64,000 nucleotides of DNA, from positions 558,001-622,000 of the forward strand of contig NC_082423.1 of the NCBI RefSeq assembly GCF_004011695.2. The letters run 5' to 3'. Under the pieces are notes generated by a model. The model did no database searches. It saw only the letters and a program-made list of their open reading frames with translations, and had not been told where the DNA came from. This document shows, one piece after another, positions 1 through 64,000 of the stretch. Position 1 is the first letter of the stretch. Every line of letters begins with the position of its first letter. This DNA comes from Ascochyta rabiei. Its lineage: Eukaryota > Ascomycota > Dothideomycetes > Pleosporales > Didymellaceae. The translations under genes were made by a program, and so were the position numbers.

Positions 1-69
1 CCTCTGCCTGCCTCTGCCTGCCTCTGCCTGCCTCTGCCTGCCTCTGCCTGCCTCTGCCTGCCTCTGCCT
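1..69. repeat. 10-bp minisatellite at the left edge
   Basis: Tandem copies of CCTCTGCCTG run from the first base to about position 69 and decay into CCTCTGCCTTGCCCTCTG. The array is cut by the window edge, so its true length is unknown. It is not the TTAGGG-type telomere repeat. No coding role is visible. Confidence 0.95.
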
Positions 70-499
70 TGCCCTCTGTTCTGCATCTTTTGTAATTACT
101 ACACCTCTTCTCCACGGATGTTTGGTCATGTGTGTGCGTGTGTATCGGCGTTGTAAAATGTTCATGTACATCAGCTTGAAACGAACTTTTCTATCCATCC
201 CATCCACATCATCCCCCCAAAGCAAAAACAATGCACGCGTGAAGCCAGGACCACTGGATCATGGAAGCATGAGCCAGCCTGTTGTTGTTACTCCTGTTGT
301 TGTCGGGCTTTGAACGTCAAACACTCTCCTCTGTTTTCTTGCTCTAGGACATGCGTTGCACAGGCGCCCACACCAGGCCCACTGGAGGCTACAGGAGCCA
401 TCCACGCACACGCACATGCACATGGACGCCATGCGAGATACCCCGGCCACTTTCGCATTCAAACAGACTAGTGATGAGGTGGAGTCACGACGTTGCCTA

Positions 500-551
500 T
501 GAGAGGGTGAGGTATAGCAGCTCTATCCAAGCCATTGAATTTGTATCATCT

Positions 552-591
<40 letters not shown>

Positions 592-700
592 TGGGAGAGG
601 TATGTCAACTCTATCCAAGCCATTGAATTTGTATTATCTTGTGTATGTGTGAGAGTGTGAGAGAGAAAGAGAGAGAGAGAGAGAGAAAGGGAAAGCACTA
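500..700. repeat. Duplicated ~90-bp unit ending in (GT)n(GA)n microsatellites
   Basis: The segment beginning CTCTATCCAAGCCATTGAAT occurs twice, near 518 and near 609. Each copy is followed by TTGTAT[C/T]ATCTTGTGT, then GT repeats, then a run of GA repeats. The copies differ at few bases, so this is a recent tandem duplication of one microsatellite-bearing unit. The rest of 70-919 shows no gene I can support. Confidence 0.85.
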
Positions 701-919
701 TCAAGGCTTTTACAGGAGAGACCCACCCAGAACCGTTGAAACGCCATGAAGGGTATCTTGAACAAAACTAGCTAGGGGTACAGCGAAGTGAAGAAGAGGA
801 AACAGCATCGCCAGTCGTAAGAGAGCGAGCGGTACTTATGTGTACGGGTTGTTTGTGGTGTTGCTGAAGCAGCTGCCTTGTCCTTGGTCAATCAAAGAGC
901 AGTTGCGAGGTCCGAATCC

Positions 920-1759
920 CTAGTTCGGGACACTGTAGCCGGAGCTCTTGGGGCCGAAGATCCAGTCTATCGCGTTATTAGGACTGTGTTGTTGGGGAGA
1001 ATGGAGGTCACTTACACTGGGCACTGTACTTGACCTCAAAGGCTGCCTTGCGGCCCTTGCAGGTGGCCGGTTTGTTGCCACCGGCGGTCTCGATGCGGTA
1101 GACTGTGTTGATGCCGCCTTGAGACAGGCCTTTGGTGTCCTTGAGGAGCAGCCACTTGATCGCACCCTCGGCGTTGGTGCCCGGGCAGGAAGACGTCGGG
1201 GCGTCCGTCTCGTTCAACTTGCCGAGCACCGTGAGAGGGTACGGAGACAGAGAAAGCTGGTCGAGAGCGAAGACGGGCGCGGCGCCACTGAAGAAGTGGT
1301 GGCCAACGAGATGCTCGAAGCCAAGGGACTGCAGGTTCTGGGTGAAGCGTGTGGGCTGAGAGCTCAGGGACAGGGCGAGTGGAGAGATGGAGGGGATGGT
1401 CCATTTGGCGAAGGGGTCATTGTTGAGCCGTGTGCCGATATCGTAGAGGTTGGCTAGTCATTGTCAGTCTTGACTCCAAGCTTCAAACTCGGAGTGGACT
1501 TACCAGTGGCGCCAGTGGTTCCCGGAGCAGCGTTCTCGTCGCCGGTCGCGCAGGTGTAGTTCTGCGTGCCGACACCGAGAAGGACGTACTTGAGCCGAAG
1601 CCCATCTGGACCGGGCAGCGCGCTCTTGGGCATCAACTTGGCGAGCTTGTCGAGGTTGCCGGCTGGGGCGTAGGCTTGCGTCTGTTGGGCCGGCAAGGCA
1701 TGGACCGAGCTGGCGAGGAGGGCGAGCGCGGACACGGTGGCTGAGAGTGTGAAGCGCAT
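920..1759 (-). CDS. Secreted DUF3455-family protein
   Basis: Three exons on the minus strand: 1759-1504, 1453-1016 and 966-920, giving 246 aa. The introns (1503-1454 and 1015-967) both start GTAAGT and end TAG. The start is an ATG followed by a signal peptide (MRFTLSATVSALALLASSVHA). The core LKYVLLGVGTQNYTCATGDE is the hallmark of the fungal DUF3455 family, sometimes labelled malate-dehydrogenase-like without basis. After the first splice it reads ANLYDIGTRLNNDPFAKW. Reading through the second intron would stop at YSAQCK; splicing gives YSAQYWIFGPKSSGYSVPN and the full family C-terminus. The function is unknown; the protein is probably extracellular. The family assignment is by recognition, the splicing from sequence. 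Confidence 0.88.
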
Positions 1760-3472
1760 GGTGATGGATGTTTGTGTTGGAAGACGAAGTGGAGGTTAGA
1801 GAGGAGTGTAGGGGTATAAGATAGAACAGGACTAGATTGACTGAAGGTGACGAAGAGATTTTCCCACACGGTCCGCTTTGGCCTTCACCTTCACTTGGAA
1901 AGAGCAGTCGGTATCATCTGCGTACAGCTTTTGCCCATGACCAGGCGGCTAACTTTCTTATACCTCTTCTCCCCTTCACCCTCATCCCTGCTTTTAGACG
2001 TTGGAAGACCGCGGCTGCATGCTAGTCCACGCGCTATATGCATGCGAGCATGCGAGCATGCGAGCAAGTGGAGGCGGCCCTGTTCGCGACCGCATGTCCG
2101 TCTGCCACCCATGAGGCGAGACGCAGCTTGGAGCTGGTGACATGGAGATGGTCTAAGCGCAAGTGCCATAGATGGCGCTTTGCCCATGGCAGCAGGCGGG
2201 TCCTAAACCTTGTCTCTCCTGAAGCGCTGATACGTCCGAAACGGACGTCTGGACAAGGACCCTGGGCGTTACGACGGGAGTGCATGCTGGTTGTCTGCCT
2301 GAGTCGCATAGCAATAGCACTGCTTCTCGTGTTGAGCCTCCATTCGTACGGCCAGCTCTTGTGCGCGTCGAGTGTTTGACATCGCCTCCACAAAATCACG
2401 GCAAAGCAGTGTCAAGTCTGCCTCACGCAAGGCGGAGGCCCCCATCCAACAACAAAGATGACAGCGTCTCATACGCTCTGTCAAGACACCAACATCCTGA
2501 GATCTACTCGCAAAGTCCGATTCGAGGCTGGACCATTGTGCCTCTCGGTGATGAACGGGAGGTTGGGCCATGGTTGTAGCTCCGTGCAGGCGCCATTCAA
2601 TCAACGGCTGGTAAATGATCTAGATGCAGACGAAAAGGCCGCAAATGAACTGATTATAGCATGCATGAGCTATCGAATAGCCCCGCTTTTGGCTGAAATG
2701 TGAGCTAAATGTTGGCGGCGCCTACACACCTTAGATTGTGGAGTCGTATGCTACGGCGGGGTCAGCACACGCCGCGCAGGGTGATGCGGCAAATTCGGCA
2801 CAGCCAGAGCAGAGGACAGTCACGTAGGGGCTGACACTGAGGCTGTGCAGGCGATGTAGGATGTTGGTGGAGTTGGGGGAGGGTTTGGACGCAAAGTATC
2901 CGTTAGAATTTCATGCAGACCATGTGTATGCCATTTCCTCACAAACTCAGAAAGCAAAAAGCTCACCAGCATGTTCAGTGCCTCTTTTGGCCGGAGAAGC
3001 AATATCCAGAAGGTGCATTAGCCTCATGCATGTCAGCTAAAGAGGTACAATTAGCATGCTTTTCCCAACACAGGTGGAGATTTGGGGACCCGCACTACGA
3101 GCATGCTTGTTGACAATGCGGGCCATCAGTCTGTTCGCCGACAGATCCAATGTACGGGAAAATCTGGCGCAGTTGCAATAGATCGTTGACTCGGCTTCGG
3201 CTATTCGTGAAGATGTGCTGTGCAAGGATGGGAGGTCGCTGGACGGCCGCTAGAAACGGTAACGGGAAGTGGGGCTCTAGACTACATTGCTTCGACAACC
3301 TCCTTCGTTCCTCGCAAGACATCGCCACAGCCAGTACCGACAATGCAACTGCTGCAGTCTGTCTTGGAGCTTGTACTGTTTTGAACAACGTCGCCGATAA
3401 CTGTCTCGATAGACGTTGGTTGTAGCTGAGGCCAGATCGCAGCGGGACGGAGCCGAAACTGTCCATGGAATA
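1760..3472. other. Gene-free stretch
   Basis: No ORF here combines an ATG, plausible splicing and a recognisable protein. The only structure I see is an imperfect short repeat of GCATGCGA around 2038-2064. The first ~100 bp is the 5' flank of the DUF3455 gene, and the last part is the promoter of the P450 gene. Confidence 0.6.
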
Positions 3473-5122
3473 ATGGACACTCCATCATTGAGTGCTAGCG
3501 TCGTTGGTGTCTGGCCATACGCTCTACTACCACTTCTGGTGAGTGTGTTACAGGGTCAGCACACACACACTGACATGTGTAAACAAGTCCATCATCATCT
3601 ATGCTTTCTATAACGCGTGGCTACACCCACTGCGTCACTACCCTGGACCACTACTCTGGCGATCTTTCCGTATTCCATATGTGGTTTCAACCCACAAAGG
3701 ACAACTTCACAAGCAACTAAAGGAATTCCACACTATCTATGGGCCAATCGTTCGAATTGCTCCGGATGAGCTCTCCTACGCTGATGGCAGAGCATGGAAG
3801 GATATATACACAAACCGGACTGGCCATCAGCCATTTCCACGAAACCAGACCTGGTTCAAGAAGCAAACTCCAGACGAGCCTCACTCTATCCTGGGCTTCG
3901 ACGAGGCTTCCCACGCAAGATACAGACGCGCATTTGCGAATGCCTTCTCGGATAAACATCTCAGAGACCTAGCGCCGATTGTGGAAGGCTATGTCGATCT
4001 ACTCCTTTCAAGACTACAAGCATCCACAACAGACTCAGTAGATTTGGATCATCTGATCGAGTGTATAGCTTTTGACATTGGCAGCGATCTCTCTTTCGGT
4101 CAGTCCTTCGACTCACTCCGGAGCGGGAAAGTGCACCCCTGGGTGGAAGTCGCCAACGGCTTCGGAAAAGGTCTTGCTCTTGTTGCCTCAATCAATCGGT
4201 ATCCACCCATAGAGCGTCTATTACGGTACATCATCCCCAAGAAGATCATGCAGAAGATGCAAAACCACGCCATGATGAGCAGTGCTATGGCACAGAAACG
4301 CCTCGCCATGAATACGGACCGACCAGACTTTGTAACTCCAACCAAGAAATACGTCGAGGCGAAAGGAGGTATAGAAGGCAAAGAGTGGGACATCAACCTC
4401 ATGATCTTTGTCTTTGCCTCTAGTGAGACGATAGCCTCTGCGCTTACTGCCATCTTCCGCGAGCTCGTCCAACATCCAGGCACCCTCCACCGTCTCACTT
4501 ACGAACTACGCTCTACTTTCCAGAGCGAGGCGGACCTCACAATCGCGTCGACTGCTCATCTCTCTTATTTGAACGCAGTCATCAACGAAGGGTTGCGTCT
4601 CGATCCGCCTGTCGTAAACGCACCACCTCGCGTTGTGCCACCCGGTGGTGACACGGTTTGCGGACGATATGTACCTGCTGGAGTATGTCACTACGATTTC
4701 CATTTCCCAGTTCGATGACCCTCACCTACATCTGGTCTCATCACCTTCAATATGAAAAGGACGCATACTAACGATCGTAGACGTACGTAGCGTACAACCA
4801 ATTCGCCGCAAACCGACAGAAGTACAACTTCCATCTCCCCAATACCTTCCTACCAGAGCGCTTCCTTCTGGGCAAGTCTTCCCGTCACAACGACAAAGAC
4901 GACATGGCATCTTTCCAGCCCTTCAGCATCGGTCGGCATCAGTGCATTGGCATGAAACTTGCTTACGCCGAGATGCGTATCATTGTTGCCAAGGTTTTGT
5001 GGGGATTCGACATGCAGTTGGCCAATCAACAAGACAGATTTGATTGGGGCGAGCAAGCGACGTATATTTTCTGGGACAAGAGACCGCTGAAGGTGTGCAT
5101 GACTCGTGCAAAGATGGAGTGA
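3473..5122 (+). CDS. Cytochrome P450 monooxygenase
   Basis: Three exons: 3473-3538, 3588-4682 and 4781-5122, about 500 aa, the normal length for a microsomal fungal P450. The 22-residue first exon supplies the start of the hydrophobic N-terminal anchor and splices to SIIIYAFYNAWLHPLRHYPGP, the proline-rich hinge. Further landmarks are the I-helix segment FVFASSETIAS (Ser where Gly is usual before x-E-T), the K-helix ExxR (NEGLRLDPP), the PERF motif (LPERFLLG) and the heme loop FSIGRHQCIG with its Cys near residue 442. Intron 2 (4683-4780) holds a TACTAACG branch site. It probably hydroxylates a small lipophilic substrate at the ER with a P450 reductase; the substrate cannot be read from sequence. 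No biosynthetic cluster is evident around it. Confidence 0.95.
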
Positions 5123-5541
5123 TGCGACGAGATCTAAACAGATTGTACAAAATCGGTTGGTTGGTAGATATTTGCGAACAATGAATATAATAAGACTCGA
5201 AACACACTCACTACGTCCCTGAGGATACTCTACAAAGGAGCTCGCTGCCTCTGGGCTGTACCTGGAAAAGGCTCAATTTCCCTTCCCACCTTTGTAGTTA
5301 TTTGCAGATATTGAACAGCTCCAATCGCGATCGAGATTACTCGAGAACCGAAACGCAGCTTCCTGAAGACTACAAAAACGACCGGTATCTAGTATCGCGA
5401 GCAAGACCGGCACACAGGACGCATCTTCCCCAACCAGCCACCACGCACCCGTTTCGCCCTGACCCTACGCGATGTCGAACTCCACGGCGTGTTGACGGAC
5501 TCCATACATGCACCCGCCAACGCGGCTAAACGCTAACCCAT

Positions 5542-5542
<1 letters not shown>

Positions 5543-5621
<79 letters not shown>
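5543..5621. repeat. (CA)n microsatellite
   Basis: About 39-40 uninterrupted CA dinucleotides, followed by CT-rich sequence. Confidence 0.98.
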
Positions 5622-5623
<2 letters not shown>

Positions 5624-5847
5624 ATACACTCACTCTCTCTCTCTCCTTCCCTTGCCTTCCCGTTCCTCAATCCTCCAGAGCCGTGATTCAACATACCCAC
5701 CCAACCAGCCCTTCTCAGCACCAGCTGGAATCCGCAGGGAAACCAAGCAGCCAGCCACTCAGCCAATACAAGCCCGATGCCAAGAAGGTCCGACGCCGAC
5801 GACGCCGACAGAAGAGCAGAAAAAAAACCTGGAAACGAACGGAATGT

Positions 5848-5912
5848 AGAAGAAGAAGAAGAAGAAGAAGAAGAAGAAGAAGAAGAAGAAGAAGAAGAAG
5901 AAGAAGAAGAAA
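5848..5912. repeat. (AAG)n microsatellite
   Basis: About 21 uninterrupted AGA/AAG triplets. They make long artificial Arg/Lys and Ser/Phe frames. Confidence 0.98.
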
Positions 5913-5973
5913 GACCTCGGGAGTGAGTGAGGGAATATCCATCCATCCATCCCCATATCGCAGGGCCTTGAGC

Positions 5974-6009
5974 AAAAAGAAAAAGAAAAAAAAAAAAAAA
6001 AAAAAAAAA
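5974..6009. repeat. Poly-A tract
   Basis: An A-rich tract broken by two single G residues, then 24 uninterrupted A residues. It lies 60 bp beyond the AAG repeat. Confidence 0.95.
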
Positions 6010-7150
6010 GGCAGCAACACGAAGAGCCTCGTCCGAGTCCCTGACTGGCTGATGGAGATCTGCTAGCTGATGGAGATCTGCTAGTGCTGGACTGTACAAG
6101 TAATCGGATTTCAATAAGGAAGCTGCGTTGTAGTCGTCTTCCTCCGGTGTCGTCGTTGTCGCTGTCAATACATATCACGTACGCTACGCGACGCGGCTGA
6201 ACGCAATGACCAGTGTCTTGTGTCAAGGGCAATTCATTGCCTATACACAGCATCCTCACTTCTTTTACATACAGCCTTGGGTCTTGTATGCAGAAGCAGG
6301 GCAAACACACCCTACTGCTGCTGCCTGGGTCGTGCTCGGAAGGGATACATTCTTTAAGCCACATGGAATCTGACGATACTATCAAGACCGTACAAGAACA
6401 CAATTGAGCGCAAGGATTCCATTGTTCGCGTATACGTACACACTCCATCACCGCTTTCACAAATCCATCTTCAGCGCCAGTCACAGCCCAGACAAGTGTC
6501 TGTAACATCCCAGCTTTACTGTACGCCGCCGTTCCGCCCTATGTTACCTAGACTCGCAACAAGGATCGCGGAAGAAGGGCTGAAGCAGACCGTACCCTCA
6601 CCAACCACCTTTGAGAATACACCATCGCCGAAGGAAAGGCGTAGAAGCAAGAAAGCAATACCACGCACCGGTAACGCCAAGCCAGAGACCGCCTGACTGC
6701 ACCAGTCGTGTGTGAACGAAAAGCCAAAGAGAAGGACCGTTTAGTCGCGCCACAACACCAAGAAATGAATCGAACCCGCCAGTTATGTACGTGTACTGGA
6801 GGAAGAGAAGGACCAACGAACAGTCAGACCGGGATCGCGTTCTGGCAGTCGACTTTCCGACGTCAACCCAGTGAGATAGGAGAAGCCTTTTGGTGACAGG
6901 AGGATGCTGCGTTCCCTGTTGAGATGTGATGTACGCCAAGCGCCAGACTATGCATTGGCACTGCACCAGAGAAAGGAGAGGAAGGACAAGGGACGTTGAT
7001 TACAAGTTCGTAGGGGGAGGGGATGAAGGTAATGCAAGCGTTGGTGGGTGTCGGCAGTACTTTCAAGAGCTATCCCCAATCAGAGATGAGTGGGGATCCT
7101 ACCGTGGCACCTCAGACATCGATTTTACCTGACGACAGTGAGCCCATAGT

Positions 7151-9145
7151 TCAAGCATCCGGACGATAACGCGCGTTGTGTTGATCGTCTGCACTTGATT
7201 GGTATGCATACCGGTTCATCATCTGACCCTGCATCGGCATCCCCATGTGGTGAACGCCGTTGTGTTGCAGCTGAGCAATGCCATAAGGATTTTGGTGGCT
7301 GACGTCACTACCAAGGAAATTGTTCATGGCAGCTCCATGAAGACCCTGTGTTTGCGAGACTGGGCAGTCCTTGTGAGCAAGAAGGAGCGTCTTGAGGTTT
7401 ACTATTTCCTCGCGAAGTTGAGTAACGGTAGCAGAGAGAGCGTCGTTCTCTGTGCTGAACAGCTCAACCTTGGCCTGCAGATTGGCAAGCCACTGCTTCT
7501 TCCTTTGACGGCACTTGAGGGCAGCAACCCTAGAGCGGGTTAGTACGACGCATATATAGCTGTCAGAACGAAGAGCGAGACGTACCTGTTTCTCTCAAGG
7601 AAGTTCTTGCGCTTCTCCTCGTCGGTCATCTTGCGGCCCTTGCTGTCGAACTCTTCTTCTTTCATGTTCGCCATCTCGTCGTCAGAGTCGTCTTCATCAT
7701 CCATGGAGGCAGCAGCGCCCTTCTTGCGTCCACCTTTGGGAGCATCATCGGCTTTTCGCTTCGTACCGGCGGCTTGCTTGCCGTTAGCAGCACCTTTCTT
7801 GCCTCGTGTACGAGATCCTTTGTTCTGCTCACTTTGACCGGACTCGGAGAAGTCACCAGTGTCGGCAGAAGCCATGCTGTTGATGGAGCCCTTTGTATTG
7901 CGGCGGCTGTGATCAGCGCCGACAGGTTGGACAGGCATATGACCAGCGTTCACCGACTGGTTCTGGGGCGCCATAGAGAACGGTGGCTGGTTGTTCCTAG
8001 CACCGCCGCCATTCTGACTTGCAAACGAGAGCAAGTCGTTAGCGGCGCTGCTGACGTCATGATTAGCGTATGGGTCGTTTTGAGACCTCTGCTGTTGTTG
8101 CTGGGCTTGCTGATAGTTGTTTTGGCGATCCATTCCTGCGGTTACCGTGTCAGGTTGTGAAGTGGGTGCTGCCGAGGTCTTATTTTGGTTAGCCTGAGCG
8201 GCCGCTCGCATAGCAGCCTGCTGGAAGTCACCTGTTCCAGGAGTGACACCAGCACTTTGGAGGTTGAAGATAGCCTGGGTGTTGGGACTTGGGGCGGGGA
8301 ACATGGACCCACCTCCGCCAGGCGTAAGACCAGTGCGCAGAGAAGACTCGTTGGGGGTAGGGAAGCCTCTGAACGATTCGCTGAAATAGTCCGTCTGGCC
8401 TGTAGGACCACTGAGCATGGCAGGGCTCAAAGGGCCAGCGCGCAACGACTGCCAGCCAGGTGTGATACCGGGCAACGGAGACGGCGACGTGATGTTTGCA
8501 ACGGGCGGCAGAATGGTGCGGCCGCCAGGTGTTTCTACAGAGCCGTTGCCTCCGAAGGACTGCTCGAAGACGTTTGGCTCCAACGAGAAGGGGTTGTGTA
8601 CAGTGTTGAAGTAGTCGGGCGTGTCACCGGTTGTTGATGGCGCGGGCTTGGGAGGAGGTGCCAGCGGGGCTGCATTGGTCACCGCAGGCTTTGCGTCGGG
8701 GTTGGTGGGTTCGGATACGGTGGCTGTTCGGTGAATTAGCCAAACGCACTGTCGATGGTAGCGAAGAAGGCGCGACGACGACAGAGTCGATGGCGGCAAG
8801 CAGGATGTGACTTACGAATGTCTTTGGTGTCTGGCTTGACCTCTGCAGGCTCTGTGGACGACGGCATGGTTAGCGATGCTTGCGCATAGCGGTGAGGCTT
8901 AAGCACAGATGTTGAAAGTATGACGTGATGCACGCGCAACTGCAAATACAGGCAGGTACAGTATGCAATTGAAAGGAAGGGGGCGGTGGCAACGCGTCGA
9001 ACAGGCTGGGGCAGGCACTAGAAGCGCACTGGTGTTACTCACCTTCAGTCTTGGTCACGACGGGAAGGGTACTTTTGCTATCTTTGGGAGAGGACATGTT
9101 CGAATTCTGGGGGGAGGTGCGCGTGGTATGAGTTGCAGCAGCCAT
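7151..9145 (-). CDS. atfA: bZIP stress transcription factor AtfA/Atf1
   Basis: Four exons: 9145-9043, 8851-8816, 8723-7586 and 7529-7151, giving 551 aa. All junctions are GT-AG. The first join reads VVTKTEEPAEVKPDTKDI, followed by PTVSEPTNP. The N-terminal half has the Atf1-type conserved blocks (FSLEPNVFEQSFG, LSPAMLSGPTGQTDYF, GLTPGGGGSMFP). The last intron (7585-7530) cuts the basic region exactly within ERN-R-VAALKCRQRKKQWL, which is followed by a leucine zipper (VELFSTENDALSATV). In Aspergillus and fission yeast these nuclear factors bind TGACGTCA as dimers and act below the Hog1/Sty1 MAP kinase in oxidative, osmotic and conidial stress responses. Perfect TGACGTCA sites lie in the 5' flank and in the coding region. 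Family assignment is firm; target genes are unknown. Confidence 0.96.
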
Positions 9146-10933
9146 GTTCGGGATGGTGACGTAGCGGTGGTGACAAAGACGATCTCCTGGTACTCGGGCC
9201 TAAGGTCTACACTTCACTCTCCACACACGACGTGTCTCGAGAATGCACCAACGCGCGCTGGCCGTAGACGTGGTCGCAATGCTTCCGAAACCTTATCATA
9301 CACTGTCAGCACGCTCGAGGTCGACTTTGGCGATGCAGCTGTGCGATGCGCCGTAATGGGTGCTGGCAGGTGCTGGCAGGTGCTGGCAGGGGGCGGCGAG
9401 AAGGTAGTGCAGGGCCTTCGGGGGCGGCGCGCACAACGACGGCAGCAGCAGCGATAGCATAACGACGTACCTTCAGCAAGACAGAGGATTGCGCAAAGTG
9501 CGGGGTAAGACTTTGCGATCCGAAGAATCGATATGCAGATGCGCCGCCAGTGAGAAAGCGATTGTCTGAGAGATCTCGAGGATTTCGACAGTGACGTCAA
9601 GCCCCTATGGAGGTCGCGGTCTGCTTTCACTGGTTGCGTGGTGCTCTACAAGACCAAGCAGCTCCCGGTAGCTTGGTTCGAACGTGATCTTGTTCACTGG
9701 GATCTCAATGAGGCTCTTCCCTAGGCGGAGACGGGGATCGTTGCTCGTGGTGACGATATGACAATGGAGGCGTTCGCGATGAGGTCAGAGGGCAGGACAG
9801 CGAGCAATTTCTGGAAGTGACGCAGCTTTGTGCCAAGCTGATAACGTGATGCAGCGTCTTCCGGGCTAGAACTGTCGCGCCCGCTCTCGTGGCCACTCAC
9901 AGCGCTGTCTTGACTCACCGCCTCGCCCGGGCTGATCGCTGCCCCTTTTGAACTGCCTGCCACGAGAAGCGCTCACTGGATCCCCAGCATGCTGCCGTTC
10001 AACCTCTGTGGTTTGGCCAGCATTCCGTTCCTGCAGGATGCTGTCGTGATATCATCCCTTGGGCCAGACGCGTAGACGCAGCACACAGACATTGTCACAT
10101 TCGTTTACCGTGCGGATTGGAGGGCAGTTTGAGGCCGTTTGAGGCCGGTGGGGACAGCTGTTCCCAACCGTCCACCAGGTCGACAGCCAATTGCCGGGTC
10201 CGACTGCATCTCGATCCCTCTGCATCCACGGTATCAATGTCGATCGATGGCATTTGCGCTTTCCAAATGGTGCTGCGATAGTGATCGCGTTCCACCAATC
10301 GAGGAGCAACCGTACTTTCTAGCGTACCCTCCAAGGTAAGCAATAGTGCGTTTGGCAAAGCGTTGCTTTGAAATCAGTGTTGGTGTTTTGGCAAACGGAG
10401 CTGAGAAGAGTCGTCACCAAGTGCAACTCATGCCTGAGGTAGCGTCCTGCAGTGAGCAGCCCTTGCCTAGCACCTTGACTTGATTGTGTGGCAGGAATAT
10501 CTGGAGTACCATGTAGACTCGCTTGCAAGCCTCACTTTAGTAGCCACGTTCCAATGCGTCGCCAGAGCCATCATGGCTCTTGTAAGCGTGGTCCACAGTT
10601 CTACCTCATGTTTTGGTCTCCCAGCTTAGTTCAACACGTACACGATCTGCGAGATGAAAGGGGAGAAGTTGATTGAGCCCTACTCTGAGCAAGTCTCCAA
10701 GTTTCGAAAATGATAAAGACTCCAGTGACATGTGCAACATAGCAAAGCAAAGTACAGTATCCTCGAGCGAGGACTGTATGCTCAAACAGTCTCTGTTGTG
10801 ACGTCTGTGTGCAAGGCGGCTGGGAAAGCGTCATGTTTCGTGTCGTGAATTCAGTAGCTGGAGACGCTGTCAAGTAGTCCCCATCCATTGAAGGCCTGCA
10901 CCTCATCTCTTCCCACCTTTCTTCACTCCTTGT
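9146..10933. other. Gene-free stretch between atfA and the HIU hydrolase gene
   Basis: It holds the atfA 5' flank with a CRE at 9592 and a 10-bp triplication (GCTGGCAGGT) at about 9360-9390. A minus-strand frame at 9721-9963 looks faintly coding but has no ATG and no recognisable homology. Otherwise I see nothing. Confidence 0.55.
9592..9599. promoter_or_regulatory. Palindromic CRE (TGACGTCA) upstream of atfA
   Basis: A perfect 8-bp CRE lies 447 bp upstream of the atfA start codon. This is the consensus site of ATF/CREB bZIP dimers, so autoregulation is plausible. Its function is inferred. Confidence 0.55.
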
Positions 10934-11422
10934 CTACGATCCGCGATATGTCGTGTACCCAAACGGCCCAAGCAAGACAGGCACATGAAAATGCTCCTGT
11001 TTCTGTGCCTCCCTAACGACGAACTGCACGACAACCTCTGGGAAGAAAGTACTGACCCCTCTTCCTCCAAAGTACGCCTCCGTATCGAAGGTCAGGCTGT
11101 ACTTCTTGTCGCCTTGCTCGTGGAACACATCCTCCAGCTGCTCGCTCGAGAACGGACTGGCAGGTTTCCAAGCCGTGACGCGTCCGTCGCCGTTTGTGGT
11201 TGCGGAGAACCTGAGCGCGGCGTCGGATGTCGAGGACGGGTTGAGCAGCGTGAGTACGACGGGTATGTTCGCTGCGGGCTTGCCAATCGTGGTGTCGAGG
11301 ACGTGGCAGGTGATTGGGGGCTTCTTTTCTGTCGACATGGTTTGGTTTGCGGGCGTGGGTGCTGTGGCTGATAGATGGGCCGAGAGTGCTTCGATGCGGT
11401 GGGTTGCTGGAGAGGAGGGCAT
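10934..11422 (-). CDS. 5-hydroxyisourate hydrolase with N-terminal PTS2 peroxisomal signal
   Basis: A single exon of 162 aa from an ATG. It is a transthyretin-like protein that hydrolyses 5-hydroxyisourate, the product of urate oxidase, to OHCU in purine breakdown. Signatures are ITCHVLDTTIGKPAANIPV near the start of the domain, the TTNGDGRV segment and the invariant C-terminal tetrapeptide YRGS. Residues 9-17 (RIEALSAHL) fit the PTS2 consensus (R/K)(L/V/I/Q)xx(L/V/I/H/Q)(L/S/G/A/K)x(H/Q)(L/A/F). This supports the upstream ATG as the true start and predicts import into peroxisomes through Pex7. The domain itself starts near residue 36, so the leader is extra. No other urate-pathway gene is adjacent. 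Confidence 0.93.
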   Translation of the reverse strand: MPSSPATHRIEALSAHLSATAPTPANQTMSTEKKPPITCHVLDTTIGKPAANIPVVLTLLNPSSTSDAALRFSATTNGDGRVTAWKPASPFSSEQLEDVFHEQGDKKYSLTFDTEAYFGGRGVSTFFPEVVVQFVVREAQKQEHFHVPVLLGPFGYTTYRGS

Positions 11423-12325
11423 GCAGAGACTGAGAGGGGTTGTAGCGATGCGTTTCGAGAGCCGTATAGAGCGGTAAATATGCGGTGTTGGCTATGTTGA
11501 GAGTTGAGAGTTGCGCGGTGCGATATGGTGGTGTGTAGTAGTAGAGCGCCGAGGATACAGCTGTTGGAGCTGTTGATAGCGTGTCTGAAGGCAGGAGAAA
11601 TGCGATTGATATCTATCCACAAGATCGATCGAACGGTACCCCCGGAAGAGTTGTAGAAGAGAATGACAAGAATCCAGCTTCTCCGAGCCGACACCTCCAT
11701 CCAAGAAACGCGTCGCGGTTGTAGCTGCCCTGCCCCTCCACGATAGGGTAGGTACCCCACTCACTCACTGCTTGTCATCGGCCCCCCCCGAAGCGCTCCA
11801 AGCTCCATGCGCCGATCACCGTTGTGCACAAACCTCACCTAACTCCGTCCCCTGAGTATGCACGGTCACAATTACGCACAAGGGTCGCTGGCACAATTTC
11901 TACCTAGTTGGCCAAACGGTTTCGACTTGCACTGGCGTGACAGGCGATCACGCGTTTCAACTTCCTCCGCGGCAACGACATGGCTCTAATTGCAGAGCAT
12001 CGTGAGACAAACATCCCGAGGAGGAGTGCACCTTTTGCAAGGAGAGGCGAGCACAGATACAATACACACAATCGTGGGCGAGAGAAATCCATGGTTGAGT
12101 CGATTGCTCAGATACGTACATACATGGAAGCTAAAAGTGCTGATCATCGCACGTGTCCAAGGTATCCATAGATCATAGAATAGAAGTGAACGAGATAGAA
12201 GGTGCCGTACTGGCTAGGAAACCGTGATATCTCCCAGAAACATAAACAGATTGCTCACCCAGTCCGCTAGACATGGGGGCCATGCACCAAACGCCTTGCC
12301 AGCAACGAATCCACACAAACCACAC
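11423..12325. other. Gene-free stretch
   Basis: This is the 5' flank of the HIU hydrolase gene and the 3' flank of the OPY2-like gene. I see no coding, RNA or repeat feature. Confidence 0.6.
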
Positions 12326-13860
12326 TCACTTCAAATCACTCCTGAAGTTGTCGGCAAAGGGGCTCTGGTCCCGCTTCGACATTGCGCTCGCTCGTCGCTC
12401 GGACTCCTCAACGATGGGTGTCATGGGCATGCGCGAACGGTCGGTGTCGTAGGATGTAATGCGCGAGCCTATCGCCGGTCGGTCAAGCCTGTCGACGGCT
12501 GAGTTGTCACTGAAAGGGCTTCGAATGTCAACCAGGCCTGTAGGCGTGGCGTCTTGAATCTCAGTCACGCCCGAGTCGCGCGAACTCAACGAGTTGCGCA
12601 GCAGGCTCTGGCGAGAGCGTTGGTGGTCCTCTTCCTCGTCCGATTCCTCGTCCGAGTCTGCAAGGCTGACCGCCTGGCGAGCGCGTGCGTGCGAAACGCC
12701 CGAGTCGGTGGAGGCTACCGAGTAGCCTGTGAGGGGTCGTGCGGAAGGGACGAGCGCTTCGGGTGTTGCCACTGCCGTCCTCTCTCCACTGGTAAAGGAG
12801 CTCGATGAGCTCTTGGGCAGGGTGGTGTCGGAGCTCCTCTTCTTTGTGATGTTCAATGCGCGGACGGGTCCCAGTGTTGCTGTGCTCTGGACAGAGCTCT
12901 TGGAGCTGAGCCCAGGCATCTGGATGCGGATGGGCTTGACTTGGTGAGCGTGCTTGGGGTCGATTTGCGGTACAGGAGGTGTGCTCATCATGCTCAGGGC
13001 ATCCTCGGGGGTGTTGGAGCCGTTCGACTTGACACTGACGACAGCAGCCTTTCCGCGCACAATGGTCTGGGCCGGCAGCGGAGATACGATGGCGTTCTGG
13101 CGGTACATGGTGGAGGCAACACTGTTGCGGGCAAGACTGGGAGCAATGCTTTGACGTCCACCGGTGCTGTCCGAGGCCATGGAATCGCGGAAGTCGGGGA
13201 CGAAGAAGTGCTGATCGGCATTGGAGTATGGGCTGCTCATGCCCGACGAGGGAGACATGGCAGGAATGGGCGGGACGGGAGGGACGAGCAGGTCGGGCGA
13301 GCCGGGCCCTGAGCGGTTTGTGACGCCGGGGATGTAGGCAATCTGGATGATGTTGGAGGCGCGGGTGAGGACGGACGAGGCGACGGAGGCGACGGTGTGT
13401 GTAGACGCTCGCGCGCTTCGGCGAGATGCGAAGTCGTTCTCGGCCTTCTCTTGCTGCTCCAACTCGTCCTGCTGCCACTCCATTTCTGATATCGGCCGCC
13501 TCTTTCCCTTGAGACAGTACTTCCACACCACGAACACGAGAATAGCGATGACGGCGATACCTCCAATCACTCCACCAGCAATGGCGCCGACGTTGGGCTG
13601 GCTGCGCTCGCTCGCTGGGCTGGTGGGGTCGATTTCGCAGGAGACCTGGGCGCAGACGTCGCAGCTCTGCGGTGTCTGCACGCAGATCTTGCCGCCGGAG
13701 CAGTTCATGCCATCGCAGGACAGCTGGGCGCCGTTGGTTTCGCACTGGACGCAACGCTTGAGGACAGTGTTGAAGACATTCTCGAGTTCTGGGTGCGTGT
13801 CAGCTATGGTCAGTCTAGGTTGACTGTGGTGAGCGCACCTCTGCGGGCGCCGAGCGTCAT
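12326..13860 (-). CDS. Opy2-like membrane anchor protein
   Basis: Predicted as two exons, 13860-13839 and 13803-12326, giving 499 aa. An N-terminal Cys-rich module has eight cysteines between residues 25 and 63 (RCVQCETNGAQLSCDGMNC, then CVQTPQSCDVCAQVSC), the Opy2_N pattern. One transmembrane helix follows (residues about 80-101, GAIAGGVIGGIAVIAILVFV). A long Ser/Thr-rich cytoplasmic tail comes next. In yeast Opy2 tethers Ste50-Ste11 at the plasma membrane for HOG and filamentation signalling. The frame stays open upstream to 14386 but has no other ATG near and turns into repeat-derived Pro/Cys/Leu text. The start I chose (MTLGARR-ADTHPELENV) needs a 35-nt intron (13838-13804), which is short for fungi, so the first exon is uncertain while the rest is solid. 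Confidence 0.82.
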
Positions 13861-14214
13861 GGTGGGCGTGGTGGGCGTGGTGGGCGTATCGACGGGTACA
13901 GGTGGGTAGGTCGAGAGACCAGACGTCAGCAGGCACACAGGCAGGCACACCGACCCGGCAAGGTGCAACGCGGGCTGGCGAGAGAGAGATGCGGCGCGAA
14001 TGGCCCTTGTGCGACACGCGGTCCGCAGTCCTGATCGAGGACGAACCAGGAAGGATGGTCGAGGGAGGCACCGGCGCGAAAGGAGTGAGCGCAGACGAGC
14101 CAATAGAGCCTGAAGAGGCAGTCGAAGAGAAAGGCAGCAAACAAAGCGAGTGACGGAAGGGTACGAAGACGAGGACGAAGACCAGAGGCCACGACAAAGA
14201 CGACAAAGAGCAAC

Positions 14215-14300
14215 GGGCGGGCCACGGGCGACAGGCAACGGGCAAAGGGCAAAGGGCAACGGGCAACGGGCAACGGGCAACGGGCAACAGGCAACAAAGG
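14215..14300. repeat. 7-bp minisatellite GGGCAAC
   Basis: About ten imperfect copies of GGGCAAC / GGGCAAA / GGGCGAC lie just upstream of the OPY2-like gene. They create an artificial RCPLPVA-type peptide repeat on the minus strand. Confidence 0.9.
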
Positions 14301-14697
14301 CGCCTGTGTGGACGGGACGCGGCCTTGGGACGGGTGCGGGAGATGAGGGTGCCAGGCGCTGCTGTTGGGATCGAGCCCCGGTTCACGCTGGGCTGGTGGC
14401 TGCTCTGCTGCTGTCGAAGCCGCGCGTTTCGTCTCGCCCCGCTCAGGCCAGGGACAGCGTTGTGCGCGCGGATGAAGGGCGCTGGTCAGTCAAGACAAAG
14501 GCGGGCGTCTCTCCCCTCTCTTGCAGCTGACTGCTCGGCCAAATCGTGGCGCAGAACTTAATCTATTTATTGCAGGCACCCCTAGCCGTCCCTGGCGAAC
14601 GAACGCCTGCCGCTTCGCAGAGGAACCCTCAAGGCTCACACCCACGCTCACCCCCTGCACCACCTCAGAAGAGACTGCCTTGCTCCTTGCTCTTTGT

Positions 14698-14845
14698 CGC
14701 CTGTGTCTGTGTCTGTCTGTGTCTGTGTCTGTCTGTGTCTGTCTGTGTCTGTCTGTGTCTGTCTGTGTCTGTCTGTGTCTGTCTGTGTCTGTCTGTGTCT
14801 GTCTGTGTCTGTCTGTGTCTGTCTGTGTCTGTCCATGTCCGTGTC
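14698..14845. repeat. 10-bp minisatellite CTGTCTGTGT
   Basis: About thirteen near-perfect copies of a CTGTCTGTGT unit. Frames on both strands read Cys-Leu-Ser-Val or Asp-Thr-Arg-Gln repeats and are not genes. Confidence 0.95.
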
Positions 14846-15075
14846 CACCAAGACCTTGTTCCCTGTGTCGCAAGGCCTGTCAGCTTCCAGACAAGGCGCG
14901 CCTCCTTCCTCTTTGGTCGTCTCCACACGAACAGCCTCTTGCACTCTTGCAGCTCGGCCAATATATCGACTAATATAGTATGTCCTCTGGCTTCCTCACC
15001 ACGTGCGCTGTCTTGCAGTGCCCTGCACCTGCCTCTCCCACACTGAACAGCCAGCCACAGCAGCTTGCTGCTCGC

Positions 15076-15147
15076 TCAACAATCCATCAACAATCCACCA
15101 ACAATCCATCAACAATCCACCAACAATCCATCAACAATCCACCAACC
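15076..15147. repeat. 12-13-bp repeat CAACAATCCATC/CAC
   Basis: Seven alternating copies of AACAATCCATC and AACAATCCACC directly precede the next array. Confidence 0.92.
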
Positions 15148-15154
15148 GTTTACT

Positions 15155-15446
15155 ACCTTCACCACCTTCACCACCTTCACTACCTTCACCACCTTTACTA
15201 CCTTCACTACCTTCACCACCTTTACCACCTTCACCACCTTTACCACCTTCACCACCTTCACCACCTTCACCACCTTCACCACCTTCACCACCTTCACCAC
15301 CTTCACCACCTTCACCACCTTCACCACCTTCACCACCTTCACCACCTTCACCACCTTCACCACCTTCACTACCTTCACCACCTTCACTACCTTTACTACC
15401 TTTACTACCTTTACTACCTTGACTACCTTCACTACCTTCACTACCT
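15155..15446. repeat. 9-bp minisatellite CCTTCACCA, ~290 bp
   Basis: About 32 copies of CCTTCACCA with CCTTCACTA and CCTTTACTA variants. The period is a multiple of three, so all six frames stay open (Ser-Pro-Pro, Thr-Phe-Thr, His-Leu-His, Lys-Val-Val). These frames lack any independent coding sign. Confidence 0.96.
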
Positions 15447-16319
15447 GTCATGCACATGCATTAGCCAGGCACGCCCCCCAGACGTTTCTCTTCTCTCTTC
15501 TGCTCAAAAACGCCGACGCAATCTTGCGCAAGGGCCCTTTCACAGCCAGTAGAATGTCTGCCACGGCCAATCCCCGCGGCTTTCGTACCACATGGCCCGC
15601 TGGTGGCAGCATGTCCCTTGCGGTCGGAGAATTGTCTAGACTCGAGCACCATGGATGATCTGTGGGTCTGCTGCCAGCGCTTAACACATGGCTGCATGCA
15701 CCTGGCCGTTCATGGTTTCCGAAATTGGATCGTCGCGGATTCCTCGTCGCACCGCATCTGCTTTTTTGTCTGGTGTGCTAGCCGCGGAGACACTGCTGTT
15801 CGTCGCCATGATGGACAAGGGACGAAACCAAGCACCAAGCCGTGGCACAAGAACCAACAAACCTGCACAGCATTCTTTGAAACTGCGGCTGCCGACCCAA
15901 CAAGGCTGTCAATCTGCACAAAACCGCCGAGCATTGCGATCTGCAGCGCGCCCGCTTCTTCAGCTGCACACCTGAAACCGACAGCCGTTGCCGATCGACT
16001 TGTCGATCTGGACCTGTCTAGAAGGCTGCATGTACTCACCAACAAGAACAGACATTGTAGATACCAATCCTCTTGTCTGCTACGGTAGGCTTTCCTCTGC
16101 AACAACTGTACCTAGTTACATGCTGTCTCTTTCCTTCCCAGCTTCTCTCCATCTTGCTCGATAGAGACTGCTTCCTGGGCGTAGTATTCACCTCGACCTC
16201 TTTCTTTGGCTCCTCTTTCTTTGGCTCCTCTTTCTTTGGCCTCTTTCAACGTCGTCTTCTGCAACTCCCCTCAAACATCAATCTCCGGCTGCTCACCTTC
16301 CGCACCCTCCTCCTCCTTG

Positions 16320-17234
16320 TCAACTGGCTTTCTTCTCGCCAACAACCACCTTCCACACCCCCTCTTCCCTCCCAACAACTACTGGCTTCGCCTCCCAGCT
16401 GCCCTTGCCTTCGGGCTTTGCGTAGCCTTTTTGGTTCGCAACGACCAACTTCCTTCTCCCCTCTTCCTCGTCGGTGAGCTGGCAGCTAAAATGCGTATGC
16501 CCAAACCCCCAGAGCTTCACCTTGCGGCTCGTCCAACACGCCTCCTTCCTTAGATCGGTACGAAATCCGCTATTTAGTGATCTCTCGGGTGGAAAGCGTC
16601 TGTCGTTTGCACGGGGATCAGTGGTAGGTGAGTGATGTGTCAAAATCACCACCTCCCTATGCGGCTCCTCCTCAATCGACTCGACTTGCTCGTTTAACCA
16701 CATCAGATCCCTCTTGTGATCCGCATTATGGTCATCTAAACTTCTGTCCCAGATCCCGTTCTCGTCTGACAAATCATTCAGCGTTCTCGCTACTTCCTGT
16801 GCGTGTTCATCCGGCACGCAAGTCCAGAGTATACATCCCAAGATAGTCGTCTGGGCGTCAAGGTCGACTCTCCTGCGGTTGAGAAAGTAGAATCGTTGCC
16901 CAAACTCCTTATTAAGCATCTCCTCCCACTGTTCCATCTTTTTCACGGCATTCTCTACCGTCATATGGTACGGCTCATGATTCCCCATGACATAATATAT
17001 TTTCAATTTGCTGTCTCTGCTGAGAAGGGAGCGCAGGAAGGCGAGCAGAGGTTGAGAATGGAACACGAGGCCGATGTCACCTAGTAGGAAGAGGTTGGAT
17101 GCAAGCAGTGGGAAGTTGGCGGGTGTAGACAAGTAAGAGTAGGAGGGTGTTTGTATTGGCGCTTCGAGATGCAGGTCTGATATTATCTGAAACTGCGGGT
17201 TGTGCATGATTGGCATGGACGATGTATTTGTCAT
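16320..17234 (-). CDS. Calcineurin-like metallophosphoesterase
   Basis: A single exon of 304 aa from the ATG at 17234 (MTNTSSMPIM). The metallophosphoesterase motifs occur in order: SDLHLE (Asp-x-His), LLGDIG (Gly-Asp), GNHE, LTHH and GFGHTH. Together they bind the two catalytic metals. The family hydrolyses phosphoesters; no substrate can be named. The frame is open for about 47 more codons upstream but without an ATG, so I prefer the internal start just before the QFQIISDLHLE strand, where homologues usually begin. It is divergent from the next gene across 652 bp. Confidence 0.9.
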   Translation of the reverse strand: MTNTSSMPIMHNPQFQIISDLHLEAPIQTPSYSYLSTPANFPLLASNLFLLGDIGLVFHSQPLLAFLRSLLSRDSKLKIYYVMGNHEPYHMTVENAVKKMEQWEEMLNKEFGQRFYFLNRRRVDLDAQTTILGCILWTCVPDEHAQEVARTLNDLSDENGIWDRSLDDHNADHKRDLMWLNEQVESIEEEPHREVVILTHHSPTTDPRANDRRFPPERSLNSGFRTDLRKEACWTSRKVKLWGFGHTHFSCQLTDEEEGRRKLVVANQKGYAKPEGKGSWEAKPVVVGREEGVWKVVVGEKKAS

Positions 17235-17886
17235 GTTGGCACCATCAACACTATGTTCAACCGTTGGCGATGTCGAAGCTGAGGCAGATGGAAAGCCGTC
17301 GAGCTTGAAGATCCGGAGCTTGTTGAGGTGAGTGAGTGATGGAGGCAAGAGATGCAAGATCTTGACATGATTCACCTAGCGTGCTTGAGACAACGCGGTA
17401 AGCTACAAACATTATACAAGGAGCGGGCTCCTGGGTTTTAAAAAGAAACCTTTGTGTAGAACAAGTCATCGAAATTTGCGCTGGTCGCAGAGTTTTGGTA
17501 CAGGCGCACATCTGCTCTTCGATGATTCGATGGTACCGATTCTGAATGTACCACGCTGCGATACCTCGACGCCAGGACACACCCCTTTAGCGCATCCGCG
17601 CAGATATGTAGATGTTCTGTGGAATTTGTTGGGTCGTTTGACGTCTCGAGATTTGGCTCGCGCCTCTTGGGCGCCGCACAGCCATTTAAAATGTGAAAAG
17701 CCAGAGAATGTACATGCTGGAGCAACCTTGGTTGATGTCGAACGTAACGACCCACAGCGGCTATTGTAATTCACATCTCTCGTACCCATTTCGAACAAAA
17801 TCTTCTTGCTTTGCAGCTACACGAGTCCTCCTTCCCTTGATGTACTCAGACCCACCAGCGCACATCTTACTCTCACACGCGTCAAG
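17235..17886. other. Divergent intergenic region
   Basis: A 652-bp gap between the metallophosphoesterase (minus) and the hypothetical gene at 17887 (plus). It probably holds both promoters. I recognise no specific site. Confidence 0.5.
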
Positions 17887-18657
17887 ATGCCTCCACAGAC
17901 CCCTCTTCCAACGCGCATGCGTTCCCTCGCCGACAACAGGGGCCGTTCCACGCGCAGACACAACGATCCACAAACCCTTTCGTCACGCGAGTACAACACC
18001 AGCAAAGAATACAGAGGAGAATACATCGATCTCGACTTGCACATCCTCCATCAAGGCGGTACTGTCGACTTCTTCAGCAGCAGCGCCTCATCCAGAAACA
18101 ACAGGCCCATCGAACCCCCGAAAACCACAAGGAAAATGCACAGGGAGAAAATCGGAACCAGATCCAACACCGATCACCACACTCTCTTCACTAGATGTAT
18201 AGACATCGATCCGCCCACCTCGACGCCCCAAACACCCTCCAGGTGCTCGTCCATGGGTACCTGCTCCACCGCGCCCCTCCTGCCTCGCCACGACTACGAA
18301 ATCAAACGCCCATCCAAGCGCGAGGTCTGCAGCTGTGCCAGACGCGCACAGCTTCCTCTCTGGCTCGTGAACACCGTGCCTGAAAACGCTGTCACGAGGA
18401 TACGGAGGTGGATGGGTAGTGTCGGCGACGCAGCTAGTGGGGCTGAGGCTGTGCGGAGAAAAGAGGAGCGCGAGGTTGAGCGCGTTGAGGCATTGTGGCG
18501 TGGTGCTGTGGATGTGCTGAGTGATGGGACGCTCGTTACTGTGACGGAGCTTGCGTGTTCTGAGGAGGAGGAGAGTCTTCGGCGGGAGGAAGTAAAGAAT
18601 GCCAGGCGGGGAGCAAGGGTGTGGAGGAGGACGAAGCGTTTATTTTGTTGTGACTGA
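17887..18657 (+). CDS. Hypothetical protein, Arg/Ser-rich
   Basis: A single ORF of 256 aa starting MPPQTPLPTRMRSLADNRGR. The N-terminal half is basic and low-complexity. The C-terminal half has a Cys/Arg segment (EVCSCARRAQLPLWLVNT) and a charged helical stretch (EAVRRKEEREVERVEALWRG), and the end is RRTKRLFCCD. There is no signal peptide or membrane segment, and I do not recognise the family. It is called because of its length, an ATG in fair context and compositional consistency. The gene converges on the next one, with 133 bp between the stop codons. Confidence 0.5.
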   Translation: MPPQTPLPTRMRSLADNRGRSTRRHNDPQTLSSREYNTSKEYRGEYIDLDLHILHQGGTVDFFSSSASSRNNRPIEPPKTTRKMHREKIGTRSNTDHHTLFTRCIDIDPPTSTPQTPSRCSSMGTCSTAPLLPRHDYEIKRPSKREVCSCARRAQLPLWLVNTVPENAVTRIRRWMGSVGDAASGAEAVRRKEEREVERVEALWRGAVDVLSDGTLVTVTELACSEEEESLRREEVKNARRGARVWRRTKRLFCCD

Positions 18658-18790
18658 GAACTGTCGGACATCTGAGGAGGTTGGCTAGTTTTGACCTTTG
18701 GGTTTGCAATGTTGCCATCGAAGACGGAGTACAATGCACCTACCACTTATCATCTGAACGACCTCTTCGCACCAGCCCTCACCGCCACTG

Positions 18791-19291
18791 TCACCCTCTA
18801 AGCACAATCGCCCGCACCTCCCTCTCCAGATTCTTCCTCGTCTCACCATCCGCTCCTCCAAGCGGACGCAGCCACTCATCATGTCCTTCCTGCAGCACCC
18901 AGCACCTCTTCATCTCACCAAACATAACCTCTTCATTCTTCCTGGTCGGCCTGTCCTGCACCAGGTTAGCTCCACGCGCTCTCTCTTCTCATCCATCCAC
19001 GCCCCTACTTACATAGGTAGGCGGACCATAGCACATGATATCCGCGCGATTGAACAGGTCGCGGTTGTGCTCCCACAGCGCCTTGCACGTCGCGCAGAAC
19101 ACGCCTGCGGGCCTGTACTCGCTCAGCTGCGGCTTCGGCGCGAAGAGAACCGTGAGCGGGAAGAAGGCTACGCAGCCGAGGAACAGCGTGGCGAGGACGA
19201 GCCCGCCGAGTACGGCGATGATGCGGTTGAGGTTGGAGACGGGGGCGGCTTGGTTGGCTTGCTGGTTGCCGTAGCGTGACGTCCAGCCCAT
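18791..19291 (-). CDS. Small single-pass membrane protein, unknown function
   Basis: Two exons, 19291-19013 and 18955-18791, giving 147 aa. The intron (19012-18956) begins GTAAGT, has a CTAAC branch site and ends GTGCAG. The N-terminus MGWTSRYGNQQANQAAPVSN is hydrophilic. One strong transmembrane helix follows (IIAVLGGLVLATLFLGCVAF, residues about 24-48), then a domain with FCATCKALWEHNRDLFN. The C-terminal exon contains MKRCWVLQEGHDEWLRPLGG. I do not recognise a named family. The clean splicing and the hydrophobic helix argue for a real gene. Confidence 0.7.
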
Positions 19292-21812
19292 TGTGAATTT
19301 GCGGGAAAGAGATTGCTTGGATTGTAGGCTCGGCGGACTTATGGACGTTGTTGGAGGTGTGGTTGTTGCTGTTATGGTGGTGGTGTTGGTGGTGGTGCAG
19401 TACTGTCAAGGCGAAGAACGGTCAAGTGAAGAGTACGTGCGCGCCCCGGAGCAATCAAAGGTGAAAGCAACTCCGTCCCATGGCTGTGCGAGGAGTGTCG
19501 CGGCTGTGCGCGTTGTCGACGCCCGTTTGTCATGACATGTTGTGCAGCGTTGGACTGCGCAACCGTGGAGACGGCTTCGTGCATTTTGAAGCCTAAGACT
19601 ACGATAGCTAGTTGAGGGTTGCAATAGGTGCAACACCCCCCCTGCTGTCAAGGTCGCATGAAGAGTGACCTATTCTTGTCATGTCGTAATGTGGTCGTAG
19701 GGTCAAAGTGTGGTTCCGATAGATTCGTCGAAGCAGGGTCGCCCGATCTTCGACCAGTGTAATCGCCAACACATACATGGCTGCATCTGATGTTACTCCT
19801 TCCCTCAAAAAGGATGGCTTGGCCTGCATTTAGATGTTCTGGGTTGATATGAAAAATTCGCGGTTTTGCATGACACTGACCAGGTGCCGGTGCATCATGC
19901 GCTCCAGTTTCTCAATCACATCTTCCTCGTTACCGTCAAATATGGCTGTATATCTCTCTTCGCTTAGACCTAGAAGAGTACATGCGATCGCAGTGGCACC
20001 AATGTTAAGTCAATTTCAATCATCAGGAAGCTCTCGGATAATAGTATGCTAGGCACATGCCGCTACAGATCCTACAGAAACTCGATGTGCCTTGTGCTGG
20101 TCTTAAAAGATTGGTGTTTTGCTAAATGGTATTACGGTATTTTCTTGATCACTTAGGCGGAATTGACGGCAGCCGTCGAGTGGTTGTTGAACTTACCACA
20201 TTGTCATATCCATCAGCCTTACCACCAGTTCCGCTCCTTCCCCCCTCTTTGCACTGGGCATCTTAGACTGCAGCAGCTATGAGGACGTCAAAGTAGACTT
20301 TTGAACTTTGATACCTATGACGCGTATAAGAGACATGACGTACCAACGGAATACTCAACGATATCGTTGTTGATCAGTGATTGATTGCATCCAGGGGCCA
20401 TATACCTGTGCAAGTGCCTGAAAGCCAGGAGTATTTGACAAACCCTTCTCGACAATAGAGTTCCAAGACCGAAACACTGCTTGCGAGAGCAGATGATTGA
20501 AACAAGCAGAGTCGGCCTGTTACGAGGCTGAGAGACAATGGTTGTAGAATCACACTCAGAGAGCGCATGAAAGAGCACGAAGAGGGACAAAGCGACTCCA
20601 CCTTGACTTGATGGCATCCGTCAATATGATCGGTTACAAGGATGAACAAACCCTGAACAAAAGGAAAAAGTGTAGACGCGAGATCGCAGCCGTCAATACG
20701 ATCCTCTGAGATTATGTGAGATGTGCAATTGTGGGAGCGACGCACCGCTTTGGGACTGGACATCGCTCTTAACCCCTGAACCATCAAGTGAAAGCTGACT
20801 CCAAGCGCAAGTCATGTTCTGGGGTTTACAAGAGAATTTTTTTCCAGCTCAGCTGCACACTAACTCACACTCCTGCACACCGGTACGGTACGGCTGCTAC
20901 ACGTCTCTAACCCCAGTTTTTTTTTTAGTATTTTTTTTTGTTTCTTTTTTTAGGAAATCAAAAAAAAACCCCCCACCCACAGACCATACCCACGTGCACA
21001 TTTGTGGCTTGTACCCAAGAGCTGCAGCCTCGCTCTCGAACACAAAGATCTTCACCTGCAGCAACCGTGCATTCCAGAAAACCATCTTCGCCCCCGACTC
21101 GCGGCTCACAGGCGCTCGCTCGGAGGCCGCCGAGGGCGCTAGTTCGGCTGCGAGCCAGATCGTCAGGCCAAGCGTTGCAAATCCGGTCAATGGAAATCCG
21201 GGGAAACGAGGTGTGCCAAGTCCGTCGGGGAACCTTACTTTGGTGCGGGATGGAAGTATGTGAGATGTTGGTTTCGTTTAGGGGTGTTCACGGGTTAGGT
21301 TCTAGCTACAAGAGTACGTCAGGACGAATTGATGATCATGGTAGTAATCGTGATGCAATGCGGTTCATAGAGAATGGGACAAGATGCTTTGAAGTGTTTG
21401 AATATTTTCATTGATGCGGTCTTTCGACCCTCTGGGCGATGAACTATGTCCTTAGCCCTCGCCGGCACTGGGGTATATCCTTCGCCGCTGGTGGTGATGT
21501 ACAAACAAAAACAGTCCTCTGACTGCCGCCCTCTTCCGAGTGATGAGAGGCTTATCCGGGTATCAAAACTTTTGAGACCCGAGGTAGGTGCCTGCACTCC
21601 TCGTTGGTTGTGTAAATGATGATGAACTTTTGTGATTGTTGATTGTTGATTACAATGAATCCCGAAACGCCGTGCTGAATGCTTGTTGAAGTCGAAAATG
21701 AAGATGGTCGTGTCGTGAGTATGTGGAGGGAGTCAGGACCAGCCCTCAACCGTGATGGGTAGACACGCCAAAAATAGGATTGGAGAAGAGGAGTAGAGCA
21801 GGTGGCAGGCGT
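19292..21812. other. Long gene-poor stretch
   Basis: I support no complete gene. A poly-T/poly-A interval lies at about 20918-20967. The GC-rich interval 21080-21255 has coding-like text on the plus strand (SQIVRPSVANPVNGNPGKRG) that ends at a GTATGT donor-like site, but no start or partner exon could be found. Confidence 0.5.
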
Positions 21813-22274
21813 CTAGTAGTTGGAGACCTTCCTCGACAAACGGCTGCTCCACCTCTCCAGACTCCTGCGAACGCCATCCTTCTCGCTTTCAACAGAGCTG
21901 TTCGAGCTCGCAGAGTTCTGGCGCTGGCTCTTGGGCTTCATCTCATCGATGAGGTTTCCAGCACCGCCACGACCAATGTGGTAAACGGGAGCCTGCTGGG
22001 ATCGGAGACGCTCCTGCTGCTCAAGCTCTTCGTCGAAGCTGAACATGGCGCGCTCCTTGTGTGTGCGCATGTTGCCAGCGCCACCACGGCCGGAGGTAAA
22101 GTAGCCAGTAGTAGGGGGAGGTGTGAGCTTGACACAAGAAGCTGGTCCTGTGGCGGTGCGGCCATCGGTGATCTCAGAGGCTTTGACACGAGTGACATTG
22201 CCGGCGCCGCCGCGACCAGAGTAAAGGTAGGATTTGGCGGAAGGGTGAGGCTCGGTGATGTGGAAGTTGACCAT
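21813..22274 (-). CDS. DUF3602 (Par32-like) protein with GRGGAGN repeats
   Basis: A single exon of 153 aa. It carries three copies of the hallmark (Y/T/I)xxGRGGAGN: YSGRGGAGNV near residue 18, TSGRGGAGNM near 60 and HIGRGGAGNL near 100. Between them are Ser/Pro-rich hydrophilic linkers, and a Ser-rich tail (SASSNSSVESEKDG) follows. There is no membrane segment. The family includes yeast Par32, a TORC1-responsive phosphoprotein that inhibits ammonium transporters; whether this short member does the same is unknown. The family call is secure from the repeats. Confidence 0.9.
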   Translation of the reverse strand: MVNFHITEPHPSAKSYLYSGRGGAGNVTRVKASEITDGRTATGPASCVKLTPPPTTGYFTSGRGGAGNMRTHKERAMFSFDEELEQQERLRSQQAPVYHIGRGGAGNLIDEMKPKSQRQNSASSNSSVESEKDGVRRSLERWSSRLSRKVSNY

Positions 22275-23858
22275 TTTGATGGTTGCTGACGGACTGTTTG
22301 TTGGTGTCGGTGAAGTTGTATTGATGTGTCGTGATGGAGAAATTGAGTGGCGACTATAGAGTGCTTTCTTTCTTTCTTGAGTCTAAGGTAAGGCGGATGT
22401 GTAGTGGTTTGATGGATCGTCGTATGAGCGACAGTTCAGGCATTGGGGTGACTCTCTTATATGAGTGCAGCAAAGATGACAGCTCAGGTGCTCACGCAAG
22501 GGGCTGTCGAATTTTTTTGACCCACGAATCCAAACGCCATTACCTTGCACGAGCACCGTCATGCTTGGAAATGAACCAGCACTTTGCAGTTAACGGCAGT
22601 CTCGCGATCATGCGGGCCACGCACACGCAAACAAAGCAGCACGGTCGCCATCGGTCCTCAGCATTCGATAGCGTAATAGCTCGGGCGCGCCTTGTTTGAA
22701 GCGCACCTGACACCCATTCAGCCAATGAGAAGATTTCAAGGGGGTAATGGAAAACTTGCAACATTGCTGCAGAATTTTTATAGACCAGGAACCGGACGGA
22801 GACGCCATGCCATGACTTGGTAGCCGTGCGTGATGTGAAGCAGCGCCCGTCGCAAAATGTGGAGGCGGCAGATTTTTTTCCTTCCCATCGTGGGTGTCCG
22901 GTGGAGGCTTGCGCTGCAAATTGGAAAGCTCAAGATCGTGAATCACAATGTTTTCAGCATCCAGTCCCCCTGACGACAGGTGTGCCGCTGCTGCCGTAAT
23001 GCGCACTTAATTTTCTTCCCACTCCACCCCAGCTATCCCCGGATAAAGCGCTGCACATGACGCTGAACATCGTGAGTCCCGGCAGTCCAGACGAGATGAG
23101 GCGTAGTCTGCGCTCAGGTACCGGTTACGAGACAAGCACAACACGCACTCTCGCCCTCGGCGCCTCAGCGCCTCAGCGACTCAGCGGTGTGCTCATTTCT
23201 CCCTGTGGACTGTCAAGGAGGCGTCTCGGCCAGATCGTCGACGCTGCACGCTGTCATTGCGCAATTTTGTGCAATTGCAGTCGCACATGGCTAAACAAGT
23301 CACACCATTAGCTGACGACAGTACACGATACTTGGCGTTTGCGATCTGGCCGACCAGCAATACGCGTTGCATGCTCTGTGTCATTGAATTCTCAGCACCT
23401 GCCAATGCGAGCTTGGCCATGCAGTATCGTTGTATTGACTCCATCTCAAAATCATATTGGGTATCCTTATGCGCTCACACAAACGCCTTGTATGATGCAT
23501 CACTTGTTTACAAACCCCCTCAAATCCATGCAATGCCCCATGTCAGGGTTAAGTAACAGAAACACGCCCGAAATGGAAACTCGCTGGGAGCAAATGCGGG
23601 GAAACACACTACGGTAGCACTCCCGTCTCGAACCGGCTGACGCGTTGATCCGCACGATGCCAGGTGTGCAGGGTCCGGTCATGTGCCTTGCACGTCGGTT
23701 CTGCAGTCCCGATTTCCATGACTAACACTCCAGAGCACAAGCGTCACGCAGCCTCCTTGAACCGTGGTTGAGCCATTTGCGGAGGCGGGTAGACGCTGTG
23801 GGGAAGAGCAGACGCGCAGAACGGCGATTTCTCTGCGACCGAGGCCACAACGCAGCGT
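22275..23858. other. Gene-free stretch
   Basis: No gene, tRNA or repeat supported. A GGTTCGAGAC match to a Pol III B box near 23633 (minus strand) has no matching A box or cloverleaf. Confidence 0.55.
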
Positions 23859-25176
23859 CTAGGCGAATTTGGCGTGGATGATGTCTGGGTTCTCCTGCCA
23901 CTCGTCCTTTTCAACCCACATCTGCAACACGTGTCAGTCTAAGTCGTACCCCTTGCTTGGAAACCGGGAACCAACCTTTTTGAAGGTACTCAGGCCGGCG
24001 AGAATGCTGCCGCCAGTCCATGTGGTGTAAATGCGCTCGGGCGGCGCGAGGATCTTGATCCTCATGTCCTTGACAGCCAGTCTTTGCACCTCATGGAGTA
24101 ACCTGTTACCGAATCCCTTTGTCAGCGTAGAGCCACCTGAGAGCACAATGTTGCCATATAGCGCCTTCCGCAGGTCCATGTCTGTCCTGTGAATGGCCTC
24201 GACGACAATCTGGTGTACACCAGGGTACTCTAGACCGATGATCTCGGGATTGAAGAGGATCTCCGGGGCGCGGAAGCGTTCTGCACCGACCTAGAATCGG
24301 TCAGCCTGCAATCCACCGTGGTACTGCATTCTCAGCTCACCTTCAGCTTATGTCCGTCTGGCAGCGTGTAATCGACACTCTTGCCGTCTGACCTGTTCCC
24401 GGACCACTCCTTCTCTTCCTTTATCGGATCGAGGGCTACGTAGCCTGTTGTCTCCTTGATCGCTTTGACCGTCTCCTTCTCTGCGCTTGTGTGAAAAATG
24501 TTGCCACCTTTCCGTAGCAGCTGCTGTAGGTGCTCAGTCACATCTCTCCCTGCTACATCTATCCGCCGGATGCTGTTGGGTATCGCGAATCCTTGGAAAA
24601 CCGGCACTGCGTGGGACACGCCATCTCCAGAGTCCAGGACAAGTCCTGTTGTTTTCCCCGAAGCGTAGAGCGAAAGGACGGCTTGTACAGAGCTGTACAG
24701 TGCGGGGACGTTGAATGTTTCGAAGAGGATCTGGGCTGCCACGTCGCGATTCTCTCGAGGGTTTAGAGGCGGTTCTGTGAGGAGCACTGGGTGCTGCGGA
24801 GCATCCGAGAGTCAGCCTGTGATACCCCGCCATGTGCCTCTTGAAATGCTTTCGAGAACAGCTCACTCACATCTTCGCTGACCGTCTTAAGCCCCTCGTT
24901 GTAGACGTACTGCCATATCCGCTCCATATCATCCCAATCTGTGACAATGCCATGCTCTAAAGGATAGTTGATCTTGAAAAGGCCCCTATATTGTTGCGCT
25001 TGCGGCCCAATGAACAGCTCGCCCTCCAATGCTCCTGCCATTGTTCGCACATGCTTTGGCCGCCCCACGTACGATGGGAAAAAGCATTTCGGTACATCCT
25101 CGCCTGCGAAACCAGCTCTTATTGTGCCGCTACCGTTGTCGATAACAATGGGCGCATTGTGAAGTCGTGAGCCCAT
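23859..25176 (-). CDS. arp1: Actin-related protein Arp1 (centractin, dynactin)
   Basis: Four exons: 25176-24871, 24793-24341, 24290-23976 and 23921-23859, giving 378 aa, the normal Arp1 length. Introns of 77, 50 and 54 nt are all GT-AG; the last has a weaker GTTGGT donor. The N-terminal phosphate loop is [20 protein letters not shown], with a second nucleotide loop [12 protein letters not shown]. Also present are [16 protein letters not shown] and the centractin-type C-terminus [20 protein letters not shown], which ends DIIHAKFA. Actin has different sequence at many of these positions. Arp1 forms the short filament of dynactin that links dynein to cargo; Neurospora ro-4 mutants show its need for nuclear distribution in hyphae. 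Confidence 0.96.
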
Positions 25177-25821
25177 CGTGAGGGTCTGTATGGAAAGGCC
25201 GATGTAAAAGACAGTGGTGAGAGCGCGGCGGGTGGGCGTGTGAAGGCAATGGCGGCGGAGGCAGGCGTTATTCTCGTGAATGCATTCGGTGTCGTAGCTT
25301 CTCGAGTCGCGACTTCCACAACATGGTCCGCGTATTGTTGACAGGGATCTACGCGCTAGTGCGCCGTCACGTGTATTGAGTATCGAGACTGCGCTCCATC
25401 AATCTCCTAACACTACTTCCGTCTACCGGACCATTTGACAATGCTTCGCTATCTGTACCAGATTATGAGGCGAGCATGCTATGAGGCATTCGATTATCAG
25501 GTTGCATCGTTCCACATGTATAGGCGCCCATAGGCAACTACCACACGTCCTTATCCTTCGATGTCCTTCGATGCGCATCAAGCATGAAGGCTACAAGAAC
25601 AATTACCGTTCGTGTGCCTTATCTAGTAGCTGACGCATGACCTACTGTACTCTCTAGTATTCACTCCAAGACACTACAATGCTTATACTCATACTTGCTC
25701 GTCGTTCGACTCATGGCTAGATAAGTCTCAAAGGGTCCTAATGTGCGAGCCCTCTAAAGTCTGAAAGCCTCACGAGATGTGTGAAACCCAGAGAAAATTC
25801 CACGGCTACGTCTCAGCACTT
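25177..25821. other. Intergenic region
   Basis: The promoter side of arp1 and the 3' side of the next minus-strand gene. Nothing specific seen. Confidence 0.5.
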
Positions 25822-26499
25822 CTAGCGGTACTCGTAAGCCGGATGATAACCTTGCCTTAACCCTCGCACTGAAGAAGGGCGATCGTCGTGCGCAGCTTGC
25901 ACGTCCGCAAGGTATGGGTCGTTCTCAGAAGTGACAGCACTGCGGCGTCCGGAGCGGCCTGAGCGAACATAAGGGTTGCCGTCTGCGTAGTCGTCAGCAG
26001 TTAGGGTAGAAGTCCAGGTTTCGCGACGATGCTGCCGCAGCTGCTCACGTCGACGGTGAAGGCCCTCGTCACGGGCTTCACGGCTGACTTCACAGTCATC
26101 TGTAGAGATTTGCTGGAACAAGCCCGAGCGTCGGCCATGTCCATGCTCAGAACGGCTGTACCGGCCTACACGCGTTCGCGGATCAGTCTTGTTGTATGTT
26201 GAACGATCGGTGTGTCCATATGGTTGCCGACCTAGACGACGATGCAGGGACTCTTCGCCTGCATACGAACCTTCGCGAGCGTAGCCATGGGTATCACAAG
26301 GGGTACGGCGAGCTGCTGGAGAAGAGGTGATATATGGAGCCTTGTCATAGTGAGCTTGACTGTAATAGTACTCGCCAGAAGACGGGCCACGACTGTGAGA
26401 TGTGGATTGGCCGTAGGTTTCGAACTCACCAGCGTCGTAGCGGTCATCATACTCGTACTGGCCATCGTCATAGGTTTCGCGACGGGAGGGGCGCGACAT
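25822..26499 (-). CDS. Hypothetical Arg/Tyr/Ser-rich protein
   Basis: A single ORF of 225 aa from an ATG (MSRPSRRETYDDGQYEYDDR). It is strongly hydrophilic, with Tyr-Asp and Ser-Arg clusters and no hydrophobic segment, so it is probably intrinsically disordered. A charged segment REARDEGLHRRREQLRQHRR near the middle could form a helix. I do not recognise the family. The sustained biased composition from a clear ATG supports a real gene. Confidence 0.65.
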   Translation of the reverse strand: MSRPSRRETYDDGQYEYDDRYDAGEFETYGQSTSHSRGPSSGEYYYSQAHYDKAPYITSSPAARRTPCDTHGYAREGSYAGEESLHRRLGRQPYGHTDRSTYNKTDPRTRVGRYSRSEHGHGRRSGLFQQISTDDCEVSREARDEGLHRRREQLRQHRRETWTSTLTADDYADGNPYVRSGRSGRRSAVTSENDPYLADVQAAHDDRPSSVRGLRQGYHPAYEYR

Positions 26500-27533
26500 G
26501 GTGTTGCCTTTATGAGGTGCTTCTGCAAGGGTGGAGTTGTGAAAGGATAGTGGACGGTATTATTTGAAGAAGAGCCGAGGGAATATATATACTCAAGGAT
26601 GTAGAGATCTTTGGTAGTATGCTCACTGGGTATGTATTCACATAGTGCAGTTGACGGTGAAAGCCAGGGGATTATTGATTTAGTAATCATCAATGAAAGA
26701 GCTCTGCTAGAGGCTGGTGTTCCGTTCGACTATAACAGGCTGCAGGATAAGGTTTTGCAGTATGTTTCCTGTGCGACTGTGGAAGGCTACATAGTTCATG
26801 TGCAAAGACAGACACCGAACAAGCTTGGAGAGGAGGTGTAGTGGCTAAGCCAGTGCATTGTTGTTAATACTAGTTACCCGAAAGGGAGAGGATCCTCAAG
26901 CCTGAGTTCATTGCTGTGAAGCATCGAATCGTCATGGATGTGCGAAAGTCTACCCTTGCAGCCAGGTCCTCATCTCGATGCGTGACTTGCTTGTTTGCAA
27001 GAATCCTTACGTTCTATCGTGATTGACAAAGCCGCCCTCTCCTCTAGCAATCCTATACAATCGGCACTTCGAAACGGCTACAGATAGCCGGGTGTAACAG
27101 ATCTCTCAGAACATCCCAAAAGACTGTAACTAAAACAAAGTTGAACTGCACACCAACATGGGATGTAATGCTTGTAGGTGGGTCGGACTGTACTGATATT
27201 GCGAGGTCGAAGATTCACTACCACGCTGCAATGGGGACGAAAACCGAGCCCAGAACACTCATTGAGAATGAGCAAATAAGTCCACAACGCAGAACTGCCT
27301 CTGAATGGTGAATGGCGAACTGGGCTGCGAGTCTTGGTCTTTACTCTAGCCAACGTTTTGACGCAACTGAAACAAGCTGGACCAGTTTAATGTTATCGCG
27401 CGATGACAATTCTTAAGACTGATTTGATTGCCTCTCAAAGACTCGGAATCTCATGCTCGTGCCTAGCAGTCCCGGCAACGTGGGTCACAGGCAGCATCTG
27501 ACTGAGACTCATAAAGTCTACATGGTTGGATTC
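26500..27533. other. Gene-free stretch
   Basis: No supported feature. A plus-strand frame ending at 26841 (QTPNKLGEEV) lacks an ATG. Confidence 0.5.
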
Positions 27534-28232
27534 TTAGCTGTAGAATATTTTCTCGGAACCTGGCGCGGGCAGTTCTACTCTCTGAGACTCGTTTGCATCT
27601 GCCTCAACAGGCCTGATGTTTGCGCTGGGTGCAAGCCCTTGCGAAGGCTCTTTCCCTCTCCCTACAGTCTTCGCAAGATCATCCTGTATTCTTTGCATCT
27701 CCACTTTCTCAATGACTTTACGACATATATCACGATGCGCTTGCTCCATTTTGCCCTTGATGAACGGCATCAGCCACCACGAGCAGCTGACTTCAGCATC
27801 TTCGACCAGAATCCACTCTGCGTCTCCAATACCTTGGCCTTCACCCTCGACCTCACAGTCTGCGCCACCCTTTATCACGCGATAGTCTGCGCGTACTGTC
27901 ACACCAGATGCGTCTGCACGCGTCTTGATGCCTGTAGGTATATTCTGAAAGCAGCTGGGAAAGGTGAAGTTCTTTTTGCCCCATTGCCCAAAGCCAGGTA
28001 AGACTGTAACGCATTCAGTGACGCTGTAGGTGTGTACTTGATTGATGTCTGTCGGATACCAGTAGTTATCTTTCAACATCTCTGGTGCAGTGTTCGGCAG
28101 CTTTTCGTGGCTGGTCGTGAGGGCTTGGAGGGTCAACGCTGTGTTATGGTCATGCAGGGCAGCGATGACCTCTGAGGGGTGGAGGTGCGGCGGTATTGGA
28201 GCGGCGATGTGAAGATTGTGCTTTGTGCTCAT
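27534..28232 (-). CDS. DUF7053-type conserved fungal protein
   Basis: A single exon of 232 aa from the ATG at 28232 (MSTKHNLHIAAPIPPHLHPS). The sequence has the layout of the fungal DUF7053 group: an N-terminal segment with HPSEVIAALHDHNTALTLQA, then WYPTDINQVHTYSVTECVTV, GKKNFTFPSCFQNIPTGIKT, and a later WILVEDAEVSCSWWLMPFIK. The alternating strands and Start/Bet v1-like length suggest a small ligand-binding fold, which is inference. The C-terminus is a charged disordered tail. There is no signal peptide. The biochemical role is unknown. Confidence 0.75.
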   Translation of the reverse strand: MSTKHNLHIAAPIPPHLHPSEVIAALHDHNTALTLQALTTSHEKLPNTAPEMLKDNYWYPTDINQVHTYSVTECVTVLPGFGQWGKKNFTFPSCFQNIPTGIKTRADASGVTVRADYRVIKGGADCEVEGEGQGIGDAEWILVEDAEVSCSWWLMPFIKGKMEQAHRDICRKVIEKVEMQRIQDDLAKTVGRGKEPSQGLAPSANIRPVEADANESQRVELPAPGSEKIFYS

Positions 28233-30259
28233 GGTGGTGTAGGCAACTCTGGTGAATGGAAACAGGTCTTTCGACCACAAATTAAGTGAATTGGCGTTGA
28301 AGTCAGCAGAATTCACTAAGGATCGAGTAAAATTGTGTGTAATGAACAGCTTGCGTCGTTATGATCAGTGTAGCTGAAAGGGTTAAACGATAAGCGTTCG
28401 AACGTAAAAGACGATTGCTTTTCGTGATGCAAGTCGCTGACCTAGCTCAGCTTGCTGCTACTTGCGGCAGTGCCATCCATCCTAGCGGTAAGCTACCGTA
28501 ACGTGCGGAGGTATACCATCATCTGCTGAGGAAACGAATACCTCTGACGGTCTTTAGGTAACAGCGTTGGCATCGTAAGTTTTCGACTGAGAACAATAAT
28601 TTAACCGTTGCTACATGATAAATCACCGCGCTAGTGACCTTTGCGCGTCATCGCACGAATGTCGACCACCTAGCCTAGTACTAAATCACCTCGTTCAATG
28701 CGGTTGGACAGCAGGAGTTTACCAACACAACGAAACAGCGCCTCTGCTTCCAGTCGAACCCAGCATTAGATTGCTGCACTGACCATTGAAGGTCCGATTG
28801 TAGTGCTGACATCCTACTAGCTTTCTTGAAGCCTTTCCTTACATTCGAAAGCGAGCGAAAGGAGCGATCGTTCACCGGACAGAAACGTAGATTGAATATG
28901 CTTGAGCAGCGCAAGCAACGGAACTCTGGCATCATGTTTGCCATGATACAATCCAGGTCTCGGTTTTCGGAACTACGTCTCGCAGTGAAAGTGATGAAGA
29001 AGACACCACGTTATAGTCGCCGTTGCAGGAGCGACCTGCTGTCAAAAATCCGCATGGATGCCTGGGCACCGTTGCTCCTTCATGGTGAAGGCGCACTTTC
29101 ACTTTGACTCCTCGCCTAGCGTCACTGGTGTGATGTCCTTTACCCATGGCCCCTGTAACAATACTGCTTTCTAGCCGGTATCTCTTGGCTCGGCCACTAT
29201 TCAATCGACTGTTAGGTTTTATTGCCACAATCGCCAACACTAGCCGTCAATCCTCACGGCCACGGTCACTCCCACAAGTTCATCGCTGGCCTCCAAGTTT
29301 TTCAGTGCCGCTCCCACCAACGTGCTATCTCAATTTACCACTTGCGCACGCATCTTTTGTCTCTTCATCTCATCCACATCGCGTTACAGAGCCAAAAAGG
29401 ATGTCTCGACAAACTGACAAGCTTTGATCCTCTTCACAGCTTGGATATAGTGGAAGGTGCCGAGATACCACCCGGATGCATGGAGGTTGCGTATATCCAC
29501 AGTGTTCTCCATGGTCCTGGTTCTACACTTGCACTACGAACCAAGCAAGAGCCGGGGAGGGTGGAGTGGTTCGTTTTTAGCTGCCCTGCAGATGATACTA
29601 TTTTGTCGCAACTTGTCTGTAACAACGGGATCGGAGTCTTAAAACAGGGTATCAGCCTAGAAGGCCCCCACAGAGTCTTTGACATCGTTGGATACGTCGA
29701 GAAGGGTCTGGCGACCCGAACTGTGAGAGGTGCTAACCGTGAGCATAAAGCATGGCATAATTCTTTGTGTGCTGCAGAGGAGCGGACGAAGAACTTGAAA
29801 CTGACATAGAGAGGCTTTGGTGCAGAATTGGGCGTAGAGCACGATAAGAGATGGCTGACGGAAATGAATGGGAGCACAGATAAGCAGGGCGAAGACTGGG
29901 ACGATGATACGGTGATAGGCGATGGAGAAGGAAAATAATCATGTCTCCCAAAAAGCAGAGGAAGCAAATGAGACCAACCCAGAGATACGAAACAAACATC
30001 TTGCAAGAGCCGAGGAGATAACAATTCCCAGGCCTGACGGTTTAAACAATACGCTGCCGCCCCCAGCGACCTCAGCAGCCATTGATTTAAAAAGAGTCTA
30101 ACGCATAATCATGGGAATCATGCTCTGTGGTGTCCAGGATGTATCGAGGCGTCCAATTATGCTCAACTACATTTCACTCAGTACGCTTAAACTACGTTTA
30201 TTACCACTAAATTCTGTCATGTCTCATCATATCGCCAGCCTTGTACACCGTTACTCCAC
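28233..30259. other. Gene-poor stretch
   Basis: Apart from the weak ORF at 29480-29809, I see nothing supported. Confidence 0.5.
29480..29809 (+). CDS. Possible small ORF or exon, unknown
   Basis: An ATG-initiated frame of 109 aa (MEVAYIHSVLHGPGSTLALR and on) with balanced, protein-like composition, including EWFVFSCPADDTILSQLV and HRVFDIVGYVEKGLATRTV. The same frame is open upstream to a TCTTCACAG acceptor-like site ending at 29440, so this could be the last exon of a gene whose first exon I cannot place, or the remnant of a decayed gene. No family is recognised. Confidence 0.3.
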   Translation: MEVAYIHSVLHGPGSTLALRTKQEPGRVEWFVFSCPADDTILSQLVCNNGIGVLKQGISLEGPHRVFDIVGYVEKGLATRTVRGANREHKAWHNSLCAAEERTKNLKLT

Positions 30260-31726
30260 TCAATCTTTCAGACCAATCTCATCAGCAGTAAGGATGAATT
30301 CCATAAAACCAGCATTTGTGTCAATGATGTTTTGCACATACTCCTCTGCTGTGGGGTAGAAGTTTGTAGGGTATCCAAACTCCAAAGTGTATCCATATAC
30401 TTTGTTGAGCTTCTTGTTTCCATACCAACGACTAGATGCCCAGTCATCAGAGGCACCTGAAGTCGGGTAAAGGCCTACGGCTTGTTGCGGCACGTACGGT
30501 CTTCCGCCAACAGATGCCATAGCCGCCGTCGTGCGGTTAGCTTGTCGCTCGATGTTGTACCAGTCTTCCTCCTCGATGTACTCACGATAAAGCGTATCGT
30601 TGACAACACCACGCTTTCCATCGTAAGCCGGGTTGAACTGGCTCTGCTTGGGGTCCTCGGACTGATTGATGTCGTCACCCCATGAGTAAAGCAGCGTGCC
30701 TGCAGCAGAGTGTACATCGATGAACCACCGGATCTCGGGGAAGATGTCATACACCCACTTCATGTTGCGTGTCTCTGGCTCCGAGAACGGAGCTGTGCCG
30801 TAGAAAGCCTGAGACGAAGGGTCTTTAGATGCTGGAGAGACTGAGGGGTCGAAGGTCTTGGTGAAGTTCCACAAGAAGTCGAAGTTGCGGTTCAGATCTA
30901 CACCAACGCTGGCGTTGACGCCGGGCAAGGCGGAGACTGGGTTACGATTCTTGCGCCAGAGGTTGCTGTTTGCTTGGTCGTGGCGAACGCCGTCTGGGTT
31001 GGTCAAAGGAATGAAAACGATTCCTGCGCCGAGGGCTTTCTTGACATCAGAGTTGGTGTAGGTCTTGTTGCCGTAGGTCAGACCTTTGCGGTGCTTGTTG
31101 GCATACAGGAGGTCTGAAATGAAATAAATCAGGTTATCTGGACCACCTCTCTCACGAGCGTGAATTCCAGAGGTGAAGTAGATGTACTGTTTATCCTTCT
31201 TGATCTTCTCGGCTTTGTTGGCTACGCCGCCCATGACTGTGTTGCCCTCAAATGTCTTGTACGGTGCGGTGAACAACTCCAACCCATACTCTTTTTCCAG
31301 ACCCTTCAACGCGGTATAGATCTCGTCTGCATTCAGGATACCGGCGCTCTGGTATGAGCCGTACACATCGGGTTTCTGGCTGCCCAAACCGCGAGGGGCA
31401 ACCTTGCCTCCTTTGAAACGATCGCCTCTCCCAATGGGTGCCGTTGCTGTTTGTCGCTTGTTGAGGTGATCAAGCGTCTCGACACGAATGGCGCCTGCAT
31501 CAAGACGTCTCTTGTAGTGATGCACTTGCTCTTCAGTGAGCATAGCATGAAGCTTGTGCTCACCGTTGGTGGGCATAACTACCGGACGGCAGCCATAGTC
31601 GATGTGGTTGTTATCTGAGACGAATTCCAGCAAATGCGTCTTCTCTTTCGCAAAGAAAGCAACACTCAAGAGGTCGTGTGCAAGAGCAGCTGTAGGCAGC
31701 AGGCCGAGGAGCGCGAAGACCTTCAT
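30260..31726 (-). CDS. Secreted zinc carboxypeptidase (M14)
   Basis: A single exon of 488 aa. The signal peptide MKVFALLGLLPTAALA is followed by a propeptide with a Kex2-like NKR-Q site at residues 89-92. The M14 zinc site is clear: SGIHARERGG (His189, Glu192) and FIDVHSAAG (His339). TNPDGVRHD and GVDLNRNFDFLWNF mark the substrate-binding Arg/Asn region, and YTLEFGYP carries the catalytic Glu near 449. It removes C-terminal residues from peptides outside the cell; specificity cannot be read safely. The longer frame upstream of this ATG lacks another ATG with a signal peptide, so the start is firm. The intact open frame and all active-site residues argue for an active enzyme. Confidence 0.96.
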   Translation of the reverse strand: MKVFALLGLLPTAALAHDLLSVAFFAKEKTHLLEFVSDNNHIDYGCRPVVMPTNGEHKLHAMLTEEQVHHYKRRLDAGAIRVETLDHLNKRQTATAPIGRGDRFKGGKVAPRGLGSQKPDVYGSYQSAGILNADEIYTALKGLEKEYGLELFTAPYKTFEGNTVMGGVANKAEKIKKDKQYIYFTSGIHARERGGPDNLIYFISDLLYANKHRKGLTYGNKTYTNSDVKKALGAGIVFIPLTNPDGVRHDQANSNLWRKNRNPVSALPGVNASVGVDLNRNFDFLWNFTKTFDPSVSPASKDPSSQAFYGTAPFSEPETRNMKWVYDIFPEIRWFIDVHSAAGTLLYSWGDDINQSEDPKQSQFNPAYDGKRGVVNDTLYREYIEEEDWYNIERQANRTTAAMASVGGRPYVPQQAVGLYPTSGASDDWASSRWYGNKKLNKVYGYTLEFGYPTNFYPTAEEYVQNIIDTNAGFMEFILTADEIGLKD

Positions 31727-32345
31727 GATAACTTGTGCCGGCCGATGAAAGGTACAGTCTGCAAGTACACAGAATAAAGGTTCGCACACAGCATTTATAC
31801 TTTATGAGGGGTTTTCCGTGCATCCCGTAGTCGTTCTGTACAGAAGTGCGACCGACTAGTTTCTGGTCACTATGGGTGACCTCCTTCCTGATTTGGACGG
31901 CCCTCCAAGACCGCCACGCCTTGGCCTGCGCACAAAGCCTACGATAGCAGCAGGTCCGAGCTGGTTATCTGCGAGCTAACACGAATGATATGAGCGAAGC
32001 CTTCCTTCAAAGATTCGTGCCAAGGGTTGCTGGTGATGGAGCGTGGGAGAAGGAGTCGCCAAGGCTGTGAAACGTGCTCGGCTAGACGCTGATGACGATC
32101 TTGCTTGTGTTCGCCCTCGTACGGCACATAGTATGTCCCTGCGGCCATTTGACATCTGTCGCATGAGTCGCGAAGAACTGCTTGCTGACTGACATGTACT
32201 TGATCAAAGTCAAATCTGCAAAGACTGGCGACAATGCGTTTCACTTTCGCTCCTCCAGACGAAGACGTGCAGGTCGCAAGCAAAGGGATGACATGCTACA
32301 CATTGTGGTTCATAAATCATACATTCATACTGTTCGCAGTAAGCT
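31727..32345. other. Intergenic region
   Basis: The promoter side of the carboxypeptidase gene. No other feature seen. Confidence 0.5.
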
Positions 32346-33254
32346 CTAACCAAAAACCAGAGCTCGAACCTCGATGCTCTCGCGCCCAACTGCTCCCTCG
32401 GGAGTTCTTGGGTCCAGAAATGCAGTGTGTGGTACCCTTCCATACTGGCCTACGCTCTCGTCGCTATCAAAGCACTTGAGCAGCAGCCGATCCTCATTCT
32501 TCATGCCAGACCAGTAGTACCATTTTTGACCTGGGTTGTATCGCACGGACGCCGTTTGCCCATTGCGGTCGGGGTAACGATGCTCGATTGGCACAAGGTC
32601 CTCGTCTTGTACAGTTTGGCTATCGGCAACAGCTAACGAAAAGCCCATGACAGGTCCATTGAGTGGACGCCAAATATTGATAATGCGGTATCGGCCTTGC
32701 AGCAGTTGCTCCGCGTCCTCGGGAGCATGGAGCTTTACTCTCTCAGCGGCAGACATTGGTGTTTGATCAACGTGTACGCGCTGAACAGGATTTCGGTTAC
32801 CGGTAGGTCTGCGGATAGTGTGGTCGAAAAGAATGACTCTTTGTGCGCCCGGAACGTTGTCTAGCAGAAGCTTTTCAACCTCTGGATAGTATACGTTGCG
32901 TATCTGCGCATCGTCCTTGAACTCGGTCTCTGCGCTCTGAACGTTCTGATAAGTGTCGAATGCATTATGGTCGAGATCAAACTTCTGCTCCTGACCACGC
33001 AAGTCGTCTAGACTGACGCTCTCCCAGCCATCACCCCAGTTTCGCTGTGGAACACCCGGGAGAGGTTCAACATAGTTGTGTGGTGGCGACCCGTCCTTAG
33101 GGGCTTTGTAGAACGAGAGGGAAGCGGTTACGGGACCACGAGGAATGCGCAGTCCTTGGAAGTTGACATCTTCCGCCTTCGAGGCTGACAACGTTGGTGT
33201 CGATGTTTTAGAGAGCTGGTGTGCAGGCGTCGGTCGCGATGCGGCGGTCGTCAT
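32346..33254 (-). CDS. AsaB/CmcJ-like oxidoreductase
   Basis: A single exon of 302 aa from an ATG (MTTAASRPTPAHQLSKTSTP). The layout matches the fungal AsaB / GA4-desaturase-like family. There is an N-terminal TASLSFYKAPKDGSPPHNYV, a middle RVILFDHTIRR, and the signature VQRVHVDQTPMSAAERVKLH, followed by YRIINIWRPLNGPVMGFSLA. Near the end come WYYWSGMKNEDRLLLKCFDS and HTAFLDP. His-x-Asp in RVHVDQT and the later His are the expected iron ligands of a 2-oxoglutarate-type fold. Members act in varied secondary-metabolite and lipid oxidations; no substrate is implied here. It is divergent from the SDR gene across 1.1 kb. Confidence 0.88.
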   Translation of the reverse strand: MTTAASRPTPAHQLSKTSTPTLSASKAEDVNFQGLRIPRGPVTASLSFYKAPKDGSPPHNYVEPLPGVPQRNWGDGWESVSLDDLRGQEQKFDLDHNAFDTYQNVQSAETEFKDDAQIRNVYYPEVEKLLLDNVPGAQRVILFDHTIRRPTGNRNPVQRVHVDQTPMSAAERVKLHAPEDAEQLLQGRYRIINIWRPLNGPVMGFSLAVADSQTVQDEDLVPIEHRYPDRNGQTASVRYNPGQKWYYWSGMKNEDRLLLKCFDSDESVGQYGRVPHTAFLDPRTPEGAVGRESIEVRALVFG

Positions 33255-34378
33255 TACGACTGCAGTCTTGTGTTATAATAGCGCTGGTTTTTGGTTCGCT
33301 CCACGTAAGGGAGGGTGAATGTGTACAAGTGATTCTGGTAATGGTAGCAAAGCAGTCAATAGCTATGTGACCAACGTGCTGAGTTGTGAGCGTAGGATCT
33401 TGTTGGTGGGCGGTCAATTAAGGATCGATTCAGTGACGTTAAATACGTGAGTATGAAAAGACGATTAGAAATGCTGAAGAAGGCTATCTTGGTCATCCAA
33501 CCGAGTCAGCCACTCATCCATCAGGGACGACGCATTGCGGGGGAACGCGGCGATGATGCCATCGATCGTTATATCCGTCGTTGGTAATACCGCTTGATTT
33601 GCCAGCAACGACCATATGACAAAGATGGAGATTGCGTAACGGCTGTCTCTATGGTTTGCGTCTCGTTGTGATATTTGATTGGTAACACGCAGTACAGAAA
33701 GGACGGGCTGGGTAAAGTTGGAGAGCTAGAAACGACAACCTCGAAGGGATTGCGAACACTCGGAAGAAGTTCGGCGTTGCCAAACTTGGCGCTCGTCATC
33801 ACACCGTTGCCACTTGTGTCTATCCTCATTCTACAACCCATCTTTTAGAAATTACAGCCGATATCCACTGGAGTTGTTGGAGCCAATTATGCTTTGAGCC
33901 GCAACATGCTTGGCAATACTGAATGGTGGCAAGATTGTAAAAGTGGTAAACCAGCAACTGCGTCGCACAGCAACCGTGACTATGTTTTGGCGATTGTTCA
34001 CCAGATTTGGGCTTATTGACAAGGTGCACCGAGTAGACGCTTTTTGGATCCGTAGGGATGAATGTACTCCAAGTCCTTTACATCGTTTCTCGATTTCCTC
34101 AAGGGTTCGAAATCAGAGTTTGATTCGCATTGAGGGCTGAGTACATAGAATGGCTACGGCTTTTGACCATTGCGATAGTCTTTATGAGTAAAATTGCGCT
34201 CACAGTAGAAGTAAGGTTAAGATTTGTCCATCTCCCGTCGTCCCGTAACGATATCATGGCTCCGCCTTTACCGATGCGTCGTGAGGACGTCATGATAATG
34301 CTGTCCCTTGCTACGTCAACAACACCATCAGCTCACCCCATATAAGACGTACAACACAGAGCACACAGAACGAAGATT
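33255..34378. other. Divergent intergenic region
   Basis: 1.1 kb between the AsaB-like gene (minus) and the SDR gene (plus). No other feature is supported. A GGGTTCGAAATC B-box-like match near 34103 has no cloverleaf. Confidence 0.5.
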
Positions 34379-35426
34379 ATGCTTCGCCTTTTCTCACGAA
34401 CACTTCCTAGAGCTTCAAGCGTATTACGATCACAATTTCGACCCAGAAATACTTATAAATTCACAAGCAATATGGCTCCCGGTAAGGCAAACACAGATGA
34501 GCTTAAGAACACAAAGCTGTTCGATGTGTCGCACATCACAGCCATTGTTACGGGAGGCGGTACTGGTATCGGGCTCATGATAACTCAGGCGCTGGTCGCC
34601 AATGGCGCCAAGGTCTACATCACCAGCCGGCGTGAAGAGGTCTTGAAGAAGACCGAAGAGTTACACAACCATTCGAACGGCGAAATCATTCCCCTTGTAG
34701 GAGATGTTAGGCATGTGATCTGATTTCGGAGTCGACAAAAACGTGCTAACCTTGTGCAGCGACCCAGAGGACGTTAAGCGCCTGTACAAGGAGATTAGCG
34801 AGAAGGAGCCCCAGGGAATCCAGTTGTTGGTGAACAACGCTGGTATTGCACGCGACGACAACACCAAATTCTCCAGTGCTGGAGAGCCAAAGTGGGAAGA
34901 CGCTCAATCGGTGTCCGATCACTTCTTGAAGTCGCCTCCTGAGTCCTGGGCTGATACCTTCAAGACCAATGTTGGCAGTATTTTCTACATGTCGATGACC
35001 TTCTTACCTCTTCTCGCAAAGGGCGGAGAGAAGACCCCTGGCTACACTTCCTCGGTCATCAATGTTACCTCCATCTCGGGTGCCATGAAGGGTTCATCGT
35101 CAGGACAATTTGCATACGCCAGCTCCAAGGCCTCAGCAACGCATCTGTCGAAGATGCTCGCGACAACCTTTGTTAAGACCAAGGTTCGCGTTAACGTCAT
35201 CGCTCCTGGCGTGTTCCCGTCAGAGATGACCACCGGCTCTTCTGATGATGACAACAAGAGTGTCATTGAGGGTGGCATGTCCAACCCTGCCGGCAGGCCC
35301 GGCAAGGATTCTGACATGGCCGCCTCGGTCCTTATGCTGGCCGGTCCAGGTGGTGTCTTCTACAACGAGCAGATTCTATACCCTGATGGCGGCAACACCC
35401 TCGTCCAGCCAAGCTCAAAGACCTAA
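34379..35426 (+). CDS. Short-chain dehydrogenase/reductase with probable mitochondrial presequence
   Basis: Two exons, 34379-34710 and 34760-35426, giving 332 aa. The N-terminus MLRLFSRTLPRASSVLRSQF is Arg-rich, Ser-rich and without acids, like a mitochondrial targeting peptide; a second ATG (MAPGKANTDE) would give a cytosolic form. SDR features are TGGGTGIG (NAD(P)-binding), LLVNNAGIA, and the catalytic Ser in INVTSISG with YASSK (Tyr-x3-Lys). Substrate-loop text is VIAPGVFPSEMTTG. The intron (34711-34759) has a GC donor (AG|GCATGT), a GCTAAC branch and a GTGCAG acceptor. Only this GC donor keeps the frame and gives GDVSDPEDVKRL. The substrate is unknown. Confidence 0.93.
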
Positions 35427-36017
35427 ACGTCTTCATGCGGAGTTGCAATGTAACATAGAGCACGTCTTCATCGGACACAATGGATAATGGCCCTGTCACA
35501 CAACTATGCTTTAAATGTGAAGTTCCTCAGCAATGAACACCTGAGATTTTTTTTTGGAACAGTTTTGTTTTGGTAAAAAGTGAGCAGGTTGTCTATCAAT
35601 GCTCATCACTTCTGCTACTAATTGGCGGCGGCGAAACAACAGGAAGCACTCAGGGTGAGTTAATTTATCTGGCTGCAGTCTGGTCACACACGAGTAATGG
35701 CCTACAGATGGCTCCGAGATGTCAAAAGTGCGTCTAAAATCTGATGTTTCAGTCTTCTCATGTCGAGCGAAGATTGTTTTCCATATTCCGACGGCACGTG
35801 GCATCCTGCACCATCAATGGGGTGGCGTATGGTTGGTTTGCGGATCGATACGCATGTACCCCCCACTTCGTGCGCTTCCCAACACTTATTTGCAGAAACT
35901 TCATACCTGTAAAGTGAGTGACACTGCGGACCCAAGACATTGTTGAAAGATGGAAATTTGATATCATCACTATATATTATTATTTCTGTGGATGCTCGAA
36001 CAAGCAGATTAACTTCT

Positions 36018-36155
36018 GGCCTAATGGCCCAATGGCAAGGCGCTTGACTACGACTCGTTCAATAATCAAGAGATTCCAGGTTGTAAGTAACTCCACCGCC
36101 CACGGTGCCCAAAGTTCAATTCCTAACAATGCCTCAGCGACCCCTGGTTAGGTCA
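36018..36155 (+). tRNA. tRNA-Arg(ACG) with an anticodon-loop intron and a spliceosomal-type intron in the T-loop
   Basis: The acceptor stem GGCCTAA (36018-36024) pairs with TTAGGTC (36148-36154), with one G.T pair. The D arm is GCC-CAATGGCAA-GGC (36027-36041), and the A box TGGCCCAATGG starts at 36025. The anticodon stem CTTGA/TCAAG (36043-36047, 36066-36070) carries ACG at 36050-36052. An 11-nt intron (36054-36064) sits at the usual position after base 37. The variable loop is AGATT. The T stem CCAGG (36076-36080) pairs with CCTGG (36143-36147), but the T-loop TTCGACC is split between T55 and C56 by 55 nt (36083-36137) running from GTAAGT to CTCAG. Without both inserts the tRNA is 72 nt with discriminator A. 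It reads CGU (and other CGN as inosine) codons. A T5 terminator follows. Confidence 0.85.
36083..36137 (+). other. 55-nt mRNA-type intron-like insert in the tRNA T-loop
   Basis: It starts GTAAGTAACT and ends AATGCCTCAG. A CTAAC branch-site match lies at 36123-36127, with its A 11 nt from the 3' G. Size and signals match the mRNA introns of neighbouring genes (49-59 nt, GTAAGT, CTAAC). It contains a perfect hairpin CACCG-CCCA-CGGTG (36094-36107) and a B-box-like GTTCAATTCC (36114-36123). Exact removal restores TTCGACC, so the boundaries are fixed by tRNA structure as well as by splice rules. Confidence 0.8.
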
Positions 36156-36167
36156 TGATAAGACATA

Positions 36168-36172
36168 TTTTT
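36168..36172 (+). terminator. Pol III T5 terminator
   Basis: Five T residues begin 13 nt after the discriminator base of the tRNA-Arg gene, a normal distance for Pol III termination. Confidence 0.75.
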
Positions 36173-38573
36173 GCGCCCGGACCTGCTGCACAGGGCTGTT
36201 TTTTTTTGACGGCACGCATCTTCTCGCCCTAACCATAGGCAATGCTCCTTGATGGACGCCCGTGTCTATCGCTTGATGCAACAGCACTGTTCTTTGCTAG
36301 AACCATTAGATTTCCAGGCGACTTCATGGTTTAGGTAAGCACAACCTTTCTGTTGCTATGTGATTTCGATCTTTGGGGTACTGGTTGAGGTTGTGTCGCG
36401 TACGGGTCTAAACAAAACGATATCCTTTGCAGAGATAATGCCTAGAGACCTCCAGCAGTGTTTTGACAAATGGTGGTGGAGCCCACATCGTGTCACACCA
36501 GTAACAGTAGCATTTTCGTGCAGGGGGCTAGCTCTTGTTCTTTCTGCAGGCTATGCAATGCACGACCACTAATCAAGCCATTGGTCGACTACGCCGGCAA
36601 AGCTCAGGTTTTCCTTCCAGCTCCGGCACTGCTTGGAGCACCTGTGCACCTGATCAGCTCTCAAGTCACCCGCTTACATTTTGCTCACGACAGGCAGTCT
36701 TGACACTGTGACATCATTCGTGAATTGTGCCACTAACGCCGATCGATATTGTTGTTATTTATGCTATACTTCGATTGACATTATACGAGACCGCTTCTGC
36801 AAACATCAGGAGCAGGTCACAAGCTCCTGTACTGGTGATACCGGAATGAAAGTATCTCTTTCTAAGCTGTCAGACCTCTGCGGTGCGCTTTGTGCACACA
36901 AACTGAATCCTCATTTGCGCGCCTGCAATGTCCGATTGTAGTACGGCGTCAACAGTGCAACAATCAGCGCGCCTACGACGGCACCCTACAGTTGGATCAA
37001 TTCACAACGGATGTCGAACTAACTTCCACCTATCGAATTATCCGGGGAAGTGATTGGAGTTCCCCGCTGGGCCTATCGATACAAGTGCCTGGTCCATGGA
37101 AGGCAGTTTAGCATACTGCTGGACACAAATCCAACTTTCGGTATTTGAGCCCGTGAGTGATTCGCTGCGGGAAACAGCAACAAAAAAGTCGTTGATTGTT
37201 TGGGTTTCAGTGCCGACGAATCACCTGCTAAAGAGTATGTCATATATGCCGTCAGAGGGGGACGTTTCTCATGCAGGGGATTACAAAAGTGTGAAAAATC
37301 TGACTCTGGCATTACGATCGGAGATCATATGATCCACTAACGGTTGCCACGCGTTGCTGGCTTTGCCTGTTATGCAGGGGACCGATGTCAAGTTGCTCTG
37401 TTGTGGATCATCGTGTGCACCTCATTCACGTTGGGCCGATCTGCACCTCCATCCCTAGAAGGCCGCTCCCACAATGTGCGCTACCAGTCTTTCAAGAAAG
37501 CTCTGCTTCTCTCGCCATGGATGAAAATCTGCAGTGCGTTGGGCCTGAGTGCCACTCTATCGGGCCAGCTTGTGTGATTGTTTTGCTCCAGGACGTCACG
37601 GTAACAACAACGGGTCTCTTTTCCCAAAGTTTCTGGTCGAGATGCCGATAACCTCCTGGTCTCCTCGAGAAGCATTGGTGCTTTGTATCCTGTTCAAGTG
37701 AGCTGAGCTCCGTTTAGGTCATACCATGCAGACACACAACATTGGGTTACGACCTCGAATGCCCAACTAGTGCATGCGAAAGTCCGCAGTATACAGTAAA
37801 ACTGCGTATATGGGGACCTTGTCTTGTAGTCGACACTCATATCACAACCTGCCCTTCATATCACTACCTGAGCAAGGCTACTCGCTATCAGTATCTTATC
37901 CATTCGATATAATTTTTATCAACGTCGACATGTCGTTCTGTTATCACAGTACTTCGATATCAACTTTGTCAAGTAAAACACCACCTCCATGCTACCTTTA
38001 CCATCCGCGCGCACTCAAGATCAGTACATGTACTGGCTGTGGAGGAAACCCGTACGTTGAAACTTGACAGTAGTGTTGCTAGGATAGCAAAGGCTGATGC
38101 CAAATCAGTGACCCACAAGTTGCATGTGATACTTGTTCAGGGTCAGGGGTGGTCCTCGAGAGGTGCATCGCTTGTGAAACATACCGTCACATAGTCCTTG
38201 TTGAGCGAGGATTGGCTAAACCTTGATGGGCCCACAAAAGTGGACAGCTCTACGTGCTTGCAGATTTGGAAGCGCTCTACTTTCTAACTCTCACGCCGAG
38301 CTAGTAGGCGTTGTCATAGAACAAAAGACATACGTGTAGAGAAGATTATGTCTTCCGTTTCGCAGCATGATTCAAATTTAAAGCAAACTCCTCATACCAC
38401 AATTCTGACTTAATGAAGTTCTTGCTGATAACTAGTACAGTTAATGCTTGCACTACGAATCTTAATTACACCATTACAACGTTGTACCGACATCCTAGCA
38501 AGTACTTGAAGAAATCCAATTCTCGAACGCCTGCGTCCAAACTATGACATACCTCGCACAGTGTCCTAGTAGG

Positions 38574-39281
38574 TCAAGGTACGTATGGAGGAGGCGGGCT
38601 ACGCTCGCCCAACTGTGTCGATGCTTCCGTCGGTGCATAAGCCGAATATCGGTGTACTCCATGCTCATACGTCTCCCAGTTGTCATCGACTGTATACATC
38701 CCTCCCTCTCCAGCTTCTGTTGCCATGGCATAGCTAATCGGAGGTGACGTTGGCGTTGCGCCAAACGCAGGGGACGAAGCGGAGAAGGTAGAGTTGCCAT
38801 ACGGCGACTGCTGTATAGGCGACAGATCGGTCGCATTGCATCGAGGCGGTGAACTCGGTTCCACAAGATTCGAAGGTCGATATCCATTGGCGATAGGCAT
38901 GCGCGAAAGCGTTGCCATAGAATCAGCACGCTGGAGGCTCGGCTGCACAATGATCTCTGGTTTGCGCTGCGGCACAGGTCGACGCGGTATGGTGAATGAC
39001 TGAGCATGGCTTGGTTTCGGCCTCAGCTGAGGCCGAGGCTGGGCCTGGCATCGTGGTCGAAGAGCCATTGGAGCATGACAAGCGTACTTCTGCGGTGGAG
39101 CAACATGCTCTTGTGGTGGGAACTGTGGCTGAAGTGGATAGCTGGATGGTCTGTTACTTGGAAACGTGTTGTTTCGCCGTGTTTGAGCCTCCTCTTCTAG
39201 CCTTCTCTTTTCGTTCTTGTTCTTGTAGTATTTATGGGCGAAGTAACCGCCGGCTACTATCTCCAGACCACCGAAGATCAT
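38574..39281 (-). CDS. Hypothetical protein with N-terminal hydrophobic segment and Pro-rich body
   Basis: A single exon of 235 aa from the ATG at 39281. The N-terminus MIFGGLEIVAGGYFAHKYYK could be a short membrane anchor. It is followed by a basic coiled segment (NKNEKRRLEEEAQTRR) and a long Pro/Gln/Ser-rich disordered region (SYPLQPQFPPQEHVAPPQKY). The C-terminus ERSPPPPYVP contains a PPxY WW-domain ligand motif, suggesting recruitment of a Rsp5-type ubiquitin ligase. I do not recognise a named family. The motif is seen; its role is inference. Confidence 0.7.
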   Translation of the reverse strand: MIFGGLEIVAGGYFAHKYYKNKNEKRRLEEEAQTRRNNTFPSNRPSSYPLQPQFPPQEHVAPPQKYACHAPMALRPRCQAQPRPQLRPKPSHAQSFTIPRRPVPQRKPEIIVQPSLQRADSMATLSRMPIANGYRPSNLVEPSSPPRCNATDLSPIQQSPYGNSTFSASSPAFGATPTSPPISYAMATEAGEGGMYTVDDNWETYEHGVHRYSAYAPTEASTQLGERSPPPPYVP

Positions 39282-39908
39282 GATGTCACACCAGTCTCTG
39301 TGATGAAAGCAGCGGTAAGATAGGATTCTAGGGTGGGTTGTATGTTGTGCGTTGGAAGCTTGCGAGCGCAAGTGCGAAGAAGGCTGAGGCAGTCATAGAG
39401 AAAATGTGCTCAGCCTCTCTTGTCAAACATGTGAGGGAAGAGCTACTGGAGCCGGTTGGCCCGAGGTGGTGGCGGAGTCGCAAAATCGCGCATAGCCAAT
39501 ACTCTGACGGCCAATCAGTACTTAGCAGCGATTTCGCCAGACGCACCAATCTCGTTGGATCAATTCATCGCACACATGTGGTTATACATCGTGTCTGTCT
39601 TCGTAGAGATTATTTAGTCCCCAAATGCAAGGTAAATGGCAGCTCAGATAGCAGAGTTCTATACGCAGAACTTGCTGATCGATACAACGCGATGTATCTG
39701 TTATCAACTGTTATCAAAACCTCAGCCATGCAATTAGTTCAACGCCGCTTTTTGCTGCAAGTCTGGTTGTACTCAACGACACGAAAACAGACACGGAATA
39801 TGATTACGGAATACACACTAGTCATATTGCTACGGAACGATCAAGATTTGTTCAACCTTCTCACCAAGTTGTGGAGACTAATATGCTACCACACCAGAAA
39901 CGACACCC
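39282..39908. other. Intergenic region
   Basis: This lies between two minus-strand genes. A plus-strand frame across 39338-39946 lacks any recognisable protein sign. Confidence 0.5.
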
Positions 39909-41145
39909 TTACGCACCGCCAGAAGAGTGTTCGGGAGACCCGTTGATCTTCTCCTGTCCACTACCAGCAATACTTGGTCGACGTCCCCTTTCCATTTCCC
40001 CGTACACGATCGAAGCAAGGTAAGCAACTCCCATAACTCCGGCGACTACACTATATGCAACGACGTATCGTGTCTCAACTCCCCCCAGCTCCAACCCAAG
40101 TCCGCCATTAATCATGCCTAGAACGATCGCAATGCGTCCTGTCCAAATGTGACCGTGAGAGACAACACTACGCTGTCCTGTACGCAAGAACTGTCGGTGA
40201 TGAAGCCAACCGCCCAGTGGCTGGAAGACCATCAATGCGACCAACACAATGCCGATGATGGGATGTGCTTCAGTCATGTAGTCGCCAGTGACACCGTAGT
40301 AGAGACCAAGAGCGAAAGCGGTGATGTAAATGAGCCAGGAGAAAATCTGGATAGCAATGTGGACCTTGAGGACGTTGTCAAATCTGCCCAGGCGCATAAT
40401 GATCGCTCCGACAGGGAAAAAGACAAGAAAGGCGAGCGAGGCGAGGATACCATGGGTGAGGATGATGTTTCTGCGTGTAGCACGAGAGCTACTTCCAGGC
40501 GTTGAAACGGAAACAACTGTGTCCGAAGCTGCAAAAGGGTTTGTGCTCACACCACCAACTGCATTGGAGAATGCCCAAGTGAAGGCACCGTAATCGTCGT
40601 GCGGCACAATTTGAGCCTGAACATCAGTAGTGTCCATTGGGTTTCCTGCTCGTCGTGCATGAATCCACTGGCCGCTCTGTGCGCCAAAGTTTACGCTTCC
40701 ACTTCGCGCACAGTTGCCACACCGAAAGTTTGCAGTCATGGTACCATTCTCGACACCAGATCCGCTGAGCAGCTCAACATCAAGGTCTCCGTCATATTGA
40801 GGTTGTTCTTGTCTTTCTGAATGGCGTGGGGACAACGTGACATTCCCATTGCCATCAGTGTACATGATGAACATGTCTGAGTTTGTCATGCTTGATCCGA
40901 TACCCAGAGCAATCCAGCTATATGTTGTTGGCCCGCTGAGCGACAGGAAGATGTTACCATCACCACTTTGGGCCGTCACTGTTGGAATGTTCAGCTTGTA
41001 ACAGATGTCGTCTGTACAGGTCTGGGCTATTTGCGTCTGCGCAAGAGCACCTATGGGTTCTTTAGTTTTAAGCGTAGTTGTCTTGTTTATAAAACATACC
41101 AAGGCTCAGGCTACCGAGCAATGCTGTTGTAAGGTGTAAACGCAT
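39909..41145 (-). CDS. DOMON (CDH-type cytochrome) plus cytochrome b561 membrane protein
   Basis: Two exons, 41145-41100 and 41050-39909, giving 395 aa. The intron (41099-41051) starts GTATGT and ends CATAG. A signal peptide (MRLHLTTALLGSLSLGALA) leads into an extracellular DOMON domain like the heme-b domain of cellobiose dehydrogenase: YSWIALGIGSSMTNSDMFIM supplies a candidate Met ligand and GQWIHARRAG the His. After a Ser/Thr linker comes a cytochrome b561 core with helices and His residues in NIILTHGILASLAF, LKVHIAIQIFSWL, EAHPIIGIVLVAL and VVSHGHIWTGRI. The C-terminus is a short Gly/Ser tail. Such fusions move electrons across the plasma membrane, for example for ferric reduction or to serve extracellular redox enzymes. 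The natural acceptor is unknown. Confidence 0.93.
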
Positions 41146-42424
41146 GCTGATAATGTATTCGCTGTGGGGCTCTAGGCAGACGAAGCTAGGTGTAGGCGCA
41201 GGTATATGTGCTGATCGGGAAGAATTGGTCTTTCCTTATGGCATACAATTGTTGGTGCATGAGCAAGCTATATAACCTGAAGACGGGCTTACACTCGGCG
41301 CAACAATAGGGCATTGCCCATGCTCAATCCCATCCATGATGGGGCTGTGCCTGTCGGCCATGTCCAGACGCGGAGTGTTGAATTACAAGGTTGGGTACTT
41401 TACCAACTACCCTTGGTACACTACGGGAGTGACCATTGTCGAAAAGCAACCCAACTATCCCTCATCCAAACTGAACAGCACTGACTTCTTTTAACGGTTC
41501 TGGTACCGCTTCTCGCATGGAACTCGAGAGATTACTCGCTTTGTATCACGTCGAAATTCCCGTTTGCGGCGCCAATTAGGCAACGCAGCCAGGCCAGCAA
41601 ACGTTTCGAAAGCGGAGACCTCGGCGCTCCTCAAAGTAAGATAAGCAGAAACTGCGAAGTAATTGGTCTCTCTCGATTGTTCTAGGGATGGATACAGTTG
41701 GTGACAGGTTTCGCGGATCCAGAACGGCGGCGTGGCACTCGGCTTTGCGTACGTGTTTGGGCTCTGTGCGCGTGGACATATGACTTCACTATTTGACATT
41801 GTACGTATCGCATTGATGAGGCCTGGATGATCCGCAGCTCTACATCTGGTTTCTTTGGGGATAATGCTTTGGTTGTCAATGGGCCGATGAGAAGTGGTGG
41901 AGCGGGGAAGAAGTTCCAAAACTTGCAATCTCCGCCTACTGGTTACAAACACCTCATTACCCTCGGCCGTTCTCTCTACGCTTTCGGGCCTTTAGCCGGG
42001 ATATGCACGTGGCTAAGCTCGTAAACACGTGAAGTCATTCTCGTTCGAGTTCCTCAAGAGTAATTTGAAAGTCGATGAGATCGCGGTTCGAGGGAGAAAA
42101 TACGTGCCAACCCAGGCTTCGAGCAGTTTACCGGCATTGCTTAGTATAGCAGCCAAGGGGCCTCAAAATATGTGTTGAGTCTAGACGCATATAAAAGACA
42201 TCAGCATGAAGAACGCGTGGAGCGTAGAGTAGACGAAAGTAACGATGTTGCCGACAAAAGAACGGCATTGAAAGCTGACGTAATATTCGCTACCACGTTC
42301 CCCGCCATCTCCACTTGCATCGTGACATGAGCTTCAGAATCACATTGTTAGCAATCCAGTCGTTCAATCCTTGCAATCATCCTCAGGAGGAAAGACTGAT
42401 TTGAAGATCTACCAACAAAGCCGA
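41146..42424. other. Divergent intergenic region
   Basis: 1.3 kb between the DOMON-b561 gene (minus) and the FAH fusion gene (plus). A 102-codon minus-strand ORF at 41491-41799 starts with ATG but shows no recognisable features, so I do not call it. Confidence 0.5.
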
Positions 42425-44283
42425 ATGGCAGCAAGGATGTCATCGAAAGACTCCACAGAAGCACCAGCAACGCTTACAAACTATATCGCCTATTATGATC
42501 TCCAAACTCGACAAGAAAGAATCGGCCACTACAACTTATCCGAAAAGTCTATCCAACCCCTAGATTTCAAATCTGGCACTCCAATCTCCAACCTTTACCA
42601 AGTCATCGAAGCCGGCGAGTTCAACATCACCAGCTCTGGTTCATCTATAGACTCGTCAAAAGTCCGAAAATTGCCTCCCTTGGCCGCTCGAGATGTTCTT
42701 TGTGTGGGCAAAAACTACTTCGACCACGCCAAGGAGTTCAATTCCTCGGGCTTCGATAGCTCGGACAAAGTGGACGTCCCTTCCCACCCCGTCATCTTCA
42801 CTAAGCGCTACACGTCGATCATCGCAGATGGTGAGGAGATATATCCGCACCCGGAGTTCACGTCTACTGTAGACTATGAAGGTGAAATTGGTGTCATCAT
42901 CGGGAAGTCTGGATTCAAGATAGCCGAAAAGGATGCGATGAGCCACGTCTGGGGTTACACCATCATCAATGACATGACAGCGCGTGAGAGACAGAGAGAT
43001 CATAAGCAGTTCTATATCGGGAAGAGCCCCGATACTTTTTGCCCTATGGTACGCCATCTCTTGCCCTGCAGCTTTTTCGAGTATTGACAGACGTCCAGGG
43101 TCCGATCGCAGTCCCAGCATCCCAACTAGACAAAGTACTCCGCGTACAAACCCATGTCAACGGCGACCTTAGACAGGACGCTACGACGGAGGATCTGATT
43201 TTCTCAATTCCATACCTTATCAAAACGATGTCGGAAGGCCAAACTTTGATGCCAGGTGACGTACTCGCAACAGGCACACCCGCAGGCGTAGGCCTTGGCC
43301 TCAAGCCCCCCGTCTACCTGCATCCTGGCGATACGGTTGCCATCTCGGTGTCTGGTCTCGGAACGCTTACGAACCGTATTGCGGACCCGAATGCAGCGAA
43401 TGTTGCAGCTACCAAGACCCCAAAGTCGAGTTTGGCGTACAATAATGCCCACTTGCCTACATTCCAACTGACGACTGTCAACAAAAAGCCGCTGTACTAC
43501 ACTTCCTATGGTCCGGAATCAGGAAGTCAGATAGTTTTTGTCCACGGCCTAGGCGGTACCCACGCCTCCTTCCACCCACTCATTCACTCCCTCGGTCTGA
43601 CCTACACACACGCGTGCCACTTGTTCGATCTCGAAGGCCACGGTGCTTCACCAACTCATCCCCTCAGCGTAATCAGCATCGAATCGCTTGCCACCGATCT
43701 GCGTGGTGTGTTCTCCCACGCAAACATCAACGAAGAAGAGGGAGCGACAATAGTAGCGCACAGCATGGGTTGTCTCGTTGCCCTTGAGTTTGCGATAAAG
43801 TACCCGGAGAAGGTAAAGCAACTGATCCTCTTAGGACCTCCGGCGCTCCCGTTTCCATCAGAAGGCGTCGAGGCGCTGCGTTTGAGGGCGGATCTTGTGA
43901 GGAGAGAAGGTATGCTGGGTATTGCTGATAGAATCAGCCAGAGTGGAACGAGTTCGAGGACGCAGGCGCGCAGCCAGATTGCGGTGGCGGCTGTGAGGCT
44001 GAGTCTGGCTGGGCAGGACCAGGAAGGATATGCGAAGGCTTGTGCGGCGCTGGCGGGTGCTGAGGTCCCGCGATGGGAGCAAGTGCAAGCCCAAGTTTTG
44101 ATTGTTACGGGAAGCGAGGACGGTGTTGCGCCTGTGGATGCGTGCAAAGACATGACGAGTAAGCTTAAAGTGAGAGCTGATTTGGAGATATTGCAGGGTG
44201 TAGGTCATTGGAGTGTGTTCGAGGACGTGGAGGGCGTGGGTAGGGTGGTTGAGAGGGTTCTGGGTAGAGGGAGTGTTGCGTAG
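42425..44283 (+). CDS. FAH-domain hydrolase fused to an alpha/beta hydrolase
   Basis: Two exons, 42425-43048 and 43099-44283, giving 602 aa. The intron (43049-43098) joins PDTFCPM to GPIAVPASQL; using the CCAG acceptor keeps the FAH consensus. Residues about 1-301 are a fumarylacetoacetase-family domain: VLCVGKNYFDHAKEF, the metal-binding DYEGEIGVIIGK, INDMTARERQ, and the C-terminal GDVLATGTPAGVGLGLKPP. Residues about 328-602 are an alpha/beta hydrolase: QIVFVHGLGGTHASF (oxyanion), a nucleophile near Ser430 in VAHSMGCLVAL, an acid in VTGSEDGVAP and His in GVGHWS. FAH enzymes cleave acylpyruvates or oxaloacetate-like C-C bonds; the partner resembles enol-lactonases. One chain could thus do two successive steps in ring or lactone catabolism. 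Fusion is seen, pathway inferred. Confidence 0.92.
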
Positions 44284-44356
44284 AAGCACAAGCACGTTCT
44301 GAAGTCGTTTCGTATTGAAAGCTTGATTTGGACTGTAACAAAGATGCAAGCAAGCC

Positions 44357-44630
44357 TTACGCGCCCTTGCCTTGCTTTTCGTAGAACGCGTCTTCACCCC
44401 CGAGTTCCTTCAATGCTTGCCTTGACTTCTCCTTACTCTCCTCGCTAGTATCTTAGTCTCGTCAGTGCTTGGTTCCAAGAAATTTCATGATAGCATTGAC
44501 TAGGGTTGCTGAGGTTGGCCTTGTGGCCAGACGCCTTGTGGCTGATATCTTCAGTGGTGTTATTGATGTTCTGGTCGGCTTCAGAAAGACCAAGGGCGGT
44601 GATGTCTTGGTGGGACCTCTGATCAGCCAT
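44357..44630 (-). CDS. con-6: Conidiation-specific protein 6 (Con-6 family)
   Basis: Two exons, 44630-44501 and 44451-44357, giving 74 aa starting MADQRSHQDITALGLSEADQ. The unspliced frame stops early after SNPSQCYHE. Removing 44500-44452 gives the Con-6 motif GHKANLSNPNTSEESKEKSR and the end QALKELGGEDAFYEKQGKGA. The donor is a weak GTCAAT and the acceptor CTAAG, but the join restores both the frame and the family motif. Con-6 proteins are small hydrophilic proteins abundant in conidia of Neurospora and relatives; the molecular role is unclear. It is convergent with the FAH fusion gene, with 73 bp between stops. Confidence 0.85.
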
Positions 44631-45531
44631 GATAGGTGTTACGTCCGTGGTTGATTGGATCTGAGTATTTTGTGGAATATTTGACGCGTCGTTAGGGCGG
44701 TTGTGGTAACTGACTGAGTGTCGGCTGCAGGTAAAAACCACACTCTTGTACCCCGACCTTAAGCAAGTGTCATCTTTGGCGTACTTGCTACATTACGACA
44801 TCGTATTTACGGGAGATGTTAAGTCCTGTATGCCATTATGAGTTCCCGTCGCTGATCCAATGAGAGTGCTCACTAGCTGAATGGCGTTGCCTGGATGCTT
44901 GGCATTGGTTAAGTTGGCAGGATTCAAACGAGAGCAGCTCAAGGTTCGGCTAAGGCAATATGTACACATGTCGATGTGTCTATTTTCCGATCCTCTGCTT
45001 CTCGTAGAGGATGTCGTCAATGCCTGGTTCTTTGCGGTCTCTCCTTCGAAGCTTCCCTCGTGTTGATACAGCGGTAGTAGCCACTCCGCAAAGCTCTTTC
45101 GCTTCCTTAACGACCTTCCCTCAGTCAGTCGTTATGTTACCGAGGCAATTGTTTACGCGAGTTGCTCACAGTTGCTTGAGAGCTTCTTGCTCTCCAAGTT
45201 CAGCCTTCATTCGTGTTGATGTACTGATTCGACTGGAGACAAGCAGCTTCTGATGACGTCAGCGTTAGTGGACACACTGGACGCCGAATGACTGGGAAAG
45301 TCGAGTTGAGACCGCAAGATCCTGTTTGTAAGTTGATCCGGGCCGGGAACAAGTGCTAATCTTAGTGTGAGGGCACCTGCGGGGTTAGCGTCTTCATTTC
45401 AACGGCGTTTAGTACGAGACGTTTGGTGTGACAACACTGCATGTGTTGCTAGTTGATCGTTCTTCATTGTCGTGATTATTGCTTCGACTCAGGGGTCGCT
45501 TAGAAGGAACTCGTAATCTCGAAGAAGCTGT
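44631..45531. other. Gene-free stretch
   Basis: Contains a TGACGTCA palindrome near 45253. No gene supported. Confidence 0.5.
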
Positions 45532-47333
45532 TTAATCATCTCCTCCACCACCGATGGGCCCGCTGACCTGCTTGGCCGCCTTCGCAGCAACAATGTCGTC
45601 GACCCTCAAGAGCAGGCAGGCGCTCTCGATGGCAGTCTTGATGCTCTGCTCCTTGACGGCGAGGGGCTCCCAGACACCGTAAGTACGCATGTCGACGACC
45701 TTTCCTGCATCGCCATCGATGCCCCAGAAGCTGCCGGTAGCCTTGCCATCCTCATATGCTTCTGCATGCTTTGCACGTAGTTGTGTGAGGACCTTGATAG
45801 GGCTGTTTCCTGAGTTCTGAATGATGGTGCGGGGAATAACCTCCATAGACTCGGCGATTGCCTTGTATGGCCACTGTGCAACACCCTCAATGAGCTTTGC
45901 TCTCCTCTCTAACCCGACAGCAATTGCCATCTCGGTCGCACCACCACCGGGGCACAGCTTGGGGTTCCAGATAACGTTCCTGGCGACACCCATAGCATCA
46001 TGCAGGTTGCGCTCGATCTCGTTCAGTATGTCCTTCGAGGGTCCGCGCAACAGAATCGTGCAGGCCTTAGGGTCCTTGCACTTTGTGAGGTAGGTGAAGT
46101 ATTCGTCGCCAAGCTTGGAGATTTCGAAAAGACCACACTGTGTACCAAGGTCGGAGGCGGTTGCGGCGAAGACGGAGTTGACGATGGTGGCCCCGGTGGC
46201 TCGTGCGATACGGTTGTTGTCTGTCTTGCGAACACGGCGAATAGCTGTGATGTCGGCCTTGACGAGGAAATGCTGTGCGAGATCTGTGTAATGTTAGCGA
46301 GACTCGCAGATACTTTAACTTGCATAGCTTACCGCTGACACCCTTCTCTGTGATGACGAGATCGGGCTTCAGAGCGATAATAGCGTCGCACATAGCCTTG
46401 ACTTGCTCCTCCTCGATCTGCAATATCCTGTTCCAGTCCTCCTCTTTGCTGACCTCGATGTTTGTCTGGCTTTCACCCTTCTTGTACTCCAGCGTGCAGT
46501 CCAGGAGCAAGACCTTGGGATTCTCGATCCTCCGCCTCATCTTGGGGTGTGTGATGTCCTTGTTGACCATGACGCCGTCCAAGACCTCACTGTCCTCGAT
46601 CTCACCACCAGGGATCTTCTCAATGCGTGCGTAGCGCTTGATGTCGACTTCCTTCTTGCCTCCCATCTCGGTCGAGACTGTGCGGACAGCCTTGAGTGCC
46701 AGGCCGCACATCAGCTTTGACCACCTCGAGACAAACTTTGTGCCAATCGACGAGTTGATGATTCTGTACATCTCCTCGTCGTTGTTTACGTCGACCTCGG
46801 TCGCAATCTCGTTGACAATCTCGAGAGCATCGGCCAAGGCCTTCTTGAAAGCTTGGATGACGACAACGGGGTGGATGTTGCGCTCGAGCTGGGGCAGGGC
46901 TTGTGCAAGGATCTCGCCAGCTGCCACCTGTCAGTGGTGTTCAAAGCTGTTGCTGCCAAATATGACCTACCCAAGATAATGACAGTGGTGGTGCCGTCAC
47001 CGACCTCCTCGTCTTGTGTCCGGCTAAGCTCAATCATGCTCTTTGCTGCGGGGTGTGCGACTTCGATTTCTCGGAGGATAGCGTGGCCGTCGTTGGTGAG
47101 GACGATGCCGCCCATGGGGTCGAGCAGCATCTTCAGCATGGCCTTGGGGCCCAGACATGACCGGATGATGTCTGCAACGGTCTTGGCTGCTGTGATGTTC
47201 GAGATCTGAGCTTTGCGACCGAACTGGCGCTCCCCACCAGGGGTCTGCGTATCTGCGGGGGTCTGTTAGGCGCTGCTGGTGGTAGCCAGGAAGGTCAGGC
47301 GGACATACTCATAACGACCACAGGCGCCTGCAT
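45532..47333 (-). CDS. CCT3: Chaperonin TRiC/CCT subunit gamma (CCT3)
   Basis: Four exons: 47333-47309, 47252-46971, 46920-46333 and 46283-45532, giving 548 aa, the normal length. Introns of 56, 50 and 49 nt are GT-AG; for the second, acceptor GTGGCAG at 46921 gives VIILAGEILAQALPQ. Group II chaperonin landmarks are RSCLGPKAMLKMLLDPMGGI, TNDGHAILREIEVAHPAAK and the ATPase motif VGDGTTTVII. Gamma-specific text includes VMVNKDITHPKMRRRIENPK, ARNVIWNPKLCPGGGATEMA and SFWGIDGDAGKVVDMRTYGV. The C-terminus is Gly-rich (SGPIGGGGDD). As part of the cytosolic hexadecameric ring it folds actin and tubulin. The gene is divergent from the ORF at 48067. Confidence 0.97.
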
Positions 47334-48066
47334 CTTGAATAAATGTGTGTAGGGTACTTGTGCAGAGAAAGAGAGGACGTGAAACTAGGCACGCGTGGGG
47401 TATCTGTCGCGATGGCGCGTGGAAGCTTCGCCCAAAAAACAATGTCCCGCCGGTCGCTCGCTCGGAGCTTCGAAAACTTTCTCCGTGTCACGTGGCTGGG
47501 ACATCACGTGTCGTATGCCTCTGCCTCTGCCTCAGCCTCAAGCCCAAACGGCCTCGACTGCTCCAGAGTCGCCAAGGCCAGGACTTGGACGAACGGAGCC
47601 GGTCCAGTCCGTTTGCGGCATCCCTGTTCCAGCTTGACCGGGGACGCGCCACCAGCCAATCGCGCTAGACCTGCCCTGAGCGTCTTCGGCGATTTTGCCG
47701 GTTCATGCCGCCTGGCCTTCCAGCCTCTCACGCGTATCCCGTGAGAGTGCTTACAAGAAGCGCCTGGCGCCCTCCAACCGTCGTTCCTCCACCTCTCACC
47801 TCTGGCCCTCACACGTCGTCGCGCCTATCTGTGCATTCAAACACGCTTGCTTTGATCTTCTCTCACCTCTTCCATACCACACCATCACCTCTACTCACCA
47901 CACCTTCACCTCGACCATTGCGCCTCTTAGCCGAGCTTCAACCTCACCGTCACTATCGGTTATTTAGCCGCGCTCGTCGCATGCTTCGTTGTCTGCTTGG
48001 CTGCTAGACACACCTTTGTATCTTTGAACTGCATCTCACTTCTGATCTACTAAACAAGCAGACATC
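47334..48066. promoter_or_regulatory. Divergent promoter region with two CACGTG E-boxes
   Basis: The 733 bp between CCT3 (minus) and the gene at 48067 (plus) carries two CACGTG E-boxes at 47489-47494 and 47505-47510, 16 bp apart, and a CT-rich tract toward 48067. E-boxes are sites of bHLH factors such as Cbf1 or SREBP-type regulators. Activity is inferred, sites are seen. Confidence 0.5.
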
Positions 48067-48984
48067 ATGGGTCTCAACTACTATGCCTCGTCGCCCACCG
48101 TCGTCCTGCAACCCCAGCAACCGCAGGGCTACTTCTCACCTCACCAGCGCACCCATTCGCCGTCAGCCATGGGTAACTTCCGCCCAAAATATCCTACTCC
48201 ACCATCGCTCAACTATCTAGCTGCTGCTTCCAACGCCACAGCTGGGCGCAAACGATCCATTGCCGACGTCGACGACCCCGAGGAGAATCAACCAACTGGA
48301 TCTGTCGCTGTTCCTGCCCCCGTCAAGTCTAGAGGCGAGCCAGTCTACGGTCCCGGCATGACGCTCATCTACCCAGACGAACCTGGTCATAGCATCGCGG
48401 CCGAGTCGCAATCCGGCACATGGTACGAAGAGAAGATTGAAACCGAAGAGAAGGCCGCTGCTCGACCCATCGCCATCTCACGCAAGTCGCAACGCGTCAG
48501 TCCATCTCGCGACGTCGTCGTCCCTTCACTCAACGACATGAGCGTACAGATAAGCGAAGCCATTATCGACGACAACGGAAACACCATCAACACGCTCATC
48601 ACTTCGCTTGGCGTGGGCTGGAAAAACGTCATGACCAATCCCAATCTGCGCGACCAAGCCCGCGCTTACGCCAGGTTCATCGAGCGACACTTTGACTTCA
48701 CCGACGTGATTGTCATGCTCGAGAAGGAGTCGCTTTCTGCTTATCTTGTCCGGGCAAAGCAACACGGTGTTCAGGGCTACTGGCTATTCGCAGATACTCT
48801 GAAGTGGTGTCAACTCATTGGCTGGTCTCTGGAGCGTGCTGTCGCCAATCTCATGTCCGGCCCTGTCCCTCACTGCGAGGGCGAGCGCATCAACGCTCGC
48901 GATGCCTCCCCATCAGAACCCGTAACACCTCCTCAAGCTGTCAGTGTGCCCGTTGCTGTCGCTGGCGACGCGATGGAGATGTGA
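48067..48984 (+). CDS. Conserved hypothetical fungal protein
   Basis: A single exon of 305 aa from an ATG in good context (catcATGGG). The N-terminal third is Gln/Pro/Ser-rich and disordered (PTVVLQPQQPQGYFSPHQ), with a basic AGRKRSIADVDD that could be a nuclear signal. The C-terminal half looks globular and helical: MSVQISEAIIDDNGNTINTL, LGVGWKNVMTNPNLRDQARA, RHFDFTDVIVMLEKESLSAY and GYWLFADTLKWCQLIGWSLE. There are no membrane segments. I do not know the family name. The well-formed C-terminal domain strongly suggests a conserved protein. Confidence 0.82.
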   Translation: MGLNYYASSPTVVLQPQQPQGYFSPHQRTHSPSAMGNFRPKYPTPPSLNYLAAASNATAGRKRSIADVDDPEENQPTGSVAVPAPVKSRGEPVYGPGMTLIYPDEPGHSIAAESQSGTWYEEKIETEEKAAARPIAISRKSQRVSPSRDVVVPSLNDMSVQISEAIIDDNGNTINTLITSLGVGWKNVMTNPNLRDQARAYARFIERHFDFTDVIVMLEKESLSAYLVRAKQHGVQGYWLFADTLKWCQLIGWSLERAVANLMSGPVPHCEGERINARDASPSEPVTPPQAVSVPVAVAGDAMEM

Positions 48985-50698
48985 AAGGCACACGATTGCG
49001 CTTTCCCTCCCTTTTCGGTCTGTTCTTTACAGCATGTACGGACGCGTATTGCTTTCACTTCGCATGTTCTTAGCACGCTTCACGATTTACTGGTTCTTTC
49101 TACTCGACAACTCGGCGTTCGGCAATGGATTGGATGGGCTCACTGGGATGGAATCATTTTTATGTATTGTATATTACTATGCTTGCTCGTGCTCGTGACA
49201 GCTGGATCGTCTATATTCGATCACGTCGCAGACCCTGATTGCCACTAAAAGTCACAGACGCTATCAATGAACCCATTTCTTTAATAACATTGTCTTTGTG
49301 TTTCCCATTGCTGGCCACCTGCAATTCCATTTGCGCTGCGCATGATGCCTGATCTCTGAAGCCCCAAAAGGAAAGCTGGCCTTCACGGCTGCCGATCTGC
49401 CTCACTTTTCGCAAGGTTTTCTTGGCCGGCCCCATCAGCATCGTCATTTGCATACGATGCGACAAAGCGCTCTCCGAAATGCGCCGAGCGATGTCATCCC
49501 CCACGAGGAGCGATCGCGCAAGGCGCGTCGAACGGGCAACGCGTTCCTTGTCAAGCCAAGTCCGTCAAGAGGGGGTGTGCTGCGACGCGAGATTGTCGCG
49601 CTATGCGGCCAGGTGTGCACGAGCCGGCTGTTTGCTTTTGGCTGTTCCGGTCAGTGCACTGTCTGGTCAACTGCTATTCGTGTCGACGAGTTAGAATGCG
49701 AAGAAGCGAATCCTGCTTGGAGGTTCCTATTTCGCCATGCTACGGAGTATATCGCACGACGTTGCTGTGCTCGTCTCCACAAACGAGTTTGTCTGGTCTT
49801 GGCGCAAAATGGCTGTATCTAGCACTTCGCTCCTGCATCGATTTCAGATTACGGCAGAAGGTACTTCAATGCTGTCTTCTCACTTTGACTGATCGCAAGG
49901 TACCCAGTCTACTCCTCTGGCTTCGCAGTCCTATGCTAGATAACAATACTGACACACAGCCTCTGTGGCTCAACTCTACTCTCGAGGTAATAAATGCGGT
50001 TCTCTCAGACGAGTTTCTCGACATCACAAACGTAGAACTATCTCGCTGAAGTTCCAATACAACTGCTCTTTCGCGACATGTCGTTCCCTCTGAAACTTCT
50101 TTCGAGCCTTAGTCTCAACCCTGAATGCCGGACAAGCTGGCACTGACCTCTCGCAGACAGCTAAAAGAATCTGCTTGGATTACCAATCGGTCGCAGCGGC
50201 GTTGATTTTGCACTGCTACTGGGCTGCGCTCGCTCGCTGGGTGCATCGCAGCCAACTCCGGTAGGTCGCATCAGCCGCAGATCAGTCTCCGGCAATACTG
50301 GGCTTACTGTGTTCGTTCACACAACGCGCGGAACAGCGAAGATGGCGGTTGCTTCACTCATAGCAAATTCACAACACGGGAAAGATCTACAAAGCGTCGA
50401 GTGGTCCGAAGCTGAGCCATGCACGGGCTGCGCACAATCGCACAAGCTTTGCCAAGCTCAACTCGCAAATGCTTACCTTATAGCACCATCCTTTATGCGG
50501 CCAATGGCGATGGACGATGCTCAGTGGCAATGACATCTGTGCATCCGTAGCGGGGACGCCTCCGGTAGGTGTTTAGAAACGCAGGGGCTGCTTCGATTGA
50601 CCGTCTCCGAGGTCATCAATCCAACAGTTTCCTTACCTTGTCTTCGCTTTGGCCAACTCTGCAGCACCGAATCACGCAGTGCATACGTTTCTTTAGCC
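48985..50698. other. Gene-free stretch
   Basis: No supported gene. Plus-strand frames across 49422-50049 have no ATG-anchored recognisable protein. Confidence 0.5.
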
Positions 50699-51979
50699 AT
50701 GGAGGCCTTTGAGATACATCTGGTTGCAAGAAAGAACCGTATCAATGTCAGCTCAATTATCCATTCGGCAACAAGTCATGTCTGCCCAGCAGAGAACCTT
50801 GCAGGTCCACCGATTATCCCCATTATTGGCAAATACACCTTTCACGAACTCGCAACCATAATCGCCGGCGCATGCGGGCTTTTCAGCGCACTGATCTGTG
50901 GCTTCATTGTCGCAGGGCATGCCACCAACTACTCGTTCCCAGTCCAGCAACGTCAGGTTATCCGCATTGTTCTACTGATCCCATGGGTTGCGCTGTTTTG
51001 CTTCCTTGTCGTGCTGGAAGAAAAAGCCGGGAACTATCTATTTGAAGGTCTCGACTTTGGATGTGCGATTGCGCTGTCCGCTTTCTTGCTGTTGATGTGC
51101 GATTTTGTGTTGTCACATCCAGAGGGATTCGATGATCTGTTCGGTGCAGGTGCAAGGGCCAGGGGCGCGCTCCAGACTAAGGGTCCTGGGTGGCTGAAGG
51201 TGCATCGCCCGTCTTGATTGTGTTATCGACATTGCTAACTTCAACTCCAGCGTATCTGGTTCGGCGTCCTGCAATTCATCCCCACAAGCATAATCATCTG
51301 GATCGGCACCATCGTTGCCCTTGGTGTAGGCCGGTTCTGCAGACAGTCGAACAGCATCCACTTTGCGCATATCTGGATCACGATCTTCAAGTTCATCGTT
51401 ACCGCAATCTCAATCCTGTGCTGTTTGAGATTCTACAGCAGAAACAAGCCGAAGTTGCTGCAGCACAATATTTTGTTGAAACTCTTTACTTTTAAGAGCA
51501 TCATCGGCTTAAATGTGGTACAAACTGTACGTCCCTCAGCCCAATCTCAGCCTAAGCACACGCAAAGTCCCTACTAATGCTCGTTGGTGTAGTTTGTAAT
51601 CAACATCCTCGCCGGCAACGGCACCCTATCTCCTAATAAATACATGACCTACCAAGACGTCAACGACGGTCTCGCCTCGCTGATCCTCGCTTGCGAATTG
51701 CCTTTTTTCGCTCTCCTGATGATTTTTGCTTTCCCATCAAAGCCGTACAAGAACAGTAATAGGGCGGCAGGTGCAGGGCCCGTGAAGGCAATATTCGAAG
51801 CGCTGGACATTAGGGATTTGCTTGGTGCAATTGTGAGGGGCCCGATGAGGCTAATCAGGGAGCAGGAGAGGGAGATGAGGAGGGAGGGGAGTATCAAGCT
51901 TAGGATCGTGGATGCGCAGGATGGGTTCGAGGACACCGCCTACCGCAGGAGCAGCGAGAGGGTTGGTGTGGCTGTTTGA
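50699..51979 (+). CDS. Organic solute transporter Ost-alpha / TMEM184-family membrane protein
   Basis: Three exons: 50699-51199, 51251-51526 and 51593-51979, giving 387 aa. The introns are GT-AG; the first has a GCTAAC branch. About seven transmembrane helices are visible: FHELATIIAGACGLFSALIC, IRIVLLIPWVALFCFLVVLE, FGCAIALSAFLLLMCDFVLS, WFGVLQFIPTSIIIWIGTIV, WITIFKFIVTAISILCCLRF, IIGLNVVQTFVINILAG and LILACELPFFALLMIFAFP. The layout and the N-terminal Cys-Pro segment (HVCPAENLAG) match the Ost-alpha/DUF300 family. The C-terminal tail is charged and cytosolic. Animal members move steroid and bile conjugates; the fungal role is not known. The start is the only ATG before the Cys-Pro segment in frame, but an upstream exon cannot be excluded. 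Confidence 0.88.
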
Positions 51980-52329
51980 TGCAATCCACCCGACCGTTGT
52001 CTAATGTTATTCTAGGCCTTCTAACTGGGGTTCCTAGCAGTGTGCTGTGTCATTGTTCCTTTCAAGTGAATGTGAGCTCGCACACCAAGATTCATTAGTG
52101 ACAGCTGTGGTTTGCCCTTTGATCGTGATTGAGAAGCTTACGAAAATGCGAGTAGAGACTGTTTAGGCAACCCTGAAACGAAAGCAGACGAAAACTAGAC
52201 GTCTCTGTGTCGAAAAGGCGAATTTTGTTGGGTACCTGTATTCACAGGCGGGATGAAAAACAGTTCTTGGGCTCCGATCATGGCATTGCACTCTCTTCAG
52301 CCTGTTACTCTCAATACAATATCCAATCT
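51980..52329. other. Convergent 3' intergenic region
   Basis: 350 bp between the 3' ends of the Ost-alpha-like gene and the SMP-30 gene. Nothing further seen. Confidence 0.5.
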
Positions 52330-53417
52330 CTAGATCCTGAGTAGAGCACCCTTACACTCTGGCGAGATCTGTGCTCGCCACAGCCTATGCTCATTCAGCA
52401 AGAAAAGCTGTCCATCCCTACCAAAGCAGAAATTAGCAACACCTCCATCAACCAATATCTTCGCCAACAAGACACCGCCAGGCGACCAGATATTGACACC
52501 ATCACCACACCCACTATACAAATTGCCATGTACATCGCACTTGATCCCATCAGGAATTCCCGTATCGGCCATTGCAAACAAGCGCCTGTTGACGAGAAAC
52601 GGCTGCCCGGAATACATCTTCACATCGAATGCATATCTGCCTCGCATCAGCATCTCCCATCTCACCGTGTCAGACTACTCGATGCTTACATGTGTGACGC
52701 TCTTGTCTCATCCGTGCTTCCATCACCATGGATCCAATCCGTGTCCGTCACGTAACACGTCTCCTCCCCTGGACTGAAGCAGATTCCGTTCGGGCGCCCA
52801 AACCCGTCCGCCACCGCTCTGATCCCTCCTGTTTTGGGATCGAAGCGATAGACCTGGTTTGGTAGCCGTGGGGGAGGACGAATGCCTTGTTCGGAGCCGT
52901 AGATGGGGTCGGTGAACCATAGGCTTCCATCGCTGTGAACAACGACGTCGTTGGGTGAGTTGAAGGGCCGATTGTGGAAAGACTTTATCAGTAATTTTGA
53001 TGCATATGAGCTCGTCGATGTGTGATCGCTTGGATTTGAGGGGAGTGGCATGTATGCCAGCCCACCTGGGGTGGTGAGTGTTCCTTGTGCGCAGAATAGG
53101 ATGCCGTTCTGGTAGTTTATGCCGCCATTGGCCATAGGGACGTTGTCTGTTGTTATCTGGGTACACGTCGTCTCGGTGCTGTGGATGGATGAAGGCAGAG
53201 TGATGCGGCTGATGTGGATGTGTGGCTGGTTGGTGTCTGGATGTGGATATTGGTTGCTAGTCACGAACAGAGTGTTTGATTCTGGAATGAAGACGCCAGC
53301 TTCATGGGCAAATGGACGGTCATTGTTCTCTAAGAGGAGTTCGAGTATTGGATTGTCACCTAGGATGGTACGTCCGGGTTCACTGTAAACCTGGAATTCT
53401 GCGGGGTAGTCGGACAT
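52330..53417 (-). CDS. SMP-30/gluconolactonase-type lactonase
   Basis: Two exons, 53417-52690 and 52636-52330, giving 344 aa from the ATG MSDYPAEFQVYSEPGRTILG. The intron (52689-52637) starts GTAAGC and ends GCAG; the join reads RASHIYAFDVKMYSG. Beta-propeller metal-site motifs are present: EAGVFIPESNTLFVTSNQYP, FNSPNDVVVHSDGSLWFTDP (Asn-Asp), GFGRPNGICFSPGEETCYVT (Asn) and VTDTDW, with IPDGIKCDVHGNLYSGCGDG near the end. It likely opens sugar or aromatic lactones using one divalent cation. There is no signal peptide, so it is probably cytosolic. It lies head to head with a sugar transporter, which suggests joint use in uptake and breakdown of a sugar or sugar acid. Confidence 0.93.
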
Positions 53418-54063
53418 GGTGGTAAGTGGAGTGACAACGTAGAACGTCAACTTCGATTAGTAGTCGATACTGCCCATCAATGTTAAGCTTCCCCAAGATA
53501 TGTCAAACCCATAAGCCGAACCACCGCGGCTTTGGAAGCGGTGTATGAGCGTACCCCGATCGCAGTCGCCGAAGGTAGAGACCGGACCGATCGTGGTGCT
53601 AGCGGTGACTCGTATGTAAATGCACTACGCAAGTACCAAAGGGCCGAGACTACCTCCGCATCGGTCGACGCAAAGTCTCAGACTACATGGGTGAGCCTTG
53701 ATAGCCACGCTCTGGCTTCGTCTTTGTTTGGGTCAATCTGGAATCGACTCCGCACCTTGATAATGCTGAAGCAAGCCATAAAATGCTCGGCTTTCGAATG
53801 TGGCCCAGGCTCGGCAACACAACACTTGATATACAAGAGGTCAAACCCCGCGGTGTATGCAGCATCGTTCGACTTCCCATGTGCGCACAGCTTTGGATTG
53901 CGGGGTATGGGGTCGGCTTCATCTGTACCTAGCCGCAAACCTGGGGTATGACAGCTCCATGTATATAAGATTGTGGACGCTACAAATTGGTGCCTCATCC
54001 AGAAGACGGAAACATATCTCATTCAAGCCATCACATTACCTGCGTCATCTTCCATCGTCCATA
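53418..54063. promoter_or_regulatory. Shared divergent promoter of lactonase and sugar transporter
   Basis: 646 bp separate the two start codons. No transcription factor site is certain. A TATA-like GTATATAAGA lies near 53960, about 100 bp upstream of the transporter ATG. Confidence 0.5.
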
Positions 54064-55807
54064 ATGCCTGAACTCAAGGGCAGGGCCCTTATGCTGACGG
54101 TCAGCTTGTTGACCTCACTGGGATTTATGCTGATTGGTTACGACAACGGACTCATGGGTGGGCTTGTCAATGCTCCAGCATTCCAGAAGACCTTTGCAAA
54201 CCCATCGGCGACGATGATTGGTACCATCGTCGCAATTTTCGAAAGTACGTCGAATCGTAGAGCGTCGATTACACTAAACGCTGACGTGTCGTTCAGTCGG
54301 CTGTTTCATTGGTGCAATGACCACAGCGTTTGTGGGAGAAAGGCTGGGACGTCGCAAGAGTATTGGGATTGGAGCGGTTATCAGCTTGATCGGTGCTATC
54401 CTCCAAGCAACTGCCTTTGGTCGCGCGCATCTTATCGTTGGCCGTGTTGTCTCCGGAATTGGTCTCGGGTTCATTAACAGCACTGTACCCGTGCTGCAAG
54501 CCGAATTCAGCCCCAAGGCAAGCCGTGGCATGTATGTCTGCGCGCAGCTCTCGACTCTCAACTTCGGTATCCTTGTCGTTTACTGGATCGACTACGCTTT
54601 CGTGAGCCACACCTCGAGCTACGCATGGAGAGTTCCGACGATCCTGCAGTGTGTAGTTCTCTTTGTCATTCTAGGCCTGCTCTTCGTCATCCCTGAGACG
54701 CCCAGATGGCTGGCTGCGCACGACCGTCCGGATGAGTGTCTTGCAGTGCTGGCGCGCATCAAGGGCACGACCGATCTGAGCGACCCAGAAGTGCAGAGGC
54801 TGCACACTGTCATTGCCGAAACCGTTGCGTACGAGAACTCCCGCCAGGCCGGGTGGAAAGACATCGTGCGCAAAGATCCGATCAAGTCTAGGAGACGCTT
54901 TCTCATTGCTTGCGGTATCCAGATCTTTCAACAACTGGGAGGCATCAACGCAATTATTTGTAGGCACTTTGTTGACTGGTCGCTCAGATACACCTTAGCT
55001 GACTGCGTTTAGACTACTCCGGCACACTCTTCGAGAAGAGTATCGGTTTCGATACTCACATGGCTTCGCTCATGAGCGGCTTTCTCCAGACCTGGTTCTT
55101 TGTCGCATCCTTTATTCCGTGGTTCCTGATCGATAGAATTGGGCGTAGGCCTCTGCTACTTTCTATGATCAGTGTGATGGCTGCCGTAATGGCAGTGCAA
55201 GCTGCTCTTATCTACCAAGTGCAGTTCGAAACTTCGATGGCTAAGAGTGCTGGCATTGCAGCGGCAGCCATGCTTTTTATCTTCCAAGGTGCTTTCACTA
55301 TCGGTTTCCAGGCTACTGTTTGGGTATATCCGTAAGTTCTGTTTTCTTGGTTGCGTCTGTCTGTATTGACAGCGACACTTTCTAGATCCGAAATCCTGCC
55401 CATGCGTCTGCGACAGCGCGGATCAGCGATTTCAACCGCAGCAAACTGGCTTTGTAATTACGTGAGTCCTAGTATGCAGTGCATCTCACTGGGAGCAAAG
55501 CTGATATCTTCCGCAGGTCATCGTCCAGATCACGCCGCCTGCTATCAACGTAAGTCTGACCACGCAGACGCTATGCTGTTTCTCAAGTCTGACAACTTTA
55601 CAGAACATTGGCTGGCGCACATACGTTATTTTCGCTGTGCTGAATGCAACCTGGGTGCCCATCATTTACTTCTTTTTCCCTGAGACGAAAGGCCTCGAGC
55701 TGGAGGACGTTGACAAGCTCTTCTCAGGGGATGAGACTTTAGCCGACCTCAGACGCGAGAAAGGCATGGAAGAAATGGAGCGGTATGAGAACGTTGCAAA
55801 ATCGTAA
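54064..55807 (+). CDS. MFS sugar transporter
   Basis: Six exons: 54064-54244, 54297-54959, 55013-55331, 55386-55461, 55517-55549 and 55604-55807, giving 491 aa. The five introns are 52-55 nt. Twelve hydrophobic segments can be traced. Sugar-porter motifs are present: GYDNGLMGGLV in helix 1, GERLGRRKSI after helix 2, GRVVSGIGLGF in helix 4, PETPRWLAAHDR after helix 6, QQLGGINAIIYYSGTLF in helix 7 with the QQxxGxN sugar site, DRIGRRPLL after helix 8, and FPETKGLELEDVDKLF at the C-terminus. It is a proton-coupled plasma-membrane symporter for a hexose or related sugar; the substrate is not readable. The 33-nt fifth exon (VIVQITPPAIN) is unusually short. Paired divergently with the SMP-30 lactonase. 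Confidence 0.95.
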
Positions 55808-56309
55808 ACAGCGGTGGTGAATAGAACACGTCAATCTTTTCGGATGTGCGGCTGAGGTTCGATCGATCTTGTCTCCAGGGAACAAGTTACCAGTAGCCTA
55901 GAAATAGCTAGGGTGGATTGATCACTTTTTCAGCTCCTCCTTGAGCAACTTTGACAGTATCCAGAGCTGATTCTCAACCAACCATACCAAAAATCAGCTC
56001 TGCACCAGAATTTGGAAGACAGTGATTTTGAACGAACACAAAGCCCATGCCACGGTCATGGGAAGCTCTAGAAGCAGCGAAGACGTAACTTGCAGTATTG
56101 TTGTTATAGAGAAAGGCCAAGTACATCTCGATGGATGTTGGTGCAAACTCCCAGTGCCAAGATCGTAATTTGAACCATGTAATAGGCGGATCTCTGGAGA
56201 GAAAGAAAAGTCGATATTATTTGTCGAACAAGATTATCATCATTAAGTCATTACATAACAGGTAAGTCGCTATATATTACAACCGTTTGTGATTCCAGCA
56301 CTTTAACAT
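55808..56309. other. Convergent intergenic region
   Basis: 500 bp between the 3' ends of the transporter gene and the peroxidase gene. No feature seen. Confidence 0.5.
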
Positions 56310-57706
56310 TTAAGTCTTGCAGGTAGGATTGGTAGGGGCGGTCTTGAAGTAGACCTTGTTGTAGACGTTGTCACCAGTATTACCGTCAGCCTTGACTGGA
56401 GGAGGGGTGGTAGGCCCGCCTTGGGTCTGGGACTGAGGATATAGGAAGTTGGGGGCGATAACATTGTCAGGGCAGCCAGCAGCAGTGCCGCCGAACGCAG
56501 GCACAAGTACGCTCAAAGCCCAGCTAATACCCTTAGCAACTCGCTCTTCAGTGCCACCAATAACGAGGGGAGTAATGGAGTTGATGCCCTGGTAAAAATC
56601 GCAAAGAATAGTCTGGGCATTTAAGTTCGCAGTGCCAAACTGAGCGACTCCGGGCACAATGATGTTGCGGGGGTAGATTTTCAAAAACCCGTCAGTGAGT
56701 GTGTTGACGGCGCCGTAAGGAGTGGCGCGGCGGTACCAGTTCTCGGGCCACCTCTCGGGGACATAGGTAAACTCGCCTGTCGACTTGTCGAAGCTGGCAC
56801 CGATGATGCTCAAAATGGATTTGGCGTTAGCAACGCCACCAGCACCGTAGGTACCGTTGGAGAAGAAGTTGGGGTAGAAGGCGAAAGCACCCACAGAGAC
56901 GATCTGGGGGAAGGGGAAGTAGTACAGGAAAGGGTTGTTGTTCTTGGAAAAGCCAGCGGTCTCGGCATACTGCTTTCCCATAGCGTCCATTGAGAACTCT
57001 TTCTTGGGGTCCTGGTCGACGTACTTGACCAACTGCTTTACAAGACGGGATGACAAGTGGTGGTTGTCACCGCAGCCATTGTAGTAGTCCTCACGAGTGG
57101 GAGAAACATCGGCTTCGACGGTAGAGTGTCTGTTCAGGCCGCCAACGCCGTTCTTCCCAGATCCCAGGTAGAAAGACTGGGTATCGATATCACCGTTCGC
57201 CAGCACAGCGAAGGTGGCAAGGACCGTTGCAAGGTCCGTACCCATGTTGAAACCCCTGGAAGTAGCATCCAAGACCTGACCGAAGTTGACAAAACCGTTG
57301 CGAGGCAGGTATCCGTCTATTCAAATAAATTAGAAAAGCTCAAGAATGGTTTTGACTAGAGCCAAATATACTAACAATTAGCAAGCAAGTTCAGGCCTGG
57401 GCAAGGACCACGAGAGTCGCCGGGACCCGGTGCCTTGAATGTGTAACCAGGTTCAGGTCGCTTGTTGCTCGCTACAACGAGTGCGTTGCCGACGGAGTTG
57501 AGGAGTCCACCAACAGTGTCACCCAGGGAGCCGACCAAGTTACCAATAACATTGGTGATTTGAGGCTCAGGTTCAGCAGCGGCTTCGCGCTTGAGCTGTT
57601 CCCTCAAGGCGTCTTCCAGATCAGCCCTCGACGAAGCACCCATCATGGCCGGGAAGGCATATGTGAGTGCCGGGAGGGCAAAGGCGAGCACGGTTGTAAA
57701 CTTCAT
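56310..57706 (-). CDS. Secreted heme-thiolate peroxidase/peroxygenase
   Basis: Two exons, 57706-57376 and 57316-56310, giving 445 aa. The signal peptide is MKFTTVLAFALPALTYA. A pro-segment ends at a Kex2 site LKR-EAAAEPEPQ (residues 38-49) followed by alternating Glu-Ala/Glu-Pro, a Kex2/dipeptidyl peptidase style leader. The proximal heme motif is RGPCPGLNLLANYGYLPRNG with the thiolate Cys102. Distally, STVEADVSPTREDYYNG provides the Glu-x-Asp-x-Ser of peroxygenases. The residue after LAN is Tyr where His is common. The C-terminal part has a Pro/Thr-rich tail. These extracellular enzymes use peroxide to oxidise or oxygenate organic compounds. The splice (57375-57317) falls just after the PCP motif, as often in this family. 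Confidence 0.92.
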
Positions 57707-60428
57707 GGTGGAACCTGCAAAAACTCAGGTTGAATGCGAAGAGGGGAAGACACTGGATGAGTGAAGAGCATTACAATCAGTCTGGCAGGGTGAGTCTTAT
57801 AGAATCTGCTCTCTCCCTAGAAAGCGGGCCATCATCTTACTCAGGCCAAAGTAAAAGCAACAAACGAAGACATGATCGACAGATTGTAGTCGGCGATCTG
57901 AGATAGCAGAGACTGAGTTTGCCTTAAGCGAATCGTGGAGACTATGGTCGTCATTGTATCTTCGTCGCTCAACAGCTGCTTTGCAAGGCTGAGTGCTCTT
58001 TAGGGCATCAGTAGTGGAAGGGGCTATAACCCGGCAGCTAGCTAGATTACCTATTGCAGTGCTCCGAGTCCTAATCCGGGAGTACCGGTAAGGTAAGTAG
58101 GGCACGGATCCGCAAAGGCCCACACGTCGACGCTATCGACCATGTACTTTGCGTCAAGTGTCTAAAACTGGCGATGGCATAGTCGATGACAACAGAGGCG
58201 TGCCCATTGGCAGCTGTTGGGATGGCATTTCAGAAAGCACAGAGCATTTGCGTGGGGATCTCCGCAGAGTTGCTTGTTCACTTCTGAACGTGGCGGCGAG
58301 AGCCCACCCGGAAACTCCAACTCTGTCTCTAGGCGTAATTAGCACTTGTACCATACGTACTTCGGGCTCTTAGCGTTGTCCGAGCCCTCAGCATCGACGA
58401 CAAATTTGTAACGTTGAAGTGCAGGGTGTGCAACTCGTTGTCAGTAGGAACTGATTGGTAGATTGGAAAAATCATCAAGACGCAGCACTTGGATTGTCCT
58501 ACCAGACCCGCCCTCGTTGTGAGGCGCGATGCATAGTGAGGTGGGGACTGAAGAGAGACTGAGTATCCCCTGATGGGAAAGTCCACATTTCGATCAGGGC
58601 AGAGAAGCGTGGATTGGATTGAGATCTACAACGCCACATTAGCAACCTTGCAGCGCCAAATGTCCGATGGAGCTAAGGGAATTAGCTCGATCTGTGCTAT
58701 GCGCCTTGGTTACCGCTTGGAGCGAGAAGTGGCTTAAAGAGGAATTATTACATCGTCATCCCGCTTCCGCAGAGGTGGGGTCGGGAAACGATCTGCCGCG
58801 CCTAGGGCTTGGTAGCGCTGCAACGACCAAAGACTGGCTATCCGACCCAAGAAAGAGAATCAGCCGCTCCGATGTCTAAAGCGAAACTTAGATCCCCCAT
58901 GCACGTTCCGGCATGCACGAGTAGCAGGTACGGTGTGCTGTAGTCGTGATGTCAGCACCATCTAAGATACCATGACCGTCCCCATTGTCTACGCTCGCAC
59001 GCACGGTCTTCTAGCCCACCTTACGATTGCACGGTGACCGTAACATAAAGGTCATTGCTGATAGGCTGACCAGCCCGCTGATGTATTTGGGCGTAGTCGA
59101 ACAAGCCAGTGACACAACAGGCTTGCATCGTGGACACTGGATTCGGCGTGTTTCCGTGAGGATCAAGGTTTGAAGCCCTCGTCACTGACTTGTTTCCTGT
59201 GGTGTAAGTAGAGAGGACACGCCTTCGACGTAGTCGCAGTAGTGAATCTTCCATCGGATATGAATGAAGGCTTGGAGTGGATGCAGCAAGGCGATGCTAA
59301 CGACCTGAGATCTGGTCGCCTGCAGTCGCCTAGGATCTGCCTTACGTCTTGGCGGACTCGCTGAAGCTATTTCGGAAGAGCCAGGCGCCACAAGTTTTGG
59401 GAATTCCAGCCAGTGTACTCTTGGCTGTCAACCTGTGACATCCGGTAAACATGTCGTCGCACATCAAACAAACTCCAGTGCACTTCAGCATACTCTGGAG
59501 CCCTCGCAGCAGACATCTGGCAATTCGACACTACCTCGGCCAGCAGGTAGCAGACAATCCTATGCGAACGCACTGTGCTTTACCAGCAATTCAAAAATAA
59601 TGCCATCAGGTTGACGTCACGGTCAGCATCTCTAAGTATCATTGTGGCGTTCGGAGTTACCGTTCTAGGGCCGCTCAACCGGACTGTGGGGCCTTGAACC
59701 GTGCAATTTTACCGTGAGCACCCAGAGAAGAGACAGAACGAATGGAGACACAATTGCGACTGAAGGAGAGAGCTGAAAAGAAATCTACCGAACGCTTGCT
59801 TGCAAAAGAGGCGTTCTCACACTTGTCGATCATTGAGACGAACACAAGCGAGCATCCTCAACAGAACTGCACATTGTCGCTTCCCTTCTCCTCGCAGTGC
59901 CACTGAAATGTCCGTAGCTCAACCACCGGCAGATCCGTTTGTCATGTCAGCTCTTGACTGTCTTACCCGGCCTCGGTCGGCTCAAGTGATCATATGCTCT
60001 TTTCGCCCCTCCCTAGTTCGGGAATAGAGATGTAGTGGAATGAGACAACCAGTAAACACGCAGCTTACCTCAAACATCAAACACTGCTTCCAAGTGGGTC
60101 GAGGCTTCAAGCACGTAAAGGGTTTCTGGTGTACCCCCAACATGTGGAAGGTGGTGAATGTTTCAGTCGCTGACCCAAATTTCTGCTCGCACTCAGCTCT
60201 GCGTATCTAGGATGATGCTGCACGCCCAAGCAGGTACTAGCACCTGCACAGAATCTCGATGTTTGCTATGTTCTTCCTAAAAAACAGGTCGTGAACGATT
60301 CAACATACAAGCAGCAGAAACGCAAATCTAATCGCATCTCCAGTCCCTCCTGACCAAGGTCACTGTCCCAGCAAGCAAAGCACACGCAGCGCACCATAAT
60401 GTAAAACCGCACCTCGGGCCTGCCCTTG
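57707..60428. other. 2.7-kb gene-free stretch
   Basis: No gene supported. A 70-codon ATG frame at 58667-58879 has no recognisable features. A TGACGTCA palindrome lies near 59613. Confidence 0.55.
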
Positions 60429-60779
60429 CTAAAACTTCTTACCCAAGTTAGCACTATGCCGTCTGCCCCCGACAAAGCTCTGACCCCACGCCACAAAGCT
60501 AGCACCTTTCTCACTCAATTCATCGCCAAACCCAGCAAGTCTAACCTCTCCGCGATCTTCAAGAAGAAAGACTGAAACAGTAGCAAAATTACAATAAACG
60601 AGCATGGTCAGAAGAAGGACGGCGAGAAGAGCTATGGCTGGATTTGCTGCAAATGCACGTACTGCAATCTTCTCTGGCAGCGTCCAGGTATGCGGTGCCG
60701 GGATACGCACTGTTCCGAGTGGTAGGAGGCAGCTGAGAGGGATCCGTTGATAGGACCTGCTGTGCAGGAATATGGTCAT
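60429..60779 (-). CDS. Possible small single-pass membrane protein
   Basis: A 116-aa ATG frame (MTIFLHSRSYQRIPLSCLLP). One strong hydrophobic helix (PAIALLAVLLLTMLVYCNFA) is followed by SVFLLEDRGEVRLAGFGDEL and SFVAWGQSFVGGRRHSAN. The composition after the helix looks protein-like. No family is recognised, and the first exon or start could differ. Weak support. Confidence 0.4.
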   Translation of the reverse strand: MTIFLHSRSYQRIPLSCLLPLGTVRIPAPHTWTLPEKIAVRAFAANPAIALLAVLLLTMLVYCNFATVSVFLLEDRGEVRLAGFGDELSEKGASFVAWGQSFVGGRRHSANLGKKF

Positions 60780-62374
60780 TTGACATGGCTGTATGGTCAA
60801 GACGGGCCGTGCCGCGAGTGCAGAAAGGTAGAGATCTATCGAGGTGGAGAGGATGGATTGCTGCAAGCTGGATGGTGGAATGGTGAGACAGGATGGGTCC
60901 ATGACAAGGATGGTTGTATGCAGTGGCATGGAGACATGTGGTCAGGTAATGTGTGCAACAGTTGGAGAGGCTGTGGGGAGACGGCTGAACAGAGACTTCT
61001 TACCGTTACTGTTGCAAGTGGCCGCCGATGAGGTTGGAACACGGGGAAACGTTACTTGCGATCTTAAAGTAGCATATGAAAGGTGAACTGAATTCTCGAA
61101 GGTTGCAGCAGAGATCAATTCTCCAAGCTCATTCCTAGGGCTATTTTGAAGATCGCATTGTCATCTACAGCTGGGGTTTCTTAACGAACGTCGTGCTTCT
61201 CCCCTCGCAACGTACTGTATAGTCTTAGATCTTGCAATGCAGGAGAAATTGTCCGTGGTTCTGTACGCCGTAGCCCTTCTTGTCGGTGGTGGAGCCCCAC
61301 ATGTATCGGTCAATACCTAAGAACGGACTCGCTCTCTTGTTCCTATTGTCATCGCCATCGTTTTCTCGCCATTGATCAAACGCTGCAGGTCTCTGAGATC
61401 GAATACATCAAGCTTGATCAGCCCTCGAAGTGTGGTGGCTTATTGGCCAAGTGTTATTGTTGGCGGGGGACAGCTTTGTAGATGAATCTGGACATGGTGA
61501 GGCAGCGCATTATCGAACGTGATGGATCAAATCAACGAATCGAAGTGACAAGTTACTCATGTCTAAACTCGATACCTCAACATCCTGCGACTGAGCCTAA
61601 CGCCAGTATGTAGCAGTGTGTTAGTGATTTGTAACACACCGCTAACGTGTCGAGTAGGGAGCCAGCATCGCACTACAGCAAGCTGAGAGCAAACAAGCCG
61701 GAAACGTACACAGGTCAGATCTAGCTAGAGTCCTGCTGAAAGTTGCTGATTGTAGGATAACGACGCCCAGGAGCAGGAGGAGAGCAACGAGGAGGCGAAA
61801 AAGAAGACAAAAGTCGAGAGGAAGATCAAAAGCTGCCAGCTGACTAAGGGTAGTAGGTGTCAACATAACAGTGACACAGCACAGCATCAGTTGTGGCACG
61901 TCTCACGCCTTAGGCCGGAATCCCATAAACACCTACAGGGTTACGCAAACCTCTTAGATGATATAACGAGTTTCGAGTGGCCATGACCAACACTCCGAGG
62001 ACCTCCCTGAGCTCAATCACACAGCGCAAAAGGCTTGTAGCTGCCAAAGATCCTCAGAAACAGCATTGGGTACTCTATCGTGGAACTCTCGGGAGACCAC
62101 TGTATCTCCGATGAATGAATGAAGACGCGCTGGCAGGGAACGCCTGTGCTCACAACTTTGATGGCCCCATTTCAACGTTGTGTCCTGGACGAGGCGATTC
62201 GTTCCTCTTGTGCAAGACGCACACTCAAGATTTCCTTGTCGACGATGCACATCAACAGCAATATGAATGGAGTCCAGCAGATAATGGCATAAGGAGAGGC
62301 TGCACTTGCCCATGGAACGCCCAGCACGCATATACGCCCAAGATCACAGCGCTATCCGGGTAAGCAATTGCAGT
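60780..62374. other. Gene-free stretch
   Basis: No supported feature. Frames here are short and without ATG-anchored protein signals. Confidence 0.5.
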
Positions 62375-62789
62375 TCATCCAGCTGCTTTCTTGGCCTCGA
62401 CAGCTTTCTCGTATGCGCTCAAATCGACATTTCCGGCGTCCCAGACAGCGATGGCTTGCACAAAAATACCCTTCTCTTTGCGCCGTTCAACGTAACCAAT
62501 CACGTTGATCCACGCGCCAACGTTCATTTCATGGCTCTTGATGCGCTCTAATACATGGACCACGTCGACATTTGCAACTGCAGCGGTACTCGCAGCGGGG
62601 TAGTTGTGCTTCAGTCGAAGGGTTGCTGCCTGGACCACATACTCGTCGACACTGCTTTGATCAGCCTCAGCTCTTCGAATCAGCGTCGAGAGCGGTACAG
62701 TACCAGCCCAGGAAACGGACCTTCGTCCCTTGTGCAGTCGTCTTTAGATCGGTCAGCAAGACGAGGTCCGATGCAACAGGACCAAACAT
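62375..62789 (-). CDS. TEN1: Telomere-capping CST complex subunit Ten1
   Basis: Two exons, 62789-62704 and 62651-62375, giving 120 aa, the usual Ten1 size. The intron (62703-62652) splits a Cys codon and restores VRFLGCVDEYVVQAATLRLK. The single OB-fold is recognised from SDLVLLTDLKTTAQGTKVRF, HNYPAASTAAVANVDVVHVL and NVGAWINVIGYVERRKEKGI. Ten1 pairs with Stn1 in the Stn1-Ten1 or CST complex, which binds single-stranded telomere DNA and helps Pol alpha fill in the C-strand. The call rests on the order and spacing of these strands, since the family is poorly conserved. Divergent from SNF7. Confidence 0.85.
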
Positions 62790-63173
62790 GTCATCTGATG
62801 TGGTTGGTGCTCATGAGCTGGACGAGATAAAACCATGGTCACAGGAGCCGAGGCCAAGGCGCACGTGCACACCACTAGCGCAACGTCATAGCACTTGATT
62901 GATTCATGCGCATGCCCGATACCGACACTTCCAACACCAGGCACCAACAATACACACTACAAACCCGCCGCGCACTCCACCAGCTCTCTCTACGCCCTAC
63001 CTCGGACGCGCTCGCGACTTCTCCGCTCGTCTTCCAAAAGGTGAGTACCTCGACGCTATCCGTTGCCCCGCCATACTCCCGCCCGATAACCCACTTCGGC
63101 CTCCACCGCGCCGCATATTACCCACCTACTATGCTCGTATGCTGACCCAAATCCTCCAGAATTCACTATCATC
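62790..63173. promoter_or_regulatory. Divergent TEN1-SNF7 promoter with probable 5'-UTR intron
   Basis: A 384-bp head-to-head spacer. On the SNF7 side, AAAAG|GTGAGT at 63041, GCTGACC near 63141 and a CTCCAG acceptor ending at 63159 form a likely 119-nt intron in the 5' leader, 14 bp before the ATG. Confidence 0.55.
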
Positions 63174-64000
63174 ATGTCAGGCTGGGGCCTAGGCTGGTTC
63201 GGTGGCGGCCAGGCGAAGAAGGAGGCGCCCAAGAAGGCTATCCTGCAACTACGCGGTCAGCTTGAAATGCTGAACAAGCGCGAGAAACACCTGCAGAACC
63301 AGATGGAAGAACAAGACACACTGGCACGGAAACACGTCTCCTCAAACAAAGCTGGTACTTGACCGCTCTCGCGACACCTTTATATCGACGCATATTGACA
63401 TGTGAATAGCGGCAAAGGCGGCCCTACGGCGAAAGAAGCAGTTCGAGCACTCCCTCGAACAGACCTCTTCACAAATCATGACTTTGGAGCGCGAAATATA
63501 TTCCATCGAGACAGCAAATATCAACAAGGAGACACTGGATGCAATGAAGAACGCCGGCACAGCCATGAAGCAGATACACGCCGGCCTGACAATCGACAAG
63601 GTGGACGATGTCATGTACGTCCTATTCTCGCTCTCCTTTTTTGGGCTCCATGCTCCTGCACTTCTCTGCTATCAAGCCTCAGTGTGAGCAAATGCTAATA
63701 TCCACCCCAGGGAAGACCTCCGCGAACAACACGCCATTGGCGAAGAAATCAGCGAAGCAATCACATCTGGCGTAACAAGCGGCGGCATCGACGAAGATGA
63801 GCTGGATGAAGAGCTCGCGGAGCTGCAGCAAGAGAAGCTCGATGAGGACATGTTGAAGACGGGCAACGTGCCTGTAGGAGACAAGGTTGCAGTGGGAAGA
63901 CTGCCTGCCGCGCCGGCGACAGAAGTCAGGGGCAAGCAGCGAGTGGAAGAGGACGACGAGGAGGAGGAGCTGAGGAAGCTGCAGGCCGAGATGGCTATGT
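63174..64000 (+). CDS. SNF7: ESCRT-III subunit Snf7/Vps32 (partial, cut by window edge)
   Basis: Exons 63174-63354, 63410-63614 and 63711 to beyond 64000; about 225 residues are visible. The start MSGWGLGWFGGGQAKKEAPK is followed by a basic, amphipathic helical hairpin: AILQLRGQLEMLNKREKHLQ, then AALRRKKQFEHSLEQTSSQI and LEREIYSIETANINKETLDA. An acidic helix (EDELDEELAELQQEKLDEDM) comes next. Charge reversal from a basic N-terminal to an acidic C-terminal half and the Met-rich MKNAGTAMKQIHAGL segment define Snf7. The polymer bends endosomal membrane in multivesicular body formation. In Aspergillus Vps32 also serves ambient-pH (Pal/Rim) signalling. The C-terminus and stop lie outside the window. 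Confidence 0.96.

Follow-up and report, generated by a model that had tools for sequence, protein, structure and literature searches.

Removal of introns from nuclear tRNAs is ascribed solely to the tRNA endonuclease, and inserts in the T arm of eukaryotic tRNAs are usually set aside as pseudogenes. GT-AG introns that are thought to be removed by the spliceosome are found in a fungal Pol III gene, that of U6 in fission yeast and others, and spliceosomal introns also interrupt a small structured RNA in the case of the fungal U3 snoRNA. According to one account, no small structured RNAs other than U3 and U6 are known to be frequent hosts of introns (PMC5832005). T-arm introns alongside an anticodon intron in one gene are described for archaea, red algae and nucleomorphs (PMC4090602, PMC3978253). 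According to PMC4090602, D- and T-arm inserts in eukaryotes mostly occur in one of many synonymous tRNA genes and are supposed to mark pseudogenes, with the algae excepted. Introner-like elements are an example of recent intron gain in the Dothideomycetes, the same fungal class (PMC4457414).

The tRNA-Arg(ACG) gene described here resembles the U6 case in having a GT-AG insert in a fungal Pol III gene, but its host RNA is a tRNA and not a spliceosomal RNA, and its precursor has an endonuclease intron as well. All six copies that we found are interrupted, whereas this is true for one of the two U6 genes found in the same genome. From the U3 introns the insert differs in the class of its host RNA, in that it interrupts a tRNA and carries a promoter element. 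The tRNA introns of archaea, red algae and nucleomorphs are tied to a bulge-helix-bulge motif and the endonuclease, whereas the Arg insert has invariant spliceosomal signals and shows the motif in none of the six copies, although this is a weak test. Unlike introner-like elements, the Arg insert is no genome repeat, and an insert of the same kind in a tRNA-Leu gene was found once. The gene also departs from the supposed-pseudogene pattern, as the insert is present in all copies found. Searches of the open-access literature, most of them on several terms combined, turned up no description of a nuclear tRNA gene with a spliceosomal intron, which is weak evidence of absence. We consider it very likely that this is a working tRNA-Arg(ACG) gene, transcribed by Pol III, with a T-loop intron that would be removed by the spliceosome and a 37/38 intron that would be removed by the tRNA endonuclease.

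The tRNA-Arg(ACG) gene, its anticodon intron and its T-loop insert

The gene lies on the forward strand of the window, by which we mean the whole 64,000-nucleotide stretch of DNA analysed. Its parts are as follows.

35971..35978, + strand: TATA-like sequence, about -47 to -45 relative to the tRNA start
36018..36053, + strand: exon 1, with the acceptor 5' strand, the D arm and the anticodon through position 37; same in 6/6 copies
36025..36035, + strand: A box TGGCCCAATGG, unbroken, read from the sequence
36054..36064, + strand: anticodon-loop intron of the ordinary type at 37/38, CTCGTTCAATA, 11 nt
36065..36082, + strand: exon 2, with position 38, the anticodon stem 3' strand, the variable loop, the T stem 5' strand, T54 and T55; same in 6/6 copies
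36083..36137, + strand: T-loop insert of 55 nt between T55 and C56, a putative mRNA-type intron; 12/12 signal columns invariant in six copies, remainder diverged
36083-36088, 36123-36127 and 36135-36137, + strand: insert signals GTAAGT, CTAAC (branch A at 36126) and CAG
36114..36123, + strand: B-box sequence GTTCAATTCC within the insert, overlapping the branch site; GTTCRAWTCC in 6/6 copies
36138..36155, + strand: exon 3, from C56 to position 72 (36138-36154), and discriminator A73 (36155); same in 6/6 copies
36168..36172, + strand: T5 run, a Pol III terminator by its sequence

The first-pass annotation had described a tRNA-Arg(ACG) with an 11-nt anticodon intron, a 55-nt insert between T55 and C56 and a T5 run, and each of these features is found where it had placed them. 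The same holds for the insert's GTAAGT start, its CTAAC with 11 nt after the branch A and its CAG end. When 36054-36064 and 36083-36137 are taken out of 36018-36155, a 72-nt tRNA-Arg(ACG) remains, discriminator A included. Once the outer halves of the T arm are joined, the T stem pairs 5/5 and the T-loop reads UUCGACC. Among the GT..AG pairs 40-120 nt apart just one restores the T arm, and it is the same pair in all six copies. The annotation was also right that the cloverleaf is whole only without the insert: ARAGORN calls none of the six unspliced copies, and all six as tRNA when the insert is removed. Four of these are named Arg(ACG); the copies L003 and L005 are assigned a different anticodon, as the program puts their anticodon intron elsewhere, and in L005 this intron has 10 nt instead of 11. 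On the unedited window neither Rfam, at its gathering score, nor ARAGORN reports a tRNA. Once both introns are taken out, the locus has a whole cloverleaf and T-loop and an ACG anticodon, the sequence features expected of a functional tRNA-Arg(ACG).

A canonical tRNA intron lies at position 37/38. The insert lies at 55/56, and a separate intron of 10-11 nt occupies 37/38. GT-AG ends, a consensus 5' site and a branch at the usual distance, as in U2-type introns, are present in 6/6 copies. Given that the tRNA fixes its ends, one insert would have GTAAGT, CTNAC near its end and YAG by chance with a probability of about 3e-7, considering base composition only. For comparison we used the mRNA introns of the CCT3 gene in the window, three introns and thus a small sample:

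47253-47308, - strand: CCT3 intron, 56 nt, 13 nt after the branch A
46921-46970, - strand: CCT3 intron, 50 nt, 10 nt after the branch A
46284-46332, - strand: CCT3 intron, 49 nt, 10 nt after the branch A

To place the intron ends, we aligned the exon frames to CCT3 chains of solved structure and required a continuous reading frame. Among the best 120 of 7887 matches, the CCT3 protein shares 98% identity with its Nothophoma quercina counterpart and 93-94% with those of the next named Pleosporales, which makes a Didymellaceae fungus the most likely host. The 54-55 nt of the insert fall within the 49-56 nt of these introns and the signals are alike, in agreement with the resemblance to nearby mRNA introns that had been noticed before. 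Intron-like motifs number 31 in the window and 18 when its sequence is reversed, too weak a difference for use.

Six split copies under constraint

The assembly has 40.9 Mb in 23 contigs. Six tRNA-Arg(ACG) loci were found in it by DNA search, on six contigs (C19, C7, C5, C15, C4 and C8), and every one is interrupted by the insert at T55/C56. An uninterrupted T arm of this tRNA occurs nowhere in the genome with up to 3 mismatches allowed, while the same type of search with the 3' exon, as a positive control, returns exactly six places. A general tRNA search, in which 63 of 1588 candidates were scored, gave nuclear hits that ARAGORN reads as Arg(CCT) (L019, L022 and, uncertainly, L067), Arg(TCT) (L032) and Arg(TCG) (L070), and none of its nuclear hits as Arg(ACG). 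With this coverage, a strongly diverged uninterrupted Arg(ACG) gene may have been missed. Contig C23 looks mitochondrial from its dense set of tRNAs, which includes an Arg(ACG) of its own. Long canonical introns were common among the hits seen, as for example the anticodon introns of about 32-35 nt that ARAGORN places in L071 and L073. A query of eight human-type tRNAs matched only six tRNA-Ile-like places, and such queries are insensitive here. No relatives were found in viral and bacterial/archaeal collections, as expected for a fungus. A genome pattern search for T-loop inserts of like form returned the six Arg loci and four other places; going by just the letters that matched, we do not take these four for tRNAs.

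The mature tRNA is identical at 72/72 positions in the six copies, as expected under purifying selection at six diverged loci. In the alignment of the inserts 24/55 columns are invariant, and these include all 12 splice-signal columns (GTAAGT, CT-AC and AG; P = 6e-6 given 24 of 55). The intronic B box has 8/10 invariant columns, one of them common with the branch site, the variable two being R and W. Outside the signals and the B box 5/34 columns are invariant. Correspondingly, two copies differ on average at none of the signal positions, at 11% of the B-box positions, at 44% of the remaining insert and nowhere in the exons; at the rate of the remaining insert at least 85 exon changes would be expected and 0 are seen. 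Three inserts have 54 nt and three 55 nt, all with 11 nt after the branch A. The branch site is CTNAC in all six (CTTAC in one) and the 3' site is YAG in all six (TAG in one). Gene conversion is a poor account of identical exons around diverged introns, which argues that all copies were maintained as working tRNAs with their inserts. This pattern probably means selection on a working, spliced tRNA and not decay. The annotation had asked for the other copies in the genome, and would have taken a random insert in an already decayed tRNA, or intact copies elsewhere together with a lack of spliced product, as the sign of a pseudogene. What we find is identical exons, invariant signals and six split copies, with no uninterrupted nuclear copy.

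The insert breaks the B box of the tRNA (GGTT/CGACCCC). A B-box sequence, GTTCRAWTCC, is present inside each of the six inserts, overlapping the branch site, and two of the six have A for G at the R position. The intron of the Schizosaccharomyces U6 gene is said, after Frendewey et al. in 1990, to carry a B-box match, so the intronic B box of the Arg gene would be the arrangement reported for fission yeast. As in a type 2 Pol III gene, there is an A box in exon 1, a B-box sequence in 6/6 inserts, which may be the one used, and a T5-T9 run in 6/6 copies that begins 12-19 nt past the gene. TATA[AT] is found at -40 to -50 in 5/6 copies within the 70 nt upstream that were searched.

Further interrupted Pol III genes and possible origins of the inserts

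A tRNA-Leu(CAG) gene at C12:346910-347048 (L076), the weakest and a partial hit of the general tRNA search, has its D arm interrupted at 10/11 by an insert of 55 nt (L076 21-75). Its signals are GTAAGC...CTAAC...CAG, with 11 nt after the branch A. Spliced, the gene is identical (81/81) to an uninterrupted Leu(CAG) on C4 (L057), the only other copy from the DNA search, so that one of the two found is interrupted. Run with no intron option, ARAGORN calls the C12 gene only after removal of the insert; with introns allowed it misreads the whole gene as Leu(AAG). The gene has its own TATA-like sequence and T6, and its A box, counting the last bases of the intron, is CAGCCGAGCGG, which is close to the A-box consensus. 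From its sequence, the Leu insert is a second, independent case of a GT-AG insert in a tRNA; fifteen other tRNA hits show none (0/15). The Leu gene ends in GTTCA/CCA/TTTC, with an encoded CCA right after the discriminator. Such an end would be consistent with copying from a CCA-tailed RNA, and chance is possible (1 in 64). We do not claim kinship of the Leu and Arg inserts. With the splice signals held fixed and the rest shuffled, the outcome differs among the six Arg inserts: the shuffles reaching the score number 9 for L003, 16 for L001, 150 for L002, 775 for L004, 1153 for L006 and 1458 for L005, each of 2000, and 2/2000 in a true-pair control of L002 against L006.

Two U6 genes were found when 47 of 2491 candidates were scored. 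The one on C14 (L053) is intronless and the one on C9 (L054, C9:1076009-1076174 and on) has two GT-AG inserts of 66 and 53 nt, with 10 and 12 nt after the likely branch A, which the Arg inserts resemble in size and signals. The spliced C9 gene is identical to that on C14 (101/101). B-box-like sequences, GGTTCGAATCT and CGTTCGATCTG, stand soon after the T-run of both U6 genes (L053, L082), as in a downstream B-box promoter. Two matches to fungal U3 snoRNA, each of 221 nt, lie at C15:234233-234453 and C2:2005446-2005666. Large inserts are absent from the 35 full-model matches to 5S rRNA, of about 114-122 nt (47 of 1875 candidates scored).

Decayed pieces of tRNA-Arg that lack the T-loop insert lie about 80-180 nt downstream of three copies, the one in the window, L002 and L003. 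The piece in the window was found by local alignment:

36271..36336, + strand: decayed piece resembling spliced tRNA-Arg positions 2-70, without both introns and without T54 T55

For these three the local-alignment score is reached by 0/2000 dinucleotide shuffles. The downstream piece of L004 is weak (47/2000), and L005 and L006 show none (427 and 1935 of 2000 shuffles reach the score). The pieces may be remains of an uninterrupted tandem copy and thus of the state before the insert.

An origin from an introner, which had been suggested, is not borne out. Introners or mobile repeats would have near-identical copies in many genes, and the stretch in the window matches only the six Arg loci. The exon flank GGTT/CGAC differs from the AG/GT proto-splice site. 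As the host is a tRNA and not a spliceosomal RNA, reverse splicing near the catalytic centre fails to explain the Arg insert. The insert may have arisen by reverse splicing into the tRNA or by a partial duplication that brought the B box along.

Alternative readings and the proposed maturation pathway

It is possible to imagine the insert as a non-canonical tRNA intron that is cut by the tRNA endonuclease and joined by tRNA ligase, its GT-AG look being secondary. T-arm introns of this type are known in archaea, nucleomorphs and Cyanidioschyzon (PMC4090602), and an endonuclease intron is already present at 37/38 of the same gene. Such cutting does not require GTAAGT, CTNAC and YAG as invariant columns, however, and the Leu insert has the same signals at a different site. 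The 4-bp central helix of a bulge-helix-bulge is formed at the T-loop in 0/6 copies (at best 3/4 pairs in four copies and 2/4 in two), a weak test, as the ordinary 37/38 introns pass it in 1/6. We hold this explanation to be improbable. That the insert is retained, with its own TTCRAWT as the T-loop of an enlarged tRNA, seems to us the least credible reading of all: the T-loop-like sequence is there in 6/6 copies, but by eye no five-pair T stem surrounds it, ARAGORN calls none of the six unspliced forms as tRNA, and the outer halves of the T arm are perfectly conserved and pair 5/5 once joined.

The six copies could also be pseudogenes or a tRNA-derived repeat, with the working Arg(ACG) in a gap or too diverged to be found. 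The unedited genes are called neither by ARAGORN nor by Rfam, the 3' flank is partly common to 4/6 copies, and the general search scored 63 of 1588 candidates. Dead copies, however, would not keep exons and splice signals alone, and here 72/72 exon positions are identical though introns and flanks have diverged, with own terminators in 6/6 copies and invariant splice signals. This makes the pseudogene explanation very improbable.

The reading as an mRNA-type intron in a Pol III gene, which the annotation had put forward, thus draws on six split copies of six, identical exons and invariant signals; spliceosomal removal would follow from the signals. Most likely, the spliceosome would remove the T-loop insert and the tRNA endonuclease the anticodon intron. 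Two observations count against easy splicing. Structure prediction for the precursor leaves both the 5' site and the AG largely paired (mean unpaired probability 0.24-0.48 for the 5' site, 0.09-0.50 for the AG and 0.48-0.95 for the branch). The other is that Pol III transcripts have no cap, and the cap aids recognition of the first intron. An RNAalifold consensus of the six precursors pairs exon with insert bases, from which we conclude nothing.

For this gene we propose the following pathway, inferring from the sequence that it is transcribed, that the spliceosome removes the insert, that the intronic B box is used, and in what order the steps occur. Pol III would transcribe tRNA-Arg(ACG) from the A box and a B box that now lies inside the T-loop intron. 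The spliceosome would excise the GT-AG intron of 54-55 nt first (5' site GUAAGU, branch CUNAC, 3' site YAG), which would restore the T-loop UUCGACC and allow the tRNA to fold. End processing and the tRNA endonuclease would act next, with the 37/38 intron cut and the halves ligated. We place the T-loop intron first since a folded T arm is required for end processing and for the endonuclease. As all six nuclear copies found are split, making cytosolic Arg(ACG) would take both splicing machines.

It is likely, in our judgement, that spliceosomal introns entered several nuclear tRNA genes of this lineage and that the split Arg(ACG) replaced every uninterrupted nuclear copy, so that this essential cytosolic tRNA would need the spliceosome for its T-loop and the endonuclease for its anticodon loop, with its Pol III promoter now in an intron. 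The split form would make tRNA finders miss Arg(ACG), as ARAGORN did. With Leu(CAG) and U6 each present in a single genome as an interrupted and an otherwise identical uninterrupted copy, the gain of introns by Pol III genes can be tested directly. If our reading is true, uncapped Pol III transcripts besides U6 can be substrates of the spliceosome, and the gene offers a natural system for the order of two splicing machines on one short RNA. Decoding of CGC and CGT requires the ACG (inosine) anticodon, and the CCT3 gene contains 11 CGC and 4 CGT codons. The translation of CGC and CGT codons would then be tied to the spliceosome.
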